Of a stretch of 64,000 bases of DNA, positions 1-64,000 are shown one piece after another. This stretch comes from a bacterium (GTDB lineage Bacteria > CLD3 > SB21): positions 1 to 64,000 of the forward strand of contig WBUR01000013.1 in the NCBI GenBank assembly GCA_008933615.1, read 5' to 3'. The translations under genes and the position numbers were made by a program. Each line of letters begins with the position of its first letter. The stretch's first letter is position 1. Under the pieces are notes generated by a model. The model ran no database searches and was not told the origin of the DNA. It worked only from the letters and a program-made list of their open reading frames with translations.

Positions 1-204
1 ACAACTGATGGCGGAGGCGCGGTAATTCCATCCTTCCCCGCATCGACACCTACATTCGGTGGAACAATCACAACTACGGTCCTTAGTGATTCTTCTGTAA
101 CACAAAACACAGACAGCGCACAGACCGAGCAGGCAACACCCAAGATCGAGTCGCAAAACAAAAAACGAGATTTTGGTGTGCGAAAAAACACCAGGAAAAA
201 ATAA
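1..204 (+). CDS. C-terminal end of an unidentified protein (truncated by window edge)
   Basis: Frame 1 is open from base 1 to a TAA at 202-204 and encodes about 67 residues rich in Thr, Ser and Gln. It ends in a strongly basic tail (KKRDFGVRKNTRKK). The composition suggests a low-complexity linker and a charged terminus of a larger protein. No domain is recognisable from this piece. The stop lies just upstream of the next gene's ribosome binding site, so the two are probably co-transcribed. Confidence 0.55.
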   Translation, partial: TTDGGGAVIPSFPASTPTFGGTITTTVLSDSSVTQNTDSAQTEQATPKIESQNKKRDFGVRKNTRKK

Positions 205-216
205 GGAGTGATCAAC

Positions 217-1554
217 ATGTTACAACGGCTGAGTTTAATCCTATGGATTGCCTTTTTTGTTCCGACTCATATTATTGCGCAGAATGAAACGGACGCCATC
301 AGGCCTTTTCAGAACGAATTCGGCCCCGGCGCACGCGCCATGGCTCTGGGCGGAGCTTATTCGGCTGTTGCGGAAGATTATACCGCGGTATACTGGAACC
401 CGGCCGGGCTTGCGCAAATTCGCAAGATGGAATTTTACGGTAGTTTATCTCATCTAAGTTTGAATAACAGCATTGGTTATCAAGGAACGACCACCGAGAC
501 TACAAATGGATTTACCAACATGAATGCAATCGGCGCGGTATTCCCAATTCCCACCTACCGCGGCAGTTTGGTTTTTGGTATCGGCTATCACAGGATCAAT
601 TCCTTCGATGATTTTAATCAGGTGATCGGGTCGCCTCGTGATAACACCGGCCGCAGTTTTTATCAAAATGAAAAAACCACAACAGGCGGTAATCTGAACC
701 AGTGGTCTTTTTCCGGGGCCGTGGATCTCACTAAAACATTGTCGGTCGGCGCTACGCTCAATCTCCTGGTTGGCAAAAATAACAACGACGTCGCCTACTT
801 TGAAGACGATAGCTACGATGATCTTCTTTTGGATGTGTATACACGGGAAGTTGAATTTCAAATTAATCCGGATTACTCGGGCGTTGGTTTTAAGATGGGC
901 GCGCTGTTAAAACCCTCCGATAATTTTCGGGTTGCTGTCACGGTCACGGCGCCGTCTTCATTAAAAGCGGAGGAGAGTTCGACTTATTCGGAATATCTAG
1001 TTTATGACGATAATACTCCGGACGATCTTTTTACCTCCGATTCTTTTTTGAAATACAGAATCACGTCGCCATGGAAATTTGATTTTGGAGCTTCGTACAA
1101 GTATCAATTATTTCTCCTTACAGGCGCAGTTGAAATGACCGACTGGACGCAAACACGATTTCATTCCAACATACTTGATGAAAACGCCAAAGACATCGAC
1201 GGTGAGATCAACCAAAGTATTCTATCCAATTATCGCCAATCAGCCAACTATCGGCTCGGCGCTGAAGCTGCCATTCCCAATCTTGGGATAAAGGCCATGG
1301 CGGGATATTTTTATCAGGAATCGCCTTTCAAAAAAGGTACAGAGCGCATCGCAAGCAACAAACAATATCTATCGGGCGGACTGAGTTTTTTACTGGACAA
1401 ACAGGTCAAGATCGATGCCTCATATCAACACGGTTGGTGGAAACAATCCACGACGGATTTTTTACTTGGTACAGATTACCAAGGCAATCAACTTGTAACC
1501 GATGAGAAAATAACAGCAAATCGTTTTGTCATCAGTTTAAGTTATCGATTTTAG
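217..1554 (+). CDS. Outer-membrane beta-barrel protein, PorV / FadL-TodX-like
   Basis: The product is 445 residues with a signal peptide (LSLILWIAFFVPTHIIAQ) and a mature start around QNETDA. The segment GARAMALGGAYSAVAEDY followed by YWNPAGLA is the usual N-terminal signature of PorV/UPF0164 and FadL-like barrels. Alternating hydrophobic strands follow and the protein ends in SYRF, a typical barrel terminus. ATG 217 is preferred to the in-frame GTG at 208 because AAGGAG at 203-208 is well spaced only for 217. The family takes up hydrophobic substrates or acts as a type IX secretion shuttle; which applies here cannot be told. Confidence 0.8.
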   Translation: MLQRLSLILWIAFFVPTHIIAQNETDAIRPFQNEFGPGARAMALGGAYSAVAEDYTAVYWNPAGLAQIRKMEFYGSLSHLSLNNSIGYQGTTTETTNGFTNMNAIGAVFPIPTYRGSLVFGIGYHRINSFDDFNQVIGSPRDNTGRSFYQNEKTTTGGNLNQWSFSGAVDLTKTLSVGATLNLLVGKNNNDVAYFEDDSYDDLLLDVYTREVEFQINPDYSGVGFKMGALLKPSDNFRVAVTVTAPSSLKAEESSTYSEYLVYDDNTPDDLFTSDSFLKYRITSPWKFDFGASYKYQLFLLTGAVEMTDWTQTRFHSNILDENAKDIDGEINQSILSNYRQSANYRLGAEAAIPNLGIKAMAGYFYQESPFKKGTERIASNKQYLSGGLSFLLDKQVKIDASYQHGWWKQSTTDFLLGTDYQGNQLVTDEKITANRFVISLSYRF

Positions 1555-1576
1555 TTTCATCTAATCTATCAAAGTC

Positions 1577-2596
1577 ATGAAGATAATAACATCATCAAAC
1601 GGCGGACTATTATCCGCCGTTCTTTTTTTGCTCTTCGTTCTATCTAATAACGCACAAAGCCAGGTAGGACGGCTGGATCAGCCGGTGCCGCCTTTACAGC
1701 AGATAAAAATAGCCGACTCAGTCTTTGACACAACGATTCTTAAGCTTGTCGATCAAGTGAACGGTAAAGAAATCCACTCTTTGATCGCAACGCTTGCCTC
1801 GGATTCGTTTGAGGGGCGGGCAACGGGATCTGCGGGTTTTGAAAAGGCGGCAAATTATGTAAGCAGGCATTTTGAACAAAATAATGTAGTGCCGATCGGC
1901 AGTTCGTACTTTCAGAAATTCAAGCTCGATACAAAAACCGTCAGATCGAAAGTTCATTTGCACGAAACCTCTAACGATTCCGTAGAAACCATGAATGTGG
2001 TCGGGATAAAAAAAGGCACCCTCTATCCGGACGAGTTCGTCGTGCTCTCGGCGCATCTCGATCATCTTGGGAAAAAACAGGACAGCATTTTTTACGGCGC
2101 CAATGACAATGCGAGCGGCGTCGCGGTGATGATGGCCGTCGCGGAGGCGCTGAAGGATATTTCGACAAATTGTTCCGTAGTCTTTATTGCCTTCACGGGG
2201 GAAGAGGTGGGTCTGCTCGGCTCAGCCTATTTCGTCACGCATCCGCTGATCGAACTCAAAAAGATCCGATTCATGATCAATCTGGATCTGGTTGGTTCAG
2301 GCACTAATGGTATCATGGTTCAGGGTGTGGACGGGCATAAAGAAGTGTTTTCAGAGATTCAGAAGGTCAATCAAAAATATTTTCAGTTCGAGCTCGGTAC
2401 ACGCCCCAATTCTCCCAATTCCGACCACTACTATTTTCATCTTCTCGGTGTTCCGGCATTCTTCATGTATGTCTACAACGGGACGATGCCATATCATTCA
2501 CCGGGCGATACGGCGGAGAAAATCGATTCTGTCGTGATTGAGAATGTGGCGAAATTTGTGCTGATGAATGTGTGGTGGTTTGCAAAAAAAAGTTGA
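1577..2596 (+). CDS. Secreted M28-family zinc aminopeptidase
   Basis: This is a 339-residue exported metallopeptidase with an N-terminal hydrophobic signal (residues about 10-27, cut near NNAQSQ). The M28 metal ligands are all visible in order: His and Asp in the HLDHLG region, the bridging Asp in NDNASGV, the Glu pair in FTGEEVGL, Asp in NLDLVGSG, and the late His in YHSPGDT. The family removes N-terminal residues from peptides in the periplasm or outside the cell. No Shine-Dalgarno motif precedes ATG 1577. The first codons overlap a strong terminator-like hairpin, yet no alternative start downstream would leave a signal peptide. Confidence 0.88.
   Translation: MKIITSSNGGLLSAVLFLLFVLSNNAQSQVGRLDQPVPPLQQIKIADSVFDTTILKLVDQVNGKEIHSLIATLASDSFEGRATGSAGFEKAANYVSRHFEQNNVVPIGSSYFQKFKLDTKTVRSKVHLHETSNDSVETMNVVGIKKGTLYPDEFVVLSAHLDHLGKKQDSIFYGANDNASGVAVMMAVAEALKDISTNCSVVFIAFTGEEVGLLGSAYFVTHPLIELKKIRFMINLDLVGSGTNGIMVQGVDGHKEVFSEIQKVNQKYFQFELGTRPNSPNSDHYYFHLLGVPAFFMYVYNGTMPYHSPGDTAEKIDSVVIENVAKFVLMNVWWFAKKS
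1598..1629 (+). terminator. Rho-independent terminator overlapping the start of the M28 peptidase gene
   Basis: A perfect 9-bp inverted repeat, AACGGCGGA (1598-1606) and TCCGCCGTT (1613-1621), has a 6-nt loop and is followed by C and seven T. It fits an intrinsic terminator for the porin-like gene ending at 1554. It lies inside codons 8-18 of the peptidase gene, within its signal peptide. Confidence 0.75.
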
Positions 2597-2755
2597 ATGA
2601 AATTGTCTAACGGAAAAAAAAAGTCGGAAAGCCCCTTACTCAACTAACAAAATCTTATCACCAACATGAGGAACGACTGAAATGGAAATTGTTAAGCCTA
2701 TCTGGCCACAAACTATCCGGCTATTGATTTCAATAATTTAAATGGAGATTTATAT

Positions 2756-3454
2756 ATGAATTCAGTGAAGTTCCTCATCATAGAAGCATTTATTTTTATT
2801 TTTTTTTGTTCTTCGGCTACTTCCGCGCAAGACGGCAAGACCGAAAGTTTTAACTCTATACACAAATCAAGATGGGCATTTCAATTAAGCGATGATTTTA
2901 GCTCAGTCATTTTACAATTAAAATATCATGTGTCTAACAACACAGCCATACGTTATGGGATACTTTTTGGTTTAGGAGGAACCGACGGCAAGGGCTCATT
3001 TCATAGACTACCAGTTGATACTATAACATCAAAAAGTAAAAATGAGTATGACGATTACACCATATCGAACCGAGTGGAGTTTCTATATTATCCCTACGCT
3101 GAAGACCATTTTGCCCTGTATTCCGGGTTTGGTCCTGAGTTGGGGTTCAGTCAATCAAAAGGGATCAACAAGCATGGGGATCCTAATTACTCCGGTAAAA
3201 GTGAGATGACGTCGAAATCTTGGTATACCGGAATAAATCTTCTAATGGGATTAGAATGGTTTCCCACAAAAAAAGTGAGTTTATTTACTGAATATGAACT
3301 TTATGCGTATTTCCAATCGGCACACCAGACCTATAGCGGCGAAAGCACAAGCACCTTGGAGCCGGAATCATGGGGCTACAAGGATAAGTATAAAAATACA
3401 GGTTATAGAACAGGTTCCAACGGCATGAGGCTTGGATTATCTCTGTATTGGTAA
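2756..3454 (+). CDS. Small outer-membrane beta-barrel protein, unknown role
   Basis: The protein is 232 residues with a signal peptide (hydrophobic core FLIIEAFIFIFFCSS, cut after TSAQ). Short alternating strands with many Tyr, Gly and Phe follow, and the last residue is Trp after GLSLY. The pattern is that of an 8- to 10-strand OmpA/OmpW-size barrel. ATG 2756 is preceded by GGAG at 2744-2747. No conserved functional motif is visible, and it appears to be transcribed alone, ahead of a stem-loop at 3484-3550. Confidence 0.65.
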   Translation: MNSVKFLIIEAFIFIFFCSSATSAQDGKTESFNSIHKSRWAFQLSDDFSSVILQLKYHVSNNTAIRYGILFGLGGTDGKGSFHRLPVDTITSKSKNEYDDYTISNRVEFLYYPYAEDHFALYSGFGPELGFSQSKGINKHGDPNYSGKSEMTSKSWYTGINLLMGLEWFPTKKVSLFTEYELYAYFQSAHQTYSGESTSTLEPESWGYKDKYKNTGYRTGSNGMRLGLSLYW

Positions 3455-3483
3455 AAGTCTAAGGACGTTAACTACGAATAGAT

Positions 3484-3561
3484 CCTGACGGTTGTGAGTC
3501 CACATTCAAGTTAGAAACCGCCAACTTTATTAAATTCGGCAACCGTCAGGAAGTTTTTTTT
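3484..3561 (+). terminator. Long inverted repeat with T-tract
   Basis: CCTGACGGTTG (3484-3494) pairs perfectly with CAACCGTCAGG (3540-3550), and a run of eight T begins at 3554. The 45-nt loop is long for a simple terminator, so it may be a terminator with internal structure or a cis-regulatory stem upstream of batD. Confidence 0.55.
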
Positions 3562-3664
3562 ACTAAAGGGTATTCGTGATAGTAAATGTACGAGTGCAAC
3601 AAATAGATATTGATAAAAACCCCCAACCTGATTATTTTTAGCCTACCTCTGAAAAAGAAATATC

Positions 3665-5455
3665 ATGGTCAGAAACATTATTATAATTTTAATTGTGTCT
3701 TTCGCAACGCACGTTCTGCAGGCGCAGAACGTTCGCTGCAGTGCGTCGGTGGAGAGAACGGTGATCGAGGCCGGAGAATCCTTCACGCTGACCGTCGAGA
3801 TCAGCGGAGATGATATTAATGTGACGGCGTATCCCCAGCTGCCGCCGCTCAAAGGCCTTGAAGCTATTTATGCCAATGCCGGAGAATCCACGTCCATTCA
3901 AATCATCAACGGCAAGAAAAGCGTTTCAAAAAGTTATCAGTTTTTGCTCCGCGCAAAAGAAGCCGGCAAATGGACAATACCGTCGATCAGTGTGGAAAAT
4001 AACGGAAGAGCTTATACCACACAGCCGCTCACCATCGAAGTCGTTCCGGCGGGCACGGTTTCAGGAAATCAAAACGCTTCTTTGTCGAAAGAGGTTTTTC
4101 TGGCAATCGTTTCAGCAAAAAAAGAGGCGTATGTGGGCGAACAGATCATGGTTTACCTGAAAATTTATACGCGCGTGAATATTACACAATATTCACCGAC
4201 GAAAACTCCGAATTTTACCGGATTCTGGGCGGAAGATTTCCCGATCAAACAACCGTTGGAACCGGAGCGCGAAATTCTAAACGGCGTTACGTATTCTACA
4301 TTTACCATTAAACGGACGGCTGTATTTCCAACGCATGCAGGAACTTTGAGTATTGATCCGGCAGAAATAGACTGCGAACTGCGCATTTCCAAAAAAGGGC
4401 GCAGCAATATGTTCGATGACTTTTTCTCACCTTTTGGTGATCCGTTCGGACAAGTTGTACAGACAAAACTCGTTTCCAATTCCGTTGACATCAAAGTGAA
4501 TGAGCTACCGGCAGAAAAACCGGCGAACTTCACCGGGTTGGTCGGTAATTTTGATGTCACGACTTCCGTCGATAAGGCGTCACTCAAGACCGGTGAGGCG
4601 GTGGTTTACAAAGTAGAGATCAGCGGTACGGGAAATATCATGTCAGCGGAAATTCCACCCAACCCATTTTCGGATGATTTTGAAAAATATGATCCAAAAT
4701 CGTCGGATGAGATCAATAAAAAAGGAAACCTGATCAGTGGGAAGAAAACTTTTGAATACGTGGCCGTTCCGCGCGCGAGCAGACAATTTGAAATACCACC
4801 GTACGTTTTTTCCTATTTTGATCCTTCGGCAAAAAAGTACATCACAAAATCTTCGTCATCGCATACGCTCGATATTGCGGTCGGCACAGGCGGTATTGCA
4901 AGCGGCGGCGGATTGTCAAAAGAAGAAATTGCTCTTCTGTCCAAAGACATCCGCTATATTAAATCCGACGTAGACGATTGGTTTCAAAGTGATCGCGGTT
5001 TTGTATATCGATGGTGGTTCATTCTTCTGTGGATCGTTCCGGCAGGCGCGTGGCTGAGTGGGAATCTATTTTTGAAGAGACGGGCGAGATCGTTGCAGGA
5101 TATTGAAGGAGCAAAATACAGGAAAGCCAGTCCATTGGCAAAAAAACGCCTGAAAACTGCTGAAAAATTAGTGAGGGAAAATAAGGTCGATACTTTTTAT
5201 GCCGAAATAGCCAAAACATTGAGCGGCTTGGCGGCGGACAAATTAAAAATTCCGGAAGCAAGTCTTATGAAAGAACTGCTGGAAGAGCGATTCCGAGAAA
5301 AGAGAGTTGACGAAGCGTTGATCAAAGAATATTTGGATTGCTTGCATATGTGCGATGAAGCGCGTTTTGCTCCGGAAAGCAAGTCTAAAGAAAAAATCGA
5401 TGAAGCGTATAACCGCATTCGTTCAGCTATACTGAATATGGACAAGGCAATATAA
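3665..5455 (+). CDS. batD: BatD-like protein, membrane-anchored aerotolerance-type protein
   Basis: The 596-residue protein has a signal peptide (IIIILIVSFATHVLQAQ), a long periplasmic part of repeated beta-sandwich modules starting at VRCSASVERTVIEAGESFTL, one membrane segment near residues 450-475 (WWFILLWIVPAGAWL), and a cytoplasmic helical tail. This architecture and the opening motif match BatD (oxygen-tolerance family). It is followed after 4 nt by a BatE-like gene. The usual partners MoxR, DUF58 protein, BatA and BatB are absent on either side. Role by family: part of a membrane complex linked to stress or cell-envelope integrity. Confidence 0.8.
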   Translation: MVRNIIIILIVSFATHVLQAQNVRCSASVERTVIEAGESFTLTVEISGDDINVTAYPQLPPLKGLEAIYANAGESTSIQIINGKKSVSKSYQFLLRAKEAGKWTIPSISVENNGRAYTTQPLTIEVVPAGTVSGNQNASLSKEVFLAIVSAKKEAYVGEQIMVYLKIYTRVNITQYSPTKTPNFTGFWAEDFPIKQPLEPEREILNGVTYSTFTIKRTAVFPTHAGTLSIDPAEIDCELRISKKGRSNMFDDFFSPFGDPFGQVVQTKLVSNSVDIKVNELPAEKPANFTGLVGNFDVTTSVDKASLKTGEAVVYKVEISGTGNIMSAEIPPNPFSDDFEKYDPKSSDEINKKGNLISGKKTFEYVAVPRASRQFEIPPYVFSYFDPSAKKYITKSSSSHTLDIAVGTGGIASGGGLSKEEIALLSKDIRYIKSDVDDWFQSDRGFVYRWWFILLWIVPAGAWLSGNLFLKRRARSLQDIEGAKYRKASPLAKKRLKTAEKLVRENKVDTFYAEIAKTLSGLAADKLKIPEASLMKELLEERFREKRVDEALIKEYLDCLHMCDEARFAPESKSKEKIDEAYNRIRSAILNMDKAI

Positions 5456-5459
5456 CCCA

Positions 5460-6224
5460 ATGATGAAAATCATATACACGCTCCTGGCGATTACCCTGAC
5501 ATCAAACGTTTTGAATGGACAGGGCATCTCGATCTCTTCGGAAGATCTTTTCGCAAAAGCCAACCTTTCCTATGAGAAAAAACGATATTCCGATGCGCAG
5601 ATTTTGTATCAACAGCTTGTCGACGCGGATTATTCATCGAAAGAACTTTTTTATAATTTGGCTAACACCTACTTTAAAATGAAAAAATACGGCTATGCTG
5701 TATTTTATTATGAAAAAGCCATAAGGCTCGATCCATCCGATGAGGACATCGTCTTTAATCTTGAGTTGACACAACTGTATCTGAAGGATAAAATTATTAC
5801 TCCGCCTGATTTTTTTGTATATGATATCTCAAAAAAAATAATGCGCTCCTTGTCGACAAACACGTGGGCGGTAATGAGTCTTCTGGGTTGGTATATTTTT
5901 GTAGGATTGATATTGCTTGGAAAAATCCACAGGATGCAACGGCGCTATGTCAAAATACTGATAACAACCGTCGGGATTTATCTATTATTTTGTACAATTA
6001 ATTTTGGCGCCGGGGTGTATTCACGCGCGAAAACCCAGGAAGCAATTATTTTGAATGCCGCCGCCGATGTGAAAAGTGAGCCGGATAACGCAGGAAGTAT
6101 TATTTTTGTATTGCATGAAGGAACTAAAGTTCAGATTCGTTCGAAAAAAGCAGATTGGTTTGAAATCAAATTGCGGGACGGCAAGGTAGGATGGCTTCGT
6201 AGAGACGATTTAGGGATTTTATAA
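5460..6224 (+). CDS. batE: BatE-like TPR and SH3 domain membrane protein
   Basis: The protein is 254 residues. It starts with a signal sequence, then TPR repeats at about 28-105 (LFAKANLSYEKKRYSDA, LFYNLANTYFKMKKYGYA). Two membrane helices follow near 135-155 and 165-185. A C-terminal bacterial SH3 domain covers about 195-254 (DVKSEP...VGWLRRDDLG). This is the BatE layout. ATG 5460 or 5463 may be used. It lies 4 nt after batD and its stop overlaps the comEC start (TAATG), so the three genes are probably translationally coupled. Confidence 0.78.
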   Translation: MMKIIYTLLAITLTSNVLNGQGISISSEDLFAKANLSYEKKRYSDAQILYQQLVDADYSSKELFYNLANTYFKMKKYGYAVFYYEKAIRLDPSDEDIVFNLELTQLYLKDKIITPPDFFVYDISKKIMRSLSTNTWAVMSLLGWYIFVGLILLGKIHRMQRRYVKILITTVGIYLLFCTINFGAGVYSRAKTQEAIILNAAADVKSEPDNAGSIIFVLHEGTKVQIRSKKADWFEIKLRDGKVGWLRRDDLGIL

Positions 6225-8644
6225 TGGGCCAAACTCGCGATCCGCTGCGTTTGTATCCCGCCGTCAAAGTTGTGCTCCTTTTTATTCTGATCATACTTAT
6301 CATTCGGTACACCGGCATATCGAGTCTCTTTGTTTCAGGTCATTCCCTCATATTTTCTCTCGCCGCAATAGGCCTGATAACGGGAGCGGCTCTTCTGCGA
6401 CGAAAGATGAGGTTGCTCGCATTCTTGCTTTTTATTTCCGGAATTTTCTTTCTTATTTCCGCCCGTTATCCGTCCGGAAGATTCGAATCATCCCACATTT
6501 CACATTTTAATCAATTAGGCCGGGAAGTTGAAGTAAAAGGGATCGTCAGCCGTGATCCGCAATTGATCAAAGATAAAATTCGTTTTGTCTTTGAGGTTCG
6601 CTCCATCCGTGTGACTCAACATATTGAGTATCCAACCACCGGCCAATTACTCATCACACTGCGTGACGAGGCTCGTATTCCGAGAACCTATGGTGAGGAG
6701 CTGATTCTGTATGGGAGTATTTTTGCTCCAAGAGATGAAAGAAATCCGGGCGAATTTGATTACGCGCAATATCTTGCTTTTCAGAATATTTACGGATTAA
6801 TGTATCTGGGTGAAGCGGGACAAGTGGCCGCAACGGGACATACGGAAACGAACCCGATCCTGAAATATTTTATTCATCCCATTAAGCATTACGTATTCGA
6901 GCTGAATAATTCCACCTTATCGCCGCTTAGCGCTTCGATTTTAACCGGTTTGCTCGTTGGTGAACGCGGTGAAATTCCAAGTGAGGTTTTGGAATATTTC
7001 TCCTATAGCGGTACGATTCACATATTGTCTATCAGCGGACTGCATATCGTTTTTATCACGGCATTGCTATTCGGATTTTTCAGTTTTCTCAGGCTGCGTT
7101 ATAACCTTAGAATTTATTTTACTCTAGCCTGTCTCGTCGTTTATATGGGCGTTGCCGATTTTATTCCATCGGTGGTGCGTGCCGGAATTATGGCCGGCGT
7201 CGTTTTAGTTGGCACCCTCTGGCAGGTGAGGGGAAATATTATAAACAGTCTTTTTGTTTCGTTAATCATCATTCTCTTTATGCAGCCGCTGGCATTGTTC
7301 GATATTGGCCTTCAATTATCTTTTACGGCAGTATTGTCCATAGTGCTGATTTATCCAAAACTGGAAACGGCATGCAAACGATTTGGTTTTTTTCAATCCG
7401 GCGACATGAGTTTAAGTGAAAAAATACTCGCGTTACTTCTCGTGTCTGTTGCCGCCCAGATTGGAACGATTCCTTTTACAGCATATTATTTTTATAAAAT
7501 CCCGCTGGTCGCGCTTGCGGCAAACGTATTGATCGTTCCTTTATCCAGCTTTGTAATGGGCATTGGTTTTATATCGGCGATGGCCGGCACATTCTCGTTT
7601 ACTATTGCGCAATGGTTCGCCAACGTCAACGAGTTGTCCATCCTGCTGATGGTCAAGATCGCCGAGTGGTCGTCCAAAATGCCGTTTGCTTACACGGAAT
7701 TTTACAAGATGGATTTGTGGAGTATGCTGATATTTTACATGATTCTATTTTATTTTCTTACATGGAATGTTCTAAAGATCAGAAAATACGGTATGATTGC
7801 GGGATTGGCCGTGATTGCTATTTTCATTTGGAGGCCGGTGTGGAGTTCCGAACAACCACTTGAGATTATATTTCTTGATGTCGGACAGGGCGACGCCGCC
7901 GTAGTACGAACTCCTCAAAATAAAACGATTCTTATCGACGCCGGCGATTGCAACGAACATTTTGATCAGGGCGAGAGGGTGGTGGCGCCCTATTTGAGAA
8001 AAATCGGCGTCCATCATATTGATTATCTGATCATGTCGCATCCGCATGACGATCACATTGGAGGAGTGTTTTATCTGCTGAAACATTTTACCGTTGGGCA
8101 AGTGATTGACCCCGGACAATTTTACCGATCCGATGTGTACGACAGCATTCTGTGCCAAATAGAACGGCGCAGTATTCCACGCCGCATAATACGCGCCGGG
8201 GACGCGCTTGCAATTGATAAGGATGTTGCGTTATATTTCATGCATCCGGGGAAACAGTTTGTTTCCGAAAACGCGCCGGCGCCCGCGGGAACGAATAACA
8301 CATCTCTTGTTTTCCAGCTCAGGTGCCATGGCGTCAAGGCGCTATTTACGGGGGATGCCGAACTCCCAAGCCTGTCCGAAATAGGCGACTACTCGGAAAC
8401 GCTTCAAAGTGATATTCTGAAAGTCGGCCATCACGGTTCGTGGAACGGGACGTCGCAAACATTTCTGTCGAAAGTGCAGCCTAAGTTTGCCGTTATTTCC
8501 TGCGGGGCATTCAATATGTTTAACCACCCATCGCCGGCAGTTGTCGGCGATCTGGTTCACATCGGAGCGAAAGTATATCGAACGGATCAACAAGGAGCCG
8601 TAATATTCAGGGCAGATGCCAGCGGTATCTATCGCGTAAGGTAA
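6224..8644 (+). CDS. comEC: ComEC/Rec2 competence DNA channel
   Basis: The 806-residue protein has the full ComEC layout. Membrane helices and a DUF4131 region lie at about 15-200. The polytopic Competence domain covers about 225-520 (SILTGLLVGERGEI, LSISGLHIVFITALL). A C-terminal metallo-beta-lactamase-like domain covers about 545-806 with FLDVGQGDA, the metal motif SHPHDDHIGG and KVGHHGSW. The family passes single-stranded DNA through the inner membrane in natural transformation, and the C-terminal domain is thought to be a nuclease. All metal-binding motifs appear intact. It overlaps batE by one base and is followed 3 nt later by a sensor kinase. Confidence 0.93.
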   Translation: MGQTRDPLRLYPAVKVVLLFILIILIIRYTGISSLFVSGHSLIFSLAAIGLITGAALLRRKMRLLAFLLFISGIFFLISARYPSGRFESSHISHFNQLGREVEVKGIVSRDPQLIKDKIRFVFEVRSIRVTQHIEYPTTGQLLITLRDEARIPRTYGEELILYGSIFAPRDERNPGEFDYAQYLAFQNIYGLMYLGEAGQVAATGHTETNPILKYFIHPIKHYVFELNNSTLSPLSASILTGLLVGERGEIPSEVLEYFSYSGTIHILSISGLHIVFITALLFGFFSFLRLRYNLRIYFTLACLVVYMGVADFIPSVVRAGIMAGVVLVGTLWQVRGNIINSLFVSLIIILFMQPLALFDIGLQLSFTAVLSIVLIYPKLETACKRFGFFQSGDMSLSEKILALLLVSVAAQIGTIPFTAYYFYKIPLVALAANVLIVPLSSFVMGIGFISAMAGTFSFTIAQWFANVNELSILLMVKIAEWSSKMPFAYTEFYKMDLWSMLIFYMILFYFLTWNVLKIRKYGMIAGLAVIAIFIWRPVWSSEQPLEIIFLDVGQGDAAVVRTPQNKTILIDAGDCNEHFDQGERVVAPYLRKIGVHHIDYLIMSHPHDDHIGGVFYLLKHFTVGQVIDPGQFYRSDVYDSILCQIERRSIPRRIIRAGDALAIDKDVALYFMHPGKQFVSENAPAPAGTNNTSLVFQLRCHGVKALFTGDAELPSLSEIGDYSETLQSDILKVGHHGSWNGTSQTFLSKVQPKFAVISCGAFNMFNHPSPAVVGDLVHIGAKVYRTDQQGAVIFRADASGIYRVR

Positions 8645-8647
8645 TCT

Positions 8648-10945
8648 ATGTTCGGTTATGATATGATCGTCATGCTTGGTTTTTTTGTCGGCATGATCCT
8701 GTACGCCGTTTTGAGCGGGGAAATAATTAAGCGCAAAAATAAACTGATGCATGAACATGTTTTTTTGTTCATGGTCCTTATTCTGACGATATGGCACGGA
8801 TTCCAGTTTTTTGCATTGACCATCAAACAAGTTTTCGGCCGGCCGGCGCAAGAGATATACACGGAATTACGCTATATATCGCTGTACAGTATTGTGTTCC
8901 TTCCGGCGGTGGTGGTACATGTTCACGCCTCTTTCCTGGATTATGTTCATCAACTGGTTGGCCGAAAGGGCGTCTTTTATAAAATATTCCCTCTCTTTTT
9001 TTATCTGCCAATTATTTTCATTATTTATTTCGGACAGTATACGATCGTAGATTCACGAAGGCGTATTCTCGATGAAAACATGAGTTTTATTCCCGTCTTT
9101 ATTTTTTTCATAGTGATCGCGCTCTGGGTTTCTGCAATGCTATCGATTCGAATTATCATGTTGAGCCGAAACGAAAAATGGCGGCAATTTTTTGTGGTCG
9201 AGACGGTTATCATTTTTATAATTTCGGCTTTGCTGCTGTACTTTTATTTTTTCGGAGGAACGGGAAACGTTCGATTGGATAAATCGCTCAAAAGTCTATT
9301 GATGATTTCCTCGCTCATTCCAACCGGGGTTATGATCTATCTCTTGTACAAATATCCTTTTTACTCTACGGTGGCACGGAGGCGCTTTCTGCTGATCACG
9401 ATTGCAGGAACTTTTTTGAGTATTTACATCGTAGCGGCGCGAGCATTACGGAAAATGGGAGAAGATAATCCTGATCTCAGCGTTGAAATGCTGGAGATTC
9501 TGATTGTGTCGCTGATGTTCATTTTATACGAACCGGTCAAATATATGATACGTCGCATCGCCGGGTACTACGCCCTCAATCAGAAATATTTGTACCAATC
9601 TATGATTCGCAAGATCAGCGAAAAGATCGTGAGTGCGGGCAACTTGGACGATTTACTGAAGGTAGTTCATTCGTCGGTCATTGAATATTTTAATGTGGAA
9701 GAAGTCGGATTGTTTATCTTAGGCAAACACATATATCCTGAGCGCATGTATTATTCCGTTACGCAGAGTCTGGGTGATATAAAGGAATTCAAACTGGAAT
9801 CTGTAGTAAAGAATATTCAAAAAGGCAACGGATTGTATGAGGCGCGTCGCATGAATCTTTTTCATTTCAGGTCTTCTGAAATTCCTTATCATATTTATCT
9901 CGGTATCAGCCTGGAAAATGATCTGGTCGGTTTGCTAGCTATCGGTAAAAAGAAGACCAATGAGGAATTTACATTTGAAGAAAAGGAAATTCTGCTGACC
10001 GTATCAAGCCAGATAGCCATTGCGATTGAAAATATTGAATTAGTTCAGCGGCGTATCGAGCTGGAATCTAAAATGTTCCAGGCCGATAAATTATCGTCGC
10101 TTGGCCTGCTGGCGACAAGCATTGCGCACGAAGTAAAAAATCCTCTGAGTTCTATCAAGAGTATTGTGCAATCGCTGAGGGATGAGAAGAAAAAAAGCGG
10201 GAGCAAGGATCACGAACTGATGGATCTGCAGATCATTACGGAAGAAATTGACCGCCTGACCATTGTGGTAGGGCAGCTGCTCAAATTTGCCCGAACGGAT
10301 GATTCCGATGAGGATGAAATTGATATAATCAAGATCATTGACAATATTCTGACTATTCTTCGCCAAGAAACCCGCGGCAAGGGCATCAAGCTGTATACCA
10401 AATATGAACATTCGCCGTTGATGATCAAATCCCGGCAGGGAGACTTGAAAGAGATCATTTTTAACATTATTATCAATGCGATACAATCGATGGAACACGG
10501 CGGCCGGCTCATGTTCAGTGCGGGCTACACCGTGCGGGAGGCGGATCTGTTTGAAGCGACGTCATCGGAAAAACACTCGAGCGTAATGATCGTAGATAAG
10601 CTGTATCCGCCCGATATTGCGGACGGATTTTCCGAGTGGAATCTTGATCCTATGATCGTACACTCGATTCAGTCAACAGAAAAAAAGCCGGCTGTGGAAT
10701 ATGCGCCGCATTTGCTGCCAGACCAGAAACGGTGTATCAAAATTGCGATCACCGATAACGGTTCCGGCATCAGTCCTGAAAGAATGGAAGAAATATTTAA
10801 ACCATTCTACACCACGAAATCGTCCGGTACAGGCCTTGGACTGGCTATTGTAAAAAATAAAACCGAAGCCATCGGCGGTAGGCTGATATTACGCAGCCAG
10901 AAAGACGTCGGTACTTCATTCGAAATTTATATACCACTCAACTAA
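8648..10945 (+). CDS. Membrane sensor histidine kinase with N-terminal multi-helix sensor and GAF domain
   Basis: The 765-residue kinase begins with seven or so membrane helices (residues 1-285). A GAF-like domain covers about 325-465. HisKA carries the phosphorylated His in SIAHEVKNPLSS. HATPase_c shows the N box (NIIINAIQSMEHGG) and the G boxes (DNGSGIS, GTGLGLAIVKNK). About 65 unusual residues separate the N box from the first G box. Only 7 nt separate it from the NtrC-type regulator, its likely partner. The signal is unknown; membrane helices plus GAF suggest an envelope or small-molecule cue. Confidence 0.88.
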   Translation: MFGYDMIVMLGFFVGMILYAVLSGEIIKRKNKLMHEHVFLFMVLILTIWHGFQFFALTIKQVFGRPAQEIYTELRYISLYSIVFLPAVVVHVHASFLDYVHQLVGRKGVFYKIFPLFFYLPIIFIIYFGQYTIVDSRRRILDENMSFIPVFIFFIVIALWVSAMLSIRIIMLSRNEKWRQFFVVETVIIFIISALLLYFYFFGGTGNVRLDKSLKSLLMISSLIPTGVMIYLLYKYPFYSTVARRRFLLITIAGTFLSIYIVAARALRKMGEDNPDLSVEMLEILIVSLMFILYEPVKYMIRRIAGYYALNQKYLYQSMIRKISEKIVSAGNLDDLLKVVHSSVIEYFNVEEVGLFILGKHIYPERMYYSVTQSLGDIKEFKLESVVKNIQKGNGLYEARRMNLFHFRSSEIPYHIYLGISLENDLVGLLAIGKKKTNEEFTFEEKEILLTVSSQIAIAIENIELVQRRIELESKMFQADKLSSLGLLATSIAHEVKNPLSSIKSIVQSLRDEKKKSGSKDHELMDLQIITEEIDRLTIVVGQLLKFARTDDSDEDEIDIIKIIDNILTILRQETRGKGIKLYTKYEHSPLMIKSRQGDLKEIIFNIIINAIQSMEHGGRLMFSAGYTVREADLFEATSSEKHSSVMIVDKLYPPDIADGFSEWNLDPMIVHSIQSTEKKPAVEYAPHLLPDQKRCIKIAITDNGSGISPERMEEIFKPFYTTKSSGTGLGLAIVKNKTEAIGGRLILRSQKDVGTSFEIYIPLN

Positions 10946-10952
10946 GTAATTT

Positions 10953-12398
10953 ATGAGCGAACCCATTACACCGGATTTCACATTACAATCCACTATCGGC
11001 GTTCTGATTGTAGATGATGAAAAAGCTGCACGCTACGGTATGGCCAAAGCCCTGAGGCCGGAAGGTTATCGTATTGCCGAAGCCGAGGATGCTCTTTCCG
11101 CATTGAATCTGATGAGTACTAATAGTTACGATGTCATCGTAACGGACGTTTCAATGCCCGGTATGAACGGCATTGATTTTGTGAAAAAGCTCAAGGAACG
11201 TAGAATCGAAAGTCTTGTGATTGTGATTACGGCTCACGGTTCAGAAAAGACGGCGGTCGAGGCTATCAAGTCCGGTGCATTCAATTATATGTCTAAGCCG
11301 TATGACATTGAAGAATTACGCGCGCAGGTCGGGCATGCCGTGCAGCAGGTTTTACTTCAACGTGAAAATACGCAGTTAAGAAAAGAACTTCAGATCAGCA
11401 AAGGATTCACCGGATTTATCGGCGACTGCAAACCGATGCGGCACGTGTATGATCTTGTTGACAAAGTAAGCAAAAGCAACGTAACGGTGCTCATTCGCGG
11501 CGAGAGCGGCACAGGAAAGGAATTGGTAGCCAAGACGATTCATGATCAGAGCCTCCGCGCCAAAGGGCCGTTTATTTCCATTAACTGTGCGGCGATTCCA
11601 AAAGAATTGATTGAAAGCGAACTCTTCGGATTTGAAAAGGGCGCGTTCACCGGTGCGGTAGCGGCGAAACAGGGAAAATTTGAATTAGCGGACGGCGGAA
11701 CCCTTTTTCTCGACGAGATCGGCGATATGTCGCTCGAAACGCAGGCCAAAGTTCTGCGCGTCCTGCAGGAAAGAAAATTCGAACGCGTCGGCGGCACGGA
11801 ATCCATTCAGGTGGATGTCCGTATTCTCAGCGCCACACACCGTGATTTGTCTAAATTTATACGCGAAGGACAATTCCGGGAAGACCTGTATTACCGCATT
11901 AATGTGGTGGAGATCGAAGTTCCGACTCTACGCAAACGCGCGGGCGATATACCTCTGCTGGCTAAACATTATCTCAGCGTGTTTGCGCAAAAACATAAAA
12001 TTAACGTCACGCGCTTTTCAAATGATGCAATGAAAGTACTTATGGATTATGACTGGCCCGGCAATGTGCGCGAACTGATTAATGTGGTTGAACGCAGCGT
12101 AGTGCTTAGTTCCGGCGAGGAAATCACAAAAGACTTGTTGCATGACGACCTGAAAAAAAACGGCGATTTCAGTCCGATGGGAATCAAAGAAATTCTTGAG
12201 CGGGGCGACGTGAGTTTCCAGGACGCCAAACAGCGCGTCGTACGCGCGTTTGAACGCGAGTTTATCATGGAATCGATGAAACTCAATCACTGGAATATTT
12301 CACAGACCGCGGCAAAACTCGGCATGAAGCGGCAGTACTTACAGCAGAAGATAAAAGAATTGGAACTGAATATCCAGGAAGCGAAGGAGCATCTATGA
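10953..12398 (+). CDS. NtrC-family sigma-54-dependent response regulator
   Basis: The 481-residue protein has three parts. The receiver (about 15-130) has its phospho-Asp in VTDVSMPG and the conserved Lys in MSKPYD. The AAA+ domain (about 150-390) has Walker A GESGTGKE, the sigma-54-contacting GAFTGA loop, Walker B LFLDEIG and the R-finger region LYYRINVV. The C-terminus is a Fis-type helix-turn-helix. It should activate sigma-54 promoters when phosphorylated by the kinase encoded just upstream. Its last codons overlap the murI start by 4 bases (ATGA). Confidence 0.93.
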   Translation: MSEPITPDFTLQSTIGVLIVDDEKAARYGMAKALRPEGYRIAEAEDALSALNLMSTNSYDVIVTDVSMPGMNGIDFVKKLKERRIESLVIVITAHGSEKTAVEAIKSGAFNYMSKPYDIEELRAQVGHAVQQVLLQRENTQLRKELQISKGFTGFIGDCKPMRHVYDLVDKVSKSNVTVLIRGESGTGKELVAKTIHDQSLRAKGPFISINCAAIPKELIESELFGFEKGAFTGAVAAKQGKFELADGGTLFLDEIGDMSLETQAKVLRVLQERKFERVGGTESIQVDVRILSATHRDLSKFIREGQFREDLYYRINVVEIEVPTLRKRAGDIPLLAKHYLSVFAQKHKINVTRFSNDAMKVLMDYDWPGNVRELINVVERSVVLSSGEEITKDLLHDDLKKNGDFSPMGIKEILERGDVSFQDAKQRVVRAFEREFIMESMKLNHWNISQTAAKLGMKRQYLQQKIKELELNIQEAKEHL

Positions 12399-13276
12399 CA
12401 AACTCACGCCCGGAGTCCGCGGCGAGCCCTTTAATGGACACTCCGCAAACACTCAGCGATCAGCCCATCGGAATTTTTGATTCCGGTATCGGCGGTTTGA
12501 CCGTGGTCAAGGAAGTTATGCGTCAATTGCCCAATGAACGCATCGTCTATCTCGGTGATACCGCGCGCGTGCCGTACGGCACAAAGTCCGATCGCACGAT
12601 CAAAGCGTTTACTCTGCAAAGCTGTTTATTTTTACTCGAACATGATGTCAAGATGATCGTCATTGCCTGTAACACCGCCAGCGCGGTCGCATTGGACTTC
12701 ATTGCCAATATGTTCAAGATACCCGTGATCGGCGTCATAGTGCCGGGTTCGTCCGCGGCGGTCGGGCTCAGTGTGAAACAACGTATCGGTATTATTGGAA
12801 CGCAAACCACGGTCAACAGCGAGGCGTACCCCATAACGATCAAGAAGATGAATGCCGAAACGGAAGTTTTTTCGCATGCGTGCAGTTTATTTGTGCCGTT
12901 GGCGGAGGAAGGCTGGCTGGATCACGATGTGACGCAACAGATCAGCGGGGAATATCTCCGGCATTTCGAAGGATCGAATATTGACACGCTCGTGCTCGGG
13001 TGTACGCATTACCCCATGCTCAGTACGACAATACAGAAATCTATCGATCGCATCATAGGGTCCCCGGTTGGCCTCATTGACTCCGGCGTAGAAACGGCGA
13101 AAATTGCAAAAAAAATTCTTGCCGACAATAAATTGCTCAGCGCCAAAACGCGTAGAGCGCAGCATAAGTTTTACGTAACCGATATGCCGAAGAATTTTGT
13201 GAAAGTGGGCGAAAGGTTCCTCGGATCAAAGATGGAAGATATTGAAACGGTGAATGTAGAGATATTGGGGTTTTGA
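12395..13276 (+). CDS. murI: Glutamate racemase
   Basis: This is a 293-residue cofactor-independent racemase that makes D-glutamate for peptidoglycan. Signature motifs are GIFDSGIGGLTVVKEV, the first catalytic Cys in ACNTASAVALD, and the second in LGCTHYPML. The N-terminus carries about 25 extra residues before the core; a shorter form could start at Met-14. The ATGA overlap with the sigma-54 regulator gene suggests translational coupling of a cell-wall gene to a signalling operon. Confidence 0.94.
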   Translation: MTNSRPESAASPLMDTPQTLSDQPIGIFDSGIGGLTVVKEVMRQLPNERIVYLGDTARVPYGTKSDRTIKAFTLQSCLFLLEHDVKMIVIACNTASAVALDFIANMFKIPVIGVIVPGSSAAVGLSVKQRIGIIGTQTTVNSEAYPITIKKMNAETEVFSHACSLFVPLAEEGWLDHDVTQQISGEYLRHFEGSNIDTLVLGCTHYPMLSTTIQKSIDRIIGSPVGLIDSGVETAKIAKKILADNKLLSAKTRRAQHKFYVTDMPKNFVKVGERFLGSKMEDIETVNVEILGF

Positions 13277-13356
13277 CTTCTTGTATGTATCATAGCCATT
13301 TTAAGAATAAAATAAGCCGCACCAGTTCCTGCAACAGATAAGACAAAAGATCCTCC

Positions 13357-14547
13357 ATGCACAATATTCCTTCACGGCCCGTGAAATTAAGATTATATTA
13401 TTTGGACTGGATCCGGGTTTTGGCTTTCGGCCTTTTGTTATTTTATCATATTGCGCTTATCTTTGTCGATTGGGATTTTCATATCAAGAATTCGGAGCTT
13501 TATAACGGGCTCAAATTACCGATGCTGTTTATAAGACAGTGGCGCATGCCGCTATTGTTTCTGATTTCTGGAGCGGGATCCTGGTTTGCGATAAAAAACA
13601 TCAGAAACGGCGCATTCATAAAAAAGCGGATTATCCGACTCCTTATCCCGCTTATTTTTGGATTTTTAGTTATTACTCCGCTACTGAATTATGTGGGGCT
13701 TTTACACAAAGGGGCAACGTACGGATCGTACGCGTCTTTTATGGAAAATCATTTCTTCCATCATTTTAGATGGAATCACTTATGGTTTATCGGTTATCTT
13801 TTAGTCTATACCATTCTGGCACTACCCCTATTTCATTATTTACGCGGGACAAATGGAAAGAAATTGGCTGAAAAAACGGCGATGTTTTTTTCGGCAAAAA
13901 AGTATAGTTTGCTGCTGCTTGTGATACCGCTGTTCATTATAGAATACACATTAAGAGACGCTTGGCCGGACAAACGAAAATTGATCAATGATTGGTATAA
14001 TTTCTCTTTTTACTTTGTTACGCTGATTTACGGATATTTTATTGCTTCGAATATGTCGATCTGGGACCGAATCGAAGACGACCGCACGTTTTACTTTTTA
14101 TTGGGCGCTGTATGTTTTATCTTTATCTACACGGAGCTGCATCAGTCGGGCGATGATTTCCTTGAGAAGTCCTACGATGCCGGCGTAATATACAAGCTTG
14201 TCAAGAGCGTCAACACCCTTGCGTGGATGTTCTGTTTTCTGGGATACGCGAAACAATATCTCAATTTCACCAGCCGGCCAATGCGCTATGCGAACATGGC
14301 CGTATATCCGTTTTATATTCTGCATCAGCCGGTATTGATCATTATCGGCTTTTTTGCGGTGCAACTCGATATTGGAATTTTTGCGAAATACATTTTAATT
14401 TCCATGGGCACCTTTTTATTTATTTGGTTATTTTTCGAATTTGTTATCCGTAGGTCTAGATGGGCCGCTTTATTTTTTGGCGTAAAAGAAAGGGACCTCA
14501 CGAGAGATAAAGCGCACAACGTCATATCAAAATTATTTGTTAATTGA
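13357..14547 (+). CDS. Acyltransferase 3 family integral membrane protein
   Basis: The 396-residue protein has about ten membrane helices and the family opening RLYYLDWIRVLAFGLLLFYH, in which the Asp-Trp-x-Arg and His positions are typical of acyltransferase_3/OpgC proteins. These enzymes move acyl groups (acetyl, succinyl and others) across the membrane to sugars, glucans or lipids. Neither substrate nor partner can be told from its neighbours. It stands 80 nt after murI and appears to be a separate transcription unit. Confidence 0.8.
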   Translation: MHNIPSRPVKLRLYYLDWIRVLAFGLLLFYHIALIFVDWDFHIKNSELYNGLKLPMLFIRQWRMPLLFLISGAGSWFAIKNIRNGAFIKKRIIRLLIPLIFGFLVITPLLNYVGLLHKGATYGSYASFMENHFFHHFRWNHLWFIGYLLVYTILALPLFHYLRGTNGKKLAEKTAMFFSAKKYSLLLLVIPLFIIEYTLRDAWPDKRKLINDWYNFSFYFVTLIYGYFIASNMSIWDRIEDDRTFYFLLGAVCFIFIYTELHQSGDDFLEKSYDAGVIYKLVKSVNTLAWMFCFLGYAKQYLNFTSRPMRYANMAVYPFYILHQPVLIIIGFFAVQLDIGIFAKYILISMGTFLFIWLFFEFVIRRSRWAALFFGVKERDLTRDKAHNVISKLFVN

Positions 14548-14581
14548 TGGTTAGATTTTTACCCAATTTGTTTGGAGAATT

Positions 14582-15208
14582 ATGATCCAAGATTACCTTC
14601 TCGCATTCATTCCGATCTTTGTTGCAATCGACGTGATCGGTATAGTTCCGGTATACCTCACGCTGACCGAAGGTATTCCGGAGAATCCAAAACGGCGGGT
14701 TTTGCGGCAGTCCATATTCACTGCGTTTCTTGTCAGTATGACGTTTCTCGCTCTTGGAAAAATTATTTTTCTTTTTCTCGGAATTACGATGAGCGATTTT
14801 AAGATTGCCGGCGGAATCATTTTGTTTGCCATTGCGATTAATGACCTGCTGTTTTCTACTGAAGAGAGGAAAAGCCATGAAGTACAGGACGAAACAACCG
14901 AAATCAAAATTCAGCATACGGCGTCGATCGGCATAGTGCCCATCGGAATTCCGCTGATCGTTGGGCCGGCCTTATTAACGACCTTGATGATATCCATGGA
15001 CTCGTACGGCATGGGGCCGACCATTTCCTCTGTTGTAATTAATTTGCTGATTGTTTATACTGCTTTGCGGTATTCGCCATATATTCTGCGGGTTACAGGC
15101 CGCAGCGGCGCCAAGGGTATCGCTAAAGTGGTAACGCTTTTATTGGCCGCAATCGGTGTTATGATGGTACGCAAGGGGATCACTGAAATTATTCAGGGCG
15201 GGATGTAA
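14582..15208 (+). CDS. MarC family integral membrane protein
   Basis: The protein is 208 residues with six predicted membrane helices. It opens with FIPIFVAIDVIGIVPVYLTL and contains GGIILFAIAIN and VPIGIPLIVGPALLTTL, which are typical MarC-family segments. The family function is unsettled; it was once linked to antibiotic resistance without confirmation. TTTGGAGAATT provides a ribosome binding site before ATG 14582. The gene is complete. Confidence 0.9.
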   Translation: MIQDYLLAFIPIFVAIDVIGIVPVYLTLTEGIPENPKRRVLRQSIFTAFLVSMTFLALGKIIFLFLGITMSDFKIAGGIILFAIAINDLLFSTEERKSHEVQDETTEIKIQHTASIGIVPIGIPLIVGPALLTTLMISMDSYGMGPTISSVVINLLIVYTALRYSPYILRVTGRSGAKGIAKVVTLLLAAIGVMMVRKGITEIIQGGM

Positions 15209-15245
15209 ACACTTTTCGTTTGATTCGAAATGACGCTTAGGAAAA

Positions 15246-16025
15246 ATGATAAAGAGAAATTTTGACATAGATGAGCCGGACTTTGAAGAAGACGATCGCG
15301 GAAATATGGATCCGGAAAATGCGGAGGAATTCAAAGAAGAGATCTTCGCAGTCATAACCAGGAACATCCTGAGCGCGGATGAGGTCGAGCGCAACGACGC
15401 CCTTCACCTGATCCCGTATCTCGAATGCGATCCACGTCTGTCAGACTACCTGCATGCGCTGATGAACGATGCCGATCCAAACCGTATTCTCACCGGCATC
15501 ATCGGCCTCGGGCTTTGGGCTCATTCCGATGGTTTTGCAGCGCTGATTAATTTTCTGACCGATGCAAATAACAAGGATGTGATCACGCCGGAAATCGAGG
15601 AAGAGATTATTATTTCTATCGGTAATATCGGCGGCCACGAGTCTTTTGATTTTCTTAAAAATTATTGTCTTCAAAGGTATTTGCAAAATCCGGACGATGA
15701 AGACGCATTGGGGATGGCTGCCGTTGAAGGCATAACGCAGATCGCACAGAAAGGGCATGGAGAGGCATTAAAATTTTTAACGGAAGCGAGTGTGCACCCC
15801 GCATGGAATATGCGCGAGTCCTGCGCGGACGGATTCGGCGTTATCTTTAGGGGCAAGGAAAAGATACCCAAACCGATTTATGACCTGCTTATCCGGCTTT
15901 CCAAAGACAAAAACACCAACGTACAAATTGCAGCGTATATGAGTCTGGATGACATTGTGGGGTTGGATGAAGCTAACAAAAAAATACTGGCCGACGCAAG
16001 GAACAAACAGGTCTTCGGCGAATAA
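15246..16025 (+). CDS. HEAT-repeat protein
   Basis: The protein is 259 residues, acidic, with no signal peptide. Helical repeat units of about 35 residues with Ala/Leu patterns run from about 50 to 250 (for example ILTGIIGLGLWAHSDGFAALI and IIISIGNIGGHESFDFL), in the style of HEAT repeats. Such proteins serve as cytoplasmic scaffolds. No catalytic motif is seen. AGGAAAAATG precedes the start. It is 37 nt after marC in the same direction, and any functional link is unknown. Confidence 0.7.
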   Translation: MIKRNFDIDEPDFEEDDRGNMDPENAEEFKEEIFAVITRNILSADEVERNDALHLIPYLECDPRLSDYLHALMNDADPNRILTGIIGLGLWAHSDGFAALINFLTDANNKDVITPEIEEEIIISIGNIGGHESFDFLKNYCLQRYLQNPDDEDALGMAAVEGITQIAQKGHGEALKFLTEASVHPAWNMRESCADGFGVIFRGKEKIPKPIYDLLIRLSKDKNTNVQIAAYMSLDDIVGLDEANKKILADARNKQVFGE

Positions 16026-16106
16026 AAACCAACCGCCGTAAGTCTGCGGTGAATGCCAAACCCGATAGAATTTTTTTAAGACCGGTAATATAAAACATAA
16101 CCATAG

Positions 16107-16202
16107 ACCACAAAATAAAACACAAAGGACACGAAGCCTGTTCAATAATGCGGTTTATATGTGACCGTTATGAATTTTCTTTGCGTCCTTTGCGGTTAGT
16201 GG
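16107..16202. repeat. Imperfect palindromic intergenic repeat, copy 1
   Basis: Left arm CACAAAGGACACGAAG (16121-16136) pairs imperfectly with right arm CTTTGCGTCCTTTGCG (16179-16194), matching 13 of 16 positions. Outer ACCACAAA (16107) resembles the reverse complement of the end of the right side (GGTTAGTGG). A related copy lies at about 62241-62320. The sequence resembles dispersed extragenic repeats of the CTTTGCGTCCTTTGCGG type seen in many environmental genomes. Confidence 0.6.
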
Positions 16203-16228
16203 TATTCCGATAACCAATGCGAGGAACT

Positions 16229-17509
16229 ATGTCAAAACTGCGGGATCAGTTACAAAAGGTTCGTGAAGGATTTCATCCTACATTCTGGGTTGCCAACGGG
16301 ATGGAGTTGTTTGAACGTCTGGCTTTTTACGGCCAAAAAATTGTCATGAGTCTGTATTTGCGTGACAGGCTTGGCTTTACAGAAAGCGAGTCGGGGCAGC
16401 TCTCCGGTATTTTTGGCGGCATGATCTATCTGCTCCCGATCGTCGGCGGCACGCTGGCCGACAAATGGGGTTTTCGAAACGCATTCTCCATTGCCTTTAC
16501 GATTCTTGCCTTGGGATATTTTCTTGTCGGTTCGGTGGGGATGACGGCATTTCAAGGCCTCTACGGCGACACATCGCAGTACTGGCTGCTGGTTGCCTTT
16601 TTATTTTTTACCGCGATCGGAGGATCATTTATAAAACCGGCCGTATTGGGAACCGTTGCCGTGACGTCGAAGCCGGAAACAAAATCGCTGGGGTACGCTA
16701 TTTATTACTGGCTGGTTAATATCGGCGCCGCTATCGGTCCCACGATCGCGTATTTCGTTCGCGACAGCTTCGGAATGGAATTTGTTTATGTCGTTTCATC
16801 GGTCAGTTGTCTCGCTATGCTTATCGTCAATCTCCTGATGTACAAAGAGGTGAAAAGCGAAATGACCGAGGTCACAGAATCGCTTGGCAAGAAAATCGCG
16901 AATCTGTTTCTGGTTTTGGGCAATCTGAAGTTCATGGTGCTGTTGCTGCTTTATTCATTATATTGGGTCATGTTTTGGCAGGAGTTCATCGTACTGCCTT
17001 ACTACATTATTGATTTTATTGATCCGCATGCGCCCTACGAGATTATTCAATCCTGGTCTGCTGCGGGCGCCATCATATTGCTGCAAATTCCAGTGAATTA
17101 TCTGACGAAACACATTCGCACGCGCACGGCGATTCTGGTTGGCTTTGGCGTTTCCAGCTTGTGTTGGTTGATCATCGGACTTTATCCCAGCATTCCAACG
17201 ATTGTAGCGGGAATTGTCGCGTTCGCGCTGGGCGAAATCATGCAGGCGCCCCGTTATTATGAATATATTTCGGACATAGCGCCTCCGGGACAACAGGGAT
17301 TATTTCAGGGATACGCTTTTTTGCCCATTGCCATAGCGCTGTTTGCCGGAGATCCTCTTGGAGGTTGGATGTACGAGAGCCTTAAAACAACGCCGAATCC
17401 GGAAATGATCTTTTTTGCGCTTTTTGGCGTCGGCGCATTTGCGACCGTACTGATGGCAATTTACAATGTGGTCGTCGGACGGCAAGAATCCAAACAAAAG
17501 GTTTCTTGA
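16229..17509 (+). CDS. POT/PTR2-like major facilitator transporter
   Basis: The 426-residue protein has about twelve membrane helices. FWVANGMELFERLAFYGQ near the start is the hallmark of proton-coupled oligopeptide transporters (the ExxER-type motif appears as ELFERL). It also has GGTLADKWGFRNAF and FFTAIGGSFIKPAVLG. The family imports di- and tripeptides with protons. The protein is a little shorter than typical POT members. ATG 16229 follows GAGGAACT, and an in-frame ATG at 16217 lacks a site. The substrate is inferred from the family only. Confidence 0.78.
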   Translation: MSKLRDQLQKVREGFHPTFWVANGMELFERLAFYGQKIVMSLYLRDRLGFTESESGQLSGIFGGMIYLLPIVGGTLADKWGFRNAFSIAFTILALGYFLVGSVGMTAFQGLYGDTSQYWLLVAFLFFTAIGGSFIKPAVLGTVAVTSKPETKSLGYAIYYWLVNIGAAIGPTIAYFVRDSFGMEFVYVVSSVSCLAMLIVNLLMYKEVKSEMTEVTESLGKKIANLFLVLGNLKFMVLLLLYSLYWVMFWQEFIVLPYYIIDFIDPHAPYEIIQSWSAAGAIILLQIPVNYLTKHIRTRTAILVGFGVSSLCWLIIGLYPSIPTIVAGIVAFALGEIMQAPRYYEYISDIAPPGQQGLFQGYAFLPIAIALFAGDPLGGWMYESLKTTPNPEMIFFALFGVGAFATVLMAIYNVVVGRQESKQKVS

Positions 17510-17543
17510 CGCCGAAGGGTTTTACGAAATTAAGTCGAGCGAA

Positions 17544-19607
17544 ATGCATTCTAAGATAGCCGAAACGATATTGTGCGTTTTTTTTCTACTGGGAATTCCA
17601 TACGGTGTGCTTGAAGCGCAGGAGGCCGGTTCGATAAAGATTCCTCCCGATTCGGCGGTGGTTTCAGGCGAGGATTCACTTTGGGCCGATGCGTTCTCAA
17701 AATTGACCATCCAACACATAAATCAACAGGCCGACTCAGCGAACCTGTTCTTTCATTCCGATTCCTCATTCTTCTACAAAATTATCAGTCACGATGAAAT
17801 GATGAAATCCTACCATGGCGATTTCGCAGACTGGCTGTGGGTTGCAGGAGGATTTTATGTACACGACCTCGGCAGCTACGGTAAACCGATCACGGCATCA
17901 ACCAACGGATTATCCAATCGCCACATTCTTGTTTTGCTGGACGGCATTCCTATGAACGATCCGGATGCGGGCTGGATTAATTTGAATACGATCTCACTTG
18001 AAAATATCGAGCGTATCGAGATTTTCCGAGGAAACGGTTCTCCGCGGTACGGCGATCAGGCCGCCGGAGGATATGTTAATATTGTTCCGCGACAATTTAC
18101 AGCTAACGAGCCCCTCACGTCCATTAAATTCCGTTCCGCGTTCAGCCCTTTTCAGGACATCGGAATTTTTTTCGGAAGAAATCTCGGCAGCCATCTTCAA
18201 GTTTATGTCGGAGGTTCCGCGAAGGAAACGCCCGGGGAACAGAATGTACAGGGGTTGCAGGGCGGGTTCTTGTATAATTTTCAGCGAACACGCTATGCCG
18301 GAAAAAATCTGTATGCAGGGATAAATTTTCTGATTACGCCCGACTGGTCAATGAAATTCTATACACAGAGCAACAAAGACAGGTTCGACGCCTACGGGCG
18401 GAATATTTTCGGCGACAAAAATATTTTTGATTTTTCCACGGTTGGCGGATTCCGCAAGGACGAGAGGACGGATTACCATATGAGCCTTACCGGAAAAACA
18501 GATCGTTCTCTTTTTCAGTCGCACTTGTATTTTGTTAATATCAACCGCAACTCAAATAGTTTTCCAAAAGAAATAAGTATTCCGTCATTTTATTCAACGC
18601 AGTCTGTCGGATGGGATGGGCGGTACGGTTTGAATATAGCGCAGCATCGGTTATGGATCGGCGGAGAATATGTAAAACGTTCGATTGACCGGATCCCTAC
18701 GCAGGAAACGCGCAGTAATCAAACGGCCATATTTGCCGGAGATACCTTTGAATGGAATACATTGGTGATACAACCTTCGGGACGGTATGAATATCATACG
18801 ATCTATCATCAGGCGTTCTCCGGGGCATTGACAGTAACGCTGCCCGTGAATGACCATTTGGATATTTTGGCGAATGCAGGTCATACGGAAACCTTTCCGA
18901 CATTAATGGATGAGTTTCAAAATAACGTCGGGCGCTATGAAACTCAATTTTCAGGATTTCCTCCGGGTGATTTCAATTTTCCGATCAATTTTGCTAAAAA
19001 CCTTTCCAAGCAAACAACGCAAAGCTTGTCGTCATCCATTCATGTGAAAAACATCTTCTATTTTGACCGCGTGGTCATTAGCGGTTATGGAAATAACCTG
19101 CGCGACGCATTGTATTACTATCCCGTGAATTTCAACACAGATTCTATGGAGATCAAGGTTGGGAATCTTTCCCGTTCTAAAACGTACGGCGTGGAGTTTG
19201 AGTTCATGAAAAAAATTGCCATGTTTGAATTTACGGCCCGGCAATCGTTATCCAAAGGCGACGACGAAGTGCGTCAGGGAGTTCCGGCCTATCGCACTTA
19301 TTTTAGCGGGTATGGCACGTTTCTTTTTTTAAAAAATAATCTGAAACTGACTGGATTTTTGTCGGCGATGTACGTCGGAAAACATGCGGGATTCAGTTTT
19401 CACGATGCGCCGCAGATATATTTCATCACGCCGCGATATGCGCGCGGAGGATGGATATTGAACACGCGGATTTCGGTAAATATAGGAACGTTACAGATTT
19501 TTTATGAGGCGGAAAATTTTCCGCGCGTGCGGTTTACCATGCTCGACGGATACGATATTACGCGACAACAGGTTCGCGTCGGGCTGATCTGGAAATTGTA
19601 TAATTAG
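17544..19607 (+). CDS. TonB-dependent outer-membrane receptor
   Basis: The 687-residue protein has a signal peptide (ETILCVFFLLGIPYGVLEAQ). An N-terminal plug covers about 80-190, with HILVLLDGIPMNDPDAGW and IERIEIFRGNGSPRYGDQA, motifs typical of the plug and its exit. A long beta-barrel follows, ending in LIWKLYN. It takes up iron chelates, vitamins or other large substrates using TonB energy. The in-frame upstream extension to 17466 overlaps the transporter gene and is unlikely; ATG 17544 starts the signal sequence. The ligand is unknown. Confidence 0.85.
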   Translation: MHSKIAETILCVFFLLGIPYGVLEAQEAGSIKIPPDSAVVSGEDSLWADAFSKLTIQHINQQADSANLFFHSDSSFFYKIISHDEMMKSYHGDFADWLWVAGGFYVHDLGSYGKPITASTNGLSNRHILVLLDGIPMNDPDAGWINLNTISLENIERIEIFRGNGSPRYGDQAAGGYVNIVPRQFTANEPLTSIKFRSAFSPFQDIGIFFGRNLGSHLQVYVGGSAKETPGEQNVQGLQGGFLYNFQRTRYAGKNLYAGINFLITPDWSMKFYTQSNKDRFDAYGRNIFGDKNIFDFSTVGGFRKDERTDYHMSLTGKTDRSLFQSHLYFVNINRNSNSFPKEISIPSFYSTQSVGWDGRYGLNIAQHRLWIGGEYVKRSIDRIPTQETRSNQTAIFAGDTFEWNTLVIQPSGRYEYHTIYHQAFSGALTVTLPVNDHLDILANAGHTETFPTLMDEFQNNVGRYETQFSGFPPGDFNFPINFAKNLSKQTTQSLSSSIHVKNIFYFDRVVISGYGNNLRDALYYYPVNFNTDSMEIKVGNLSRSKTYGVEFEFMKKIAMFEFTARQSLSKGDDEVRQGVPAYRTYFSGYGTFLFLKNNLKLTGFLSAMYVGKHAGFSFHDAPQIYFITPRYARGGWILNTRISVNIGTLQIFYEAENFPRVRFTMLDGYDITRQQVRVGLIWKLYN

Positions 19608-19615
19608 GCAAAAGC

Positions 19616-20734
19616 ATGAGCGTGCACACTATGAAAAAAAGCAGAATATCAAAAGGCCGAATTCGCTCGAAGGATCAAATCCTACTTCTTCATGCCGCAG
19701 TGGAAGACACGGAAGACAGCGTATTAATAACCGATGCAAACCTGGAGCCGCCCGGGCCGCGGATTGTCTTCGTTAATCCCGGATTTTCTAAAATGACGGG
19801 TTACACCATCGATGAAGTCATGGGGAAATCACCGCGTCTAATGCAGGGTCCTAAGACGGATCGGAAGGTTTTGGATCGACTAAAACTTTGTCTGGAAAAT
19901 GGCGAACCGTTTTTCGGAGAGGTCATTAATTATCGTAAAGACGGAACGGAATATTTTCTTGAATGGCACATTTCGCCTGTTCGGGACGACGGCGGCAATA
20001 TTACCCATTTTGTTTCGGTGCAGCGCGATATTACTGAGCGAAAACGAGCGGAGGAACTTCGCATACAATTTCAGCAGCAAAAAGCCCGTACGGCGGCAAT
20101 AGTAGAAACTCAAGAAGAAGAACGAAGACGTATCGCCAAAGAATTGCATGACGCGCTGGGACAGATGCTCGTAGCCGCAAAATTCAATGTTGATATTCTA
20201 GAAGAAAAACTGGAGTTAACGGATGCATCGACAAGAAAACGGGCGGCAGACATCAAGAATCTCCTGAATCATATCATGCTTGAAGTGCGGCGAATATCCT
20301 ACAATCTAATGCCGAGCATATTGGAGGACTTCGGATTACCGCCGGCGTTAAGTCAATTATGCGAACAACTACCGCAGAACGAGAGCCTAAAAATCCAGTT
20401 CGTTTGTAAGGGATTGGAAAAAAGATTACCGCGTATCGTAGAAATCGGGATGTATCGAATTGCACAAGAGGCATTGAATAATATAATCAGACATTCGAAT
20501 GCACATGAAGCAACCATTCAGTTGATAAAAGATAGGAAAACGGTTACATTATCTATTGAAGATGACGGTAATGGTTTTATTCCGGACGAAGCGAATACAG
20601 GAAAACAGCGTCGCGGAATGGGACTAATGAATATGAGGGAACGAGCGGAATCCATAGATGCATCATTTTACCTTGACTCGCGTCCGGGGCAGGGGACGGA
20701 GGTCATAGTACAACTGAAAGATAACGAAAAATGA
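19616..20734 (+). CDS. Cytoplasmic PAS-domain histidine kinase (HisKA_3 type)
   Basis: The 372-residue protein has no membrane segment. A PAS domain with PAC tail lies at about 28-145 (VFVNPGFSKMTGYTIDEVMGKSPRLMQG, here noted in parts, and FVSVQRDITERKRAEE). HisKA_3 carries the His in RIAKELHDALGQML. A NarX/DegS-type ATPase domain ends in RRGMGLMNMRERAESI. The PGFSKMTGY and GKSPRLMQG motifs resemble those of LOV-like PAS domains, but the photoactive NCRFLQ Cys is absent (SPRLMQ), so it is not a light sensor of that type. It overlaps the LuxR regulator gene by 4 nt, which makes a classic pair. Confidence 0.88.
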   Translation: MSVHTMKKSRISKGRIRSKDQILLLHAAVEDTEDSVLITDANLEPPGPRIVFVNPGFSKMTGYTIDEVMGKSPRLMQGPKTDRKVLDRLKLCLENGEPFFGEVINYRKDGTEYFLEWHISPVRDDGGNITHFVSVQRDITERKRAEELRIQFQQQKARTAAIVETQEEERRRIAKELHDALGQMLVAAKFNVDILEEKLELTDASTRKRAADIKNLLNHIMLEVRRISYNLMPSILEDFGLPPALSQLCEQLPQNESLKIQFVCKGLEKRLPRIVEIGMYRIAQEALNNIIRHSNAHEATIQLIKDRKTVTLSIEDDGNGFIPDEANTGKQRRGMGLMNMRERAESIDASFYLDSRPGQGTEVIVQLKDNEK

Positions 20735-21366
20735 AAAAAATACGGATTCTATTAGCCGACGATCACGCCTTGGTGAGGGAGGGGATGAAAACCTTGCTTC
20801 AGGATGTAAATGATCTATTTGTTGCAGGGGAAGCGTCTGACGGACTTGAGGTTATTCAGAAGATCAAGGACCTGTCACCTGACATTGTCATCATGGATAT
20901 ATCTATGCCTCGTATGACCGGATTGGAGGCGACAGATTTGATCCAAAGGGAATTTCCGAAAACAAAAGTTTTGATCGTAACCATGCATGAAAACAAAGAC
21001 TATGCGCATCAGATATTTATATCCGGCGCGGCAGGTTATATATTAAAGAGCGCCGAAAAAAAAGAATTTATCAACGCCATTCGAACGGTTTACAAAGGCG
21101 AAAAATTTTTTACCCGCTCCATGTCCGACGTGACGGCCAAAAACTATCGAAACAAATCCCAATCGTCCATTCCAATCACCCGCCGCGAAAAAGAAATTCT
21201 CAGACTCATCGTGGACGGCTTAACTAATCAGGCCATTGCTGAAAAACTTTTTATTAGTCCCCGAACCGTCGACACCCACCGATCCAATCTCATGCAGAAA
21301 TTGGAGATCAAAAACACCGCAGGCCTCGTTCGATTTGCTATTGAAAACGGCATCGTCAGTCCGTAA
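20731..21366 (+). CDS. NarL/FixJ-type response regulator
   Basis: The 211-residue protein has a receiver at 1-120 with phospho-Asp in IVIMDISMPRMTG, Thr in VTMHEN and Lys in LKSAEK. A LuxR-type helix-turn-helix lies at about 145-205 (TRREKEILRLIVDGLTNQAI, then SPRTVDTHRSNLMQKL). It is the partner of the PAS kinase that overlaps it upstream, and it would bind DNA as a dimer on phosphorylation. Targets cannot be named from the window. Confidence 0.93.
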   Translation: MKKIRILLADDHALVREGMKTLLQDVNDLFVAGEASDGLEVIQKIKDLSPDIVIMDISMPRMTGLEATDLIQREFPKTKVLIVTMHENKDYAHQIFISGAAGYILKSAEKKEFINAIRTVYKGEKFFTRSMSDVTAKNYRNKSQSSIPITRREKEILRLIVDGLTNQAIAEKLFISPRTVDTHRSNLMQKLEIKNTAGLVRFAIENGIVSP

Positions 21367-21461
21367 CGCTTTGCAATCAAATACGTGTTTTACCTGATTG
21401 TTCCGCAAACCTTCTTATACTAATTTCTTAAGAAAATCAGAACACATAATCGTGGACTGCA

Positions 21462-21848
21462 ATGCGGAACATTACGATACTCGTCGCTGACGATAATCAC
21501 GTATTTCGGAAAACATTGTGTGAATTTGTTGAATCGCTGGGAGCTGTTACGGTTGTGGCCGAAGCGCTGGACGGCGATCACGCGATTGAACTTACAAGCA
21601 AGCTTCTTCCGGACATGATATTGATGGATATCAGCATGCCCAACAAAACGGGTCTCGAAGCGGCAAAAGCCATCAAGACTCGCTACCCCGGCATCTTTGT
21701 TGTTGTGATCACTCTCCATGATGGAGCCGTGTATCGGCAACTTGCCAAAGAATGCCTGGCGGATGATTTTATTCCTAAAAGTGATATGAAAAATAAATTA
21801 TCGGCTCTGATTATGCACAGACTTCATTCCGGCGAATACGAAACTTGA
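21462..21848 (+). CDS. Stand-alone receiver-domain protein
   Basis: The 128-residue protein consists of one CheY-like domain with the acidic pair in VADDN, phospho-Asp in ILMDISMPNKTG, Thr in VITLHD and Lys in FIPKSD. No output domain follows; the frame ends after SGEYET. It is close in sequence style to the NarL-type receiver just upstream (DISMP-TGLEA shared), which suggests duplication with loss of the HTH part. It may compete for phosphate from the PAS kinase or act by protein contact. Confidence 0.88.
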   Translation: MRNITILVADDNHVFRKTLCEFVESLGAVTVVAEALDGDHAIELTSKLLPDMILMDISMPNKTGLEAAKAIKTRYPGIFVVVITLHDGAVYRQLAKECLADDFIPKSDMKNKLSALIMHRLHSGEYET

Positions 21849-21990
21849 TGTAACCAAAAATCGGGTCTCTTGATTCCATAAATAAGATACTGTAAGTTTA
21901 CCCTAAGTAATTCTCTTTTTGTAAATTCAAAATTCACTTTCCTTATTGACTTGGTTAAGTTTTAATTCCATAACTGAAAGGCAAGATCGC

Positions 21991-22410
21991 ATGAAAAACA
22001 TGATGCAGGAATTCAAAGAATTCATGTCCAGGGGAAATGTCGTCGATCTGGCCGTCGGTATTATCATCGGCGGCGCATTCGGAAAAATTGTATCTTCGTT
22101 GGTCAATGATGTTCTGATGCCGCCCATCGGCTGGCTAGTCGGCGGACTCAATTTTAAAGATTTGTCGATCAAAATGAAGGCGCCGATGATTGACACTTCG
22201 GGCAACATGATTGATCACGTAGTGACTTTAAACTACGGATCGTTCATTCAAACCGCCGTGGATTTTATTATCATTGCATTCGCCGTTTTTATGGTGGTCA
22301 AGTTGGTTAACAAGGTCAAACGAAAAGAACCTCCGGCAGAACCCCCTAAACCGAGCAATCAGGAATTGCTGTTGATGGAAATCAGGGATCTTTTAAAAAA
22401 CGCTAAATAA
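21991..22410 (+). CDS. mscL: Large-conductance mechanosensitive channel
   Basis: The 139-residue protein has the MscL opening [25 protein letters not shown] (seen in two adjacent pieces), the pore-lining glycine-rich TM1, [16 protein letters not shown], a periplasmic loop, TM2 ([16 protein letters not shown]) and a charged C-terminal helix. It opens under membrane tension to release solutes on hypo-osmotic shock. ATG 21991 follows AAAGG; the longer in-frame start at 21946 lacks a site and would add an unusual N-terminus. Confidence 0.96.
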
Positions 22411-22430
22411 CATTAACGAAGGAAGAAATT

Positions 22431-23288
22431 ATGAAGACATTATTAGTAATGGTATACGCTCTGGTTATCATGATATCACAAAGTTTGGTTGCGCAGGATA
22501 CCACAGGCTTTTGGAAAACCGGAGGAGCGCTTGGGCTTAATTTTAATCAGGTCGGATTAAAGAATTGGTCGGGCGGCGGCGAAAATTCACTGGCAGTGAA
22601 CGGGCTAGTAAATGGTTTTGCCAACATGAAAAAAGATAAAATTTCGTGGGATAATACACTGGAATTAGGATACGGCCTTGTTAAACAAGGTGATTTGGGC
22701 GTTCGCAAAAGCGACGACAAAATTGTCTTAACCTCCAAATTCGGGCGGGAAGCGATTGAATATTGGAGCTTCACAGGCTTGCTCGATTTCAGAACGCAAT
22801 TTGCAAACGGGTTCGATTACAAGACTACGCCGAAATCAAAAATATCGGAGTTCATGTCGCCAGCCTATTTGATGCTATCTCTTGGCGCCGAGTTCAAGCC
22901 CAACGACAATTTCTTCGCTCTCATCTCACCGATCACGGGTAAAATGACGTTCGTTCTTGACGACACGCTCTCCCACTACGGCGCGTATGGCGTCGATCCG
23001 GGGAAGACGGTTCGCAGCGAATTGGGCTGGAATATTAACAGCGTGTATAAACGAAAATTAATGGAGAATACGGATTTCCAAACTAAATTGAATTTGTTTT
23101 CAAGCTATGAAGACCTCGAGCATATTGATGTTAACTGGGAAAATATGCTTCTGCTGAAAGTGAACAAGTATATTACCTCCACCGTTTCGACGAATGTTAT
23201 ATATGATTACGATATCAAAGATACCGACGGGAAAGCAAAGTGGCAATTGAAAGAAGTGATCGCTGTCGGGATTTTGTATAATTTTTAG
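22431..23288 (+). CDS. DUF3078 outer-membrane protein
   Basis: The 285-residue protein has a signal peptide (LLVMVYALVIMISQSLVAQ). The DUF3078 signature runs from about residue 25: WKTGGALGLNFNQVGLKNW, then SGGGENSLAVNG. Amphipathic strands follow to a terminal NF. It is found mostly in Bacteroidota and relatives as an outer-membrane barrel of unknown role. A strong Shine-Dalgarno (GAAGGAAG) precedes it and a terminator follows at 23311-23342. Confidence 0.87.
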   Translation: MKTLLVMVYALVIMISQSLVAQDTTGFWKTGGALGLNFNQVGLKNWSGGGENSLAVNGLVNGFANMKKDKISWDNTLELGYGLVKQGDLGVRKSDDKIVLTSKFGREAIEYWSFTGLLDFRTQFANGFDYKTTPKSKISEFMSPAYLMLSLGAEFKPNDNFFALISPITGKMTFVLDDTLSHYGAYGVDPGKTVRSELGWNINSVYKRKLMENTDFQTKLNLFSSYEDLEHIDVNWENMLLLKVNKYITSTVSTNVIYDYDIKDTDGKAKWQLKEVIAVGILYNF

Positions 23289-23310
23289 GCCATCGGAAGA
23301 CGATGATTAA

Positions 23311-23342
23311 AAGGCAGTTGAAGTTTTTCAACTGCCTTTTTT
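23311..23342 (+). terminator. Rho-independent terminator
   Basis: AAGGCAGTTGAA (23311-23322) pairs perfectly with TTCAACTGCCTT (23327-23338) across a 4-nt loop and runs into a T-tract through 23342. It ends the DUF3078 transcript. Confidence 0.93.
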
Positions 23343-23431
23343 GTTGCAAAAAAAGTTAGTGTTTTTATTATTCGCCTTGGCTACATTCCTTTCATCTTAA
23401 AACGCGGCTACTCCGTATTCAATTCCGATTT

Positions 23432-23445
23432 TTGATCCATATCAA
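23432..23445. promoter_or_regulatory. FNR/Crp-type operator (perfect TTGAT-N4-ATCAA)
   Basis: The 14-bp palindrome TTGATCCATATCAA matches the FNR consensus at every defined position. Its centre is about 53 bp upstream of the AhpD-like start codon at 23492. A Crp/Fnr protein with the FNR-type Glu and Arg in its recognition helix is encoded at 28135-28839. Confidence 0.75.
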
Positions 23446-23491
23446 GCGGGATACCGTAGTGCAGCCATTACATTATTCCCAAGGAGAAAAT

Positions 23492-23839
23492 ATGGCAGAT
23501 CGTTTCAAAGAGTTTACAGAATTTCGCCAGAAGATGAACGAACGGATCCTGGAGCAAGATAATAAGGTCATTAAGCGATTCTTTTCAATCGATACGTTGA
23601 CCTATCAGCCGGGCGCGCTGGACGTCAAAACAAAAGAAATGCTCGGTCTTGTTGCCTCGATGGTACTGCGCTGCGACGATTGCGTGTCGTATCACATTAA
23701 TAAATGTAAAGAAGCCGGCGTTTCACGGGAAGAGATGTTTGAAGTCTTCAGCGTCGGCTTGGTTGTCGGCGGATCCATCGTTATTCCGCACTTACGCAGA
23801 GCCGTGGCGTTTTTAGACGAATTAGAAAAAGGGAAATAA
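23492..23839 (+). CDS. AhpD-like / carboxymuconolactone decarboxylase family protein
   Basis: The 115-residue protein has the CMD-family helical core with the redox CxxC motif and downstream His in LRCDDCVSYHINKC, as in AhpD-type disulfide reductants. Members take part in peroxide detoxification or dehydrogenase reduction. AAGGAG at 23481-23486 fixes the start at ATG 23492, not at the upstream TTG that lies in the operator. The perfect FNR-type box upstream suggests control by oxygen or redox state. Confidence 0.85.
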   Translation: MADRFKEFTEFRQKMNERILEQDNKVIKRFFSIDTLTYQPGALDVKTKEMLGLVASMVLRCDDCVSYHINKCKEAGVSREEMFEVFSVGLVVGGSIVIPHLRRAVAFLDELEKGK

Positions 23840-23886
23840 CGGGATAATATATACGTTTGATATAACTACATGAAAGTTATCATTCC

Positions 23887-24960
23887 ATGAGCAAGAAGAT
23901 GAAGAGTATTATAATATGGGGCGTTGTCGCAATATCTATCGGCGGTTTGTCGATCAATAAATGGATAACAAGTGAAGAGAAATCGAAATCCAACCGTGCC
24001 GCCGGAAGTTTTAACGACAGCAGAATTACAGTTAAAGGACGCGTTATAACTTATGAAACTCTGACCAATAAAGTGTTGGCCACCGGAACCGTAATCGCGA
24101 ATGAAGAAGTAGATATGAAAAGCGAGATATCCGGCCGGGTGGTACAAATTCTTTTCAAAGAAGGCGGCCGCGTCAGCAAAGGCGAACTGCTGATCAAACT
24201 CAACGACTCGGAGCTGCAGGCGCAACTGGAAAAATCGGAATCGCGTAAGAAATTAGCCGAAAGCAATGAGGTTCGGCAGCGGATATTACTTGAAAAAGAA
24301 CTTCTTGCCAAGGAAGTATACGACGCAACGGTCAATGAACTGAACTCCGTACAGGCCGACATTGCGCTGCTCAGGGCGCAGATCGCCAAAACGGAAATCC
24401 GTGCGCCGTTTGACGGCGTAATAGGACTAAAATACGTCAGTGAAGGCAGTTATATTTCTACAACGACCAAAATCGCAACTCTTCAGAATATTCTGGCGGT
24501 TAAAATTGATTTTTCAATTCCGGAAAAATATGTGAACGATATTCTTCGTGAAGCCGAGATAACTTTTACCATTTCAGGCACGGAAAAAAAATATAAAGGC
24601 CGTATATTTGCGATTGAACCTAAGATTGACCCGGCGACGCGAACGGTAGCCATGCGCGCGATATGCACCAATACCGACGGAAAAATATTTCCGGGCGCAT
24701 TTGCCAATATCGAAGTGGTTCTGAAGGAAACTAAGAATGCGCTGATGGTTCCGACGGAGTCCATTATTCCTGAACTGAAAAGTCAGAAAGTTTTTGTTTA
24801 TAAAAACGGCCTTGCGCAATCCATCTCGGTTGAGACCGGTTTACGAACGGACACAAAGATTCAGATCACCAAAGGGCTACAACCCGGGGACACGGTAATT
24901 ACTACCGGCGTGTTGCTGCTGAGGACCGGAAGCCCGGTGGCCATTTCAGATCTTGAGTAG
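23887..24960 (+). CDS. RND efflux periplasmic adaptor (membrane fusion protein)
   Basis: The 357-residue protein has an N-terminal membrane anchor (IIIWGVVAISIGGLSINKW). A lipoyl-like half-motif lies in NEEVDMKSEISGRVVQILFKEGG (seen in parts), followed by an alpha-hairpin at about 110-165 rich in Glu, Lys and Leu. The second lipoyl half is IRAPFDGVIGLKYVSEG, and beta-barrel and membrane-proximal domains complete it. It bridges the RND pump encoded 32 nt downstream to an outer-membrane channel. No TolC-like gene is next to it, so the channel is supplied elsewhere. Confidence 0.93.
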   Translation: MSKKMKSIIIWGVVAISIGGLSINKWITSEEKSKSNRAAGSFNDSRITVKGRVITYETLTNKVLATGTVIANEEVDMKSEISGRVVQILFKEGGRVSKGELLIKLNDSELQAQLEKSESRKKLAESNEVRQRILLEKELLAKEVYDATVNELNSVQADIALLRAQIAKTEIRAPFDGVIGLKYVSEGSYISTTTKIATLQNILAVKIDFSIPEKYVNDILREAEITFTISGTEKKYKGRIFAIEPKIDPATRTVAMRAICTNTDGKIFPGAFANIEVVLKETKNALMVPTESIIPELKSQKVFVYKNGLAQSISVETGLRTDTKIQITKGLQPGDTVITTGVLLLRTGSPVAISDLE

Positions 24961-24992
24961 TCTCATAAACACATTTTAAATAAAAGGCCTTT

Positions 24993-27900
24993 ATGAGTTT
25001 ATCCGCTATTTGTATTCGCCGGCCTGTGTTGGCCATTGTTTTGAATTTGGTCATCATCCTATTCGGCGTTATTGGATTTACTTTCCTCGGAGTACGCGAA
25101 TATCCTTCGATCGATCCGCCCATCATTACTGTGCGAACGAGTTATACCGGGGCTAATTCGGATGTGATGGAATCGCAGATCACGGAACCCCTGGAAAAGG
25201 CAATCAACGGAATAGCCGGAATCCGCGTTATTTCTTCATCGAGCAGCCAAGGTACCAGTAGTATTACGGTTGAATTTAATCTCGATGTGGATTTGGAAAC
25301 TGCGGCGAATGACGTTCGCGATAAAGTATCTCAAGCTGTCCGTCAGCTTCCGCAGGATATTGATGCGCCCCCCGTCGTGTCCAAAGCCGATGCGAATTCG
25401 GATGCAATTCTGACCCTGACCTTGCAAAGCGATACCAAGAACCAGCTTCAGGTCAGCGATTATGCTGAGAATGTAATTGCCGAGAGGCTTCAGACGATTC
25501 CCGGAGTCAGCGGCGTTCAGATTTGGGGCCAAAAAAGATATGCGATGCGCATCTGGATGGATCCGGCAAAATTGGCATCCTACAAATTAACACCGCTGGA
25601 TGTGAAGAGCGCTCTCGACCGCGAAAACATAGAGTTACCCGGAGGTAAAATTGCCGGTAATATGACCGAGTTGACCGTTCGGACATTGGGCAAACTGGTT
25701 ACGGAAAGTGATTTTAATAATCTGATCATAGTTGCGGACGGCGAGACCACAATCCGATTACAGGATATTGGTTATGCCATTCTCGGCCCGGAAAATGAAG
25801 AAACGATATTGAAGGAATCCGGCATTCCGATGATCGGTCTGGCCGTCGTACCGCAACCGGGCAGCAACTACATCGATATCTCGGACGAATTCTACAAGCG
25901 CGCCGAACAAATAAAAAACGATCTGCCGAAAGATTACCGCCTGAATTTTGCGATGGATAATACGCGGTTTATCAAAAGATCCGTTGAAGAAGTTAAGGAA
26001 ACGCTTTTCATCGCAATAGCGCTGGTGATCCTGATAATTTTCCTGTTTTTCAGAGATTGGATTATCGCCGTGCGTCCTTTAATTGACATTCCCGTTTCTT
26101 TGATCGGAGCTTTTTTTATTATGTATCTATCCGGATTTTCTGTAAATGTTTTGACTCTTTTGGCGATTGTGTTGGCAACGGGTCTTGTTGTGGACGACGG
26201 CATCGTTGTAACTGAAAATATTTTCAAGAAAGTGGAGGCCGGGATGAATCCGATGCAGGCCGCCTTCAAAGGCTCTCAGGAAATATTCTTTGTGGTCATT
26301 TCCACCTCCATTACATTGGCGGCCGTGTTCATGCCGATTATTTTTCTTCAGGGATTTGTGGGACGCCTCTTCCGCGAGTTCGGGGTTGTGCTTGCGGGCG
26401 CCGTTCTGATTTCCGCTTTTGTATCGCTGACCCTCACGCCCATGCTTAACGCAAAATTACTTCGCCGTAAACAAAAGCATACCCGCTTTTATGATATCAC
26501 GGAACCGTTTTTTGTGAATCTGGTTAATTCATACAGCAGCGGACTAAACCGTTTTATGGCCAAGAAATGGATATCTGTTGCAATCATGATCGCGTCCTTT
26601 TTCATCATATTTTTGGCAGGATCGCGCCTGCAATCCGAACTGGCGCCTCTGGAAGATCGCAGTTTATTACGTATAACGGCGACGGGGCCTGAAGGCGCTT
26701 CGTACGATTATACGACTCGTTTTATGAATAATTTGGTGGAATTTGTTAATGATTCTCTTCCTGAGAAAAAAGTGTTTCTGACTGTAACCGCGCCGGGGTT
26801 TGCCGGAACCGGCGCCGTTAATACGGGCTTTGCCCGCGTGGTGCTGACTCCTCCGGAGGAAAGGTATCGCACACAACAGGAGATCGCGAATTATATTTCT
26901 GCGAATTTGCGCCGCTTCCCGGAAGCGCGTGCGTTTGTTATTCAGGAACAAACGATCGCAGTAGGCGGCGGACGCGGCGGACTTCCGGTACAATACGTCT
27001 TACAAGCGCCTAATTTTGAAAAACTAAGAGAGGTGGTTCCTAAATTTTTGGAAGAAGCGCGAAAAGACCCTGCGTTTCAAATCGTCGACGTCAATCTTAA
27101 ATTTAATAAGCCCGAACTGCACATCAGTATCGATCGTGACCGCGCGCGCGCATTGGGGGTATCGGCAACGGATATCGGACAAATTCTGCGCCTGTCGTAC
27201 AGCGGACAGCGGTTTGGATATTTTATTATGAACGGGAAGCAGTACCAGGTCGTGGGCCAGATGAGCCGTGAATACCGCGACAAACCGCTGGACCTGAAAT
27301 CGCTGTATGTGAGAAATACCAAGGGTGAATTAATTCAATTAGATAATATCGTTTCGGTAACCGAACGTGTAGCCCCGCCGCAGTTATATCATTTTAATCG
27401 TTACGTATCGGCAACCGTTTCCGCCGGCCTCAATCCCGGCATGGCCATGGGTGACGGAATCGCTGCAATGGACAAAATTGCCGATAAAGTTCTGGACGAA
27501 TCGTTCAGCACCACGCTCAGCGGGCCTTCACGTGACTTTGCCGAGAGTTCATCCAATATTCTTTTTGCATTTATTCTGGCGCTTGTGATCATCTATCTTG
27601 TGCTCTCTGCACAGTTTGAAAGTTTTATCGATCCGTTCATCATCATGTTAACGGTGCCGCTGGCTTTAGCCGGGGCGTTATTGTCCCTTTGGTATTTTGA
27701 TCAAACGCTGAATATTTTCAGTCAGATCGGTATTATTATGCTCATCGGACTGGTTACGAAGAACGGTATTTTGATCATTGAGTTTGCAAATCAGCGACGG
27801 GAAGAAGGATTAACTGTTTTCAAAGCCGCGCAGGAGGCTGCGAGATTGCGTTTTCGTCCAATCGTGATGACAAGCCTTGCGACCGTTCTGGGCGCCCTGC

Positions 27901-28100
27901 CGATTGCCCTTGCGTTAGGCGCAGGAGCAAAGAGCCGTGTATCGATGGGCATTGTAGTGATCGGCGGGCTCATGTTTTCGCTGGCGCTGACGCTGTTTGT
28001 GATTCCGTCAATTTATGCGATGATGAAAAAAGAATTGCCGAAGGGCTTAGAAGAATCAACTGAATACAAAGAAGAATCAACAGCAGAAGTAGTGAGTTAG
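24993..28100 (+). CDS. RND multidrug efflux transporter (HAE-1 type)
   Basis: The 1035-residue inner-membrane pump is of normal length for AcrB/MexB relatives. It opens with SLSAICIRRPVLAIVLNLVI. The proton-relay Asp pair is present in GLVVDDGIVVTENI on TM4, and the TM10 Lys in GLVTKNGILIIEFA. Two large periplasmic loops flank twelve helices. It exports drugs, bile-salt-like compounds or metabolites with proton import. It forms an operon with the adaptor. The FNR-type box sits upstream of the AhpD-like gene in the same direction and could also affect this pump if transcription continues. Confidence 0.95.
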   Translation: MSLSAICIRRPVLAIVLNLVIILFGVIGFTFLGVREYPSIDPPIITVRTSYTGANSDVMESQITEPLEKAINGIAGIRVISSSSSQGTSSITVEFNLDVDLETAANDVRDKVSQAVRQLPQDIDAPPVVSKADANSDAILTLTLQSDTKNQLQVSDYAENVIAERLQTIPGVSGVQIWGQKRYAMRIWMDPAKLASYKLTPLDVKSALDRENIELPGGKIAGNMTELTVRTLGKLVTESDFNNLIIVADGETTIRLQDIGYAILGPENEETILKESGIPMIGLAVVPQPGSNYIDISDEFYKRAEQIKNDLPKDYRLNFAMDNTRFIKRSVEEVKETLFIAIALVILIIFLFFRDWIIAVRPLIDIPVSLIGAFFIMYLSGFSVNVLTLLAIVLATGLVVDDGIVVTENIFKKVEAGMNPMQAAFKGSQEIFFVVISTSITLAAVFMPIIFLQGFVGRLFREFGVVLAGAVLISAFVSLTLTPMLNAKLLRRKQKHTRFYDITEPFFVNLVNSYSSGLNRFMAKKWISVAIMIASFFIIFLAGSRLQSELAPLEDRSLLRITATGPEGASYDYTTRFMNNLVEFVNDSLPEKKVFLTVTAPGFAGTGAVNTGFARVVLTPPEERYRTQQEIANYISANLRRFPEARAFVIQEQTIAVGGGRGGLPVQYVLQAPNFEKLREVVPKFLEEARKDPAFQIVDVNLKFNKPELHISIDRDRARALGVSATDIGQILRLSYSGQRFGYFIMNGKQYQVVGQMSREYRDKPLDLKSLYVRNTKGELIQLDNIVSVTERVAPPQLYHFNRYVSATVSAGLNPGMAMGDGIAAMDKIADKVLDESFSTTLSGPSRDFAESSSNILFAFILALVIIYLVLSAQFESFIDPFIIMLTVPLALAGALLSLWYFDQTLNIFSQIGIIMLIGLVTKNGILIIEFANQRREEGLTVFKAAQEAARLRFRPIVMTSLATVLGALPIALALGAGAKSRVSMGIVVIGGLMFSLALTLFVIPSIYAMMKKELPKGLEESTEYKEESTAEVVS

Positions 28101-28134
28101 ATTGGTAGGCGCAATTGTAGGTGCCGCGAAAGAT

Positions 28135-28839
28135 CTAATCCGATAAGTTCGCCGTTTTGATCAAGGCGCGTTGGTTCAAAATTTTTATTTTCTTTCCGAT
28201 AAAATCGATCAATTTCTCATCTTTGAAATCCGCCAGCAGCCGTATCGTCGTTTCGGTTGATGTTCCAACAATATTGGCGATGTCCTGCCGCGACATGACA
28301 ATATTCAATCCAAAGTCGTCATGCCCGCAAAATTCTTTCAGCATTAGTAAGGTCTCTGCCAATCTTTCACGTACCGTATTCTGCGCCATGGTAACAAAAC
28401 GATTTTCTGTTTCTTTCATATCCCGTGATAGAAGCTGGATCAATTTCATAAAAAGGTCTGAATTTGACTGAACGATATTCAGAAAAACGCTTTTAGGTAT
28501 AAAACAAACCAAGGCGTCTTCCAGCGCTTCCGCTGAAGAAGAATACGCATCGCCGGTTATCATGGACGAGTAACCGATAATGTCGCCTTCCTTGGCAAGG
28601 CGTATGATCTGCTGTTTCCCCTCGTGGTTCATTTTATAAACCTTTACTCTGCCTTTATTAATACAGTAGAGCCCGGTTGCCACATGACCTTCATAAAAAA
28701 TGATTTGATCTTTTTTATAAATATTGCCGCATTTATTTTGCGCAATCTGTGCTAAATCGGAAGGTTTCAATTCCGCAAAGATGGAATCAAACCGCGACTC
28801 GCACGAATCGCACATCGGTATAATATATTTTTTGGTCAT
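28135..28839 (-). CDS. Crp/Fnr-family transcription regulator, FNR-like
   Basis: The 234-residue protein has an N-terminal cNMP-type beta-roll (IIFYEGHVATGLYCINKGRV), a dimer helix, and a C-terminal winged HTH (MSRQDIANIVGTSTETTIRLL). The recognition helix keeps the Glu and Arg that in E. coli FNR contact TTGAT sites, with Ile where FNR has Ser. Cysteines occur at 10, 13, 37, 59 and 112; C10-x2-C13 and C112 correspond roughly to Fe-S ligands of FNR, but one N-terminal ligand position is not obvious. It is convergent with the RND pump and could bind the box at 23432-23445. Confidence 0.88.
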   Translation of the reverse strand: MTKKYIIPMCDSCESRFDSIFAELKPSDLAQIAQNKCGNIYKKDQIIFYEGHVATGLYCINKGRVKVYKMNHEGKQQIIRLAKEGDIIGYSSMITGDAYSSSAEALEDALVCFIPKSVFLNIVQSNSDLFMKLIQLLSRDMKETENRFVTMAQNTVRERLAETLLMLKEFCGHDDFGLNIVMSRQDIANIVGTSTETTIRLLADFKDEKLIDFIGKKIKILNQRALIKTANLSD

Positions 28840-28937
28840 ACTTATTTCCTTTCAGGCTGCAAGAAACACGGCTTATCCTCGTGCTTTTTGTATTATTTGG
28901 CCGCCTCGTTATAAACAAAGCAGATGACAAAAAAACG

Positions 28938-29462
28938 TCAGGACACGTTTAATTCGATTACAAAAAGAGCTTGTCCCTTTTCTACATTATGCCCGGGCTT
29001 TACATTCAACTTTTTAATGGTTCCGTCAACGGACGACTTGATCTCATTTTCCATTTTCATCGCCTCGAGGATCATAACGCCCTGGCCTTGCGCTACGGCA
29101 TCGCCTTCGTTGAGAAGTATTTTTGTTACAAGACCGGGAATCGGGGCATTGACTTCACCGCCGGTTTTCGCATGCGTTTGACCGATCAGTGATCGAAGGA
29201 GAAAGGTGCGTTCATCTTCCACGCTGTACTCGAAACGGTGGCCGCGGGTGTACACCTTGTGGGTACTCATTTTTTTATCAATGATCACACGGAAAGAATC
29301 GCTGCCGAGAAGCATCGAATGAACGGATCCTTTTCCGACGGTTTTGAAATCAACGTCCAATTCCTGCACGGTTTCTTTTCCGATGCGAACTTTGAGACGG
29401 TCGCCGTTTTCGACAATCTCGATATCGTATACTTTGCTGTCGTTAGACACTTTGTACTTCAT
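28938..29462 (-). CDS. Biotin carboxyl carrier domain protein
   Basis: The 174-residue protein ends in a biotinyl domain with the modified Lys in ILEAMKMENEI and the flanking motifs GLVTKILLNEGDAV and VEKGQALFVIE. About 90 residues of beta-rich linker come first, as in small subunits of acyl-CoA carboxylases and decarboxylase carrier proteins. It would carry CO2 between a biotin carboxylase and a carboxyltransferase, neither of which is encoded nearby. ATG 29462 is taken over an in-frame TTG two codons upstream. Confidence 0.86.
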   Translation of the reverse strand: MKYKVSNDSKVYDIEIVENGDRLKVRIGKETVQELDVDFKTVGKGSVHSMLLGSDSFRVIIDKKMSTHKVYTRGHRFEYSVEDERTFLLRSLIGQTHAKTGGEVNAPIPGLVTKILLNEGDAVAQGQGVMILEAMKMENEIKSSVDGTIKKLNVKPGHNVEKGQALFVIELNVS

Positions 29463-29582
29463 AAACAAAACTTTGTATGGCTCAAGGAGTTGACTAAGCT
29501 AATACATCGCAATCATAAATTCAAAATATATTTATTACAGTTTTTTCATTGGGTTGTTTGTAACTTCGCAGTTAGAGTATGC

Positions 29583-30332
29583 TCAGCTGTTCATGATTGC
29601 GCCGTTATTGATATCCAGGGTTTGCCCGGTCATACTTGTTTGCCGGAGCAAATAAGAGGTGAGTTCCGCGATTTCTTTCGGCTCGGACATTTTTCCGAGA
29701 GGAACGGATTGCATGGCGATCTGATAAAACTGATCTTTGGTAATATCGAGCCCTTGCGCTATTTCTTCCAATCCGTTCTGCGCCATGTCCGTATTGACCC
29801 AGCCTGGACAGATCGCGTTAACGAGTATCTTTTCCGGCGCCAGTTCCATCGCCCAGCTTCTCATCAGGCCGAGCAGCCCCGCTTTGCTTGCACAATAGGC
29901 TGAATACTTCGAAACGCCGAGCCGCGCAAGAATAGAAGAAATGATCGTAATATGTTTGAATTCACCCGAACTTTTCCGGAGGAATGGCAAAAAGCAGTTG
30001 ACGAAATAATATGTTCCCGATAGATTCGTTTCGATAATGTCGTTCCAACGATCATCTTGGCCGAAGAAATTAGCGCCGCCGATCCCCGCATTGGCAATAA
30101 TTCCGTCTAACGAAGGGAATGAAAATTTTTGCGCCGCCTCCTGTACGCTTTGCAGGGAACGGACATCCATCGTGAGAATTTTATGGTGCGACGGATTTTC
30201 CAATGATGATAACGTATCTTCAAGGTTTTCTAAATTTCGTCCACAGAGGATCACGGTATGATCCGGGGAAAGTTTCTGTGCGATGGCGCGGCCGATACCG
30301 GAACCGCCGCCGGAGATGATGTAATATTTCAT
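29583..30332 (-). CDS. Short-chain dehydrogenase/reductase
   Basis: The 249-residue Rossmann enzyme has a nucleotide motif GGGSGIGRAIA, NAGIGG, the catalytic Ser in IISSILARLG, Tyr and Lys in YSAYCASKAG, and PGWVNTD. The Arg in GRNLENLE after the second strand suggests NADP(H). It reduces or oxidises a carbonyl or alcohol; the substrate is unknown. It lies 120 nt upstream of the biotin carrier gene and is probably separate from it. Confidence 0.88.
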   Translation of the reverse strand: MKYYIISGGGSGIGRAIAQKLSPDHTVILCGRNLENLEDTLSSLENPSHHKILTMDVRSLQSVQEAAQKFSFPSLDGIIANAGIGGANFFGQDDRWNDIIETNLSGTYYFVNCFLPFLRKSSGEFKHITIISSILARLGVSKYSAYCASKAGLLGLMRSWAMELAPEKILVNAICPGWVNTDMAQNGLEEIAQGLDITKDQFYQIAMQSVPLGKMSEPKEIAELTSYLLRQTSMTGQTLDINNGAIMNS

Positions 30333-30860
30333 ATAATAAGGTTTATTGTTTCAATGAAGATAATGTATCCAATTGTTAGATTCAAAAGAATTGATACAAG
30401 AAGAAATTGTGAGCATGCTCCATAGCTTTAGCACCGGGATCGGTGACTATTCCGATTATTCGAACGAAAGCTTGTTAATTAACAGTGTTGCATGACCCCG
30501 GAGGGGTGACATGTGATCAATGATATGGTGAGCGCCAAACACAACAAATGCATTGACAAACCTCTGCCGTATGGGTAATTTTAAACCGTCTCATTGAAGC
30601 TCTTCTTGTCGTAAGGCAATTTCAGAATAATTCCGACAAGTTGCTTATATTCTGAATAACGTTTAGATATAATTATGCGCAACCCGTTGACATGGGATGA
30701 AGTATAGTTAATTATAAAAAAAAGGCCTGCTTGCGACCATGAATTTCGTCAAAGAATAAGTCGGTATTCAACAGTTTACAACTCGAAAGTCTCCGAATCG
30801 GAGCACGGCGGATGTTATTTGTCTTCCTTAGGCCTCACCACCATTCACACGAAAATAGCT
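30333..30860. other. Gene-free stretch with a GC-rich palindrome
   Basis: No credible gene was found across these 528 bases. A small palindrome, ACCCC-GGA-GGGGT, lies at 30495-30507 and is flanked on both sides by CATG. The stretch is AT-rich elsewhere and ends at the DUF1697 pseudogene, so it may be decaying DNA. Confidence 0.5.
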
Positions 30861-31035
30861 ATGGCACTTGTGGTTCTTCTGAGAGGTGTCAACGTCGGCG
30901 GTCATAAGACCTTCCGCCCTACACTCCTTACCGAACAATTGAAGCATTTGGATGTTGTGAACCTTCGGAGTACCGGTCACTACGCGCAACTGGAATACGA
31001 TCACTGCGATCGCCAAGGTCTTGGTACCGGAGTAG
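30861..31035 (+). pseudogene. DUF1697 gene remnant: N- and C-terminal ends joined by an internal deletion
   Basis: ATG 30861 begins ALVVLLRGVNVGGHKTFRPT and continues to LKHLDVVN, the usual start of a DUF1697 protein of about 150-180 residues. At about 30958-30964 the frame shifts by one, and the next 23 codons read FGVPVTTRNWNTIT then AIAKVLVPE and TAG (31033-31035), the usual end of the same family. Roughly 100 internal codons are therefore missing. The gene should be non-functional. Confidence 0.82.
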
Positions 31036-31169
31036 TTCTGGTGTTCGATAAGCATCTGCATGAAATTGGAAGGCACTTCAGCAAAAGGTGGTTTTCCATG
31101 AAATACGGTTTACACGTCTGATCACCGCATCTGCGGAAGGGTTAGAGATAGAGATTTGAGCTTACACGC

Positions 31170-32108
31170 CTAGGGAAAATGATCAGGAAATTTTGTTTTG
31201 GCATATTTGTCGAATAGATGATTGCATAGATAGTATGAACCCACCGCTATCGCCGCTCCGGCGACAGAATCTATCACGTAATGATAAAATCCGTAAAACG
31301 TTGAAAAGATCAGGCCGATGATAAACGGCAAAAACACCCAAAACACTCTGCGGTGCAGGCGGTACGCATACATGAGCGTGATCAATGCGATGGCGACGTG
31401 TGAACTCGGGAATGCCGCGCCGGGTTTTTCCACTTCGGAGTAAATCCAATTCATCACAGGAACAAATAGTCCTCCATCCTCAAACCGGCCCACGCGCTGG
31501 TCCAGCGGGCCTGCGGCGGGAATTAAAATGTAAAGAAAATAACAAAAATAAAATGTGATGGAAATTCCGAAAAGCGTTCGATAGAATTCCTTATCTCTGG
31601 TAATGTAGAGAATCACGCCGAATGCAGCCGGTAATATGTAGTACGAAAAATAGCACAAATGCATAAATTCATTAAAATAGAAATTATTCAGCCGGTCATA
31701 CAACCAGATATTAGGGTTGCCGCCGAACATCCAAAGGTCAATGCTTAGAAAAAAGTCATCCGCGTAGCCTTGGAACACCAGCTGATTCAGAAGGCCGGCC
31801 TGCATGTAAAGAAACGTGAATGAAAAAATCGGGTACCAATGACGGAGCATCTGGAGAACGTTAATCGCACTTTGGTGAAAAAAACGAATGATCAGCAAAG
31901 TGATTACGGCGAGGCTTGCCTGAGCGGCTATGTACCATGGCCAATCCGGCAGATTGGAATGAAATATCAAAACGACCAAACCCACGACAAAAATATACAT
32001 CAGAAAAGCCCAATCGTTCGGATTGAGCATATCCGGTAATTTTTTTGACGGTAACTCGGTCGTGTCTGTTCGCGTAGGAACAAGTTTAGTTTGTAATAAT
32101 TCAAACAT
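31170..32108 (-). CDS. PAP2-superfamily membrane enzyme, inositol-phosphorylceramide-synthase-like
   Basis: The 312-residue protein has about six membrane helices. The PAP2 core motifs are FPSSHVA (C2, catalytic His) and YGFYHYVIDSVAG (C3, catalytic His and Asp); the C1 Lys/Arg motif of soluble phosphatases is not seen, as in sphingolipid synthases of the PAP2_3 type. Such enzymes transfer a phospho-headgroup from a phospholipid to ceramide, or dephosphorylate lipid phosphates. It is the last of three genes spaced by 7-8 nt, after a reductase and an acyltransferase that resemble ceramide-pathway enzymes. Confidence 0.8.
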   Translation of the reverse strand: MFELLQTKLVPTRTDTTELPSKKLPDMLNPNDWAFLMYIFVVGLVVLIFHSNLPDWPWYIAAQASLAVITLLIIRFFHQSAINVLQMLRHWYPIFSFTFLYMQAGLLNQLVFQGYADDFFLSIDLWMFGGNPNIWLYDRLNNFYFNEFMHLCYFSYYILPAAFGVILYITRDKEFYRTLFGISITFYFCYFLYILIPAAGPLDQRVGRFEDGGLFVPVMNWIYSEVEKPGAAFPSSHVAIALITLMYAYRLHRRVFWVFLPFIIGLIFSTFYGFYHYVIDSVAGAAIAVGSYYLCNHLFDKYAKTKFPDHFP

Positions 32109-32115
32109 AGTCGCT

Positions 32116-33105
32116 TTATTTTAGTTTTATCCAGCCGTGTTCGCGATACCACTTCACAGTTTCCGTGCAACCTTTTTTCAGGTCATACTCGCTTTGGAAA
32201 CCGAGATCATTACGAATTTTATCTGAAGAAGTTGCCCAGGACTTTTGTTTTAGTTCAATTATTTTCTGTTTGTTCAGCAAAGCGGGTTTAGAAGACAACG
32301 ACGCCAACGCTTCACTTACATAGGCTGCCGCGGCGATGAGCCATTCTGGAACCAGCAGCGGCAGAGTCCAAGTCTGTATTGCGTTTTGTATTTCACTGCT
32401 CAAATCCTGCCAGGTGTAAATGCATCCGTCATCCACATAATAAATCTGCCCGTGACTTTTCGGCGATTCAGCCGAAAGCAGAGCCGCATTCACCAGGTCC
32501 GTGACATGAACCAAACTGAGGTACTTCTTACTCCATCCTAATTGCGGCTTAAGATGTTTACTGATCAACTGAAAATAAAAGAATATATCCTTTTCTCTCG
32601 GGCCATAAACTGCCGGAGGCCGGAGAATCGTAATCGGAAGAAATTTACTGTATTGAACCGCGTACTTTTCGCCTTCCAGTTTGCTCTTACCGTAAAACGT
32701 GAGCGGCGAATCTGCATCGGTTTCCACTCGTGGCCGGCCGATCTGCGCCGGCCCACCCGCGGCTAAACTGCTTAGATGAACGATTTTTTTAATTCCCGGA
32801 TTATGCTCAAGGCAGACTTCATATAGCATACGCGAGCCGTCGGCATTGACTTTATAATATTCCGCTTCCTTTTTCGCTTTGGTAATGCCCCCGACATGGA
32901 AAATATAATCCGCTTCTTTGACCGGCACAACGAGCGATTCACGGTCGGTGATGTCGCCTTGGACTAACCTGATATTCAGCCCTTTGAGCCAAATCAGATC
33001 GCTGGTCGGACGTACCGTACAAATGACTTCGTATCCTTTAGCGAGCAATAATTCAACTAAATGACTTCCTATAAAACCGGTTGCGCCGGTAACAAGTGCT
33101 TTCAA
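32116..33105 (-). CDS. Extended SDR (NAD-dependent epimerase/dehydratase family), candidate ceramide reductase
   Basis: The 329-residue protein has nucleotide motif VTGATGFIGSHLVELL, LSSLAAGG around the catalytic Ser, YGKSKLEGEKY with catalytic Tyr and Lys, and ILRPPAVYGPRE. Family members act on sugar nucleotides, flavonoids or sterol/ceramide keto groups. Its place between a bCerS-like GNAT protein and a PAP2 lipid transferase resembles CerR, the bacterial ceramide reductase; this is inference from context. It is spaced 8 nt after its upstream neighbour and 7 nt before the next gene. Confidence 0.8.
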   Translation of the reverse strand: MKALVTGATGFIGSHLVELLLAKGYEVICTVRPTSDLIWLKGLNIRLVQGDITDRESLVVPVKEADYIFHVGGITKAKKEAEYYKVNADGSRMLYEVCLEHNPGIKKIVHLSSLAAGGPAQIGRPRVETDADSPLTFYGKSKLEGEKYAVQYSKFLPITILRPPAVYGPREKDIFFYFQLISKHLKPQLGWSKKYLSLVHVTDLVNAALLSAESPKSHGQIYYVDDGCIYTWQDLSSEIQNAIQTWTLPLLVPEWLIAAAAYVSEALASLSSKPALLNKQKIIELKQKSWATSSDKIRNDLGFQSEYDLKKGCTETVKWYREHGWIKLK

Positions 33106-33113
33106 ATTATTCC

Positions 33114-34235
33114 TTAAACCTGCATTTCGTAAAGACGGTATCTTTTATATACGATAGCTCCCATACGCTCCAATGCGCGATTCATCGGGATATTGTCCTC
33201 GAGTATCCATGACATTTCCGCCCATGTGAGTTTTTGCCGGATTGCTTCTTCGAATGATTTGTAATAAAAAACTATATCGATGCCGGAATTCCGATGCTCC
33301 GGCGTGACGCCCAGCGTGATAACGCGAACGGATTTCAATTTCCCTTTTCGGGTATGCCAAAGAAGTTTGATCAGCCCGAAAGGAAACAATCGCCCGTCGC
33401 GGATCTTGATCAGTCCTTCATTAATATTGGGAATAGTCAGCGAGAATCCAATAGGTTCGCCTTTATGCTCTGCTATAAACAAAAATTTAGGATCCAGAAT
33501 CTGCTTCATCTGCACGCCGAGATGGTCAAATTCCTTGTCCGTCATCGGGATAAATCCCCAATTGCGTTCCCATGCGGCATTATAAATTTTTTTGATGCGC
33601 TGTACTTCGTTCTTGAAATCTTTGATTTTGACCGTGCGTATGGTGAATTCATTACGCTTCATAATGATATCTACGCCGCGGCGCAGCCGTTCCGGCACTT
33701 CCGAAGGAACATCTACGTAGTATGCCAGCAGGTCTTTTGCTTTCTTAAATCCGTTTTTTTCGAGAAGGGTGATGTAATACGGCGGATTATATGTCATCAT
33801 GATTTGCGCGGGTTTATTCAATCCATCGACAAGTAAACCGCATTCGTCGTTGGTGGATAAATTGACCGGCCCGCGGAGCGACGTCATGCCTTTGGATGCG
33901 GCATACGATTTCGCTTTTGCCAGGAGCGCATCGGCAATTTCTTGATCGTTAAAACAATCAAACAACCCGAAAAATCCGACGCGGTCTTCATGGAATGAAT
34001 TATGCGCGTGATTGATCACCGCGGCTATACGGCCGACGATCCGGCTGTCTTTGTAGGCCAAAAAATAGGCAACGTCGCTGTGTTCAAAGAACGGATTTTT
34101 TTTTGGGTCTAAAAATTCTCTACGCTCGATCAGAAGATGAGGGACCCAATTAGGATCGTCCTTGTATACTTCCCATTCGAACTTTATGAAGTCATTTAAA
34201 CCCGATTTCGTAATTTGTTTAATTTCCACTGTCAA
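33114..34235 (-). CDS. GNAT-superfamily N-acyltransferase, candidate bacterial ceramide synthase
   Basis: The 373-residue protein is longer than a typical GNAT enzyme. The N-terminal half carries FIKFEWEVYKDDPNWVPHL, FFEHSDVAYFLAYKD, GRIAAVINHAHN, VGFFGLFDCF, RGPVNLSTNDECGLLVDG and TYNPPYYI. This set is shared by a conserved protein family that, as I recall it, includes bCerS, the ceramide synthase of Caulobacter and relatives. A second GNAT-like fold follows. It would N-acylate a sphingoid base. No serine palmitoyltransferase gene is in the window, so the role remains inferred. Confidence 0.75.
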   Translation of the reverse strand: MTVEIKQITKSGLNDFIKFEWEVYKDDPNWVPHLLIERREFLDPKKNPFFEHSDVAYFLAYKDSRIVGRIAAVINHAHNSFHEDRVGFFGLFDCFNDQEIADALLAKAKSYAASKGMTSLRGPVNLSTNDECGLLVDGLNKPAQIMMTYNPPYYITLLEKNGFKKAKDLLAYYVDVPSEVPERLRRGVDIIMKRNEFTIRTVKIKDFKNEVQRIKKIYNAAWERNWGFIPMTDKEFDHLGVQMKQILDPKFLFIAEHKGEPIGFSLTIPNINEGLIKIRDGRLFPFGLIKLLWHTRKGKLKSVRVITLGVTPEHRNSGIDIVFYYKSFEEAIRQKLTWAEMSWILEDNIPMNRALERMGAIVYKRYRLYEMQV

Positions 34236-34496
34236 TAGATCATTTTAAATGTTATGGTATTGTAAAACGGCGAAAGATAAGTAATGACAAAAAGAGAAGC
34301 AAGACTAATAATCATTGAAAACACCAAGAAGTTTCCCATGTAAATCCGCATATGGATCAAAAAAAGGTATTTAAGAATTGATTAATATGAGTTTGCGGAA
34401 AAAATGAGCCAAAAAAATCTTGCATTTATAATGACATTGCTTTAACTTCCAAAGAATTCAATATATAAATGGCCATCTATTTTTGGAGTTCTGACT

Positions 34497-35798
34497 ATGC
34501 GATCTACTTCGTGGATGTTGACGTGTCTGTTCATTATGGCGATGATCGGTGTGCGTGACGGTAACGCTCAGATCGGAAGCTCTTCGGCAGTAACGGACCG
34601 CTATGGATCGTTTTATGCCTATTCGGCAAAAACGCTGCCCTTCCCGAGTTTTTATCTCTTTCAGAATTCTCACTTTTTTACGGGTTCGGGAGATCGACCA
34701 AGCGGGTCCAGGACCGTCAAAGATTTCGGAACGCAATTCGGGATGCAAGTAGGCATCACCCCAACTTTTGATGTTATTTTCAGCGGAAACTTTGTTCAAA
34801 CTACTAACCTTGCGCCGTCAATTACTAATAAAGAGATCGTTACATTTTTCAAAAGCGTGGATGTTCCGGACGAACTTTTCTTAAATTTGCGCTTACTTCC
34901 GTATTCTTTTGCACAGAACAAAATAAATCTCGGGTTCATGTTAACCGGAAGATTTCAAGGCGATGGGTTTTATAACACGCCACTCAGGCCTTATTCGGGA
35001 GGAAGTACGGAAGCAGGATTATCAATCCTTACATCTTATTTCTCTCGCCCTGATTTTATTGAATCCGGTCTAACCATTAATTTGAATTTACAATACTGGA
35101 ATCATCTCGACAACGGCGCCTATATAGGATATAAAGCTGAAGATAGTCTACGGCGAACGTCGGCCTTCGGTAACTCACTCGCCGACACGGCAGTGGCGAC
35201 TTCCAATGCTTCCAGTTTACGATTTGCTTTGGGCGGCTCTTACCCGATCGACATTGCAGGAAAATATTTGTACATTACCGGCGATGTGTACGGCCAGTTT
35301 TTTCTGGAAAAACCTCCTAAGGCCGCTTACAGCCGTCAAAATTATGCTTACGTCGCCTTGGGCGTTAAATATCAGTGGTTCGACTGGATGGGAGTTCACC
35401 TCGGAGGCGAATTTCAAGTGCTTAAGGGCACGGATAAAACCGTTGGAAACGACCAACTTCTCGGTATTGATGACCTGACGATTTCCAAATCCGATTATCC
35501 GTCTTGGCGTATATTCACCGGAGTAACTTTTCCTTTGATGCCGCGCGCGTCTTCGCCACAGTCCAGAGTGAAAGAGGAAGTGGTTCTGGAGCAATCGGAA
35601 AGGCGTAAAAAAGAAGTAGAAGGTATTTTATATTCCGAGCAGGAAATTCAGAAACGTAGCCAGAATTTTATTCCGATCAAAGAAATGCGAAAAAATTACA
35701 AGAGCATTATCGGTGAATACGTCACCATTCTCGATGCTAAAGATAAAAAACCTGTAGAGCCTGAGATTCCGCCGGAAGAAGAAAACCAAGGAAATTAA
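34497..35798 (+). CDS. Putative outer-membrane barrel protein with charged C-terminal tail
   Basis: The 433-residue protein has a signal peptide (MLTCLFIMAMIGVRDGNAQ) and about 290 residues of alternating strands with many aromatic and Gly residues. A tail of about 80 residues is rich in Glu, Lys and Arg (EQSERRKKEVEGIL and so on, ending in a Pro/Glu-rich segment). The tail is too polar for a barrel and may reach into the periplasm to bind the cell wall or a partner. TTTTGGAG precedes the start and a terminator follows. No family was recognised. Confidence 0.62.
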   Translation: MRSTSWMLTCLFIMAMIGVRDGNAQIGSSSAVTDRYGSFYAYSAKTLPFPSFYLFQNSHFFTGSGDRPSGSRTVKDFGTQFGMQVGITPTFDVIFSGNFVQTTNLAPSITNKEIVTFFKSVDVPDELFLNLRLLPYSFAQNKINLGFMLTGRFQGDGFYNTPLRPYSGGSTEAGLSILTSYFSRPDFIESGLTINLNLQYWNHLDNGAYIGYKAEDSLRRTSAFGNSLADTAVATSNASSLRFALGGSYPIDIAGKYLYITGDVYGQFFLEKPPKAAYSRQNYAYVALGVKYQWFDWMGVHLGGEFQVLKGTDKTVGNDQLLGIDDLTISKSDYPSWRIFTGVTFPLMPRASSPQSRVKEEVVLEQSERRKKEVEGILYSEQEIQKRSQNFIPIKEMRKNYKSIIGEYVTILDAKDKKPVEPEIPPEEENQGN

Positions 35799-35828
35799 AC
35801 TCAAAAAAACTTTAGCCTGAATTAGCCC

Positions 35829-35863
35829 AATCCCGTACTCTAAGACGTACGGGATTTTTTTTT
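35829..35863 (+). terminator. Rho-independent terminator
   Basis: AATCCCGTAC (35829-35838) pairs perfectly with GTACGGGATT (35847-35856) across an 8-nt loop, followed by T residues to 35863. It ends the barrel-protein transcript. Confidence 0.94.
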
Positions 35864-35958
35864 AAAAAGCTGTGGAAATAGGATCGGAATTTCAGTAATC
35901 TAACATCCAGTCAAAACCGAATGGAGCATAAAGTACCAACAGATACACGGAGGACATC

Positions 35959-37149
35959 ATGAAACTGACAAAAGACATTGTCATAGTAAACGGCGCGCGA
36001 ACGGCGTTTGGAAAATTTGGCGGCACACTAAAAGATTTTTCTGCAACTCAGTTAGGCGTTTTTGCCGCACAGGAAGCGATGAAACGATCGGGCGTAAGGC
36101 CTGAAGATATTGACCACGTTATTTTTGGTAATGCGGAGCAAACCAGCGCGGATGCTATTTATCTTGCGCGGCATGTTGCGCTAAAATCGGGGCTGCCGGT
36201 TACCACGCCGTCCCTGACGCTGAATAGGCTTTGCGGATCGGGGTTTGAGTCGATCATTGAAGGCGCGCGGCAGATAATGATCGGCGAGTCCGAGGTCGTG
36301 CTTGCCGGCGGAACGGAGAGCATGAGCCAGGCCCCGTTCATGGTTAGAGGAACGCGATTCGGCGTCAATCTCGGCCAGCCGGTGAAGTTCGAGGATTCGC
36401 TCTGGGAAGCGCTTACCGATCCTCAATGCGGATTCTCCATGGCGCAGACCGCAGAAAATCTCGCGGATGAAATGAAAATTTCACGTACGGATTGCGACTT
36501 GTATGCTTACCTCAGTCAAATGCGCGCGAAGGATGCGATCCTGGGCGGTCGATTGAAAGAAGAGATCGTTCCGATTGAAATCAAAAGCCGTAAAGGTGTA
36601 AAATTATTTGATACCGACGAACATCCCCGTCCGGAAACTACGATGGAACAATTAAGCACGTTGGCGCCGTATTTTAAAAAAGACGGTACGATCACGGCCG
36701 GCAATGCCAGCGGGATTTGCGACGGCGGCGCGGCGGTTATTGTTACCACGATGGAAACAGCCAAAGCAAAAGGCTGGAAACCTATCGGCCGTTTATTGAC
36801 CTGGGGGATCGCAGGAGTAGAGCCCCGCATCATGGGCATCGGGCCGGTTCCTGCCGCGCGCAAAGCACTGCAGCATGCCGGGATGAGCGTGTCACAAATG
36901 GATATTGTGGAAGTGAACGAAGCGTTTGCCCCGCAATATCTCGCGGTGGAAAAAGAACTCGGTTTAAACCGTGAAGTGACCAACGTCAACGGCGGCGCTA
37001 TCGCTTTGGGACATCCGCTTGCTGCGTCGGGAACGCGCTTGACACTTACGACGTTGTATGAACTGCGCCGGCGCAAGAAAAAATACGGTTTGGCCTCTGC
37101 TTGTATCGGCGGCGGACAAGGCGTTGCAGTTATCGTAGAGGCATTATAG
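35959..37149 (+). CDS. Acetyl-CoA acetyltransferase (thiolase)
   Basis: The 396-residue enzyme is of the expected length. The nucleophilic Cys lies in LNRLCGSGFES, the active-site His in NVNGGAIALGHPLAASG, and the second Cys in SACIGGGQGVAV. It condenses two acetyl-CoA or cleaves 3-ketoacyl-CoA. GGAGGACATC precedes ATG 35959. It is not linked to other beta-oxidation genes here, although an acyl-CoA dehydrogenase lies about 4 kb downstream. Confidence 0.95.
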   Translation: MKLTKDIVIVNGARTAFGKFGGTLKDFSATQLGVFAAQEAMKRSGVRPEDIDHVIFGNAEQTSADAIYLARHVALKSGLPVTTPSLTLNRLCGSGFESIIEGARQIMIGESEVVLAGGTESMSQAPFMVRGTRFGVNLGQPVKFEDSLWEALTDPQCGFSMAQTAENLADEMKISRTDCDLYAYLSQMRAKDAILGGRLKEEIVPIEIKSRKGVKLFDTDEHPRPETTMEQLSTLAPYFKKDGTITAGNASGICDGGAAVIVTTMETAKAKGWKPIGRLLTWGIAGVEPRIMGIGPVPAARKALQHAGMSVSQMDIVEVNEAFAPQYLAVEKELGLNREVTNVNGGAIALGHPLAASGTRLTLTTLYELRRRKKKYGLASACIGGGQGVAVIVEAL

Positions 37150-37165
37150 GTACAAGGTCTAGCGG

Positions 37166-38674
37166 GTGAAACAAAATATATTATTTCTTTTTTTTATAAT
37201 GATCTGCGTCTCATGCTCGGAGGATAAAAAATCCGGCCATGCCGACGTGCCGTTTCCTGACGGGCTTGATTCGATCTTTCTCAAATCCTGCGCAACCGCC
37301 GGCTGTCACTTACCGGATGAGCATGCCGGAAAAGTACTGGATAGCCAACACCTTCCTGCCGAGCTGGATCTGTCATCGTGGACAAGTTTGTTCAAAGGTT
37401 CCGCGCACGGAGCGGTCGTCGTTCCGTTTAATGCCACACGAAGCCACTTGATCGAACATGTAACCGGTCTTCGTTCGCCGAGAATGCCGCCGAATTATTC
37501 GCCGTATAATCGCGATACACTGACAGTATCGCAGGTCGCAGTGTTGACATCATGGGTCGACGACGGGGCGCCGAATAGCGATAACGAGATTCCTTTTGAG
37601 CATGCGACAAAAAAAATATTTACGACGAATCAGGGCGTAGACGTTGTTTCGGTAATCGATGAAAAAACGTTATTGGAAATGCGGGTATTTGAAGTTGGCG
37701 ACCGCCAGGAAATGGAAAGCCCGCACGGCGTAGAGGTTAGTTCTGACGGAAAATACTTTTTCGTTTCTATGATCGCGACGGGAGATGTTTTTAAGTACAA
37801 CGCGGACGACGGCTCTTTTTTGGATAAACTCAGCCTCACGGATCCCATTGCTTTGATCAAGCTATCGAAAGATAATTCGAAATTGTACGTTACTACCAAT
37901 TTTCAGGTCAATAATACCGGACAAAACGGCTTTGTTTCCGTTATCCGGACGTCCGACATGGGATTGATCAAACAGATTCCAGTCGGCATAAGTCCGCACG
38001 GAATCAACCTGTCGCGCGACGGCAAGTTACTATACGTAACGGCCGTGTATTCGGATCGATTGTATGTGATCGACACACAGACGGACTCGACCGTAACTTT
38101 TTTTGATATTGCAGGTGACGTCGGCCCGCAGCCGATATACGAACCGTATCATGTAGGCCTTAGCCCTGCAGGTAGTCAGGGGTATGAAAATTATTTATTT
38201 GTTACGTGCAGGAATAATGGCCAGGTAAGAATATTTCAGCGAACGGTTACTTCAAATCAGAATAGTTTCACATTCATTGACAGCGTGACGGTCGGTTCGA
38301 ATACGGATTGCAAGCCAATACAGCTTGATGTGTCGCCGAACGGGCAATATATTTATACTGCCAATTCCAACGACAGCAGCGTAACGGTGATTCAAAAAAA
38401 CGAAACAGACTTTGCGTTTTTGACAAATATAACAAAACAGATCGATCCGCATGACGGCGGTGAACACAGACTATCTCAACCCAATGGAGTGGCATTTAGC
38501 AAAGACGGGAAGTACGTTTACGTAGCCAACAGAAATAAAAACGGCGCTGTCCCGCCGCATCATGGAGGTACTGGGGGGCCGGGGCTTTTGACTGTTATAG
38601 AAGTTGCGACGAACACGATCATCAAAACGATCGAGCTGCAACCGGATTGTTACAGCGTTTTTGTATCGAACTAA
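37166..38674 (+). CDS. Lipoprotein with c-type heme domain and YncE-like beta-propeller
   Basis: The 502-residue protein starts at GTG 37166 after AGCGG. A lipobox (MICVSC) gives a lipid-anchored Cys. A heme-binding domain at about 30-135 has the motif CATAGCH (CX4CH) and a possible axial Met in PRMPPNY, in the style of planctomycete-type cytochrome domains. From about 150 onward, repeated propeller blades (VSSDGKYFFVSM, NLSRDGKLLYVTAVYSD, FSKDGKYVYVANR) form a YncE-like domain. It probably works in periplasmic electron transfer or substrate binding. Confidence 0.82.
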   Translation: MKQNILFLFFIMICVSCSEDKKSGHADVPFPDGLDSIFLKSCATAGCHLPDEHAGKVLDSQHLPAELDLSSWTSLFKGSAHGAVVVPFNATRSHLIEHVTGLRSPRMPPNYSPYNRDTLTVSQVAVLTSWVDDGAPNSDNEIPFEHATKKIFTTNQGVDVVSVIDEKTLLEMRVFEVGDRQEMESPHGVEVSSDGKYFFVSMIATGDVFKYNADDGSFLDKLSLTDPIALIKLSKDNSKLYVTTNFQVNNTGQNGFVSVIRTSDMGLIKQIPVGISPHGINLSRDGKLLYVTAVYSDRLYVIDTQTDSTVTFFDIAGDVGPQPIYEPYHVGLSPAGSQGYENYLFVTCRNNGQVRIFQRTVTSNQNSFTFIDSVTVGSNTDCKPIQLDVSPNGQYIYTANSNDSSVTVIQKNETDFAFLTNITKQIDPHDGGEHRLSQPNGVAFSKDGKYVYVANRNKNGAVPPHHGGTGGPGLLTVIEVATNTIIKTIELQPDCYSVFVSN

Positions 38675-38714
38675 TGAAGAACCCGGCGTTGTGTTCGGAT
38701 TTTTTTATTAGTTT

Positions 38715-39659
38715 TTAAGCCTCAGACGCCGCAGCCGCGGGTTCCGCCGGTTTAAAAGGGGCCGTCATTACCGCTTCTTCTACGATCTTTTCCATCTCCT
38801 CGCTGGGTTTGAAGAACTTCCACACGAAAACACAAGCCGCGACACACACCAGCGTACACATAGCGCCGCCTTCCGGCCCGAAAGTTCCGCCGGTGATCAT
38901 GTCAGGGCCTGTTTCCTGCGAGATAGTTAGAGGCATGACGACAGTTGTTCCGCTCACGGGCAAACCCCAGATAAACCCCTGAGTAAAATTCCATGCGATG
39001 TGAATTCCTATCGGAAGCCAGAGCGATTTGGTTTGAATATACGCGAGCGACAATAATACGCCGGCAAGAACGATATTTGCAATTCCGAATACCGATACGT
39101 TTGGATTACCTAAATGGGCAGCTCCGAAGAGAAGAGAAATAGTAATAAGCGGGATCCACTTGTTGGTTCCTTCTATGAAAGCCTGAAAAATATATCCGCG
39201 AAAAAGAATCTCTTCGTTGAAACCCACAGCTATGTAAAGTAAAATGTTGCCAAGAAATCCCAACAGAAAATAGTTCATATCATTTGGCGCCAGGCTAATT
39301 TCTTCATAGCCCATAACCCACATGAGACCGACGGCCGTAGTCAGCATCATAAACCCGATCAAAAGACCCCATGCTAATTCCTTAAAAGCGCGCCTGTTTA
39401 AATGGAGGCCAATGGACACGAACCGCCTTTTATCAAGGAGTCTTAACAACAAGAACGCAGTTAAACCGGCAATAATGGCGGCTTCAGCCGTCACAAGGCC
39501 ATCTTTAACCAGCGGCATTTCTTTGAATGTTTTAGATGTAAAATCAGCGATAAAAGCGAACGGAATAGTGAGAATAAAAAATGAAATAATGTATGCCGCA
39601 ACTCTCCACCCGGCGCGCAATTGGTGTTTGTTGTTAATAAATACTTCTCGTGTGGTCAT
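38715..39659 (-). CDS. CPBP-family intramembrane metalloprotease
   Basis: The 314-residue protein has about eight membrane helices and the CPBP (Abi) motifs: FNEEILFRGYIFQ with the Glu pair, the His in FGAAHLGNPN, and IHIAWNFTQG with His and Asn. Family members cleave prenylated or other membrane substrates, and some give immunity to bacteriocins. ATG 39659 follows CCGGAGGGATT. It sits 12 nt after the cupin gene on the same strand. Confidence 0.9.
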   Translation of the reverse strand: MTTREVFINNKHQLRAGWRVAAYIISFFILTIPFAFIADFTSKTFKEMPLVKDGLVTAEAAIIAGLTAFLLLRLLDKRRFVSIGLHLNRRAFKELAWGLLIGFMMLTTAVGLMWVMGYEEISLAPNDMNYFLLGFLGNILLYIAVGFNEEILFRGYIFQAFIEGTNKWIPLITISLLFGAAHLGNPNVSVFGIANIVLAGVLLSLAYIQTKSLWLPIGIHIAWNFTQGFIWGLPVSGTTVVMPLTISQETGPDMITGGTFGPEGGAMCTLVCVAACVFVWKFFKPSEEMEKIVEEAVMTAPFKPAEPAAAASEA

Positions 39660-39671
39660 AATCCCTCCGGT

Positions 39672-40142
39672 TTAAGCAAGTTTCAACTGCGGAAACATTT
39701 TTTCTAATTTTTCAATTGTTATCATCTCAAAATCCAAAAAATCAAAGCCGGGTGAAACGGTACAGCCGATGAGCGTGAACGCTCCCAGTGAACGAGCGGA
39801 TTGCCAGTAATTCGCAGGAACCATGATCTGTGGACGCTCGCCGCTTTTAACGTCCGTACAAAGAATATGTTTCGAGAAATTTCCATCCGGGCTTATCAGC
39901 GCGAGTTCAATCGGCGCGCCGTAGTAAAAATGATAGATCTCATCGCTTTTTACTCGGTGCCATGCTGTGGTTTGGCTCTGGCGGATCAGAAAATATATGG
40001 CCGTGCAAACAGAACGGACGTCCCTTACTTGCGCAGGAATAATTGAACGGTAGGTTTCTCTGAATGCGCCGCCTTCCGGATGCGGTTGAAGCTTCAAAAT
40101 CGAAATAAGGTCGTCCGCGGATAATTTTTTGTTGTCGATCAT
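39672..40142 (-). CDS. Cupin protein of the DUF985 family
   Basis: The 156-residue protein carries LQPHPEGGAFRETYRS, the opening motif of DUF985 cupins, then YFLI, WHRVKSDEIYHFYYG with cupin metal-type His residues, and VSPGFDFLDFE near the end. The fold is a small beta-barrel, and substrate and reaction are unknown. It lies 3 nt after the SafE-like gene, so these minus-strand genes (permease, cupin, CPBP) may form one operon. Confidence 0.88.
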   Translation of the reverse strand: MIDNKKLSADDLISILKLQPHPEGGAFRETYRSIIPAQVRDVRSVCTAIYFLIRQSQTTAWHRVKSDEIYHFYYGAPIELALISPDGNFSKHILCTDVKSGERPQIMVPANYWQSARSLGAFTLIGCTVSPGFDFLDFEMITIEKLEKMFPQLKLA

Positions 40143-40145
40143 GAT

Positions 40146-40877
40146 CTAAGTTAAAATAAGTTTTATAGAGGCAATGACTAATACAATGGCGAGCACTTTA
40201 CGCAACGTCGCAACATCGAATTTTCTGGTACCTAAATGCGTTCCGATGAGCCCGCCGATCACTACGGCGGCGGCGAACGGAACAATGGTCGGCGTGATGT
40301 GATCGATGTTTTTCCAATTGCCTATTATGCCTGAAATAGAGTTAACCAGAATAAAAGCAGCGGAAACGCCGCTGGCTATTTTTGTCTCGGACCAATTCAT
40401 CAATAGCAGCAAAGGCGTCAGAAAAATTCCACCCCCTACGCCGACTAAACCTGACACGAATCCCAATCCGGCGCCGATCATGAGGCTTACCCAGATTCTT
40501 GGAGTTTTAACCGTTGCCGGATTTCGTATTGCAGCCGTTAAGCGCCAAGCAGCGTATAGCAGTACAATTCCTACAACGATGCGGTACGTATCCACATGCA
40601 AATCCATCCGTCCGCCTAAAAAAGCGAAAGGAATCGATGCAATGGCAAAAGGATAGAATAGCTTCCACGAAAAAAAACCTGCTCTATAAAAACGATAAGT
40701 GCCAATCAAAGCTACAAAAATATTCAAAGCCAGCGCAGTCGGTTTCATTTGTTCCGGTGCAAAACTGAATAACGCCATGATCGCAAGATATCCGGACGCG
40801 CCCGCATGACCAACCGAGGAATACAAAGCGGCTGCAAGAAACATCAAAATGGTGATATATAAGGCTTCAGCACTCAT
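40146..40877 (-). CDS. TauE/SafE-family membrane permease
   Basis: The 243-residue protein has about eight membrane helices and the two-fold repeat of DUF81 proteins, with motifs YSSVGHAGASGYLAIMAL and GFVSGLVGVGGGIFLTPLLL. The family exports sulfite, sulfoacetate or other organic anions. An in-frame extension to 41045 exists but has no signal or site; ATG 40877 starts directly before the first helix. Substrate unknown. Confidence 0.85.
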   Translation of the reverse strand: MSAEALYITILMFLAAALYSSVGHAGASGYLAIMALFSFAPEQMKPTALALNIFVALIGTYRFYRAGFFSWKLFYPFAIASIPFAFLGGRMDLHVDTYRIVVGIVLLYAAWRLTAAIRNPATVKTPRIWVSLMIGAGLGFVSGLVGVGGGIFLTPLLLLMNWSETKIASGVSAAFILVNSISGIIGNWKNIDHITPTIVPFAAAVVIGGLIGTHLGTRKFDVATLRKVLAIVLVIASIKLILT

Positions 40878-41205
40878 GTTTTTTTTGTAACAAATGTTGT
40901 AAAAGAAAATGAAGTTTAAGCTTATAAGGTATGCGCGTAAATACCGCGTCGTATAGGATCCATAGATACTAATGAATTCCAAAAGATAAGAAAACCCCCG
41001 AAAAAGGCAAGAAATTTGAATAGTGTGTTCATGTCGAAACCGCACAACATGGATTGCATATAAACGTTGACTTAAATTATTTAAAAATCTAATTTGGGCT
41101 GCCCGAGAACTTTATCCGGATAGATAGGATTGAATTCGGAAATTTTTTTGGTGAAATAAATTCAACGTACACTTAAGAGTCCCGTTTGTAATCAGGAGAG
41201 TTTAT
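40878..41205. promoter_or_regulatory. Divergent intergenic region with a candidate promoter
   Basis: This gap separates the minus-strand permease from the plus-strand acyl-CoA dehydrogenase. TTGACT (41067-41072) and TAATTT (41090-41095) are 17 nt apart and resemble a sigma-70-type promoter for the dehydrogenase. AGGAGAG lies before ATG 41206. No other structure stood out. Confidence 0.45.
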
Positions 41206-42930
41206 ATGCCGAATTTTTATCGTGATAACCCCGATATCCTATTTCACATGAAAAACATGGATTTGAAAAGAGTTATTGAATTAAAAGAAGATGGTTTTGC
41301 AGACAAAGATACGTATGACATCGCTCCCGGTTCCGTCGAGGAAGCCGTTGAAACATATGACAGCGTATTGGAACTTGTCGGCGATATTGCCGCCAACACG
41401 ATAGCTCCTAAAGCGGCGGAGGTGGACAGCGAAGGCGCTCACTTCAAGGACGGCGTCGTAACGTATGCCAAGGCGACTAAGGCGGCATTGGACGTGTGCA
41501 AAGAGTCCCAGTTGTTTGGATTTACCATTCCGCGGAAATACGGCGGCCTGAATTGCCCCATAACGATCTATACTATCGCGATTGAAATGATTTCCAGGGC
41601 GGACGCGTCGTTTATGAATATTTACGGACTTCAGGATGATATTGCCGGAACGATCAACCGGTTTGCCGATGAGGAAATAAAAGCCAAATTTCTTCCTCGA
41701 TTATGTTCAGGTGAAGTGACAGCCTCTATGGCGTTAACGGAACCTGACGCGGGCAGCGATTTGCAGGCTGTCATGGTCAAAGCCAGACAGGACGATAATG
41801 GCCGGTGGTTGTTAAACGGCGTAAAACATTTTATAACGAACGGCAACGGTGAAATCTCTTTGGTTTTGGCTCGCAGTGAAGAACAAACTTCCGATGGCCG
41901 AGGTTTGTCGATGTTTCTGTATGAACGAGACAAGAACATGATCATTCGGCGGATTGAACATAAGATGGGAATTCACGGATCTCCGACATGTGAGTTGCAA
42001 TTTGACGACGCTCCCGCCATCCTGATTGGCCAAAGGCGAATGGGACTGATAAAATATGTTATGGCGCTGATGAACGAGGCCCGCGTTGGTGTGTCGGCGC
42101 AGGCCTTGGGAATTGCTGAAGCCGCATACCGCGCTGCGAAGAAACATTCTGAACTTCGCGTACAATTCAAAACTCCAATTATTAACATGATTCCCGTTTC
42201 AGAGATGCTGCTCAATATGAAAGTCAAAATTGAGGCCGGGCGCGCGCTGCTATACGAAACGACGCGTATGGTAGATATCAAAGACGGGCTTGAAAGATTA
42301 TTCGAGAACCAGGATGAATCACCGAGAGAATTGCGCGATGAAGTCAAAAAATATGCTGCCTTTTCCGCAATGCTGACACCGCTGTGTAAAGCCTACAACA
42401 CAGAAATGGCAAACGAAGTGGCTAATGACGGCTTGCAGGTTCACGGCGGCGTGGGATATATGCATGAATTTGACGCAGAACGATTTTATCGCGATGCGCG
42501 GATCACCAATATTTATGAAGGGACGACGCAGCTTCAGGTTGTAGCAGCCATCGGCGGAATCATCAAAGGAACATTTGACGAACTGATCATGGAGTATGAA
42601 GCGTCCGTCGATTTTTCTACTGTTTCAGATTATCACAAGACTATCAAAGAAATGCATGTTCTCTTGAATAAGGCTGTACATTTTGTAAAGGAAAAGAAAA
42701 ACGCAGATTATCAGACGTATCATTCTCGTCGTATCGTTGAAATGGCAAACAAAGTGCTGATAGGGTATTTAATGCTGCGCGATGCCGGAAAATCGGACAG
42801 AAAAAAGGATGTACTGAACTATTTTCTGGAATATTCTTTACCTGAAGTGACTATGAAATCGCAGATTGTGCTGAGCGAGCCCACGGCCCTTTTGGAAAAG
42901 AAAGCATCGATTTTGGATGGAGTAAATTAA
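41206..42930 (+). CDS. Acyl-CoA dehydrogenase
   Basis: The 574-residue flavoenzyme has an N-terminal helical part, the middle beta domain with ASMALTEPDAGSDLQAVM and WLLNGVKHFITNG, and the FAD-binding C-terminal part GLQVHGGVGYMHEFDAERFYRDARITNIYEGTTQ (seen in parts), where the Glu in YEGTTQ is the usual catalytic base of this subfamily. About 120 residues extend beyond the core, as in the larger ETF-linked dehydrogenases. It removes two hydrogens from acyl-CoA in fatty-acid breakdown. A terminator follows. Confidence 0.93.
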   Translation: MPNFYRDNPDILFHMKNMDLKRVIELKEDGFADKDTYDIAPGSVEEAVETYDSVLELVGDIAANTIAPKAAEVDSEGAHFKDGVVTYAKATKAALDVCKESQLFGFTIPRKYGGLNCPITIYTIAIEMISRADASFMNIYGLQDDIAGTINRFADEEIKAKFLPRLCSGEVTASMALTEPDAGSDLQAVMVKARQDDNGRWLLNGVKHFITNGNGEISLVLARSEEQTSDGRGLSMFLYERDKNMIIRRIEHKMGIHGSPTCELQFDDAPAILIGQRRMGLIKYVMALMNEARVGVSAQALGIAEAAYRAAKKHSELRVQFKTPIINMIPVSEMLLNMKVKIEAGRALLYETTRMVDIKDGLERLFENQDESPRELRDEVKKYAAFSAMLTPLCKAYNTEMANEVANDGLQVHGGVGYMHEFDAERFYRDARITNIYEGTTQLQVVAAIGGIIKGTFDELIMEYEASVDFSTVSDYHKTIKEMHVLLNKAVHFVKEKKNADYQTYHSRRIVEMANKVLIGYLMLRDAGKSDRKKDVLNYFLEYSLPEVTMKSQIVLSEPTALLEKKASILDGVN

Positions 42931-42954
42931 ATCTGTAAATAGCCGAAAGACATT

Positions 42955-43003
42955 AAAAAACCTCATGGGGACGTTTCATTAAAATGGGACCTTGAGGTTT
43001 TTT
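42955..43003 (+). terminator. Rho-independent terminator
   Basis: AAAAAACCTCA (42955-42965) pairs with TGAGGTTTTTT (42993-43003), with a 27-nt loop and a T-tract. The A-rich left arm means it can also work on the minus strand, towards nothing coding. Confidence 0.8.
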
Positions 43004-43069
43004 TATTTAAAACAGGTCTTAAGAATATTGCTCAGATTGCATATTGAGAAAATTTACCCGAACGAATTA

Positions 43070-43837
43070 TTACATTCCAATAACGTGATAGCCGCAATCC
43101 ACGTATAGTGTTTCTCCCGTGATGCCCGTGGCCCACGGTGAACATAAAAACAGTCCGGCGTCTCCAACCTCATCCACTTCAACGTTTCTGCGGAGCGGAG
43201 CCTTTTCCGGAATAATATCCAGAATTTTTGTGAATCCGGAAATGCCGCGCGCCGCCAGCGTATTAACCGGGCCGGCGGAAATTGCATTCACGCGAACCTG
43301 CCGATGGCCCAGATCTGCCGCGAGATAGCGCACGCTCGCTTCGAGAGACGCTTTAGCAACACCCATTACATTGTAACCCGGAATAACTTTTTCCGCGCCG
43401 TAATACGACAGCGTGAGAATGGCGCCGCCATGCAAGTGCATAAGAGGGTAGGCCTCGTTGGCAATCGCAATTAACGAATACGCGCTGATGTCATGCGCTA
43501 AAGTAAACCCATGACGGCTTGTTCTGTGAAAATCCTTTTTCAGGTCTTCTTTGTCAGCAAAAGCCACCGAATGAACAACAAAATCAATATGGTGCATGTA
43601 ATGTTTCAGATCATGAAAGAGTTTTTTAATATCATCGTCCTTGGTCACGTCACACTTGAAAAGCAAGTCGCTGCCTAAATCGTCCGCTATTTCCTGCACA
43701 TTCTTCTTGACGGCATCGCCCTGATACGTAAAAGCGAGCTCAGCGCCTTCGCGGTGCAAACTTTTGGCGATAGCGTGGGCGATACTCCTTTTGTTGGCGA
43801 CTCCGCAAATAAGCCCTTGTTTGCCCTGCATGATCAT
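43070..43837 (-). CDS. fabI: Enoyl-ACP reductase (NADH), FabI
   Basis: The 255-residue SDR-type enzyme has the FabI start GKQGLICGVANKRSIAHAIA. The active-site Tyr and Lys lie in the FabI spacing (YYGAEKVIPGYNVMGVAKASLE), then AISAGPVNTLAARGI. It carries out the last step of each fatty-acid elongation cycle. AAGGAG stands 8 nt before ATG 43837. It is a single gene, divergent from the VWA protein, and would supply acyl-ACP, the substrate type used by the AAR homologue at 58 kb. Confidence 0.95.
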   Translation of the reverse strand: MIMQGKQGLICGVANKRSIAHAIAKSLHREGAELAFTYQGDAVKKNVQEIADDLGSDLLFKCDVTKDDDIKKLFHDLKHYMHHIDFVVHSVAFADKEDLKKDFHRTSRHGFTLAHDISAYSLIAIANEAYPLMHLHGGAILTLSYYGAEKVIPGYNVMGVAKASLEASVRYLAADLGHRQVRVNAISAGPVNTLAARGISGFTKILDIIPEKAPLRRNVEVDEVGDAGLFLCSPWATGITGETLYVDCGYHVIGM

Positions 43838-44078
43838 ACGGCTTTCTCCTTTTTATGGATAAAAGTAAAAATTCAATGTCAATGTGATTGGAAACGTTGA
43901 TGAATATATAGAATAACACCTAATTCCACAAGATTAAAAAACGCAGCGATGAGCGATTATCGTACCTATGTACACAACAGGCCTGTGCGAACGCGAATGG
44001 CGTGGCGATTATTAATTATTTACATGCATGTCGTGTTACTACATAAGCACAATCTTTCATTTAAAATTGGAGAGTATT

Positions 44079-46073
44079 ATGAAAAAGCAAAGTGCCGTAA
44101 AGTGGAGCATGCTTCTAAGCATTCTGATTTTGACTGGATGTTTCGTCGCATTTTTATCAAAAGGTGAAACAGGGAGTTTGAGCGGAATCGTCAAAGATAA
44201 ACAAACGGGAAACCCCATACCCGGCGTTATAATTAAAGTAATCGGCGCAGGGCTATCAGTACAAACCGATTCCACAGGGTATTTTTCAATAGATAATATT
44301 TCCGTAGGGAATTACGATCTATTGGTTAGCGTCAATAATTATCAGGCTGTAAAAATAGAAGGTATTGCTATTGACGCCTTTACCGAGCAGCAGTTGGAAT
44401 TGACGATTAAAGAAAACACTTCCGGCCAAGCAAAAATAAAAACGTTATCGGCTCAGGAATTAGATATTAAAAGAGAAAAACTACATTCAACAGACGTAAT
44501 CCTGCTTGGCGCTCACGACGGGCAGGAAAACATGCCGGAATCGGAAATGAAAACTATTGACAAAGATGTTGCGAAGAAATCCGCAAAAGCGACAGCCGGG
44601 CGAGGTATTCTGGGTGTCATTGGTGGATCAGGCGGATTACACAACGGAGGCGCCGGTGTGATGAGCCCTGTTTATTTAAACCCGCCAAACGGACAGAAAT
44701 ATTGGGATATGTATCATCATGATTACGGAACCAACCCGTTTATCGATACGGAAGACGATAATTGGTCAACGTTCGGCGCGGACGTGAGCACAGCTTCTTA
44801 TTCTTTGGTTAGAAGTTATATTACGAATGGCGAAATCCCGCCAAAAGACGCCGTGCGCGTGGAGGAATTTGTCAATTACTTCAATCAATCCTATAAATCC
44901 GCCGAAGAAAAAACATTTTTAATTGCCACACAAGCCATGCCGTCGATTGTCAGTAAAAATTATCAATTGGTTAAGATCGGTATAAAAGGAAAAGAAGTGA
45001 AAGCCGAAAATAGAAAGCCGGCGATGTTAACGTTTGTGATCGATGTGTCGGGTTCGATGAATATTGAAAACCGATTGGGGTTGGTTAAAAAAACGATGCT
45101 GCTGATGACGCGTGAATTGCGCCAAGGAGACCAAGTTGGAATCGTAGCGTATGGGTCGAACGCGCAAATTATTTTGAATCCGACAAGCAACAAGGAAGCC
45201 ATCGAATCGGCGGTGAACGGGCTATACAGCGAAGGGTCAACGAATGCAGAAGCGGGTTTATGGCAGGGTTATCAGATGGCTGCGAAAAATTTTGATTCAC
45301 AGGCCATCAATCGTGTGATCCTTTGCACGGACGGCGTTGCCAATAACGGCGAAACTTCTTCGGATGGCTTACTAAAACAGATCGAAAAATATAAGAACAA
45401 AGGTATTACGCTTACCGCGTGCGGCTTTGGAATGGGGAACTATAACGATGTGCTGATCGAACAGCTTGCCACGCGCGGGGATGGAACGTATTATTATATT
45501 GACGATCTGAATGAAGCCAAGCGGGTATTTGTCGAGCAGTTAACCGGAACTCTCCAGGTGATCGCGAAAGACGTTAAAATTCAAGTGACGTTCGACAAGG
45601 ATCACGTAAGCCGTTATCGTCTGATCGGTTACGAAAAACGGGACGTGAGGGACGAAGATTTTAGAAATGACAAGATCGACGGCGGTGAGATAGGGTCGGG
45701 GCACACGGTAACCGCATTGTATGAGGTAAAACTGAAAAATCAGAGCGCACAAAATATCGGGAAAATAACCATTCGCTATAAATCGCCGGACGGAAAAGAT
45801 GTTGCTGAAATTGAAGAGCCGATAAAAATGAACGTACCGGAATCATTACAAGAAATATCAAATTTTCAGTTCACATCAGCCGTTGTATTATACGCGGAGA
45901 TTATGCGGGAAAGCTATTGGGCAAAAAACAGAGAATTATCCGAAGTGAAAAATCTATTGAACGGTATTGATCAAAATTTCAAAACACATTATAAGCAGTT
46001 TGAAGATTTTTATGATATGGTAAATCGTACGATCAAATTGAAAAGCGCTAAGACGTTAGGGGGAAATAGGTAA
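44079..46073 (+). CDS. VWA-domain protein with carboxypeptidase-regulatory-like domain (YfbK type)
   Basis: The 664-residue protein has an N-terminal signal/anchor with a possible lipobox (ILILTGC). A CarboxypepD_reg-like domain covers about 35-115 (GSLSGIVKDKQTGNPIPGVI). The vWF_A domain at about 310-480 has a complete MIDAS: DVSGSMN, Thr in GSTNAEAG and Asp in CTDGVAN. A DUF3520-type C-terminal part follows. It is surface or periplasmic and likely binds a protein partner through a metal ion. GGAGAG precedes ATG 44079. Confidence 0.88.
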   Translation: MKKQSAVKWSMLLSILILTGCFVAFLSKGETGSLSGIVKDKQTGNPIPGVIIKVIGAGLSVQTDSTGYFSIDNISVGNYDLLVSVNNYQAVKIEGIAIDAFTEQQLELTIKENTSGQAKIKTLSAQELDIKREKLHSTDVILLGAHDGQENMPESEMKTIDKDVAKKSAKATAGRGILGVIGGSGGLHNGGAGVMSPVYLNPPNGQKYWDMYHHDYGTNPFIDTEDDNWSTFGADVSTASYSLVRSYITNGEIPPKDAVRVEEFVNYFNQSYKSAEEKTFLIATQAMPSIVSKNYQLVKIGIKGKEVKAENRKPAMLTFVIDVSGSMNIENRLGLVKKTMLLMTRELRQGDQVGIVAYGSNAQIILNPTSNKEAIESAVNGLYSEGSTNAEAGLWQGYQMAAKNFDSQAINRVILCTDGVANNGETSSDGLLKQIEKYKNKGITLTACGFGMGNYNDVLIEQLATRGDGTYYYIDDLNEAKRVFVEQLTGTLQVIAKDVKIQVTFDKDHVSRYRLIGYEKRDVRDEDFRNDKIDGGEIGSGHTVTALYEVKLKNQSAQNIGKITIRYKSPDGKDVAEIEEPIKMNVPESLQEISNFQFTSAVVLYAEIMRESYWAKNRELSEVKNLLNGIDQNFKTHYKQFEDFYDMVNRTIKLKSAKTLGGNR

Positions 46074-46297
46074 AAAAATTATGTCAAACTGAAAAGCATT
46101 TATTCTGTTCTTTGACATGTGTGTTGGTTTTAGGGTGCCTAATGGCTCATCCGATGTTAATTCCGCAATTTTTTTGTTGCAGTGTGATGCAGGACAACAT
46201 TTTCTCTTTTCATGTATAGCTAAACTTCTCATTTTCAATATGGTTTTATCGGTACGAATATTGTAATATTGAAAGCATATCTAAGAGGAGGAAAGTC

Positions 46298-46933
46298 ATG
46301 AAAACCCTATTTACACTTCTGTTCACAATGGCCGCTTTCAATGTTCGAACAATCGCAGCCGATCTGGATACCACTTCAAGTCTTTCTGTAGTGAAAATCA
46401 AGAACCGATTTCAAATCCCGGTTTTGCAAGATCAGACAAAAACAAATATCCCGGTAAAAAGTCCATCCAAAGCAATGAAAATGGCATTAGGACATACATT
46501 GATTCCCATTGGCGCGGGTTTGGGACTGATGATTATCGGAGATTCCAATGTGGAAGGAATTCGGCGTGTGTCTGGATTAACACTTCTTACATATGGCGGT
46601 TTAGTCGGGCCTTCCATGGGCAATTTCTATGCAAAAGATTATACCAAAGGCGGACTGGGAATAGGTATGAGGGCAATCGGAACTTTGATGGTAGCATCTT
46701 CAATTGGAAAAGCAATGGCTTGGGGTAACGACGATGAGGCCGAAGGACCTGCGCCCGGTGAAATGATGGGAACGGTTGGCGTGCTGCTCGTTTTGGGATC
46801 CACTGTTTGGAATATTATGTCCGCTCCCGGCTCTGCAAATACGTATAATGAGAAACACGGTCTTTCAGGTGTATCAGTAGGGTATGACCCTGTTTCCAAA
46901 GCAGGTCTTGTCAGTTTCCGTATTACGTTTTGA
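46298..46933 (+). CDS. Membrane/envelope protein, paralogue of the protein at 50549-51073
   Basis: The 211-residue protein has a signal peptide (FTLLFTMAAFNVRTIAA) and several glycine-rich hydrophobic segments. GPSMGNFYAKDYTKGGLGI and the C-terminal block YNEKHGLSGVSVGYDP with a final TF reappear, changed, in the protein at 50.5-51.1 kb (GPSVGQFYAHDN, YNNRVGVSIDP). No known family was recognised. GAGGAGGAAAG is a strong ribosome binding site. It may sit in the inner or outer membrane; two or three glycine-zipper helices are likely. Confidence 0.6.
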   Translation: MKTLFTLLFTMAAFNVRTIAADLDTTSSLSVVKIKNRFQIPVLQDQTKTNIPVKSPSKAMKMALGHTLIPIGAGLGLMIIGDSNVEGIRRVSGLTLLTYGGLVGPSMGNFYAKDYTKGGLGIGMRAIGTLMVASSIGKAMAWGNDDEAEGPAPGEMMGTVGVLLVLGSTVWNIMSAPGSANTYNEKHGLSGVSVGYDPVSKAGLVSFRITF

Positions 46934-46958
46934 AAAACGGATCTGAGCTCTTGTTTGA

Positions 46959-48407
46959 TCAGAAATCCACCGTCATCACCGTTCTGCTCTTTGGCATTTG
47001 GCTTTTGAGGTTACCCTGATGGATCACGCCGCAGCCCAGCGTGTAACCGTTGGCCGTGACCACCACACCGCCTTTATCGATATCAAAGGCTCGCCGGATC
47101 GTGCCGGCTTCGACAAACGTTTCTATTTCTTTGGGATCGGTAAGGTCGATTTTGTTTTTTGTAATAGCCTCGGAGAAAAGCTGAGCGGCGTTGGTGGACA
47201 ATTTCCATTCATCTTCGCGCCGGGTTCGCGCCAAACGCGTGCCGATACGATGCGTATAGATCCGATTGAGCATGTCTTCGTTGCCTTCCCATTCGCCGGA
47301 GGTTACGAGTATCTCATCGTCCTTAATTAGAAAACGAAAATCATTCCAGAAAGAAGGATCCATACCGAATATTCTTTCAAAATAATCCGCCATTCTGTGA
47401 ATGCCAGGATCTTGAGGGCCGGTCAGGGCATAACGAATTTTCTTATTATTAAATGATTCTTTGCCCTCAGCATTCCCGACCGCGCTTATCTTTCGTAATT
47501 TTGCAATGAAAAATCCTTCGGGATTTATCTCCGAAGGCAGAATTCTCACCGTTTTGGATAATGACGCATGATAACTCTCGCCTTTATAACTTGTAATTCC
47601 GGGCATGAATGACAACGGTTGAGGCAAAACGATATCTTCGACTTCAACCGGGTAACGCGAAAGTATCGTGTTAATAAGTTTCTCATTTTCCTCCGGCGCA
47701 ACGGTGCAGGTGGAATACACGATAGTGCCGCCAACTTTCACCGCTTTGATCGCGCTGACAAGAAGTTGCTCTTGAATAAATGCAAACTTTTGCAAGTAAT
47801 TCAGATTAGCCACTGCCTGCGGCGCTTTGTGAATCACGCCCAGCGCGGAACACGGAGCGTCCACTAAGATTTTGTCGAAGGTTTCCGGAAGCAGATTGCC
47901 GATGCGTTCGCCGCCCATGTTTACCATGGCCGAATTGATGATGCCCATCCGGTCCAAATTATGCGATAAAGTTTTGATCCGCTTTCCGTCCCAGTCATTG
48001 GCAACGAGCACGCCGCGATTACGCATCATCTGCCCTATCTGGGTGGTTTTTGATCCCGGGGCTGCTGAAATATCGAGAGTCATTTCATTTTCCTGCGGAT
48101 CGAGTACGAGCGGAGGAATCATCGATGCCACACTTTGAATGTACAGCAGCCCGAGAAAATGTTCGATTGTTTTACTTAAAAGAGCGGATTCGTTCTCCAC
48201 AACAACCGCGTCGGCAAATCCAATATCCTGAAAGGCAAATCCGTTTTGCGCGAGGCGCTGGAGTAATTCTTCTTTTGAAATCTTAAGTGTATTGACGCGG
48301 AAGGATGTGCGTTTGGAAAAATTCAATCCGGATAGAAATTTGTCTTTATCCGAACCTAAAACGGAATCGAGGTATTGTATAAATACGTCGGGGATTTGGA
48401 GGTTCAT
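46959..48407 (-). CDS. RsmB/NOP-family rRNA or tRNA (cytosine-5) methyltransferase
   Basis: The 482-residue protein has an N-terminal RsmF-like part. The SAM-binding core starts at LDISAAPGSKTTQIGQMM. Motif IV with catalytic Cys is DAPCSALG, and the second Cys is in YSTCTVAPEENE. A C-terminal PUA-like domain covers about 350-482. It methylates C5 of a cytosine in RNA, most like RsmF (16S rRNA), but the exact target is not certain. ATG 48407 overlaps the TAA of the upstream pseudogene (TAATG). Confidence 0.9.
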   Translation of the reverse strand: MNLQIPDVFIQYLDSVLGSDKDKFLSGLNFSKRTSFRVNTLKISKEELLQRLAQNGFAFQDIGFADAVVVENESALLSKTIEHFLGLLYIQSVASMIPPLVLDPQENEMTLDISAAPGSKTTQIGQMMRNRGVLVANDWDGKRIKTLSHNLDRMGIINSAMVNMGGERIGNLLPETFDKILVDAPCSALGVIHKAPQAVANLNYLQKFAFIQEQLLVSAIKAVKVGGTIVYSTCTVAPEENEKLINTILSRYPVEVEDIVLPQPLSFMPGITSYKGESYHASLSKTVRILPSEINPEGFFIAKLRKISAVGNAEGKESFNNKKIRYALTGPQDPGIHRMADYFERIFGMDPSFWNDFRFLIKDDEILVTSGEWEGNEDMLNRIYTHRIGTRLARTRREDEWKLSTNAAQLFSEAITKNKIDLTDPKEIETFVEAGTIRRAFDIDKGGVVVTANGYTLGCGVIHQGNLKSQMPKSRTVMTVDF

Positions 48408-48862
48408 TATTTTGTAGAATGGTAAAGATTAGTTAAAAACGACCGTGTCCATTTTAAATAGCCTTTCTTAGAATATCCAAAAAGAACTGAAAACTGAATG
48501 CCTCCAAAATTTCTCTGCTTGTTAAAGTTAACGAAGAATCTAAGACCTAAATCGGTCGGTCCCCAAGTTCTTGCGCACTGTAATTCGATTGGGATGCCAA
48601 AAGCATGATAATTTTTCCTTTTGTAATAATTTGTCGTGCTTTCATCACAAAACTCCCCCCAAATGGCGCAAGTAAACCATGAGTGATCCTTTATGCCTCG
48701 ATATCCAACTTGAAACGTTTTTCCGCTATTAGTGTAGTTTCCTAAATCAAATTTCTTTTCGAACAGAATAGTATCGGTTTCTTATGCATGAATGTTCTCA
48801 ATTAAAACTGAAATAACAACAGCCAATACGAAAATTATAGTTAATTTCATGAGCGTATTCAT
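48407..48862 (-). pseudogene. Secreted-protein gene broken by one stop codon at the signal-peptide cleavage site
   Basis: ATG 48862, preceded by GGGAG, opens MNTLMKLTIIFVLAVVISVL and ends the signal with IENIHA. Codon 27 (48784-48782) is TAA. The same frame then runs open for 124 more codons, starting ETDTILFEKKFDLG and including SWFTCAIWGEF and FGGIQFSVLFGYS, to a TAA that overlaps the methyltransferase start. CAA to TAA would be enough, since Gln after Ala is the usual cleavage context. The intact product would be a secreted beta-rich protein of unknown family. Confidence 0.8.
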
Positions 48863-48939
48863 AGCTGTCTCCCTTTCAAATGAAAGTTATATATTTTTGA
48901 CTTCCTAAGTCAATTTGGGTGATTTGCTTCATCTCGGAA

Positions 48940-49416
48940 TCATGGTCTCGTACCAGCAAAACTATAATACAGTGTATCAATAATTTGTAGCGGCGGCGGA
49001 TATTCCATAGATCGTATTGCTGTGCATAACCCTGATACATATGTGCACGAACAAGAGTCAAAAAGAAAATCCAGGCTTGAATACATGCCGTTGTTATACA
49101 AACCGGAAGAGCCTCTGACAATATTGTTTATGTCAAGGTAGGCATATCCCAAGTAGGTTCTTCCTGCGTAGCTAATCCCAAGAGTCCAAACCGCAGGAGC
49201 GGAGAACTCGTCAGTTCTATAGTCAGTAAAGGTCATCTGTACGTTAAATGAATCCGAACCGCGTAATGTTGTAGAATAAGCGTTCAACACATTTGCAGGA
49301 TCGAAACTTTCTCTGATTCCGACGCAGTCTGGAAATTCCGTCTTTGCATCATCGTTGAGATCGGGGCAACCGGCCAATATTGCTGTGACTAGGACCATGG
49401 TGGTTAAATATTTCAT
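48940..49416 (-). CDS. Small lipoprotein of unknown function
   Basis: The 158-residue protein has a lipobox (VLVTAILAGC) after a short basic start. The mature part contains several Cys (FPDCVG, FDSCSCTYVSGLC) and repeated beta-type segments. ATG 49416 is preferred over an upstream in-frame start because it begins the signal. No domain was recognised. It is one of several lipoprotein genes on the minus strand in the AT-rich stretch. Confidence 0.62.
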   Translation of the reverse strand: MKYLTTMVLVTAILAGCPDLNDDAKTEFPDCVGIRESFDPANVLNAYSTTLRGSDSFNVQMTFTDYRTDEFSAPAVWTLGISYAGRTYLGYAYLDINNIVRGSSGLYNNGMYSSLDFLFDSCSCTYVSGLCTAIRSMEYPPPLQIIDTLYYSFAGTRP

Positions 49417-49458
49417 ACACCCACTCGCCTTTCTTAAGCGCGACAATTATCATTCCAT

Positions 49459-49639
49459 TTACTTTGATATGTAAAACCAAATAGCTTTTCCCAAATATTC
49501 ACTTTTGATCGATTCCGTATCTTCACGAAGTACCGCCTTTAAATTCTGATTCTTTGTTGTCGTCTTGTCTACAAATGAGCACGATGCAAGTTGGATGATG
49601 AGTAACATATAATATGGACCGGAACAGGATCGTTTTCAT
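49459..49639 (-). pseudogene. Tiny lipoprotein gene with a frameshift
   Basis: AGAGGAG precedes ATG 49639, which reads KTILFRSILYV and then leaves the useful frame. The +1 frame, open from an internal ATG at 49608, reads LLIIQLASC (lipobox) then SFVDKTTTKNQ through to IWFYISK and a stop at 49459. The two parts joined would make a lipoprotein of about 60 residues. One base lost or gained near 49610 explains it; an alternative is that only the 49-residue form from 49608 is made. Confidence 0.5.
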
Positions 49640-49684
49640 AGCTACTCCTCTATAGTAATTTGTTGATGAGCAGTTATTTTGGTG

Positions 49685-50323
49685 TTAAAACCCAAATAAT
49701 TTAGCATATGTTAGTTGTTTCATTCTAATCTCAATAGAATTTCCATATTTCTTTATTTTGATTAACGATTTTTTAATCCACTTCTGTCTGCCGTTATATT
49801 GGATTTTGATATCAGTCCCTGTCTCTATTAAGATCGCACTTGGTTCAAGCCACAGAACTTTGGTTTCTAAAGGATCGATACTTTCTTCATATACAAATTT
49901 ATGTTTAGATGCGACCGCCCCAATGACCGCCCCAATAGGTGCGAATCCGATACCTAAACCAATTGTGGCAAAACCTCTACCCCCTTCAAAAAAGATATCA
50001 CATAGGCCGGCAACTGTTGCCCCTGCGAAGAAACCCAGCACTGCTCCAGCAGCCTTATTGTTTCGATACGTAACGGATCTAATTGAGGAATTTTTGTAAG
50101 TATTGGTTCTATTATTGTCGTCCATCTTCACAGCAGCCGAGTCTATGCCAAACGTAACTTTTGAGTAATATTCGTTACCGTCTGTCATTAGTATTTTAGC
50201 CGATCTGTTCTTGTTAGCGCTGTTCAGAGAGTCAATGGTTGCATTTGGAGTATTGTCATTTAAAAATGATCGAGAAACACAACCTATTTGGGATATAAGG
50301 ATAACGCAAATTAGTGACTTCAT
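49685..50323 (-). CDS. Glycine-zipper lipoprotein, member of a local paralogue family
   Basis: The 212-residue protein has a lipobox (VILISQIGC) and a domain with short beta strands (KILMTDGNEYYSKVTFG, then SSIRSVTYRNN). A glycine-zipper pair (GAVLGFFAGATVAGL and IGLGIGFAPIGAVIGAV) follows, then a basic beta-rich end. The order beta-domain, Gly-zipper hairpin, beta-domain repeats in the genes at 51854, 52674 and 53497. GAGGTG precedes ATG 50323. Function unknown; zipper hairpins suggest insertion in a membrane. Confidence 0.62.
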   Translation of the reverse strand: MKSLICVILISQIGCVSRSFLNDNTPNATIDSLNSANKNRSAKILMTDGNEYYSKVTFGIDSAAVKMDDNNRTNTYKNSSIRSVTYRNNKAAGAVLGFFAGATVAGLCDIFFEGGRGFATIGLGIGFAPIGAVIGAVASKHKFVYEESIDPLETKVLWLEPSAILIETGTDIKIQYNGRQKWIKKSLIKIKKYGNSIEIRMKQLTYAKLFGF

Positions 50324-50548
50324 GGGCACCTCATCTTTATAAATCTAGCAAGCAGTTACGATGTCTCGCTTAAAGTTCTGCCTCACGTTACGATCCCAAA
50401 CAGCCGGACGTTGATCCGAACCCAGACTCATATACTAACATCTAGAATCATGTTATCTTGTTTTCCTTTTGATCCCAACTGCTTGTTGAAAATTACGGAA
50501 AGGCGGTTACACTTGTGATATACCTTAGCCACAGATACGCGACCATCT

Positions 50549-51073
50549 TTAATAATACAACTTGATTCCCAAGACATACCCAGTGTTCCCAAAATATATC
50601 ATTGGATCTATACTGACGCCTACTCTGTTATTATATCTATCCACTGCTTTTGAACTATGGGAGATACTTGTGATAGTGCCCAGTGCAATTGTCATGATTG
50701 CGGCTCCTTTGACAATGTTGCTAATAGTAGAAGGCTTGGCGGGTACATTGATCCAAGATAGAACACGCCCCAAGTTGAATTTTTGATTTTTTTCATAAGT
50801 ATAAAAACCGGCACCAATCAATCTTAATATTGCATCCGTAGTGATTTCAGATCTGTTATCGTGCGCATAGAACTGACCGACGGATGGCCCAACAACGATC
50901 CCTGAAGCAGTATACCATTTCTTGTTTAGGATAATAGCACCCGATGTTATAACTACTGTTGCCCCTAAATCAATCATAACAACGCTCGCCATGTTCTTTG
51001 ATGAAGAAAATCTAACCGGGTCTTGTGCAAGCAATTCGCCTACGACCAAAAAAAGGATCATGACAGTTCGCAT
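50549..51073 (-). CDS. Membrane protein, paralogue of the protein at 46298-46933
   Basis: The 174-residue protein has a signal peptide (MILFLVVGELLAQ) and hydrophobic segments VVMIDLGATVVITSGAIIL and IVKGAAIMTIALGTITSI. GPSVGQFYAHDN and the end YNNRVGVSIDPMIYFG correspond to blocks in the 46.3-kb protein. It is shorter, without the N-terminal spacer. No known family was recognised. Confidence 0.58.
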   Translation of the reverse strand: MRTVMILFLVVGELLAQDPVRFSSSKNMASVVMIDLGATVVITSGAIILNKKWYTASGIVVGPSVGQFYAHDNRSEITTDAILRLIGAGFYTYEKNQKFNLGRVLSWINVPAKPSTISNIVKGAAIMTIALGTITSISHSSKAVDRYNNRVGVSIDPMIYFGNTGYVLGIKLYY

Positions 51074-51170
51074 ACGTTCTTTTGTCTTTGTTAACAGATA
51101 GTTGTCTGACTATTACCAGAATGGTCAAAACACTTCCACGACTTCAAACAAATCAAGTAGTCAATTAAGT

Positions 51171-51794
51171 CTAATCCCTAACACAGCGAACGGAGTGACC
51201 ATAAGTTCTATAACTGAGTAGCTTGCCCACATTGATGTTATTGTAGAACAGGACACGGCCGAAAGCGCTTATTGAATCAGATTCCGTAGCTGACCACCAG
51301 CTACTACTCATTGCATTTAAGAAATATGTACCGTCGGCGAGACGATAACCGCCCGGCAGCGCTGTGAAGCCGGTCTCGTTAGTTGCTCCTGTGTTGGGAC
51401 TTGCCCAATGTGCTGTTCCGGCTTCTTTTAGTTTACCGCCCGCAACAGTTGCGCCGCCCAAGTAGGTTGAGAGAACTGTCCATTCGGTATCAGTCGGTAG
51501 ATGCCAGCCCGGAGGTGAGGCAGTTAGAGCCCTATTCCAAGTGTAAAGTCGGCCTAAGGTGTGATTAGCAGATGAGTCATTATTATTATACCATGAACTG
51601 TCTGCCGTACGGAAATCTAGATTTTCTGCCATCCATGTCTGTGTTCCTATGGTGACGGTTTGATATGCCCTGCCATCGCGTGGGTCAGTAAGTATATTAC
51701 TATCAAAATCCTTATCGGGATCATTTGAGCAGAAAAAATTTAGTGATGAGAATACAGACATCGATAACAAAATTAAGATGTGTTTTGTTTTCAT
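51171..51794 (-). CDS. Lipoprotein with a Fibrobacter succinogenes major domain
   Basis: The 207-residue protein has a lipobox (SVFSSLNFFC) and one Fib_succ_major domain with its usual line-up: DPRDGRAYQTVTIGTQTWMAENL (in parts), GRLYTWNRAL, PPGWHLPTDTEWTVL, TGFTALPGGYR, WWSATESDS and HSVRCVRD at the end. The domain is common in Fibrobacter and Bacteroidota surface proteins of unknown role, with a C-type-lectin-like look. A single gene on the minus strand. Confidence 0.88.
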   Translation of the reverse strand: MKTKHILILLSMSVFSSLNFFCSNDPDKDFDSNILTDPRDGRAYQTVTIGTQTWMAENLDFRTADSSWYNNNDSSANHTLGRLYTWNRALTASPPGWHLPTDTEWTVLSTYLGGATVAGGKLKEAGTAHWASPNTGATNETGFTALPGGYRLADGTYFLNAMSSSWWSATESDSISAFGRVLFYNNINVGKLLSYRTYGHSVRCVRD

Positions 51795-51853
51795 GATTTT
51801 TTCCTTAAAAAATTAAACTAAGGTGAATTAGATAGCATGCCTTGATTAGGTCA

Positions 51854-52630
51854 TCAATTTGAACTTAGGTCATCTTCAAAATAGTAGGATGCATCTTTTC
51901 CTATTATAGCTCCGACCGTACCTCCAATTACCAGTCCAACAGCTCCAAATATCATTCCATTATCCAAACTTGTATCTGGCCCAATATTAATCTCGTCCTC
52001 ATTGGGCGGTGTAAAACTGACCATTCCAAAAAGGCCTCCACCAAGCGCTCCAATTAATACGCCAGACAGTAAACCGGCTGAATGGCTTGTAAACGTTACA
52101 TGATCGATTTCAGATATATGGAGATTTCTTTGTGTAACCCCTTCTTTCCATGACAAGGTATCACCCGTAAGTTTTAGATCATACGCATTAAAGGCTTTGT
52201 GGTTTTTATAAACTACAACCGCTTTCTTACCTTGTGCCGATAAGTTGAATTCTTTTATGGTTACTGCCGAGTGTTTTGACTTGACTAAAACAATTTCTTC
52301 AATCTGTTCTATATTAACAGAGGCAATTCTATTCTCAGTGGCGCTCCAAGTCATCATTATCTTTAAGACATTTGAGGAATCAATAGCTAAGAGGGTTCCC
52401 TCTTTGAGCTGTTTTTCATTGGTGGTATTCAGATATTCTATGCGAATTACAGCGTCTGTTCCGGCATAAAGTTTTGCGACGACGGTTGGCGTAATTTTCT
52501 GATTGACATGTGGATCTACTATCCTGTTGGACGATGAACACGCTGCTGTGAATAAAAAAAACAAGCAAGTGTATTTATGCAAATTAAGTCTTTTAATGGT
52601 GTAGAGTAAGAAGGCTAAGTTTATTTTCAT
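51854..52630 (-). CDS. Glycine-zipper lipoprotein, paralogue family member
   Basis: The 258-residue protein has a lipobox (FLFTAAC) after a long N-region. A beta-rich domain at about 40-170 is followed by a glycine-zipper hairpin (GLLSGVLIGALGGGLFGMVS, then IFGAVGLVIGGTVGAIIG) near the C-terminus. The start is set at 52630; the frame is open further upstream but would overlap the next gene's end. Same layout as its neighbours, with low sequence identity. Confidence 0.6.
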   Translation of the reverse strand: MKINLAFLLYTIKRLNLHKYTCLFFLFTAACSSSNRIVDPHVNQKITPTVVAKLYAGTDAVIRIEYLNTTNEKQLKEGTLLAIDSSNVLKIMMTWSATENRIASVNIEQIEEIVLVKSKHSAVTIKEFNLSAQGKKAVVVYKNHKAFNAYDLKLTGDTLSWKEGVTQRNLHISEIDHVTFTSHSAGLLSGVLIGALGGGLFGMVSFTPPNEDEINIGPDTSLDNGMIFGAVGLVIGGTVGAIIGKDASYYFEDDLSSN

Positions 52631-52673
52631 CTTGATATCTCTATTTTTTGGTTTTGAGAAAAGCTGCCGGTAT

Positions 52674-53411
52674 TTATTTTTTAAAAATTTCTTCATAAAG
52701 TTTAGTTGGCAAAGCAAGAATGATTGAATCAGGTGTTCGTCTGACAATCTTCAAATCTGATTTCTTGAGCGAGACTGTCTTATCGCCGACGCGTATTTCG
52801 AATCCGCTATCTGTTTCCTGAATAATGTCTGAAAAAATGAATTCCGCAACTTTCCATTCTGTTTTAAATGTCAGGTGAGCAGAATTCTGTTCCGTGTCAG
52901 CCATCTTTTGGACGATCAACAATTTCTTTTCATAGGCGAGGTCGTTAAGTTTGTAGTTGACTCCGTCAGATAACACTCCAATGAGACCGCCGATAAGAAA
53001 TCCAAAAAATCCACCAAAGAATCCACCTAGGGCAGCTTCAGATCCTCGTTGCCCCTTGGGGGCATCGATTTTTGGCCCCGTAAGAAGTGGATCGTTAGGA
53101 TCATAAAGATAAGAGTCCCCTTTCGGTTTTTCGTAGCGTACGAAAGCAATTACGGCGCCTAATGTCACCCCAATTATAAATCCGCGCCCTGCGCCATTCA
53201 TGAAGGGAGAATTGTTAAGCATTTTGATATTGGAGATATCTGCCAGTGAAACCTTCTTCCGAGTATCTATCGCGACCGAATCGCCATCAACCTTCAAAGA
53301 TTTTGTTGAAATTTCCCGTCCATCGTTGAGTGTGATTTGCCAATTGTGATTTTGTGAATAGAGGAAAGGCCCAACATAAAAAAAAACAAAAAAAACACAT
53401 ATCGATTTCAT
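52674..53411 (-). CDS. Glycine-zipper envelope protein, close paralogue of the gene at 53497
   Basis: The 245-residue protein has a signal peptide (ICVFFVFFYVGPFLYSQ). NHNWQITLNDGREISTKSL and the C-terminal block KKSDLKIVRRTPDSIILALP match the next gene almost word for word. Two glycine-zipper hairpins lie between. AGGAGAACAT precedes ATG 53411. The pair arose by tandem duplication. Function unknown; the beta-domain resembles small envelope modules that read LNDG and VDGDSV. Confidence 0.62.
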   Translation of the reverse strand: MKSICVFFVFFYVGPFLYSQNHNWQITLNDGREISTKSLKVDGDSVAIDTRKKVSLADISNIKMLNNSPFMNGAGRGFIIGVTLGAVIAFVRYEKPKGDSYLYDPNDPLLTGPKIDAPKGQRGSEAALGGFFGGFFGFLIGGLIGVLSDGVNYKLNDLAYEKKLLIVQKMADTEQNSAHLTFKTEWKVAEFIFSDIIQETDSGFEIRVGDKTVSLKKSDLKIVRRTPDSIILALPTKLYEEIFKK

Positions 53412-53496
53412 ATGTTCTCCTATTTTGTTTCGGTTTACGTCAATGGACTTCACGAGGTGGTATTGGGCTCAACAGTTTGATTCCAAATTAACATCC

Positions 53497-54189
53497 TTAT
53501 TTATGAAAAGTTTTTTCATATAACCGAGTTGGCAAAGCCAAAATAATTGAATCGGCTGTTTTTCGCACAATCTTCAAATCTGATTTTTTGAGCAAGACCA
53601 TCTTACCGTTGATGCGAATTTCAATTGTATTATCAGTTTCGGTGCCGATGTTCGATAAACCTATTTCAATTGCTTTCCATACTTCTTCGTTTTGAGAAGT
53701 TAGAACACTAAGCAATTTCAATTTCTCATCTTGTGTCATTTTCGACAAATCGTGAACCTCGGCGCCGCCTTTCGACGCTCCAACAATTCCGCCTCCAATC
53801 ATTCCCAGAAGCCCTCCAATAAGCGCGCCGGCGACTAGGCTAGGTCCCGGTCCGAAATCCCAGTTTCCAAATCCTTCGGGGTCAGGCTCCGGCTCCTTAT
53901 AAGTTGACAAACCGACTAATCCGCCGATAACGACTCCCCCGAGAAAACCAATTCCCATACCTTTTCCAGCTTTCGATTTTTTGATTTTGCTAAGATGTGA
54001 GATAGATTCAATTGAAGTTTTATGCTCTGTTGTCGTCGTTACGAATACGACAGAATCACCCTCCAGTTGTAGCGATAGCGCTGAAACTTCCAGCCCGTCG
54101 TTAAATGTAATTTGCCAATGGTGATTTTGCGAAAGCAGGTCGAGTCCCGAATAAAAAAATAGAGTGAAGAGGATAAATAGCAGCTTCAT
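53497..54189 (-). CDS. Glycine-zipper envelope protein, close paralogue of the gene at 52674
   Basis: The 230-residue protein has a signal peptide (LLFILFTLFFYSGLDLLSQ) and NHHWQITFNDGLEVSALSL. Glycine-zipper segments are GMGIGFLGGVVIGGLVGL and VAGALIGGLLGMIGGGIVGA, and the end is KKSDLKIVRKTADSIILALP. AAAAGGAGGGCCT is an excellent ribosome binding site. It is the first gene after the island boundary on the minus strand. Function unknown. Confidence 0.62.
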   Translation of the reverse strand: MKLLFILFTLFFYSGLDLLSQNHHWQITFNDGLEVSALSLQLEGDSVVFVTTTTEHKTSIESISHLSKIKKSKAGKGMGIGFLGGVVIGGLVGLSTYKEPEPDPEGFGNWDFGPGPSLVAGALIGGLLGMIGGGIVGASKGGAEVHDLSKMTQDEKLKLLSVLTSQNEEVWKAIEIGLSNIGTETDNTIEIRINGKMVLLKKSDLKIVRKTADSIILALPTRLYEKTFHK

Positions 54190-54287
54190 AGGCCCTCCTT
54201 TTTTATGCGAAATTAATTACAACTGTAGGAATTTCAAGACGATTAAAATTCCGCGATCAAATTGTCAAATTACTTTTTTTTGGAAAT

Positions 54288-54515
54288 GAGACTGGAGGAA
54301 GCTCCCGAATGGGATACAGAATTGGCCACAACGATATGATATTTCTTTATGGTACGGCAGGAATGCAATGATAATCAAGTTGAATTATTTTCAATTGTGA
54401 AAGAATTAGCATTTTTTTTGCTAAATTTTATCTAACCGGTGGTAGGAGAATCCTTATTTCTCAGCAGCATCCGCCGCCGTCGTAGAAATAAGTGGACTTG
54501 GGAACGTATTCGCAT
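54288..54515. repeat. Direct repeat B: orphan 3' end of an arsM-like gene plus downstream flank
   Basis: Read on the minus strand, the segment ends with codons YVPKSTYFYDGGGCC and TGA (54463-54461), matching the end of arsM at 61237. A 22-bp block (54460-54481) is identical to 61236-61257. Beyond the stop, GAATTAGCATT (54403-54413), GATATTTCT (54338-54346) and CCCGAATGG (54304) recur in order near arsM. Several codons differ only at silent positions, so this is a diverged homologue and not a fresh copy. Confidence 0.85.
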
Positions 54516-55262
54516 ATCGTAATATGAAACGAGAAAAACAGCGCCAAAGAAAAAGAGCATATAAGCAAGGCATATAAAAATTGATCTTTGTAAAGGAACA
54601 TTTGTGAAAGCAGCGCCCACTGATAACTGGGTTGGGTAATAAGCAGGTAATAACTGAATTATGATTTTGTTTCTTGCCTCCGATAAGATAAGTGGATTTT
54701 GTAGCCAGCCGGCATCTATATTTGCTAGCAGGATAACCGTCAATGTTCCTTCAAGGGCCCCATTGGTCATATAACCCACCAACATTCCATACCCGCCATA
54801 AATAAGTCCGTTAAATAACATACCCAAAAGCATCGGCCAAAAATATAGAGGCTGAAAAAAAAACTGTATAGAAAAGCTAATGCACAATACCAACAATACG
54901 ATAACAAAAAACATTACAGTCAATACAGATGACATTAGTTCTACAGGATTATAACCACAGATTACCAGCCTCCGGTTTACATTTTTGTATTGCTGAACAA
55001 GACTCAGAGACACGAAGGAAGATAAAAATCCGATGGTTGCCATCGAAACAAATATCAAGGACACATTTGCCTCTGTCGCTTTAATCATCGTTTTTGTTTC
55101 AGCAATGCCGATCTCGAATAAGATATCTTTTGCAGAACCAGTAAGCTGTACAGTAAAAATAAAAAGTGTAGGTGTGCCTACTAAAAGAAGTAAAACTAAT
55201 TTTTGACGCATCAACATCCTAAAATGCATACTAATGCTTGTAATAAGAAATCTCCCTCTCAT
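54432..55262 (-). CDS. ABC-2-type transporter permease with a captured C-terminus
   Basis: The 276-residue protein has six or so membrane helices (for example LVLLLLVGTPTLFIFTVQL and LLGMLFNGLIYGGYGMLVGY) and is the partner of the ATPase that overlaps it by 4 nt. The last 20-25 residues (SQVHLFLRRRRMLLRNKDSP and three more) are read from the orphan arsM tail in another frame, so the original stop has been lost or replaced. Half-size ABC-2 permeases of this length export lipids, peptides or natural products. Last gene of the island operon. Confidence 0.78.
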   Translation of the reverse strand: MRGRFLITSISMHFRMLMRQKLVLLLLVGTPTLFIFTVQLTGSAKDILFEIGIAETKTMIKATEANVSLIFVSMATIGFLSSFVSLSLVQQYKNVNRRLVICGYNPVELMSSVLTVMFFVIVLLVLCISFSIQFFFQPLYFWPMLLGMLFNGLIYGGYGMLVGYMTNGALEGTLTVILLANIDAGWLQNPLILSEARNKIIIQLLPAYYPTQLSVGAAFTNVPLQRSIFICLAYMLFFFGAVFLVSYYDMRIRSQVHLFLRRRRMLLRNKDSPTTG

Positions 55263-55864
55263 TGAAGACCTTCTTTTCTTAAAGTAAAAATATTGTCAAA
55301 TCTTTCTGGATCATTTAATAAATGTGTAACTAACAGGATGCATTTCCGCTGATCTTTCAATTGATACATCATTTCTCTGAAATGTTGATATGTCGCCATG
55401 TCAAAAGCGATATAAGGTTCATCAAGTATCAGAATATCAGGTTCGTGCAGCAATGCTATGGAGAGATTTAGTTTTTGTTGAGTTCCACCGCTCAAATGCT
55501 CAGCTCGGTAATACAAGTATTGTCTGAAACCAAGCTGATCCATCAAACTATCCCGCCTCGCTATCCACAGAGGCTTATTCTGTTTGTTCAAACCGTAGGC
55601 AGTTGCGAAATAGTTGAAATTTTCTTCTATAGTAAGCATAGAAAAAATGATGGGATTCTGCGGACAATAACCAGCTTTGCCATTTAAAATAACAGTACCT
55701 TTATCTGCGCTTAATTCGCCAATAAGGATCTTCAGCAATGTGGATTTACCGACTCCATTTTCGCCAACTACTGCATTGAGTGTGCCTGGGCCGATAGCAA
55801 AAGATATGTTATTCAGTATTTCTCTTTTACCGTATGACTTTGATATATTTAAAGCTTTTAGCAT
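55259..55864 (-). CDS. ABC transporter ATP-binding protein
   Basis: The 201-residue ATPase has all motifs: Walker A GENGVGKST, Q-loop in AGYCPQNP, signature LSGGTQQK, Walker B ILILDEP and the H-loop His in LLVTHL. It is shorter than most ATPases of ABC-2 systems because nothing follows the core. The last codons overlap the permease start (ATGA). It powers the transporter, which from its place in the operon may export the product of the lipid enzymes upstream. Confidence 0.92.
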   Translation of the reverse strand: MLKALNISKSYGKREILNNISFAIGPGTLNAVVGENGVGKSTLLKILIGELSADKGTVILNGKAGYCPQNPIIFSMLTIEENFNYFATAYGLNKQNKPLWIARRDSLMDQLGFRQYLYYRAEHLSGGTQQKLNLSIALLHEPDILILDEPYIAFDMATYQHFREMMYQLKDQRKCILLVTHLLNDPERFDNIFTLRKEGLQ

Positions 55865-55891
55865 GCTGAATAATTCATTTGGTTTAGTCTA

Positions 55892-56809
55892 CTATATTTC
55901 TTTCAGCAACTGATTGGGCTCTGGCTCATGAGTCAATCTTGGTCCTTTCCATAATCGTAAATAATTTTTAAAGAATGAGATCCTTCCTTCACCTGATCCG
56001 ATGAACTGAGGAAGGTGTAACCATGGAATTTTCGGATTTTGATGATGGGCAAGATGTAAATTAAAATTCAAGTATATCAGTCTTAGCCAGATTGGGATCT
56101 TTAGGTTATGAGCTCCATTGATTATGTCCCGCGGGCTGAAGGCATGATTTACATAATTCTGGGAAGACCACAAAAAGCCATGCATCGCAAATAACGTGAG
56201 CCATGATGTCCACTTGAGATCAAGAACAAAAAAAAGGGCTACCTGGACAATGATAACAAGTATGCTTTCCCATCTTGATTTAGCAACCTTATCTTTCCGG
56301 TCGCTCCCTTTCAAAAACCCACCAATTTCTTTATGCGAAGAGAAAAAGCGGGTGTAAATAAGCCCTGGCGCAAACGCGTATAATAGCACAGCAAGCCACA
56401 TAGAAAAATACCCAATCCCGATCATCATTCCATATAAGGTACCGTATCGTTTAAGTTTTTCCTGGTGTTCATAATACAAATCCCACATTTCTTCATCCGT
56501 CCGGTTTTTTTTATGATGCTTTAAATGGCAATGTTTAAAAAAGGTATAGGGTGCAATAAATAAAGTACTGAGCCATCTGCCCATAATATTATTCATAGAT
56601 TCATTTGGATTTATAATACTATGTTCAGCTTCATGTATAAGTGAGTAAACGGGTACCATTATTACGGCAAACAGAAAACCATACAAGAAAACCCATCCAT
56701 AATTGTGCACATGAGAGGCTGTCCATAATAGAGCAACGTAGGCACAACTGCACAAAATAGTTATTAGCAAGTTCATTTTTTCTGGTATTTTATATTGATC
56801 AGTAACCAT
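55892..56809 (-). CDS. Fatty-acid desaturase-family membrane diiron enzyme
   Basis: The 305-residue protein has four to six membrane segments and the three His boxes of membrane desaturases: HEAEH, HCHLKHHKK and HLAHHQNP. Spacing and length fit acyl-lipid or acyl-CoA/ACP desaturases rather than AlkB-type hydroxylases, which have a HELGH-type first box. It would put a double bond, or possibly a hydroxyl, into a fatty chain. It lies 11 nt downstream of the BtaA-like gene. Confidence 0.87.
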   Translation of the reverse strand: MVTDQYKIPEKMNLLITILCSCAYVALLWTASHVHNYGWVFLYGFLFAVIMVPVYSLIHEAEHSIINPNESMNNIMGRWLSTLFIAPYTFFKHCHLKHHKKNRTDEEMWDLYYEHQEKLKRYGTLYGMMIGIGYFSMWLAVLLYAFAPGLIYTRFFSSHKEIGGFLKGSDRKDKVAKSRWESILVIIVQVALFFVLDLKWTSWLTLFAMHGFLWSSQNYVNHAFSPRDIINGAHNLKIPIWLRLIYLNFNLHLAHHQNPKIPWLHLPQFIGSGEGRISFFKNYLRLWKGPRLTHEPEPNQLLKEI

Positions 56810-56820
56810 GGCTCGAAAGT

Positions 56821-57933
56821 TTATTCTTTATTAATAGTATAAGCGGCGACTTTCCCATATACAAAAGATCGGTCATTGAATTGGATTTCTTTGCTAAGTG
56901 TTTCATCTTTTACTATTGAATAACGCAAATCTTCAGGAACTTCCCGCGGAATCATCAGGTTACGAAAAATGATCCTTGAGTTTTTACGTGCAGTTCGGAA
57001 TACGGCCGAAAATAAGCGGTGCGTGTCTTTTTTACTCATCAGTTCGCATATATTGGATAATGCAAAACAGTTTATGCTTTCAGCCGACATAGAATCCAGC
57101 CAGCCTTGCGCATCCGCCGTAATAATCTTTATCCTGTCAACCCTTGATTTTATTAATTCAAAGTTTTCTCTTTTTAAATAGTCCGGCACTTCATTGTCAT
57201 TAGTATATTTGCCTAAGAGGTATAGCGACAAAAAATAATTTCCTTTTAAAGGAATATCCCTGAATACTTTTTTTGAGCGGTTATAAAAACTTTCGGCAAA
57301 TGATGTGCTCCCATCATCAAAATGAAAATAATCAGCTACCAAGCCACGTTTAGCCAACATTCGTTTATTAAATAAGATCTTGAACAGGTAATGAAAGCGT
57401 TTCGTATTCCATACTGTGTCAAAATAAGCTTCCTGTTCTTCTCTGGATTTTTCTTTGAATAAACCTATTACTCTTCTTTTTCCTTGCAATACATTAATGA
57501 ATTTACCTGCCAGACGTATAAACCGCTCATACTTGCCATTCATTAAAAATCCCTTCGTTAAAAGCTCTTGTCCATTCCAGAATAGAAGCGCTTCTTTACT
57601 TAAAAAAGGCTTCATCTTTTCGTATAAATTCAGTCTGTTGCCGTGCTCTTTTAACCCAGCAAATCTGATGAAATCATCAAACCCAAGAGATCGTATGGCT
57701 GCAATTTTTAATTCCAATAACCAGGATTGAGCTGGGTTAATATCAATACTGTAAATAATTTCAGGATCAGATAATAGAAAGCCAAGCACATTACATCCTC
57801 CTGATGTAATTGCCAATATTGCGTCATTGTTTCTTATTTTCAATGCGGCACGGTCGGCTTCGGGGTCTTCCCAATTATGGGTAAACACTAACTTAAATAA
57901 TTCTATCTGGTCTTTTACTTTTTTCATAAGCAT
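56821..57933 (-). CDS. DUF3419 / BtaA-like SAM-dependent 3-amino-3-carboxypropyltransferase
   Basis: The 370-residue protein has the BtaA signature: FTHNWEDPEADRAAL, then AITSGGCNVLGFLL and SIDINPAQSWLLELK, the SAM-binding region. BtaA moves the aminocarboxypropyl group of SAM onto diacylglycerol to make a homoserine ether lipid. No BtaB (N-methyltransferase) is next to it, so the product may stop at an unmethylated homoserine ether or the acceptor may differ. ATG 57933 is preferred over the in-frame ATG 57990, which would overlap the AAR-like gene. Confidence 0.85.
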   Translation of the reverse strand: MLMKKVKDQIELFKLVFTHNWEDPEADRAALKIRNNDAILAITSGGCNVLGFLLSDPEIIYSIDINPAQSWLLELKIAAIRSLGFDDFIRFAGLKEHGNRLNLYEKMKPFLSKEALLFWNGQELLTKGFLMNGKYERFIRLAGKFINVLQGKRRVIGLFKEKSREEQEAYFDTVWNTKRFHYLFKILFNKRMLAKRGLVADYFHFDDGSTSFAESFYNRSKKVFRDIPLKGNYFLSLYLLGKYTNDNEVPDYLKRENFELIKSRVDRIKIITADAQGWLDSMSAESINCFALSNICELMSKKDTHRLFSAVFRTARKNSRIIFRNLMIPREVPEDLRYSIVKDETLSKEIQFNDRSFVYGKVAAYTINKE

Positions 57934-57943
57934 CCGTCCATTG

Positions 57944-58999
57944 TTACCATAATCCATTTTCATTGTAGAATGGAGCAATATCAATTCCATGTTTTACACT
58001 TAAACTATAAATTTCTTCCATATTCTTAACTGTAATATTCCCTTTTCCGGCGGAATAAGTTTCAAATCTATTTTCAAATGCAAGAACCATAGCTTCCACT
58101 ATGCAGCCATGTATGATATATGGTGCTGCATAGCGATAAATAGTATTTGAATAATCGGGGCTGAATGTATATCCGTGGGTTACTTGGCCCATCCCGCCAT
58201 GAAATATTTTTAATCCATTATTGTTCTCAATCTTTGATTCTAAATTTTTAGGGTAACCTGCGTCACAGACAAGTACATCTTTTTTACAATCAGTCAGTTT
58301 TATTCCTGATGAACTGGCAGCACAAATTATAATGTCTGCTTCAGGAATCTGGTCCTGCACTGAAACAGCATAATTAACGGAGACATTTTCTTTACTTAAC
58401 TCCTGCGATAGTTTTTCCAACCGCTGATTATTTCTGGCGCACAAAAGAAGTTTTTTTACTTTATTTTTCAAGAAGTGTGAGCACGCCATTCCAATATCCC
58501 CGGTAGCGCCGATAATTAAAACAGCGGATCCCTGCAAATTAATTCTCTGTAGGATTGCAGCTTTCTCTACCCCTTTTACAATAAAGGCGGAGGTAAGAGT
58601 ATTGCCTGTTGTATATTGTGATTCACACCGGGCAAATGAATCAAGATTTCCTTCAAGAACAATTGAAGTGAATCCCCCGAGTGCTACGATCCGTGCACCC
58701 ATTTTATTTGCCCAGGCCGCTGCATTCATTACTTTACCGATATTCGTTCTGATAAATTGTGTATCTAATTTGTCGGGATCAATAAATGTTTCAATATATA
58801 CGCCGTTTATTACAGCGCCGGTTTTCGATCGCACCTTTACTCTGAAAAGATCCCTTGGAGGGATAAAAGAAAATATATCTTTAATTTTTTTAGAAGATAA
58901 TTCACCAATTCGGATACCATTTATAAACGTAGTAATATTCTGCCAATTATCCTGGTGTCCGATCACTGCAAAATCTAAGCTGGTAGACGGGCTATCCAT
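57944..58999 (-). CDS. Homologue of cyanobacterial long-chain acyl-ACP reductase (AAR)
   Basis: The 351-residue protein lines up along its length with cyanobacterial AAR: FAVIGHQ at the start, SKTGAVINGVYIET, ALGGFTSIVLEG, YTTGNTLTSAFIV, the NADPH motif GATGDIGMACSHFL, LLCARNNQRLEKL, DAGYPKNLESKI and CIVEAMVLAFENR. Cys-299 falls where the acyl-thioester Cys of the Synechococcus enzyme lies (ACFAEAM). It should reduce acyl-ACP to a fatty aldehyde. AGGAG stands 13 nt before ATG 58999, and the gene overlaps the ADO-like gene by 25 nt. Confidence 0.9.
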   Translation of the reverse strand: MDSPSTSLDFAVIGHQDNWQNITTFINGIRIGELSSKKIKDIFSFIPPRDLFRVKVRSKTGAVINGVYIETFIDPDKLDTQFIRTNIGKVMNAAAWANKMGARIVALGGFTSIVLEGNLDSFARCESQYTTGNTLTSAFIVKGVEKAAILQRINLQGSAVLIIGATGDIGMACSHFLKNKVKKLLLCARNNQRLEKLSQELSKENVSVNYAVSVQDQIPEADIIICAASSSGIKLTDCKKDVLVCDAGYPKNLESKIENNNGLKIFHGGMGQVTHGYTFSPDYSNTIYRYAAPYIIHGCIVEAMVLAFENRFETYSAGKGNITVKNMEEIYSLSVKHGIDIAPFYNENGLW

Positions 59000-59712
59000 A
59001 TAATAGATTTTTCTCCTGGTATTCCAATATTGTCCAATGACTGTGCGTAGAGTGCCATTGCATTGCCCCGTAAGCTTATAATGTTAAGCCCTATATGATG
59101 CATGGAGCCTTTCATACAGTCTCCGTTGCACACACCACAATGTCCTCGAAGGTCTGTTGTTGCAGTAAATTCTGCGAGGATGGTCATGCAATTTGTATGC
59201 AGCTCTTCAAACTTATCCAGGAATACTGAAGGGTTTTTTCCCAATTCTGCGCGTAGTAAATCGGAAGAGTGTTCGAGATGTTCTTTTTCTTCATCAGCAA
59301 TACTGAGAAAAAGTTTTCCAGCCTCACCCCCCAATGTATTACCTACATCGGTGTACATTGATACCGCAAATGATTCAAGCATTACTTCTTGTATGATAAG
59401 ACATGCAATAAAATCCTTTTTTTGAGCATAGGACAAAAATTGTTTGCGCACATTACCCCAATACTCACTATTCATATTGATTTTAATTTTCAATTTTGTC
59501 TTCTTTGCATAGGCGATAAAATCTTCTGCATGCATCCGCTCACTGTTGGCGTGTTCTACTGCTTCCATTTTTTCATGGGGGTCATCAATTGTTTCTGCCA
59601 GGGTTGCAAAATTGGACATTCCGATAAGCTCACCTGTGATAGCCTGGGAGAAAACATCTGAAATGACATTGAATTCTTCAATGCTCATTGCCTCTTTTAT
59701 TGCTTTTTCCAT
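58975..59712 (-). CDS. Homologue of cyanobacterial aldehyde-deformylating oxygenase (ADO) with a Cys motif
   Basis: The 245-residue ferritin-like protein keeps the six diiron ligands of ADO in the right places: Glu-28, Glu-58 with His-61 (NSERMHAEDF), Glu-113 (CLIIQEVMLESFAVSMY), and Glu-142 with His-145 (DEEKEHLEH). YAQSLDNIGI near the end matches the ADO motif YGEALENIGF. It differs by a CxxCxxxC motif (Cys-192, 195, 199) followed by HH at 205-206, which I do not find in cyanobacterial ADO. It would act on the aldehyde made by the overlapping AAR gene. Confidence 0.85.
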   Translation of the reverse strand: MEKAIKEAMSIEEFNVISDVFSQAITGELIGMSNFATLAETIDDPHEKMEAVEHANSERMHAEDFIAYAKKTKLKIKINMNSEYWGNVRKQFLSYAQKKDFIACLIIQEVMLESFAVSMYTDVGNTLGGEAGKLFLSIADEEKEHLEHSSDLLRAELGKNPSVFLDKFEELHTNCMTILAEFTATTDLRGHCGVCNGDCMKGSMHHIGLNIISLRGNAMALYAQSLDNIGIPGEKSIIWIARLPA

Positions 59713-59751
59713 GATTTAATAATTTTAGTGTTAATGGTCACATTTTGTTTC

Positions 59752-60804
59752 TCAAACTAAAGAATAATCTTGAAACGGTATTCCTTTTTTTACTTTTCCT
59801 ATAAGAGTTTTGTTGTCTTTTATGCTCAGCAACATCCCGACAGAATTGAAAGTCACTTTCAACAAACCGGAAAAGCACTTGTTATAAGGGTCTTTTTCAT
59901 GCAAACCGATCGAAGCAAAAATATAGGATCTTTCATACACGATATTCCTTACATGATTGATCATTAATTTTACGATCTGTTCATCCCTGTTATTCACGGC
60001 TAAATACTTTATATAGATCATCCGGACCGGTTCGTTTAATACAGGCATTTTTGAAATACCGGTTACCTGGCTGATAGCATTCATAACTGTGATAAGGAGT
60101 TTCATTTTCCATGACAGCCTTGTTACCACATTTTGTTTTACATGCATGGTATCTATTAAACAGACCGCGGCTATGATCTTATTTTTATTCCTGATAGCAA
60201 AAATATCGGTACCTTCTAGTTTTTCTTTCGTGATAACACTTCCCAATTCATATTTGCAGTAATGGGCATCAAAAAATTCAATTACTTCATCTGATATGGG
60301 TGATAATTCAATTGTATACTGTGGATGCAGGGGCTTTCCTTTTTTTCCAACAAACTGGTGAATTTTAAAGATCCCGATATTTTCAAAATCAGGTATGCCG
60401 GGTCTGTTTTTAAAAAACGAAAATGGTTTATTGTTTCCTTTTGAAACATTGAGAAATGCAAGATCGGCTCCTGTCGGTACAACGTAGTTTGCAAGCTCAT
60501 TACACAACTGTAAACCAATTCCCTTATTTCTGAATGATTCTGCCACCTTAAAATCGCCTACATAGTGAAGGGGAAAAATTTGTTCCCCCACATACACCTG
60601 TTGCAGGGAAACACATAGAAAACCGATAATTGTATCACCCTCCAATGCCACAAAAACTTTTGTCTGTCCCCGCATTTTCAGCAGGCTAAAAAAATCCGGT
60701 TTGCGGTCAATCCGCAGTGATATTTCTCCTATCATACCGGAAGCTGCAGTTAGCTCAACTAATTGCTGATTATCGTTATTAGTTGCTAATCGGTATTCGA
60801 TCAT
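59752..60804 (-). CDS. GNAT-family acetyl/acyltransferase, first gene of the island operon
   Basis: The 350-residue protein begins with a GNAT domain (about 1-150): RLATNNDNQQLVEL, the acyl-CoA loop VAESFRNKGIGLQLCNEL, and AFLNVSKGNNKPFSFFKN. A second half of similar size may be a degenerate GNAT fold (IKYLAVNNRDEQIVKL). It would transfer an acyl group to an amine, possibly that of an aminocarboxypropyl or homoserine moiety; this is inference. A 16-nt palindrome lies 58 nt upstream. Confidence 0.78.
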   Translation of the reverse strand: MIEYRLATNNDNQQLVELTAASGMIGEISLRIDRKPDFFSLLKMRGQTKVFVALEGDTIIGFLCVSLQQVYVGEQIFPLHYVGDFKVAESFRNKGIGLQLCNELANYVVPTGADLAFLNVSKGNNKPFSFFKNRPGIPDFENIGIFKIHQFVGKKGKPLHPQYTIELSPISDEVIEFFDAHYCKYELGSVITKEKLEGTDIFAIRNKNKIIAAVCLIDTMHVKQNVVTRLSWKMKLLITVMNAISQVTGISKMPVLNEPVRMIYIKYLAVNNRDEQIVKLMINHVRNIVYERSYIFASIGLHEKDPYNKCFSGLLKVTFNSVGMLLSIKDNKTLIGKVKKGIPFQDYSLV

Positions 60805-60862
60805 TTTTTAATAAAAGTAAATCATTGCTAAGGGTCTGGACTGTAAGGCAACATGACCGCCA

Positions 60863-60878
60863 ACTTGTCTATACAAGT
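60863..60878. promoter_or_regulatory. Candidate operator of the island operon
   Basis: ACTTGT-CTAT-ACAAGT is a perfect 6-bp inverted repeat with a 4-nt centre, 58 bp upstream of the first island gene. Symmetric sites of this type are bound by dimeric repressors such as GntR- or TetR-family proteins. No regulator gene lies in the island. Confidence 0.45.
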
Positions 60879-60956
60879 CATTGAACAAACAAGGATGAAA
60901 AAACATTGTATGATAATTTTAAAAACCTAATCGACAAATAGCTTACTTTGCTAGAC

Positions 60957-61290
60957 GGGACTGATTGACATGCCCGGAATGGCATCAGAGGTGGTAGACA
61001 GAGATATTAATTAATAGATATTTCTATGGTAGGGCTGAAGTGTCTGAAAGTCAAATTATATTATTTGCAGCGTGTGAATGAATTAGCATTCTAATGTGGG
61101 TACGTGCTTAGAATCGCCGGCCAGATGTTTTTTTAGATCACCATCGTTCGAGAAGTAAAGAGTTCGATAAAGTACCGTGGAATGTATCGCGGAATTTCAT
61201 TCCGCGTCTGCCTATAAGAACCCTTATCGCAGTAACTCAGCAGCATCCGCCGCCGTCATAAAAATAAGTCGATTCGGAGACATAGATATC
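60957..61290. repeat. Direct repeat A: 3' end of intact arsM plus downstream flank
   Basis: This is the counterpart of repeat B. In order on the plus strand it has CCCGGAATGG (60973), GATATTTCT (61017), GAATTAGCATT (61080-61090), AGAACCCTTAT and the 22-bp block 61236-61257. It is about 100 bp longer than repeat B between GAATTAGCATT and the arsM stop; the extra part includes the hairpin at 61188-61206. Confidence 0.82.
61188..61206. other. Perfect hairpin CGCGGAAT-TTC-ATTCCGCG
   Basis: An 8-bp perfect inverted repeat with a 3-nt loop, 31 bp after the arsM stop. No T-tract follows on either strand, so it is a weak terminator at most. It may stabilise the arsM mRNA end or be a small extragenic palindrome absent from repeat B. 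Confidence 0.5.
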
Positions 61291-62205
61291 GCTCCGGTGC
61301 AGAGATAATAATGCCTTGGCCGTTTTGTCACAAACAGCTAACGGCTGATTATAATTCAGTACATGTCCTTTTCGGTCGTCAAAATATTCTTCATTGCCGA
61401 AATAGATCGCCGTTCGTCCGGTGAAAACACACGGCCCGTCCTGCGGCATAGGATCTTTAATCGCGCAAATTTCGACGCTTTCGATGTGAATGATCTCGTC
61501 CGTTTCATAATGTCCCGGATCCAGAATACGGTAAGGCCGGCGGGCACGAACCTCGATCGTACCGAAACCGATGTCCGTGATCGTTCGGATATAATCGCTG
61601 AGCGTCATGGAACCGCTCAGGCACAGCGCGCGCAGCTTGGCGTCTTCCCGCAGGTTATCCGGGATCGTGTGATCGCACACCGGATCGGACAAAACCAAGC
61701 GGCCGTACGGTTTCAGAACGCGGTACATTTCCTGCAAAGCCCGTTTAAGATCATCCATCTTAAAAATATTGAACAGACAATTTTGTGCGGCGACATCCAC
61801 GCTGTTGGCCACAATCGGCAGGTCAAGCGCACTGCCGCGGCGCAGGTCAATAAATTCCGGCCGAAACCACGAGTTCACCTTAGCCGCATCGTGCAGATTC
61901 TCTTTGCACGCGGCGACCATCTCCGGAACAATATCCACACCGATCACGCCCTGGGGCCTGCGGCTGAAATAAGAAAACTGGAGCAGTTCCATGCCGCCGC
62001 CGACTCCGACATATAGGATCGTCGGATCGTTCACCAGATCGCGGGGATTAACGGTACTGCCGCAGCCATAATTCATTTCCAGCATTTTCCGCGGAACTTT
62101 CAGATCGGGCAACTGCCATACGGGCGTGGTCGTGCAGCAAAGCCCTTGGTTCGGATTCAGCGCGGCATCTTTGTAAACATTGTTCGTTGCATCGAGATAA
62201 CTCAT
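61237..62205 (-). CDS. arsM: Arsenite S-adenosylmethionine methyltransferase of the arsenosugar type (ArsM)
   Basis: The 322-residue class I methyltransferase has LYVGVGGGMELLQFSYF as its SAM-binding motif. Cys residues that can bind As(III) lie in GLCCTTTP, NYGCGSTV and AAQNCLFN, and the end is GGGCC. The opening YLDATNNVYKDAAL and the GGGCC end are traits of the arsenosugar-biosynthesis ArsM group. It methylates arsenite with SAM. No radical-SAM ArsS gene is in the window. AAGGAG precedes ATG 62205. The island begins just after its 3' end. Confidence 0.88.
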   Translation of the reverse strand: MSYLDATNNVYKDAALNPNQGLCCTTTPVWQLPDLKVPRKMLEMNYGCGSTVNPRDLVNDPTILYVGVGGGMELLQFSYFSRRPQGVIGVDIVPEMVAACKENLHDAAKVNSWFRPEFIDLRRGSALDLPIVANSVDVAAQNCLFNIFKMDDLKRALQEMYRVLKPYGRLVLSDPVCDHTIPDNLREDAKLRALCLSGSMTLSDYIRTITDIGFGTIEVRARRPYRILDPGHYETDEIIHIESVEICAIKDPMPQDGPCVFTGRTAIYFGNEEYFDDRKGHVLNYNQPLAVCDKTAKALLSLHRSDIYVSESTYFYDGGGCC

Positions 62206-62240
62206 ACGGTTGCTCCTTTAAGGAATAAAATAGATCATAG

Positions 62241-62320
62241 AACACAGAAGACACAGATCAAACTGATTTAAACGGGTATTTCTTATTTAATTTCCTTCTT
62301 TGCGCCCTTTGCGGATAACC
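62241..62320. repeat. Imperfect palindromic intergenic repeat, copy 2
   Basis: Left part AACACAGAAGACACAGA (62241-62257) and right part CTTTGCGCCCTTTGCGG (62298-62314) match the design of the element at 16107-16202, with the right arms nearly the same. It lies between the arsM and DUF547 genes. Confidence 0.55.
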
Positions 62321-62326
62321 TCAGCT

Positions 62327-63058
62327 CTACTCATTGAGATTCCAGTCGTAGCTTGAATAGGACACCGATGCCGACCGATCAATCCTGACCCGCGAATACT
62401 TATTCAGGAAATCAATCAGACTTCCCTTTTTTATAAAATCTTTTTCGAACCAGTCGAAGATTTTTGAGACCTTAATGGCGCGGGAAGCAAACTCGTTTTT
62501 AGTATTATCATTGATGAATGCCGTAGCTTGTTCATCAAGCTGTTTATCCAATGGTGAAGCATCGAAGGCTTCATTCCGCAGATTCGGACAAGACCGCGAC
62601 GCGCACACGATCGCAAAATGAATACGCGGATCGTCGAACTCCTTTCGCAATATCTCGTGCTCAATATGGTTGAGCGTGTAGGGTGTGCCGCCGATATTTA
62701 TGAATTCGATATCCCAAGGAGACTTAAAAAAACCGCCTATATCTTTAATGCTTTTAACCGGATAGTTCTGAAGAATCAGACTGATCGTAAATGCGTTATA
62801 CGCGTTGATCCAATACGCTTTGCGTTCATTGCTCGTCCAATCGGCTTTAGGAGAATTATCACTGAGTAACTTGAGATACGAATCTAAAGCAGTTCTGTCT
62901 TTTAACATCTCACGGTAATTCACATTTCCTGAAGCCGAGACATTTTTTTGGAGAATGGCATTCCAAGTCTCATGGGAAACCTGACTCACCGATGGCTGAG
63001 CAACGATCGTCATAAATCCCGCCAGGGTTAATAGTAGCTTACTAAACATGAACAGCAT
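62327..63058 (-). CDS. DUF547-family secreted protein
   Basis: The 243-residue protein has a signal peptide (LLLTLAGFMTIVAQPSVSQ). The DUF547 core runs at about 70-190: YWINAYNAFTISLILQNYPVKSI (in parts), HIEHEILRKEF and IHFAIVCASRSCPNLRNEAF. The catalytic-looking Asn, His and Cys are conserved in the family, which has a papain-like fold by prediction; activity is unknown. It lies between arsM and a phosphate permease and may belong to the same arsenic or phosphate response. ATG 63049 is an alternative start. Confidence 0.86.
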   Translation of the reverse strand: MLFMFSKLLLTLAGFMTIVAQPSVSQVSHETWNAILQKNVSASGNVNYREMLKDRTALDSYLKLLSDNSPKADWTSNERKAYWINAYNAFTISLILQNYPVKSIKDIGGFFKSPWDIEFINIGGTPYTLNHIEHEILRKEFDDPRIHFAIVCASRSCPNLRNEAFDASPLDKQLDEQATAFINDNTKNEFASRAIKVSKIFDWFEKDFIKKGSLIDFLNKYSRVRIDRSASVSYSSYDWNLNE

Positions 63059-63139
63059 CCAAGGCTAATTAATGATTAACACAAAATAATAAACAAAAAA
63101 CGGTTAAGTGATTCGCGCCATCTAAATAGTTAATATTCT

Positions 63140-64000
63140 TCATAGAAAGTGGACAAGGCTCCAATACACGGTTGCGCTTATAACGGCCGCAACGGGAAGC
63201 GTAAGTATCCAGGACAACAAAATAGTACGAATGACTTTTAGATTAGATTCACCGGTTGCTGCTCCAATCCCAAAAAGGGAGCCTACGGATACGTGCGTAG
63301 TCGAAACCGGTAGTCCGTGAAAACTTGCGGTGGTAACGAGCAGGGACGTGACCAGATTTGCAGTAAACCCTTGCCCATCGTTCATCGCGGTAATTTTTTT
63401 GCTCATCGTCTCGGCAACTTTGCGCGCGTTCAGCCAACCCCCGAGTACGACAGCCAGAGTGATCAATAGGACATTCTGATTCGGGCTTAGCGCGCCCGCG
63501 AGCAAAAGGAGGCCGGCCATTTTCGGCGTATCGTTGAGTCCTCTTGCAAAACATACGATACCGGCCGTAACAAAATGCGCTGAGTTTAATAGCGATTGAA
63601 CGCTGACGCCAATCACAGATCCCACGTATTGTTCTTTGCAAAATTCAGTAGAATTAATATGTACAGTCATCGGCCGCGAAGGGTTATTGATCACGGCTGC
63701 CTGGCCGGATGATTGGAGAACGTACTCCGGATTTTCCTCCCCGATGCAGGCGCAGCTGGATTTAGCAATTCCTGTTGATTTTCTCACATGTCGAAATAAG
63801 ATATAAGTACCGTAACTCAATCCGGCCGCGAGCAGCGGACTTGCGATAAGCGGAAGAATAAAAACATCGCCTAACTTTCCGAAGTTAAATTGATATCCGA
63901 CTGCAACGACGCCGCATCCCGCCAATGCGCCTACCAGGCCATGCGTGGTCGAAATCGGCATTCCGATCAGCGTAGCAAGCATCACCGTGCCCGCTCCTCC
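63140..64000 (-). CDS. PiT-family inorganic phosphate permease (5' end beyond the window)
   Basis: The frame stays open to the window edge, so at least 286 residues are present and the start is missing. It shows the PiT repeats ATLIGMPISTTHGLVGALAG and SFHGLPVSTTHVSVGSLFGIG, and the signature FARGLNDTPKMAGLLL. The hydrophilic central loop carries several Cys (SSCACIGEE). It imports phosphate with a cation, and arsenate can follow the same route. Its place near arsM fits co-handling of phosphate and arsenate. Confidence 0.92.
   Translation of the reverse strand, partial: GGAGTVMLATLIGMPISTTHGLVGALAGCGVVAVGYQFNFGKLGDVFILPLIASPLLAAGLSYGTYILFRHVRKSTGIAKSSCACIGEENPEYVLQSSGQAAVINNPSRPMTVHINSTEFCKEQYVGSVIGVSVQSLLNSAHFVTAGIVCFARGLNDTPKMAGLLLLAGALSPNQNVLLITLAVVLGGWLNARKVAETMSKKITAMNDGQGFTANLVTSLLVTTASFHGLPVSTTHVSVGSLFGIGAATGESNLKVIRTILLSWILTLPVAAVISATVYWSLVHFL

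Follow-up and report, generated by a model that had tools for sequence, protein, structure and literature searches.

The AAR/ADO pair is regarded as the means by which cyanobacteria make alkanes, which are components of their membranes, and the substrate range and slow turnover of ADO are a long-standing problem. In cyanobacteria (S. elongatus orf1594/orf1593 type; PDB 6JZU and 4RC5), ado is followed by the adjacent aar on the same strand. DUF3419 is a large family with, to our knowledge, one tested activity; its member BtaA forms an ether bond with a hydroxyl group. BtaA, from betaine-lipid (DGTS) synthesis (PF11899), was described as a SAM aminocarboxypropyl transferase (PMC10491745).

The stretch of DNA analysed here (64,000 nucleotides, referred to as the window) carries an operon in which the order, strand and adjacency of ado and aar are the same as in cyanobacteria, and in which the folds, the catalytic Cys, the NADPH loop and the di-iron ligands are shared. 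In contrast, the operon ADO is about 20-25% and the operon AAR about 35% identical to the cyanobacterial enzymes, both scoring below the respective NCBIfam equivalog cut-offs, and the operon is distinguished by a remodelled tunnel and an added triple-Cys loop in ADO, by a 25-nt overlap of the two genes, by the constant presence of GNAT, and of DUF3419 where the contig reaches, and by relatives in Bacteroidota. None of the extra genes was found within about 8 kb around 57 cyanobacterial ado-aar loci.

The other known systems are alike in some components. A full-length DUF3419 match is shared with BtaA, whereas the operon protein has no BtaB partner, belongs to a clade of its own (support 99/99) and is accompanied by AAR, ADO and GNAT. 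An AAR-like reductase domain (NF053554, 106 bits) is shared with PigE of prodigiosin synthesis, in which this reductase is fused to an aminotransferase, whereas the operon AAR has no aminotransferase and groups with cyanobacterial AAR, not with the fused or long AAR-like proteins. The overall tandem fold of the GNAT is shared with N-myristoyltransferase (a tandem GNAT fatty acyltransferase) at about 11% identity. Finally, an operon conserved in three cyanobacterial families (loci L092, L187 and L188; desaturase, haem-oxygenase-like di-iron oxidase, DUF3419 and GNAT) shares DUF3419, the desaturase family, a non-haem di-iron enzyme and a related N-terminal half of the GNAT (hhalign 92%), but it is without AAR, its di-iron enzyme has the unrelated CADD-like HDO fold and its DUF3419 is set apart on a very long branch. 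Its candidacy as a close homologue was weakened by that branch and that fold, and it is used as an analogy only.

Gene set and its conservation in Bacteroidota

At 54432-60804 of the window, seven ORFs on the minus strand were assigned with Pfam and NCBIfam as GNAT, ADO-like, AAR-like, DUF3419, desaturase, ABC ATPase and ABC permease, the last one having no family match in either collection (Table 1). All of them lie where the earlier note had placed them, with the strand and spacing described there (overlaps of 25 nt for ADO/AAR and 4 nt for ABC ATPase/permease, other gaps of 11-40 nt), except that the overlap of AAR and DUF3419 is not real, because the DUF3419 gene probably starts at 57927 (Met22), the start used in all relatives.

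Table 1. Features of the operon and of its insertion site (positions in the window)
Feature	Position	Strand	Match
Tandem GNAT acyltransferase, 350 aa, heads the conserved core	59752..60804	-	Pfam Acetyltransf_1
ADO-like ferritin-fold di-iron protein, 245 aa	58975..59712	-	PF11266, 49 bits
AAR-like acyl-thioester reductase, 351 aa	57944..58999	-	TIGR04058, 204 bits, E 4e-60
DUF3419 (BtaA-like), predicted SAM 3-amino-3-carboxypropyl transferase, 368 aa from the corrected start	56821..57927	-	PF11899
Membrane protein of the fatty-acid-desaturase family, 305 aa, optional operon member	55892..56809	-	PF00487, 85 bits
ABC ATPase, 201 aa, window-specific among the loci compared	55259..55864	-	ABC_tran, 94 bits
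Probable ABC-2-type permease, 276 aa, window-specific among the loci compared	54432..55262	-	
Distal copy of the 49-bp arsM 3'-end repeat, left insert boundary	54460..54508	-	84% identical to 61236-61284
Proximal repeat copy (arsM 3' end), right insert boundary	61236..61284	-	
Host gene arsM (arsenosugar-type arsenite methyltransferase), insertion target, outside the pathway	61237..62205	-	NF038099, 552 bits (cut-off 400)

Relatives were sought by scanning 84,980 species genomes for a sequence pattern. The ADO-like gene was found again, at 56-82% identity, in at least 15 loci of Bacteroidota from Chitinophagaceae, Flavobacteriaceae and Cyclobacteriaceae, with the named isolates Algoriphagus zhangzhouensis DSM 25035 and Aestuariibaculum sediminum TT11 among the 15 genomes. 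The co-occurrence for which the earlier note had proposed a search was found: ADO, AAR and GNAT stand together in all 15 Bacteroidota loci listed, and DUF3419 is next in the cluster wherever the contig is long enough. Since GNAT, ADO and AAR occur together in 15/15 independent loci, the gene set goes far beyond what chance would give. A desaturase gene accompanies the others in roughly half of the loci (7 loci, 45-75% identical, one apparently broken). The core is therefore GNAT-ADO-AAR-DUF3419, usually followed by the desaturase. ADO always adjoins AAR with the 25-nt overlap kept, except at locus L103, where an AhpC/TSA gene is inserted between them; at locus L104 the GNAT is placed last and a START-domain lipid-binding gene lies within the cluster. 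That the gene order varies and the genes nevertheless stay together argues for a functional linkage.

The two-gene exporter, counted by the earlier note as part of the set, was dropped as a general member of the pathway, as a homologue of the ABC ATPase/permease pair was found in 0/15 of the Bacteroidota clusters listed. The pair being outside the conserved set, the word "exported" can refer to the window locus only.

Elsewhere, full-length AAR-like proteins are common among 386 genomes across the domain, and ADO beside AAR was seen there in the window genome and in three genomes grouping with cyanobacteria only. ADO is absent from the 8 other genomes of the host phylum examined. No ADO or DUF3419 relatives were found in viral contigs, and in plasmids no ADO was found, the AAR-type matches being PigE-like AAR domains only. 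Nothing relevant on AAR/ADO in Bacteroidota was found in the open-access literature (subscription journals were outside the scope, and a prior description there is possible), nor was a pathway with this gene set described in it, in agreement with the earlier note.

Catalytic centres and substrate sites of the operon enzymes

The AAR-like protein matches PDB 6JZQ at E 1.7e-44, and its match to the equivalog TIGR04058 covers residues 10-339 and stays below the cut-off (449.7 bits). In the tree, in which the comparison with cyanobacterial sequences proposed by the earlier note was made, the operon clade is the sister of cyanobacterial AAR (support 100/99), apart from 35 other AAR-like proteins. 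With the residue roles given in PMC7089970 (catalytic Cys294, GATGDIG loop, Y247 and NADPH arginines), the catalytic Cys of the window protein is Cys299 (C294 equivalent) and its GATGDIG loop lies at 164-170. The equivalents of C294, GATGDIG, Y247, H7 and R189 are invariant in the operon set, except for A163->S in four proteins; R193 is present in 10/16, and the R314 position holds R or K throughout.

The ADO-like protein passes the PF11266 cut-off (28 bits) and misses that of the NCBIfam equivalog TIGR04059 (50 bits vs 222.65), to which all 16 members match weakly. Its structure model (pLDDT 91.6) has ADO structures as all of its top 26 PDB matches (E 6e-8 to 1.5e-5), and the next fold family follows at E 1.9e-3, so that below 1e-3 only ADO structures match. 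The di-iron ligands E32, E60, H63, E115, E144 and H147 are invariant in 16/16 operon proteins and in 68/68 cyanobacterial rows, and near the iron G31, A118, F117/Y and Y122 are kept, with the residues nearest the aldehyde retained in 16/16. Thus, both proteins are genuine AAR and ADO homologues, as the earlier note had held, according to the AAR tree, the match of the ADO model to ADO structures, and the intact metal ligands and catalytic Cys.

The hydrophobic substrate tunnel of known ADO enzymes is not retained, as judged by residue comparison: I27->Q, V28->A, A121->M and F87->W are invariant or nearly so, and C70 is replaced in 15/16 proteins, mostly by Y. Changes at these tunnel residues shift the chain-length preference in cyanobacterial ADO (PMC5007808). 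In addition, an invariant loop, C192-x2-C195-x3-C199, is added beside the tunnel mouth, the second shell is changed (Y39F, R62 lost) and weak NCBIfam matches to encapsulin ferritin-like cargo families were obtained. The earlier note had named a position outside the known enzymes with changed active sites as speaking against its reading; the proteins do lie outside the cyanobacterial clades, miss the equivalog cut-offs and have an altered ADO tunnel, whereas the catalytic centre is intact.

The DUF3419 protein matches PF11899 over its full length (248 bits, cut-off 28.2), is 25-32% identical to DUF3419 proteins elsewhere and resembles no solved structure by sequence. Its clade groups weakly (82/75) with BtaA-type genes having a BtaB neighbour. 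By a cluster-level search, no BtaB methyltransferase was found in the operon or in the clusters of the 15 relatives; BtaB was seen beside other DUF3419 genes (L089, L090), and DUF3419 neighbourhoods elsewhere hold mostly BtaB or unrelated genes. The AlphaFold2 model of the GNAT (pLDDT 91.9) has a tandem GNAT fold with N-myristoyltransferases as the best PDB matches (TMq about 0.63), and an Eis-like acetyltransferase is among the further matches (rank 16); the N-myristoyltransferase match is partly generic to tandem GNATs, and, going by fold similarity, a long-chain acyl donor may be used. The desaturase carries the three histidine boxes HEAEH, HCHLKHH and HLAHH, which are invariant or nearly so among intact relatives.

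Proposed lipid pathway and alternatives

The best explanation, held tentatively and with a little less than even confidence, is that the AAR/ADO aldehyde chemistry and the addition of an amino acid and a fatty chain belong to one lipid pathway. An acyl-enzyme would be formed on Cys299 of AAR and reduced with NADPH to an aldehyde, which is very likely the product of this enzyme. The aldehyde would be passed to the ADO-like di-iron enzyme, which probably acts as a deformylase and would remove C1 as formate, leaving a chain one carbon shorter. By analogy with BtaA, the DUF3419 protein can reasonably be expected to transfer the 3-amino-3-carboxypropyl (homoserine) unit of SAM to a nucleophile on a lipid intermediate, and the free amine would then be acylated by the myristoyltransferase-like GNAT, for which N-acylation with a fatty acyl group has, from its modelled fold, an even chance. 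Unsaturation would be added by the desaturase where present, and in the window genome only, the extra ABC pair may serve for its export. An amino-acid-bearing lipid with its hydrocarbon part from AAR/ADO would be expected to result, and a free alkane or alkene may possibly be made alongside it. Going by the remodelled ADO tunnel, a chain of medium length or one with a functional group seems more fitting than the plain C16/C18 aldehyde used in cyanobacteria. That AAR, ADO, DUF3419 and GNAT all act on one product has a better than even prospect. The modified product proposed by the earlier note is retained in outline, as aldehyde chemistry coupled to amino-lipid modification, with the exporter placed outside the core. 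Counting against this explanation are the distance of the operon ADO from characterised enzymes together with its second-shell changes, the single tested activity of the large DUF3419 family, the partly generic nature of the N-myristoyltransferase match and the missing desaturase in about half of the loci.

As a plain alkane offers no group to DUF3419 or GNAT and would be a dead end for both, at least one family-based function may differ here. Accordingly, the ADO-like protein might no longer be a deformylase and might hydroxylate or oxidise its substrate, the AAR aldehyde or alcohol being converted by DUF3419 to an O-alkyl homoserine ether, which is N-acylated by the GNAT. The ether formation by BtaA, the invariant tunnel and second-shell changes, the triple-Cys loop and the encapsulin cargo matches point in this direction; the conserved metal ligands and aldehyde-proximal residues, the adjacency to AAR with its conserved overlap (L103 excepted) and the structure matches confined to ADO at E below 1e-3 speak against it, and it is considered rather unlikely.

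Two separate products are considered improbable, with AAR/ADO making ordinary membrane alkanes or alkenes, DUF3419/GNAT making a homoserine amino lipid, and both remodelling the membrane. Each half would fit a known function, in line with the membrane location of cyanobacterial alkanes and the weak grouping of DUF3419 with BtaB-neighboured genes, whereas the tight co-conservation, also through rearrangement, suggests one pathway, the operon lacks BtaB, and the ADO tunnel is changed at positions normally accepting C16-C18.

3-Hydroxyacyl thioesters are abundant in Bacteroidota. An undescribed class of amino ether lipids, which is quite improbable, would be obtained if such a thioester were reduced by AAR to a 3-hydroxyaldehyde and deformylated by the remodelled ADO to a 2-alkanol (secondary alcohol), the homoserine unit of SAM being added to its hydroxyl by DUF3419 and the amine acylated by the GNAT. 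A C1-removing enzyme would thereby be reconciled with partners needing a nucleophile, and the "alkane" enzymes would be a chain-trimming step inside lipid assembly.

Insertion at arsM and significance

For the cassette of about 6.7 kb that carries the operon (GC 37% vs 44%), the site of insertion in the host chromosome is the 3' end of arsM, a gene that is 96/95% identical in same-genus genomes. The repeat copies at the two boundaries are the sole two in the genome, and in the same-genus genome G002 the site is empty, the two flanks being joined with a 48-bp overlap. The host-homologous left flank reaches 54508, so that the last approximately 25 codons of the permease are within the repeat and the host flank; because the reading frame ends inside host sequence, the 3' end of the permease is suspect and the protein may be truncated. 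An assembly artefact or a chance neighbourhood, to which the differing GC of the insert and the multi-contig source (97 contigs) might point, can practically be dismissed: the same gene set is present in 15 other genomes, named isolates included, and misassembly was rejected since the non-identical junction repeats (84%) and the empty site in G002 are unlike a repeat-collapse join.

The locus is best explained as a lipid-biosynthesis operon of the Bacteroidota kind that was moved horizontally, and it shows the pathway passing from phylum to phylum in one cassette. For both AAR and ADO, a deeply separated sister lineage occurs here and there among Bacteroidota and in one other small phylum, firmly combined with two or three enzymes that are missing from cyanobacterial loci. 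Its natural ADO variants, in which the tunnel is altered and the catalytic centre intact, are useful for the questions of which substrates ADO accepts and why it turns over slowly. In addition, the operon makes DUF3419 enzymes distinct from BtaA accessible to genetics, and it offers a specific lipid pathway that can be tested in strains amenable to culture.

Gene set and distribution of the operon

All seven genes were located where the earlier note had placed them; six of its gene names were backed by family scans, and the permease matched no family in these scans. The DUF3419 start is better placed at Met22, because all relatives begin there.

The distribution was determined by a pattern scan with an ADO alignment over 84,980 species genomes, by which at least 15 Bacteroidota loci with an ADO-like gene were found; the next matches listed, beyond a wide gap, were cyanobacterial ADO only (20-29%). 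The gene was absent from 8 other genomes examined of the host's phylum. Of 395 genomes sampled evenly from the class of Algoriphagus zhangzhouensis, two were positive, namely the A. zhangzhouensis genome and that of A. boritolerans, which had been found before. The gene is thus of rare and patchy occurrence.

The co-occurrence elsewhere that the earlier note had called for was found for its core. GNAT, ADO and AAR stood together in 15/15 Bacteroidota loci among the matches listed, and DUF3419 came next in 13 of these, the remaining two contigs stopping just past AAR. The desaturase was present in 7/15 (one apparently broken), and the ABC pair, counted by the earlier note as part of the set, in none of the 15. 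In all loci but L103, AAR starts 25 nt ahead of the ADO end; in L103 the two are separated by a gene of the AhpC/TSA family. In another Bacteroidota locus, L104, GNAT was shifted to the cluster end and a START-domain lipid-binding gene lay within the cluster; in L095 such a gene lay downstream. The operon genes are probably functionally linked, since they stay together despite rearrangement. None of 57 cyanobacterial ado-aar loci carried DUF3419, GNAT or desaturase in the ~8 kb flanks.

Coordinates of the operon genes and related features (window unless a locus is named)
Feature	Coordinates	Strand	Remark
GNAT	60804-59752	-	family scan
ADO-like	59712-58975	-	family scan
AAR-like	58999-57944	-	family scan
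DUF3419	(57990 or, better, 57927)-56821	-	family scan; Met22 at 57927
Desaturase	56809-55892	-	family scan
ABC ATPase	55864-55259	-	family scan
Permease	55262-54432	-	no family match
HCGVCNGDCMK loop	59140-59100		ADO residues 190-201
arsM 3'-end sites	61236-61284, 54460-54508		arsM, arsenosugar-type arsenite methyltransferase, ends at the first
arsM 3'-end sites, L197	678-725, 5144-5192
arsM 3'-end site, L198	8178-8225
arsM 3'-end site, L201	2261-2482
START-domain gene, L104	3329-3967
START-domain gene, L095	11843-12487
Cyanobacterial DUF3419/GNAT operon, L092	8795-12357
Same, L187	5636-9282
Same, L188	5715-9300

Properties of the encoded proteins

In the tree, the operon AARs formed a single clade sister to cyanobacterial AAR (support 100/99), and both were set apart from 35 other AAR-like proteins. 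The S. elongatus AAR residues of described roles (PMC7089970), namely acylated C294, the GATGDIG loop, Y247, H7 and R189, were kept, with R or K at the R314 position.

The ADO-like model (pLDDT 91.6) was matched by 26 ADO chains ahead of anything else. All six di-iron ligands and the near-aldehyde G31, A118 and Y122 were kept, and the tunnel was changed at I27 (to Q), V28 (A), A121 (M), F87 (W), F86 (Y), C70 (mostly Y) and Y39 (F). In cyanobacterial ADO, bulky substitutions at 27, 28, 70, 118, 121 and 198 lowered activity on C14-C18 aldehydes, and A121F preferred C4-C7 (PMC5007808); taken with the tunnel changes, this suggests that the substrates are shorter or functionalised. The family carries an insertion between helices 161-182 and 204-207; the cysteines of its C192-x2-C195-x3-C199 motif were invariant in 16/16 ADO-like proteins, and the loop is not in cyanobacterial ADO. 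The insertion comes after residue 180, the counterpart of W178, which covers the tunnel entrance of S. elongatus ADO; its role might, as a guess, be metal binding, a redox function or docking of AAR. Both proteins fell below the NCBIfam equivalog cut-off, so that "sister lineages" describes them better than "orthologues". The earlier note had considered proteins outside the known enzymes with altered active sites: the first part stands and the tunnel is changed, but the catalytic residues are intact.

The operon DUF3419 proteins formed a 99/99 clade, placed weakly beside the BtaA group (82/75). The acceptor group of BtaA is a hydroxyl. BtaA moves the aminocarboxypropyl group of SAM to this acceptor (PMC10491745). 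A BtaB partner was absent from the operon cluster. The GNAT model (pLDDT 91.9) was a tandem GNAT with N-myristoyltransferases as the closest solved structures, which fits a predicted fatty N-acylation.

Insertion at the arsM 3' end

The cassette is inserted. GC was 37.2% within the insert versus 44.5% in the remaining window, where the lowest value of any equal-sized stretch was 40.9%. It is bounded by a 49-bp repeat pair (84% identical), one copy being the final 49 bp of arsM, and only these two copies occurred in the whole genome. In G002, of the same genus, the matches to the left and right flanks met in a single common 48-bp stretch, which is an empty site. In the congeneric G001, the same arsM end was followed by different cargo (MerR, MerT/HMA and CopZ-type zinc-binding genes), with additional arsM 3'-end fragments. 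In this genus, the arsM end thus appears to be a site of repeated insertion. No recombinase was found by the family scan of the insert's genes. The permease may be damaged at its 3' end, since some 25 codons of its frame lie in the repeat and in the host flank.

Beside the insertion, at window 49685-54189, several adjacent ORFs on the - strand share related membrane segments rich in glycine, and a protein with a FISUMP-like sequence is encoded at 51171-51794; this part appears to be a variable region.

A parallel cyanobacterial operon and the possible pathway

A desaturase, a haem-oxygenase-like di-iron oxidase, DUF3419 and GNAT formed a conserved operon lacking AAR in three cyanobacterial families, its close DUF3419 occurring in 3/244 genomes sampled. 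By profile comparison with the window operon, the DUF3419 proteins (E 2e-29), desaturases (E 6e-11) and GNAT N-terminal halves (E 7e-7) were related. The DUF3419 proteins were far apart in the tree and the di-iron enzymes had unrelated folds. The cyanobacterial operon is taken as an analogy, in which DUF3419, GNAT and desaturase twice accompany a non-haem di-iron enzyme. UndA, of the haem-oxygenase-like superfamily, is described as a fatty acid decarboxylase (PMC13108848); the oxidase here was nearer CADD than UndA by sequence. In the cyanobacterium G330 (locus L084, 3994-9495), another DUF3419 gene is accompanied by one AMP-ligase-like gene, a pair of GNAT-like genes and a gene for a polytopic membrane protein that, by eye, looks similar to phytol-kinase-type proteins.

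In the proposed route, AAR would convert an acyl thioester to the aldehyde, ADO would remove C1, DUF3419 would supply a homoserine unit from SAM, and GNAT and the desaturase would carry out N-acylation and desaturation, respectively. The difficulty with this route is that neither DUF3419 nor GNAT would find a group to act on in a plain alkane, so either the chain bears a second functional group, or the ADO-like enzyme does something other than C1 removal, or the operon yields two products.

The earlier note knew of no described pathway with this set; none was found in the searchable open literature, and the operon is apparently undescribed there. It is real, conserved and laterally moved. Although the window proteins differ from the cyanobacterial AAR-ADO pathway in not being members of its equivalogs, on present evidence the first steps would work like that aldehyde pathway.
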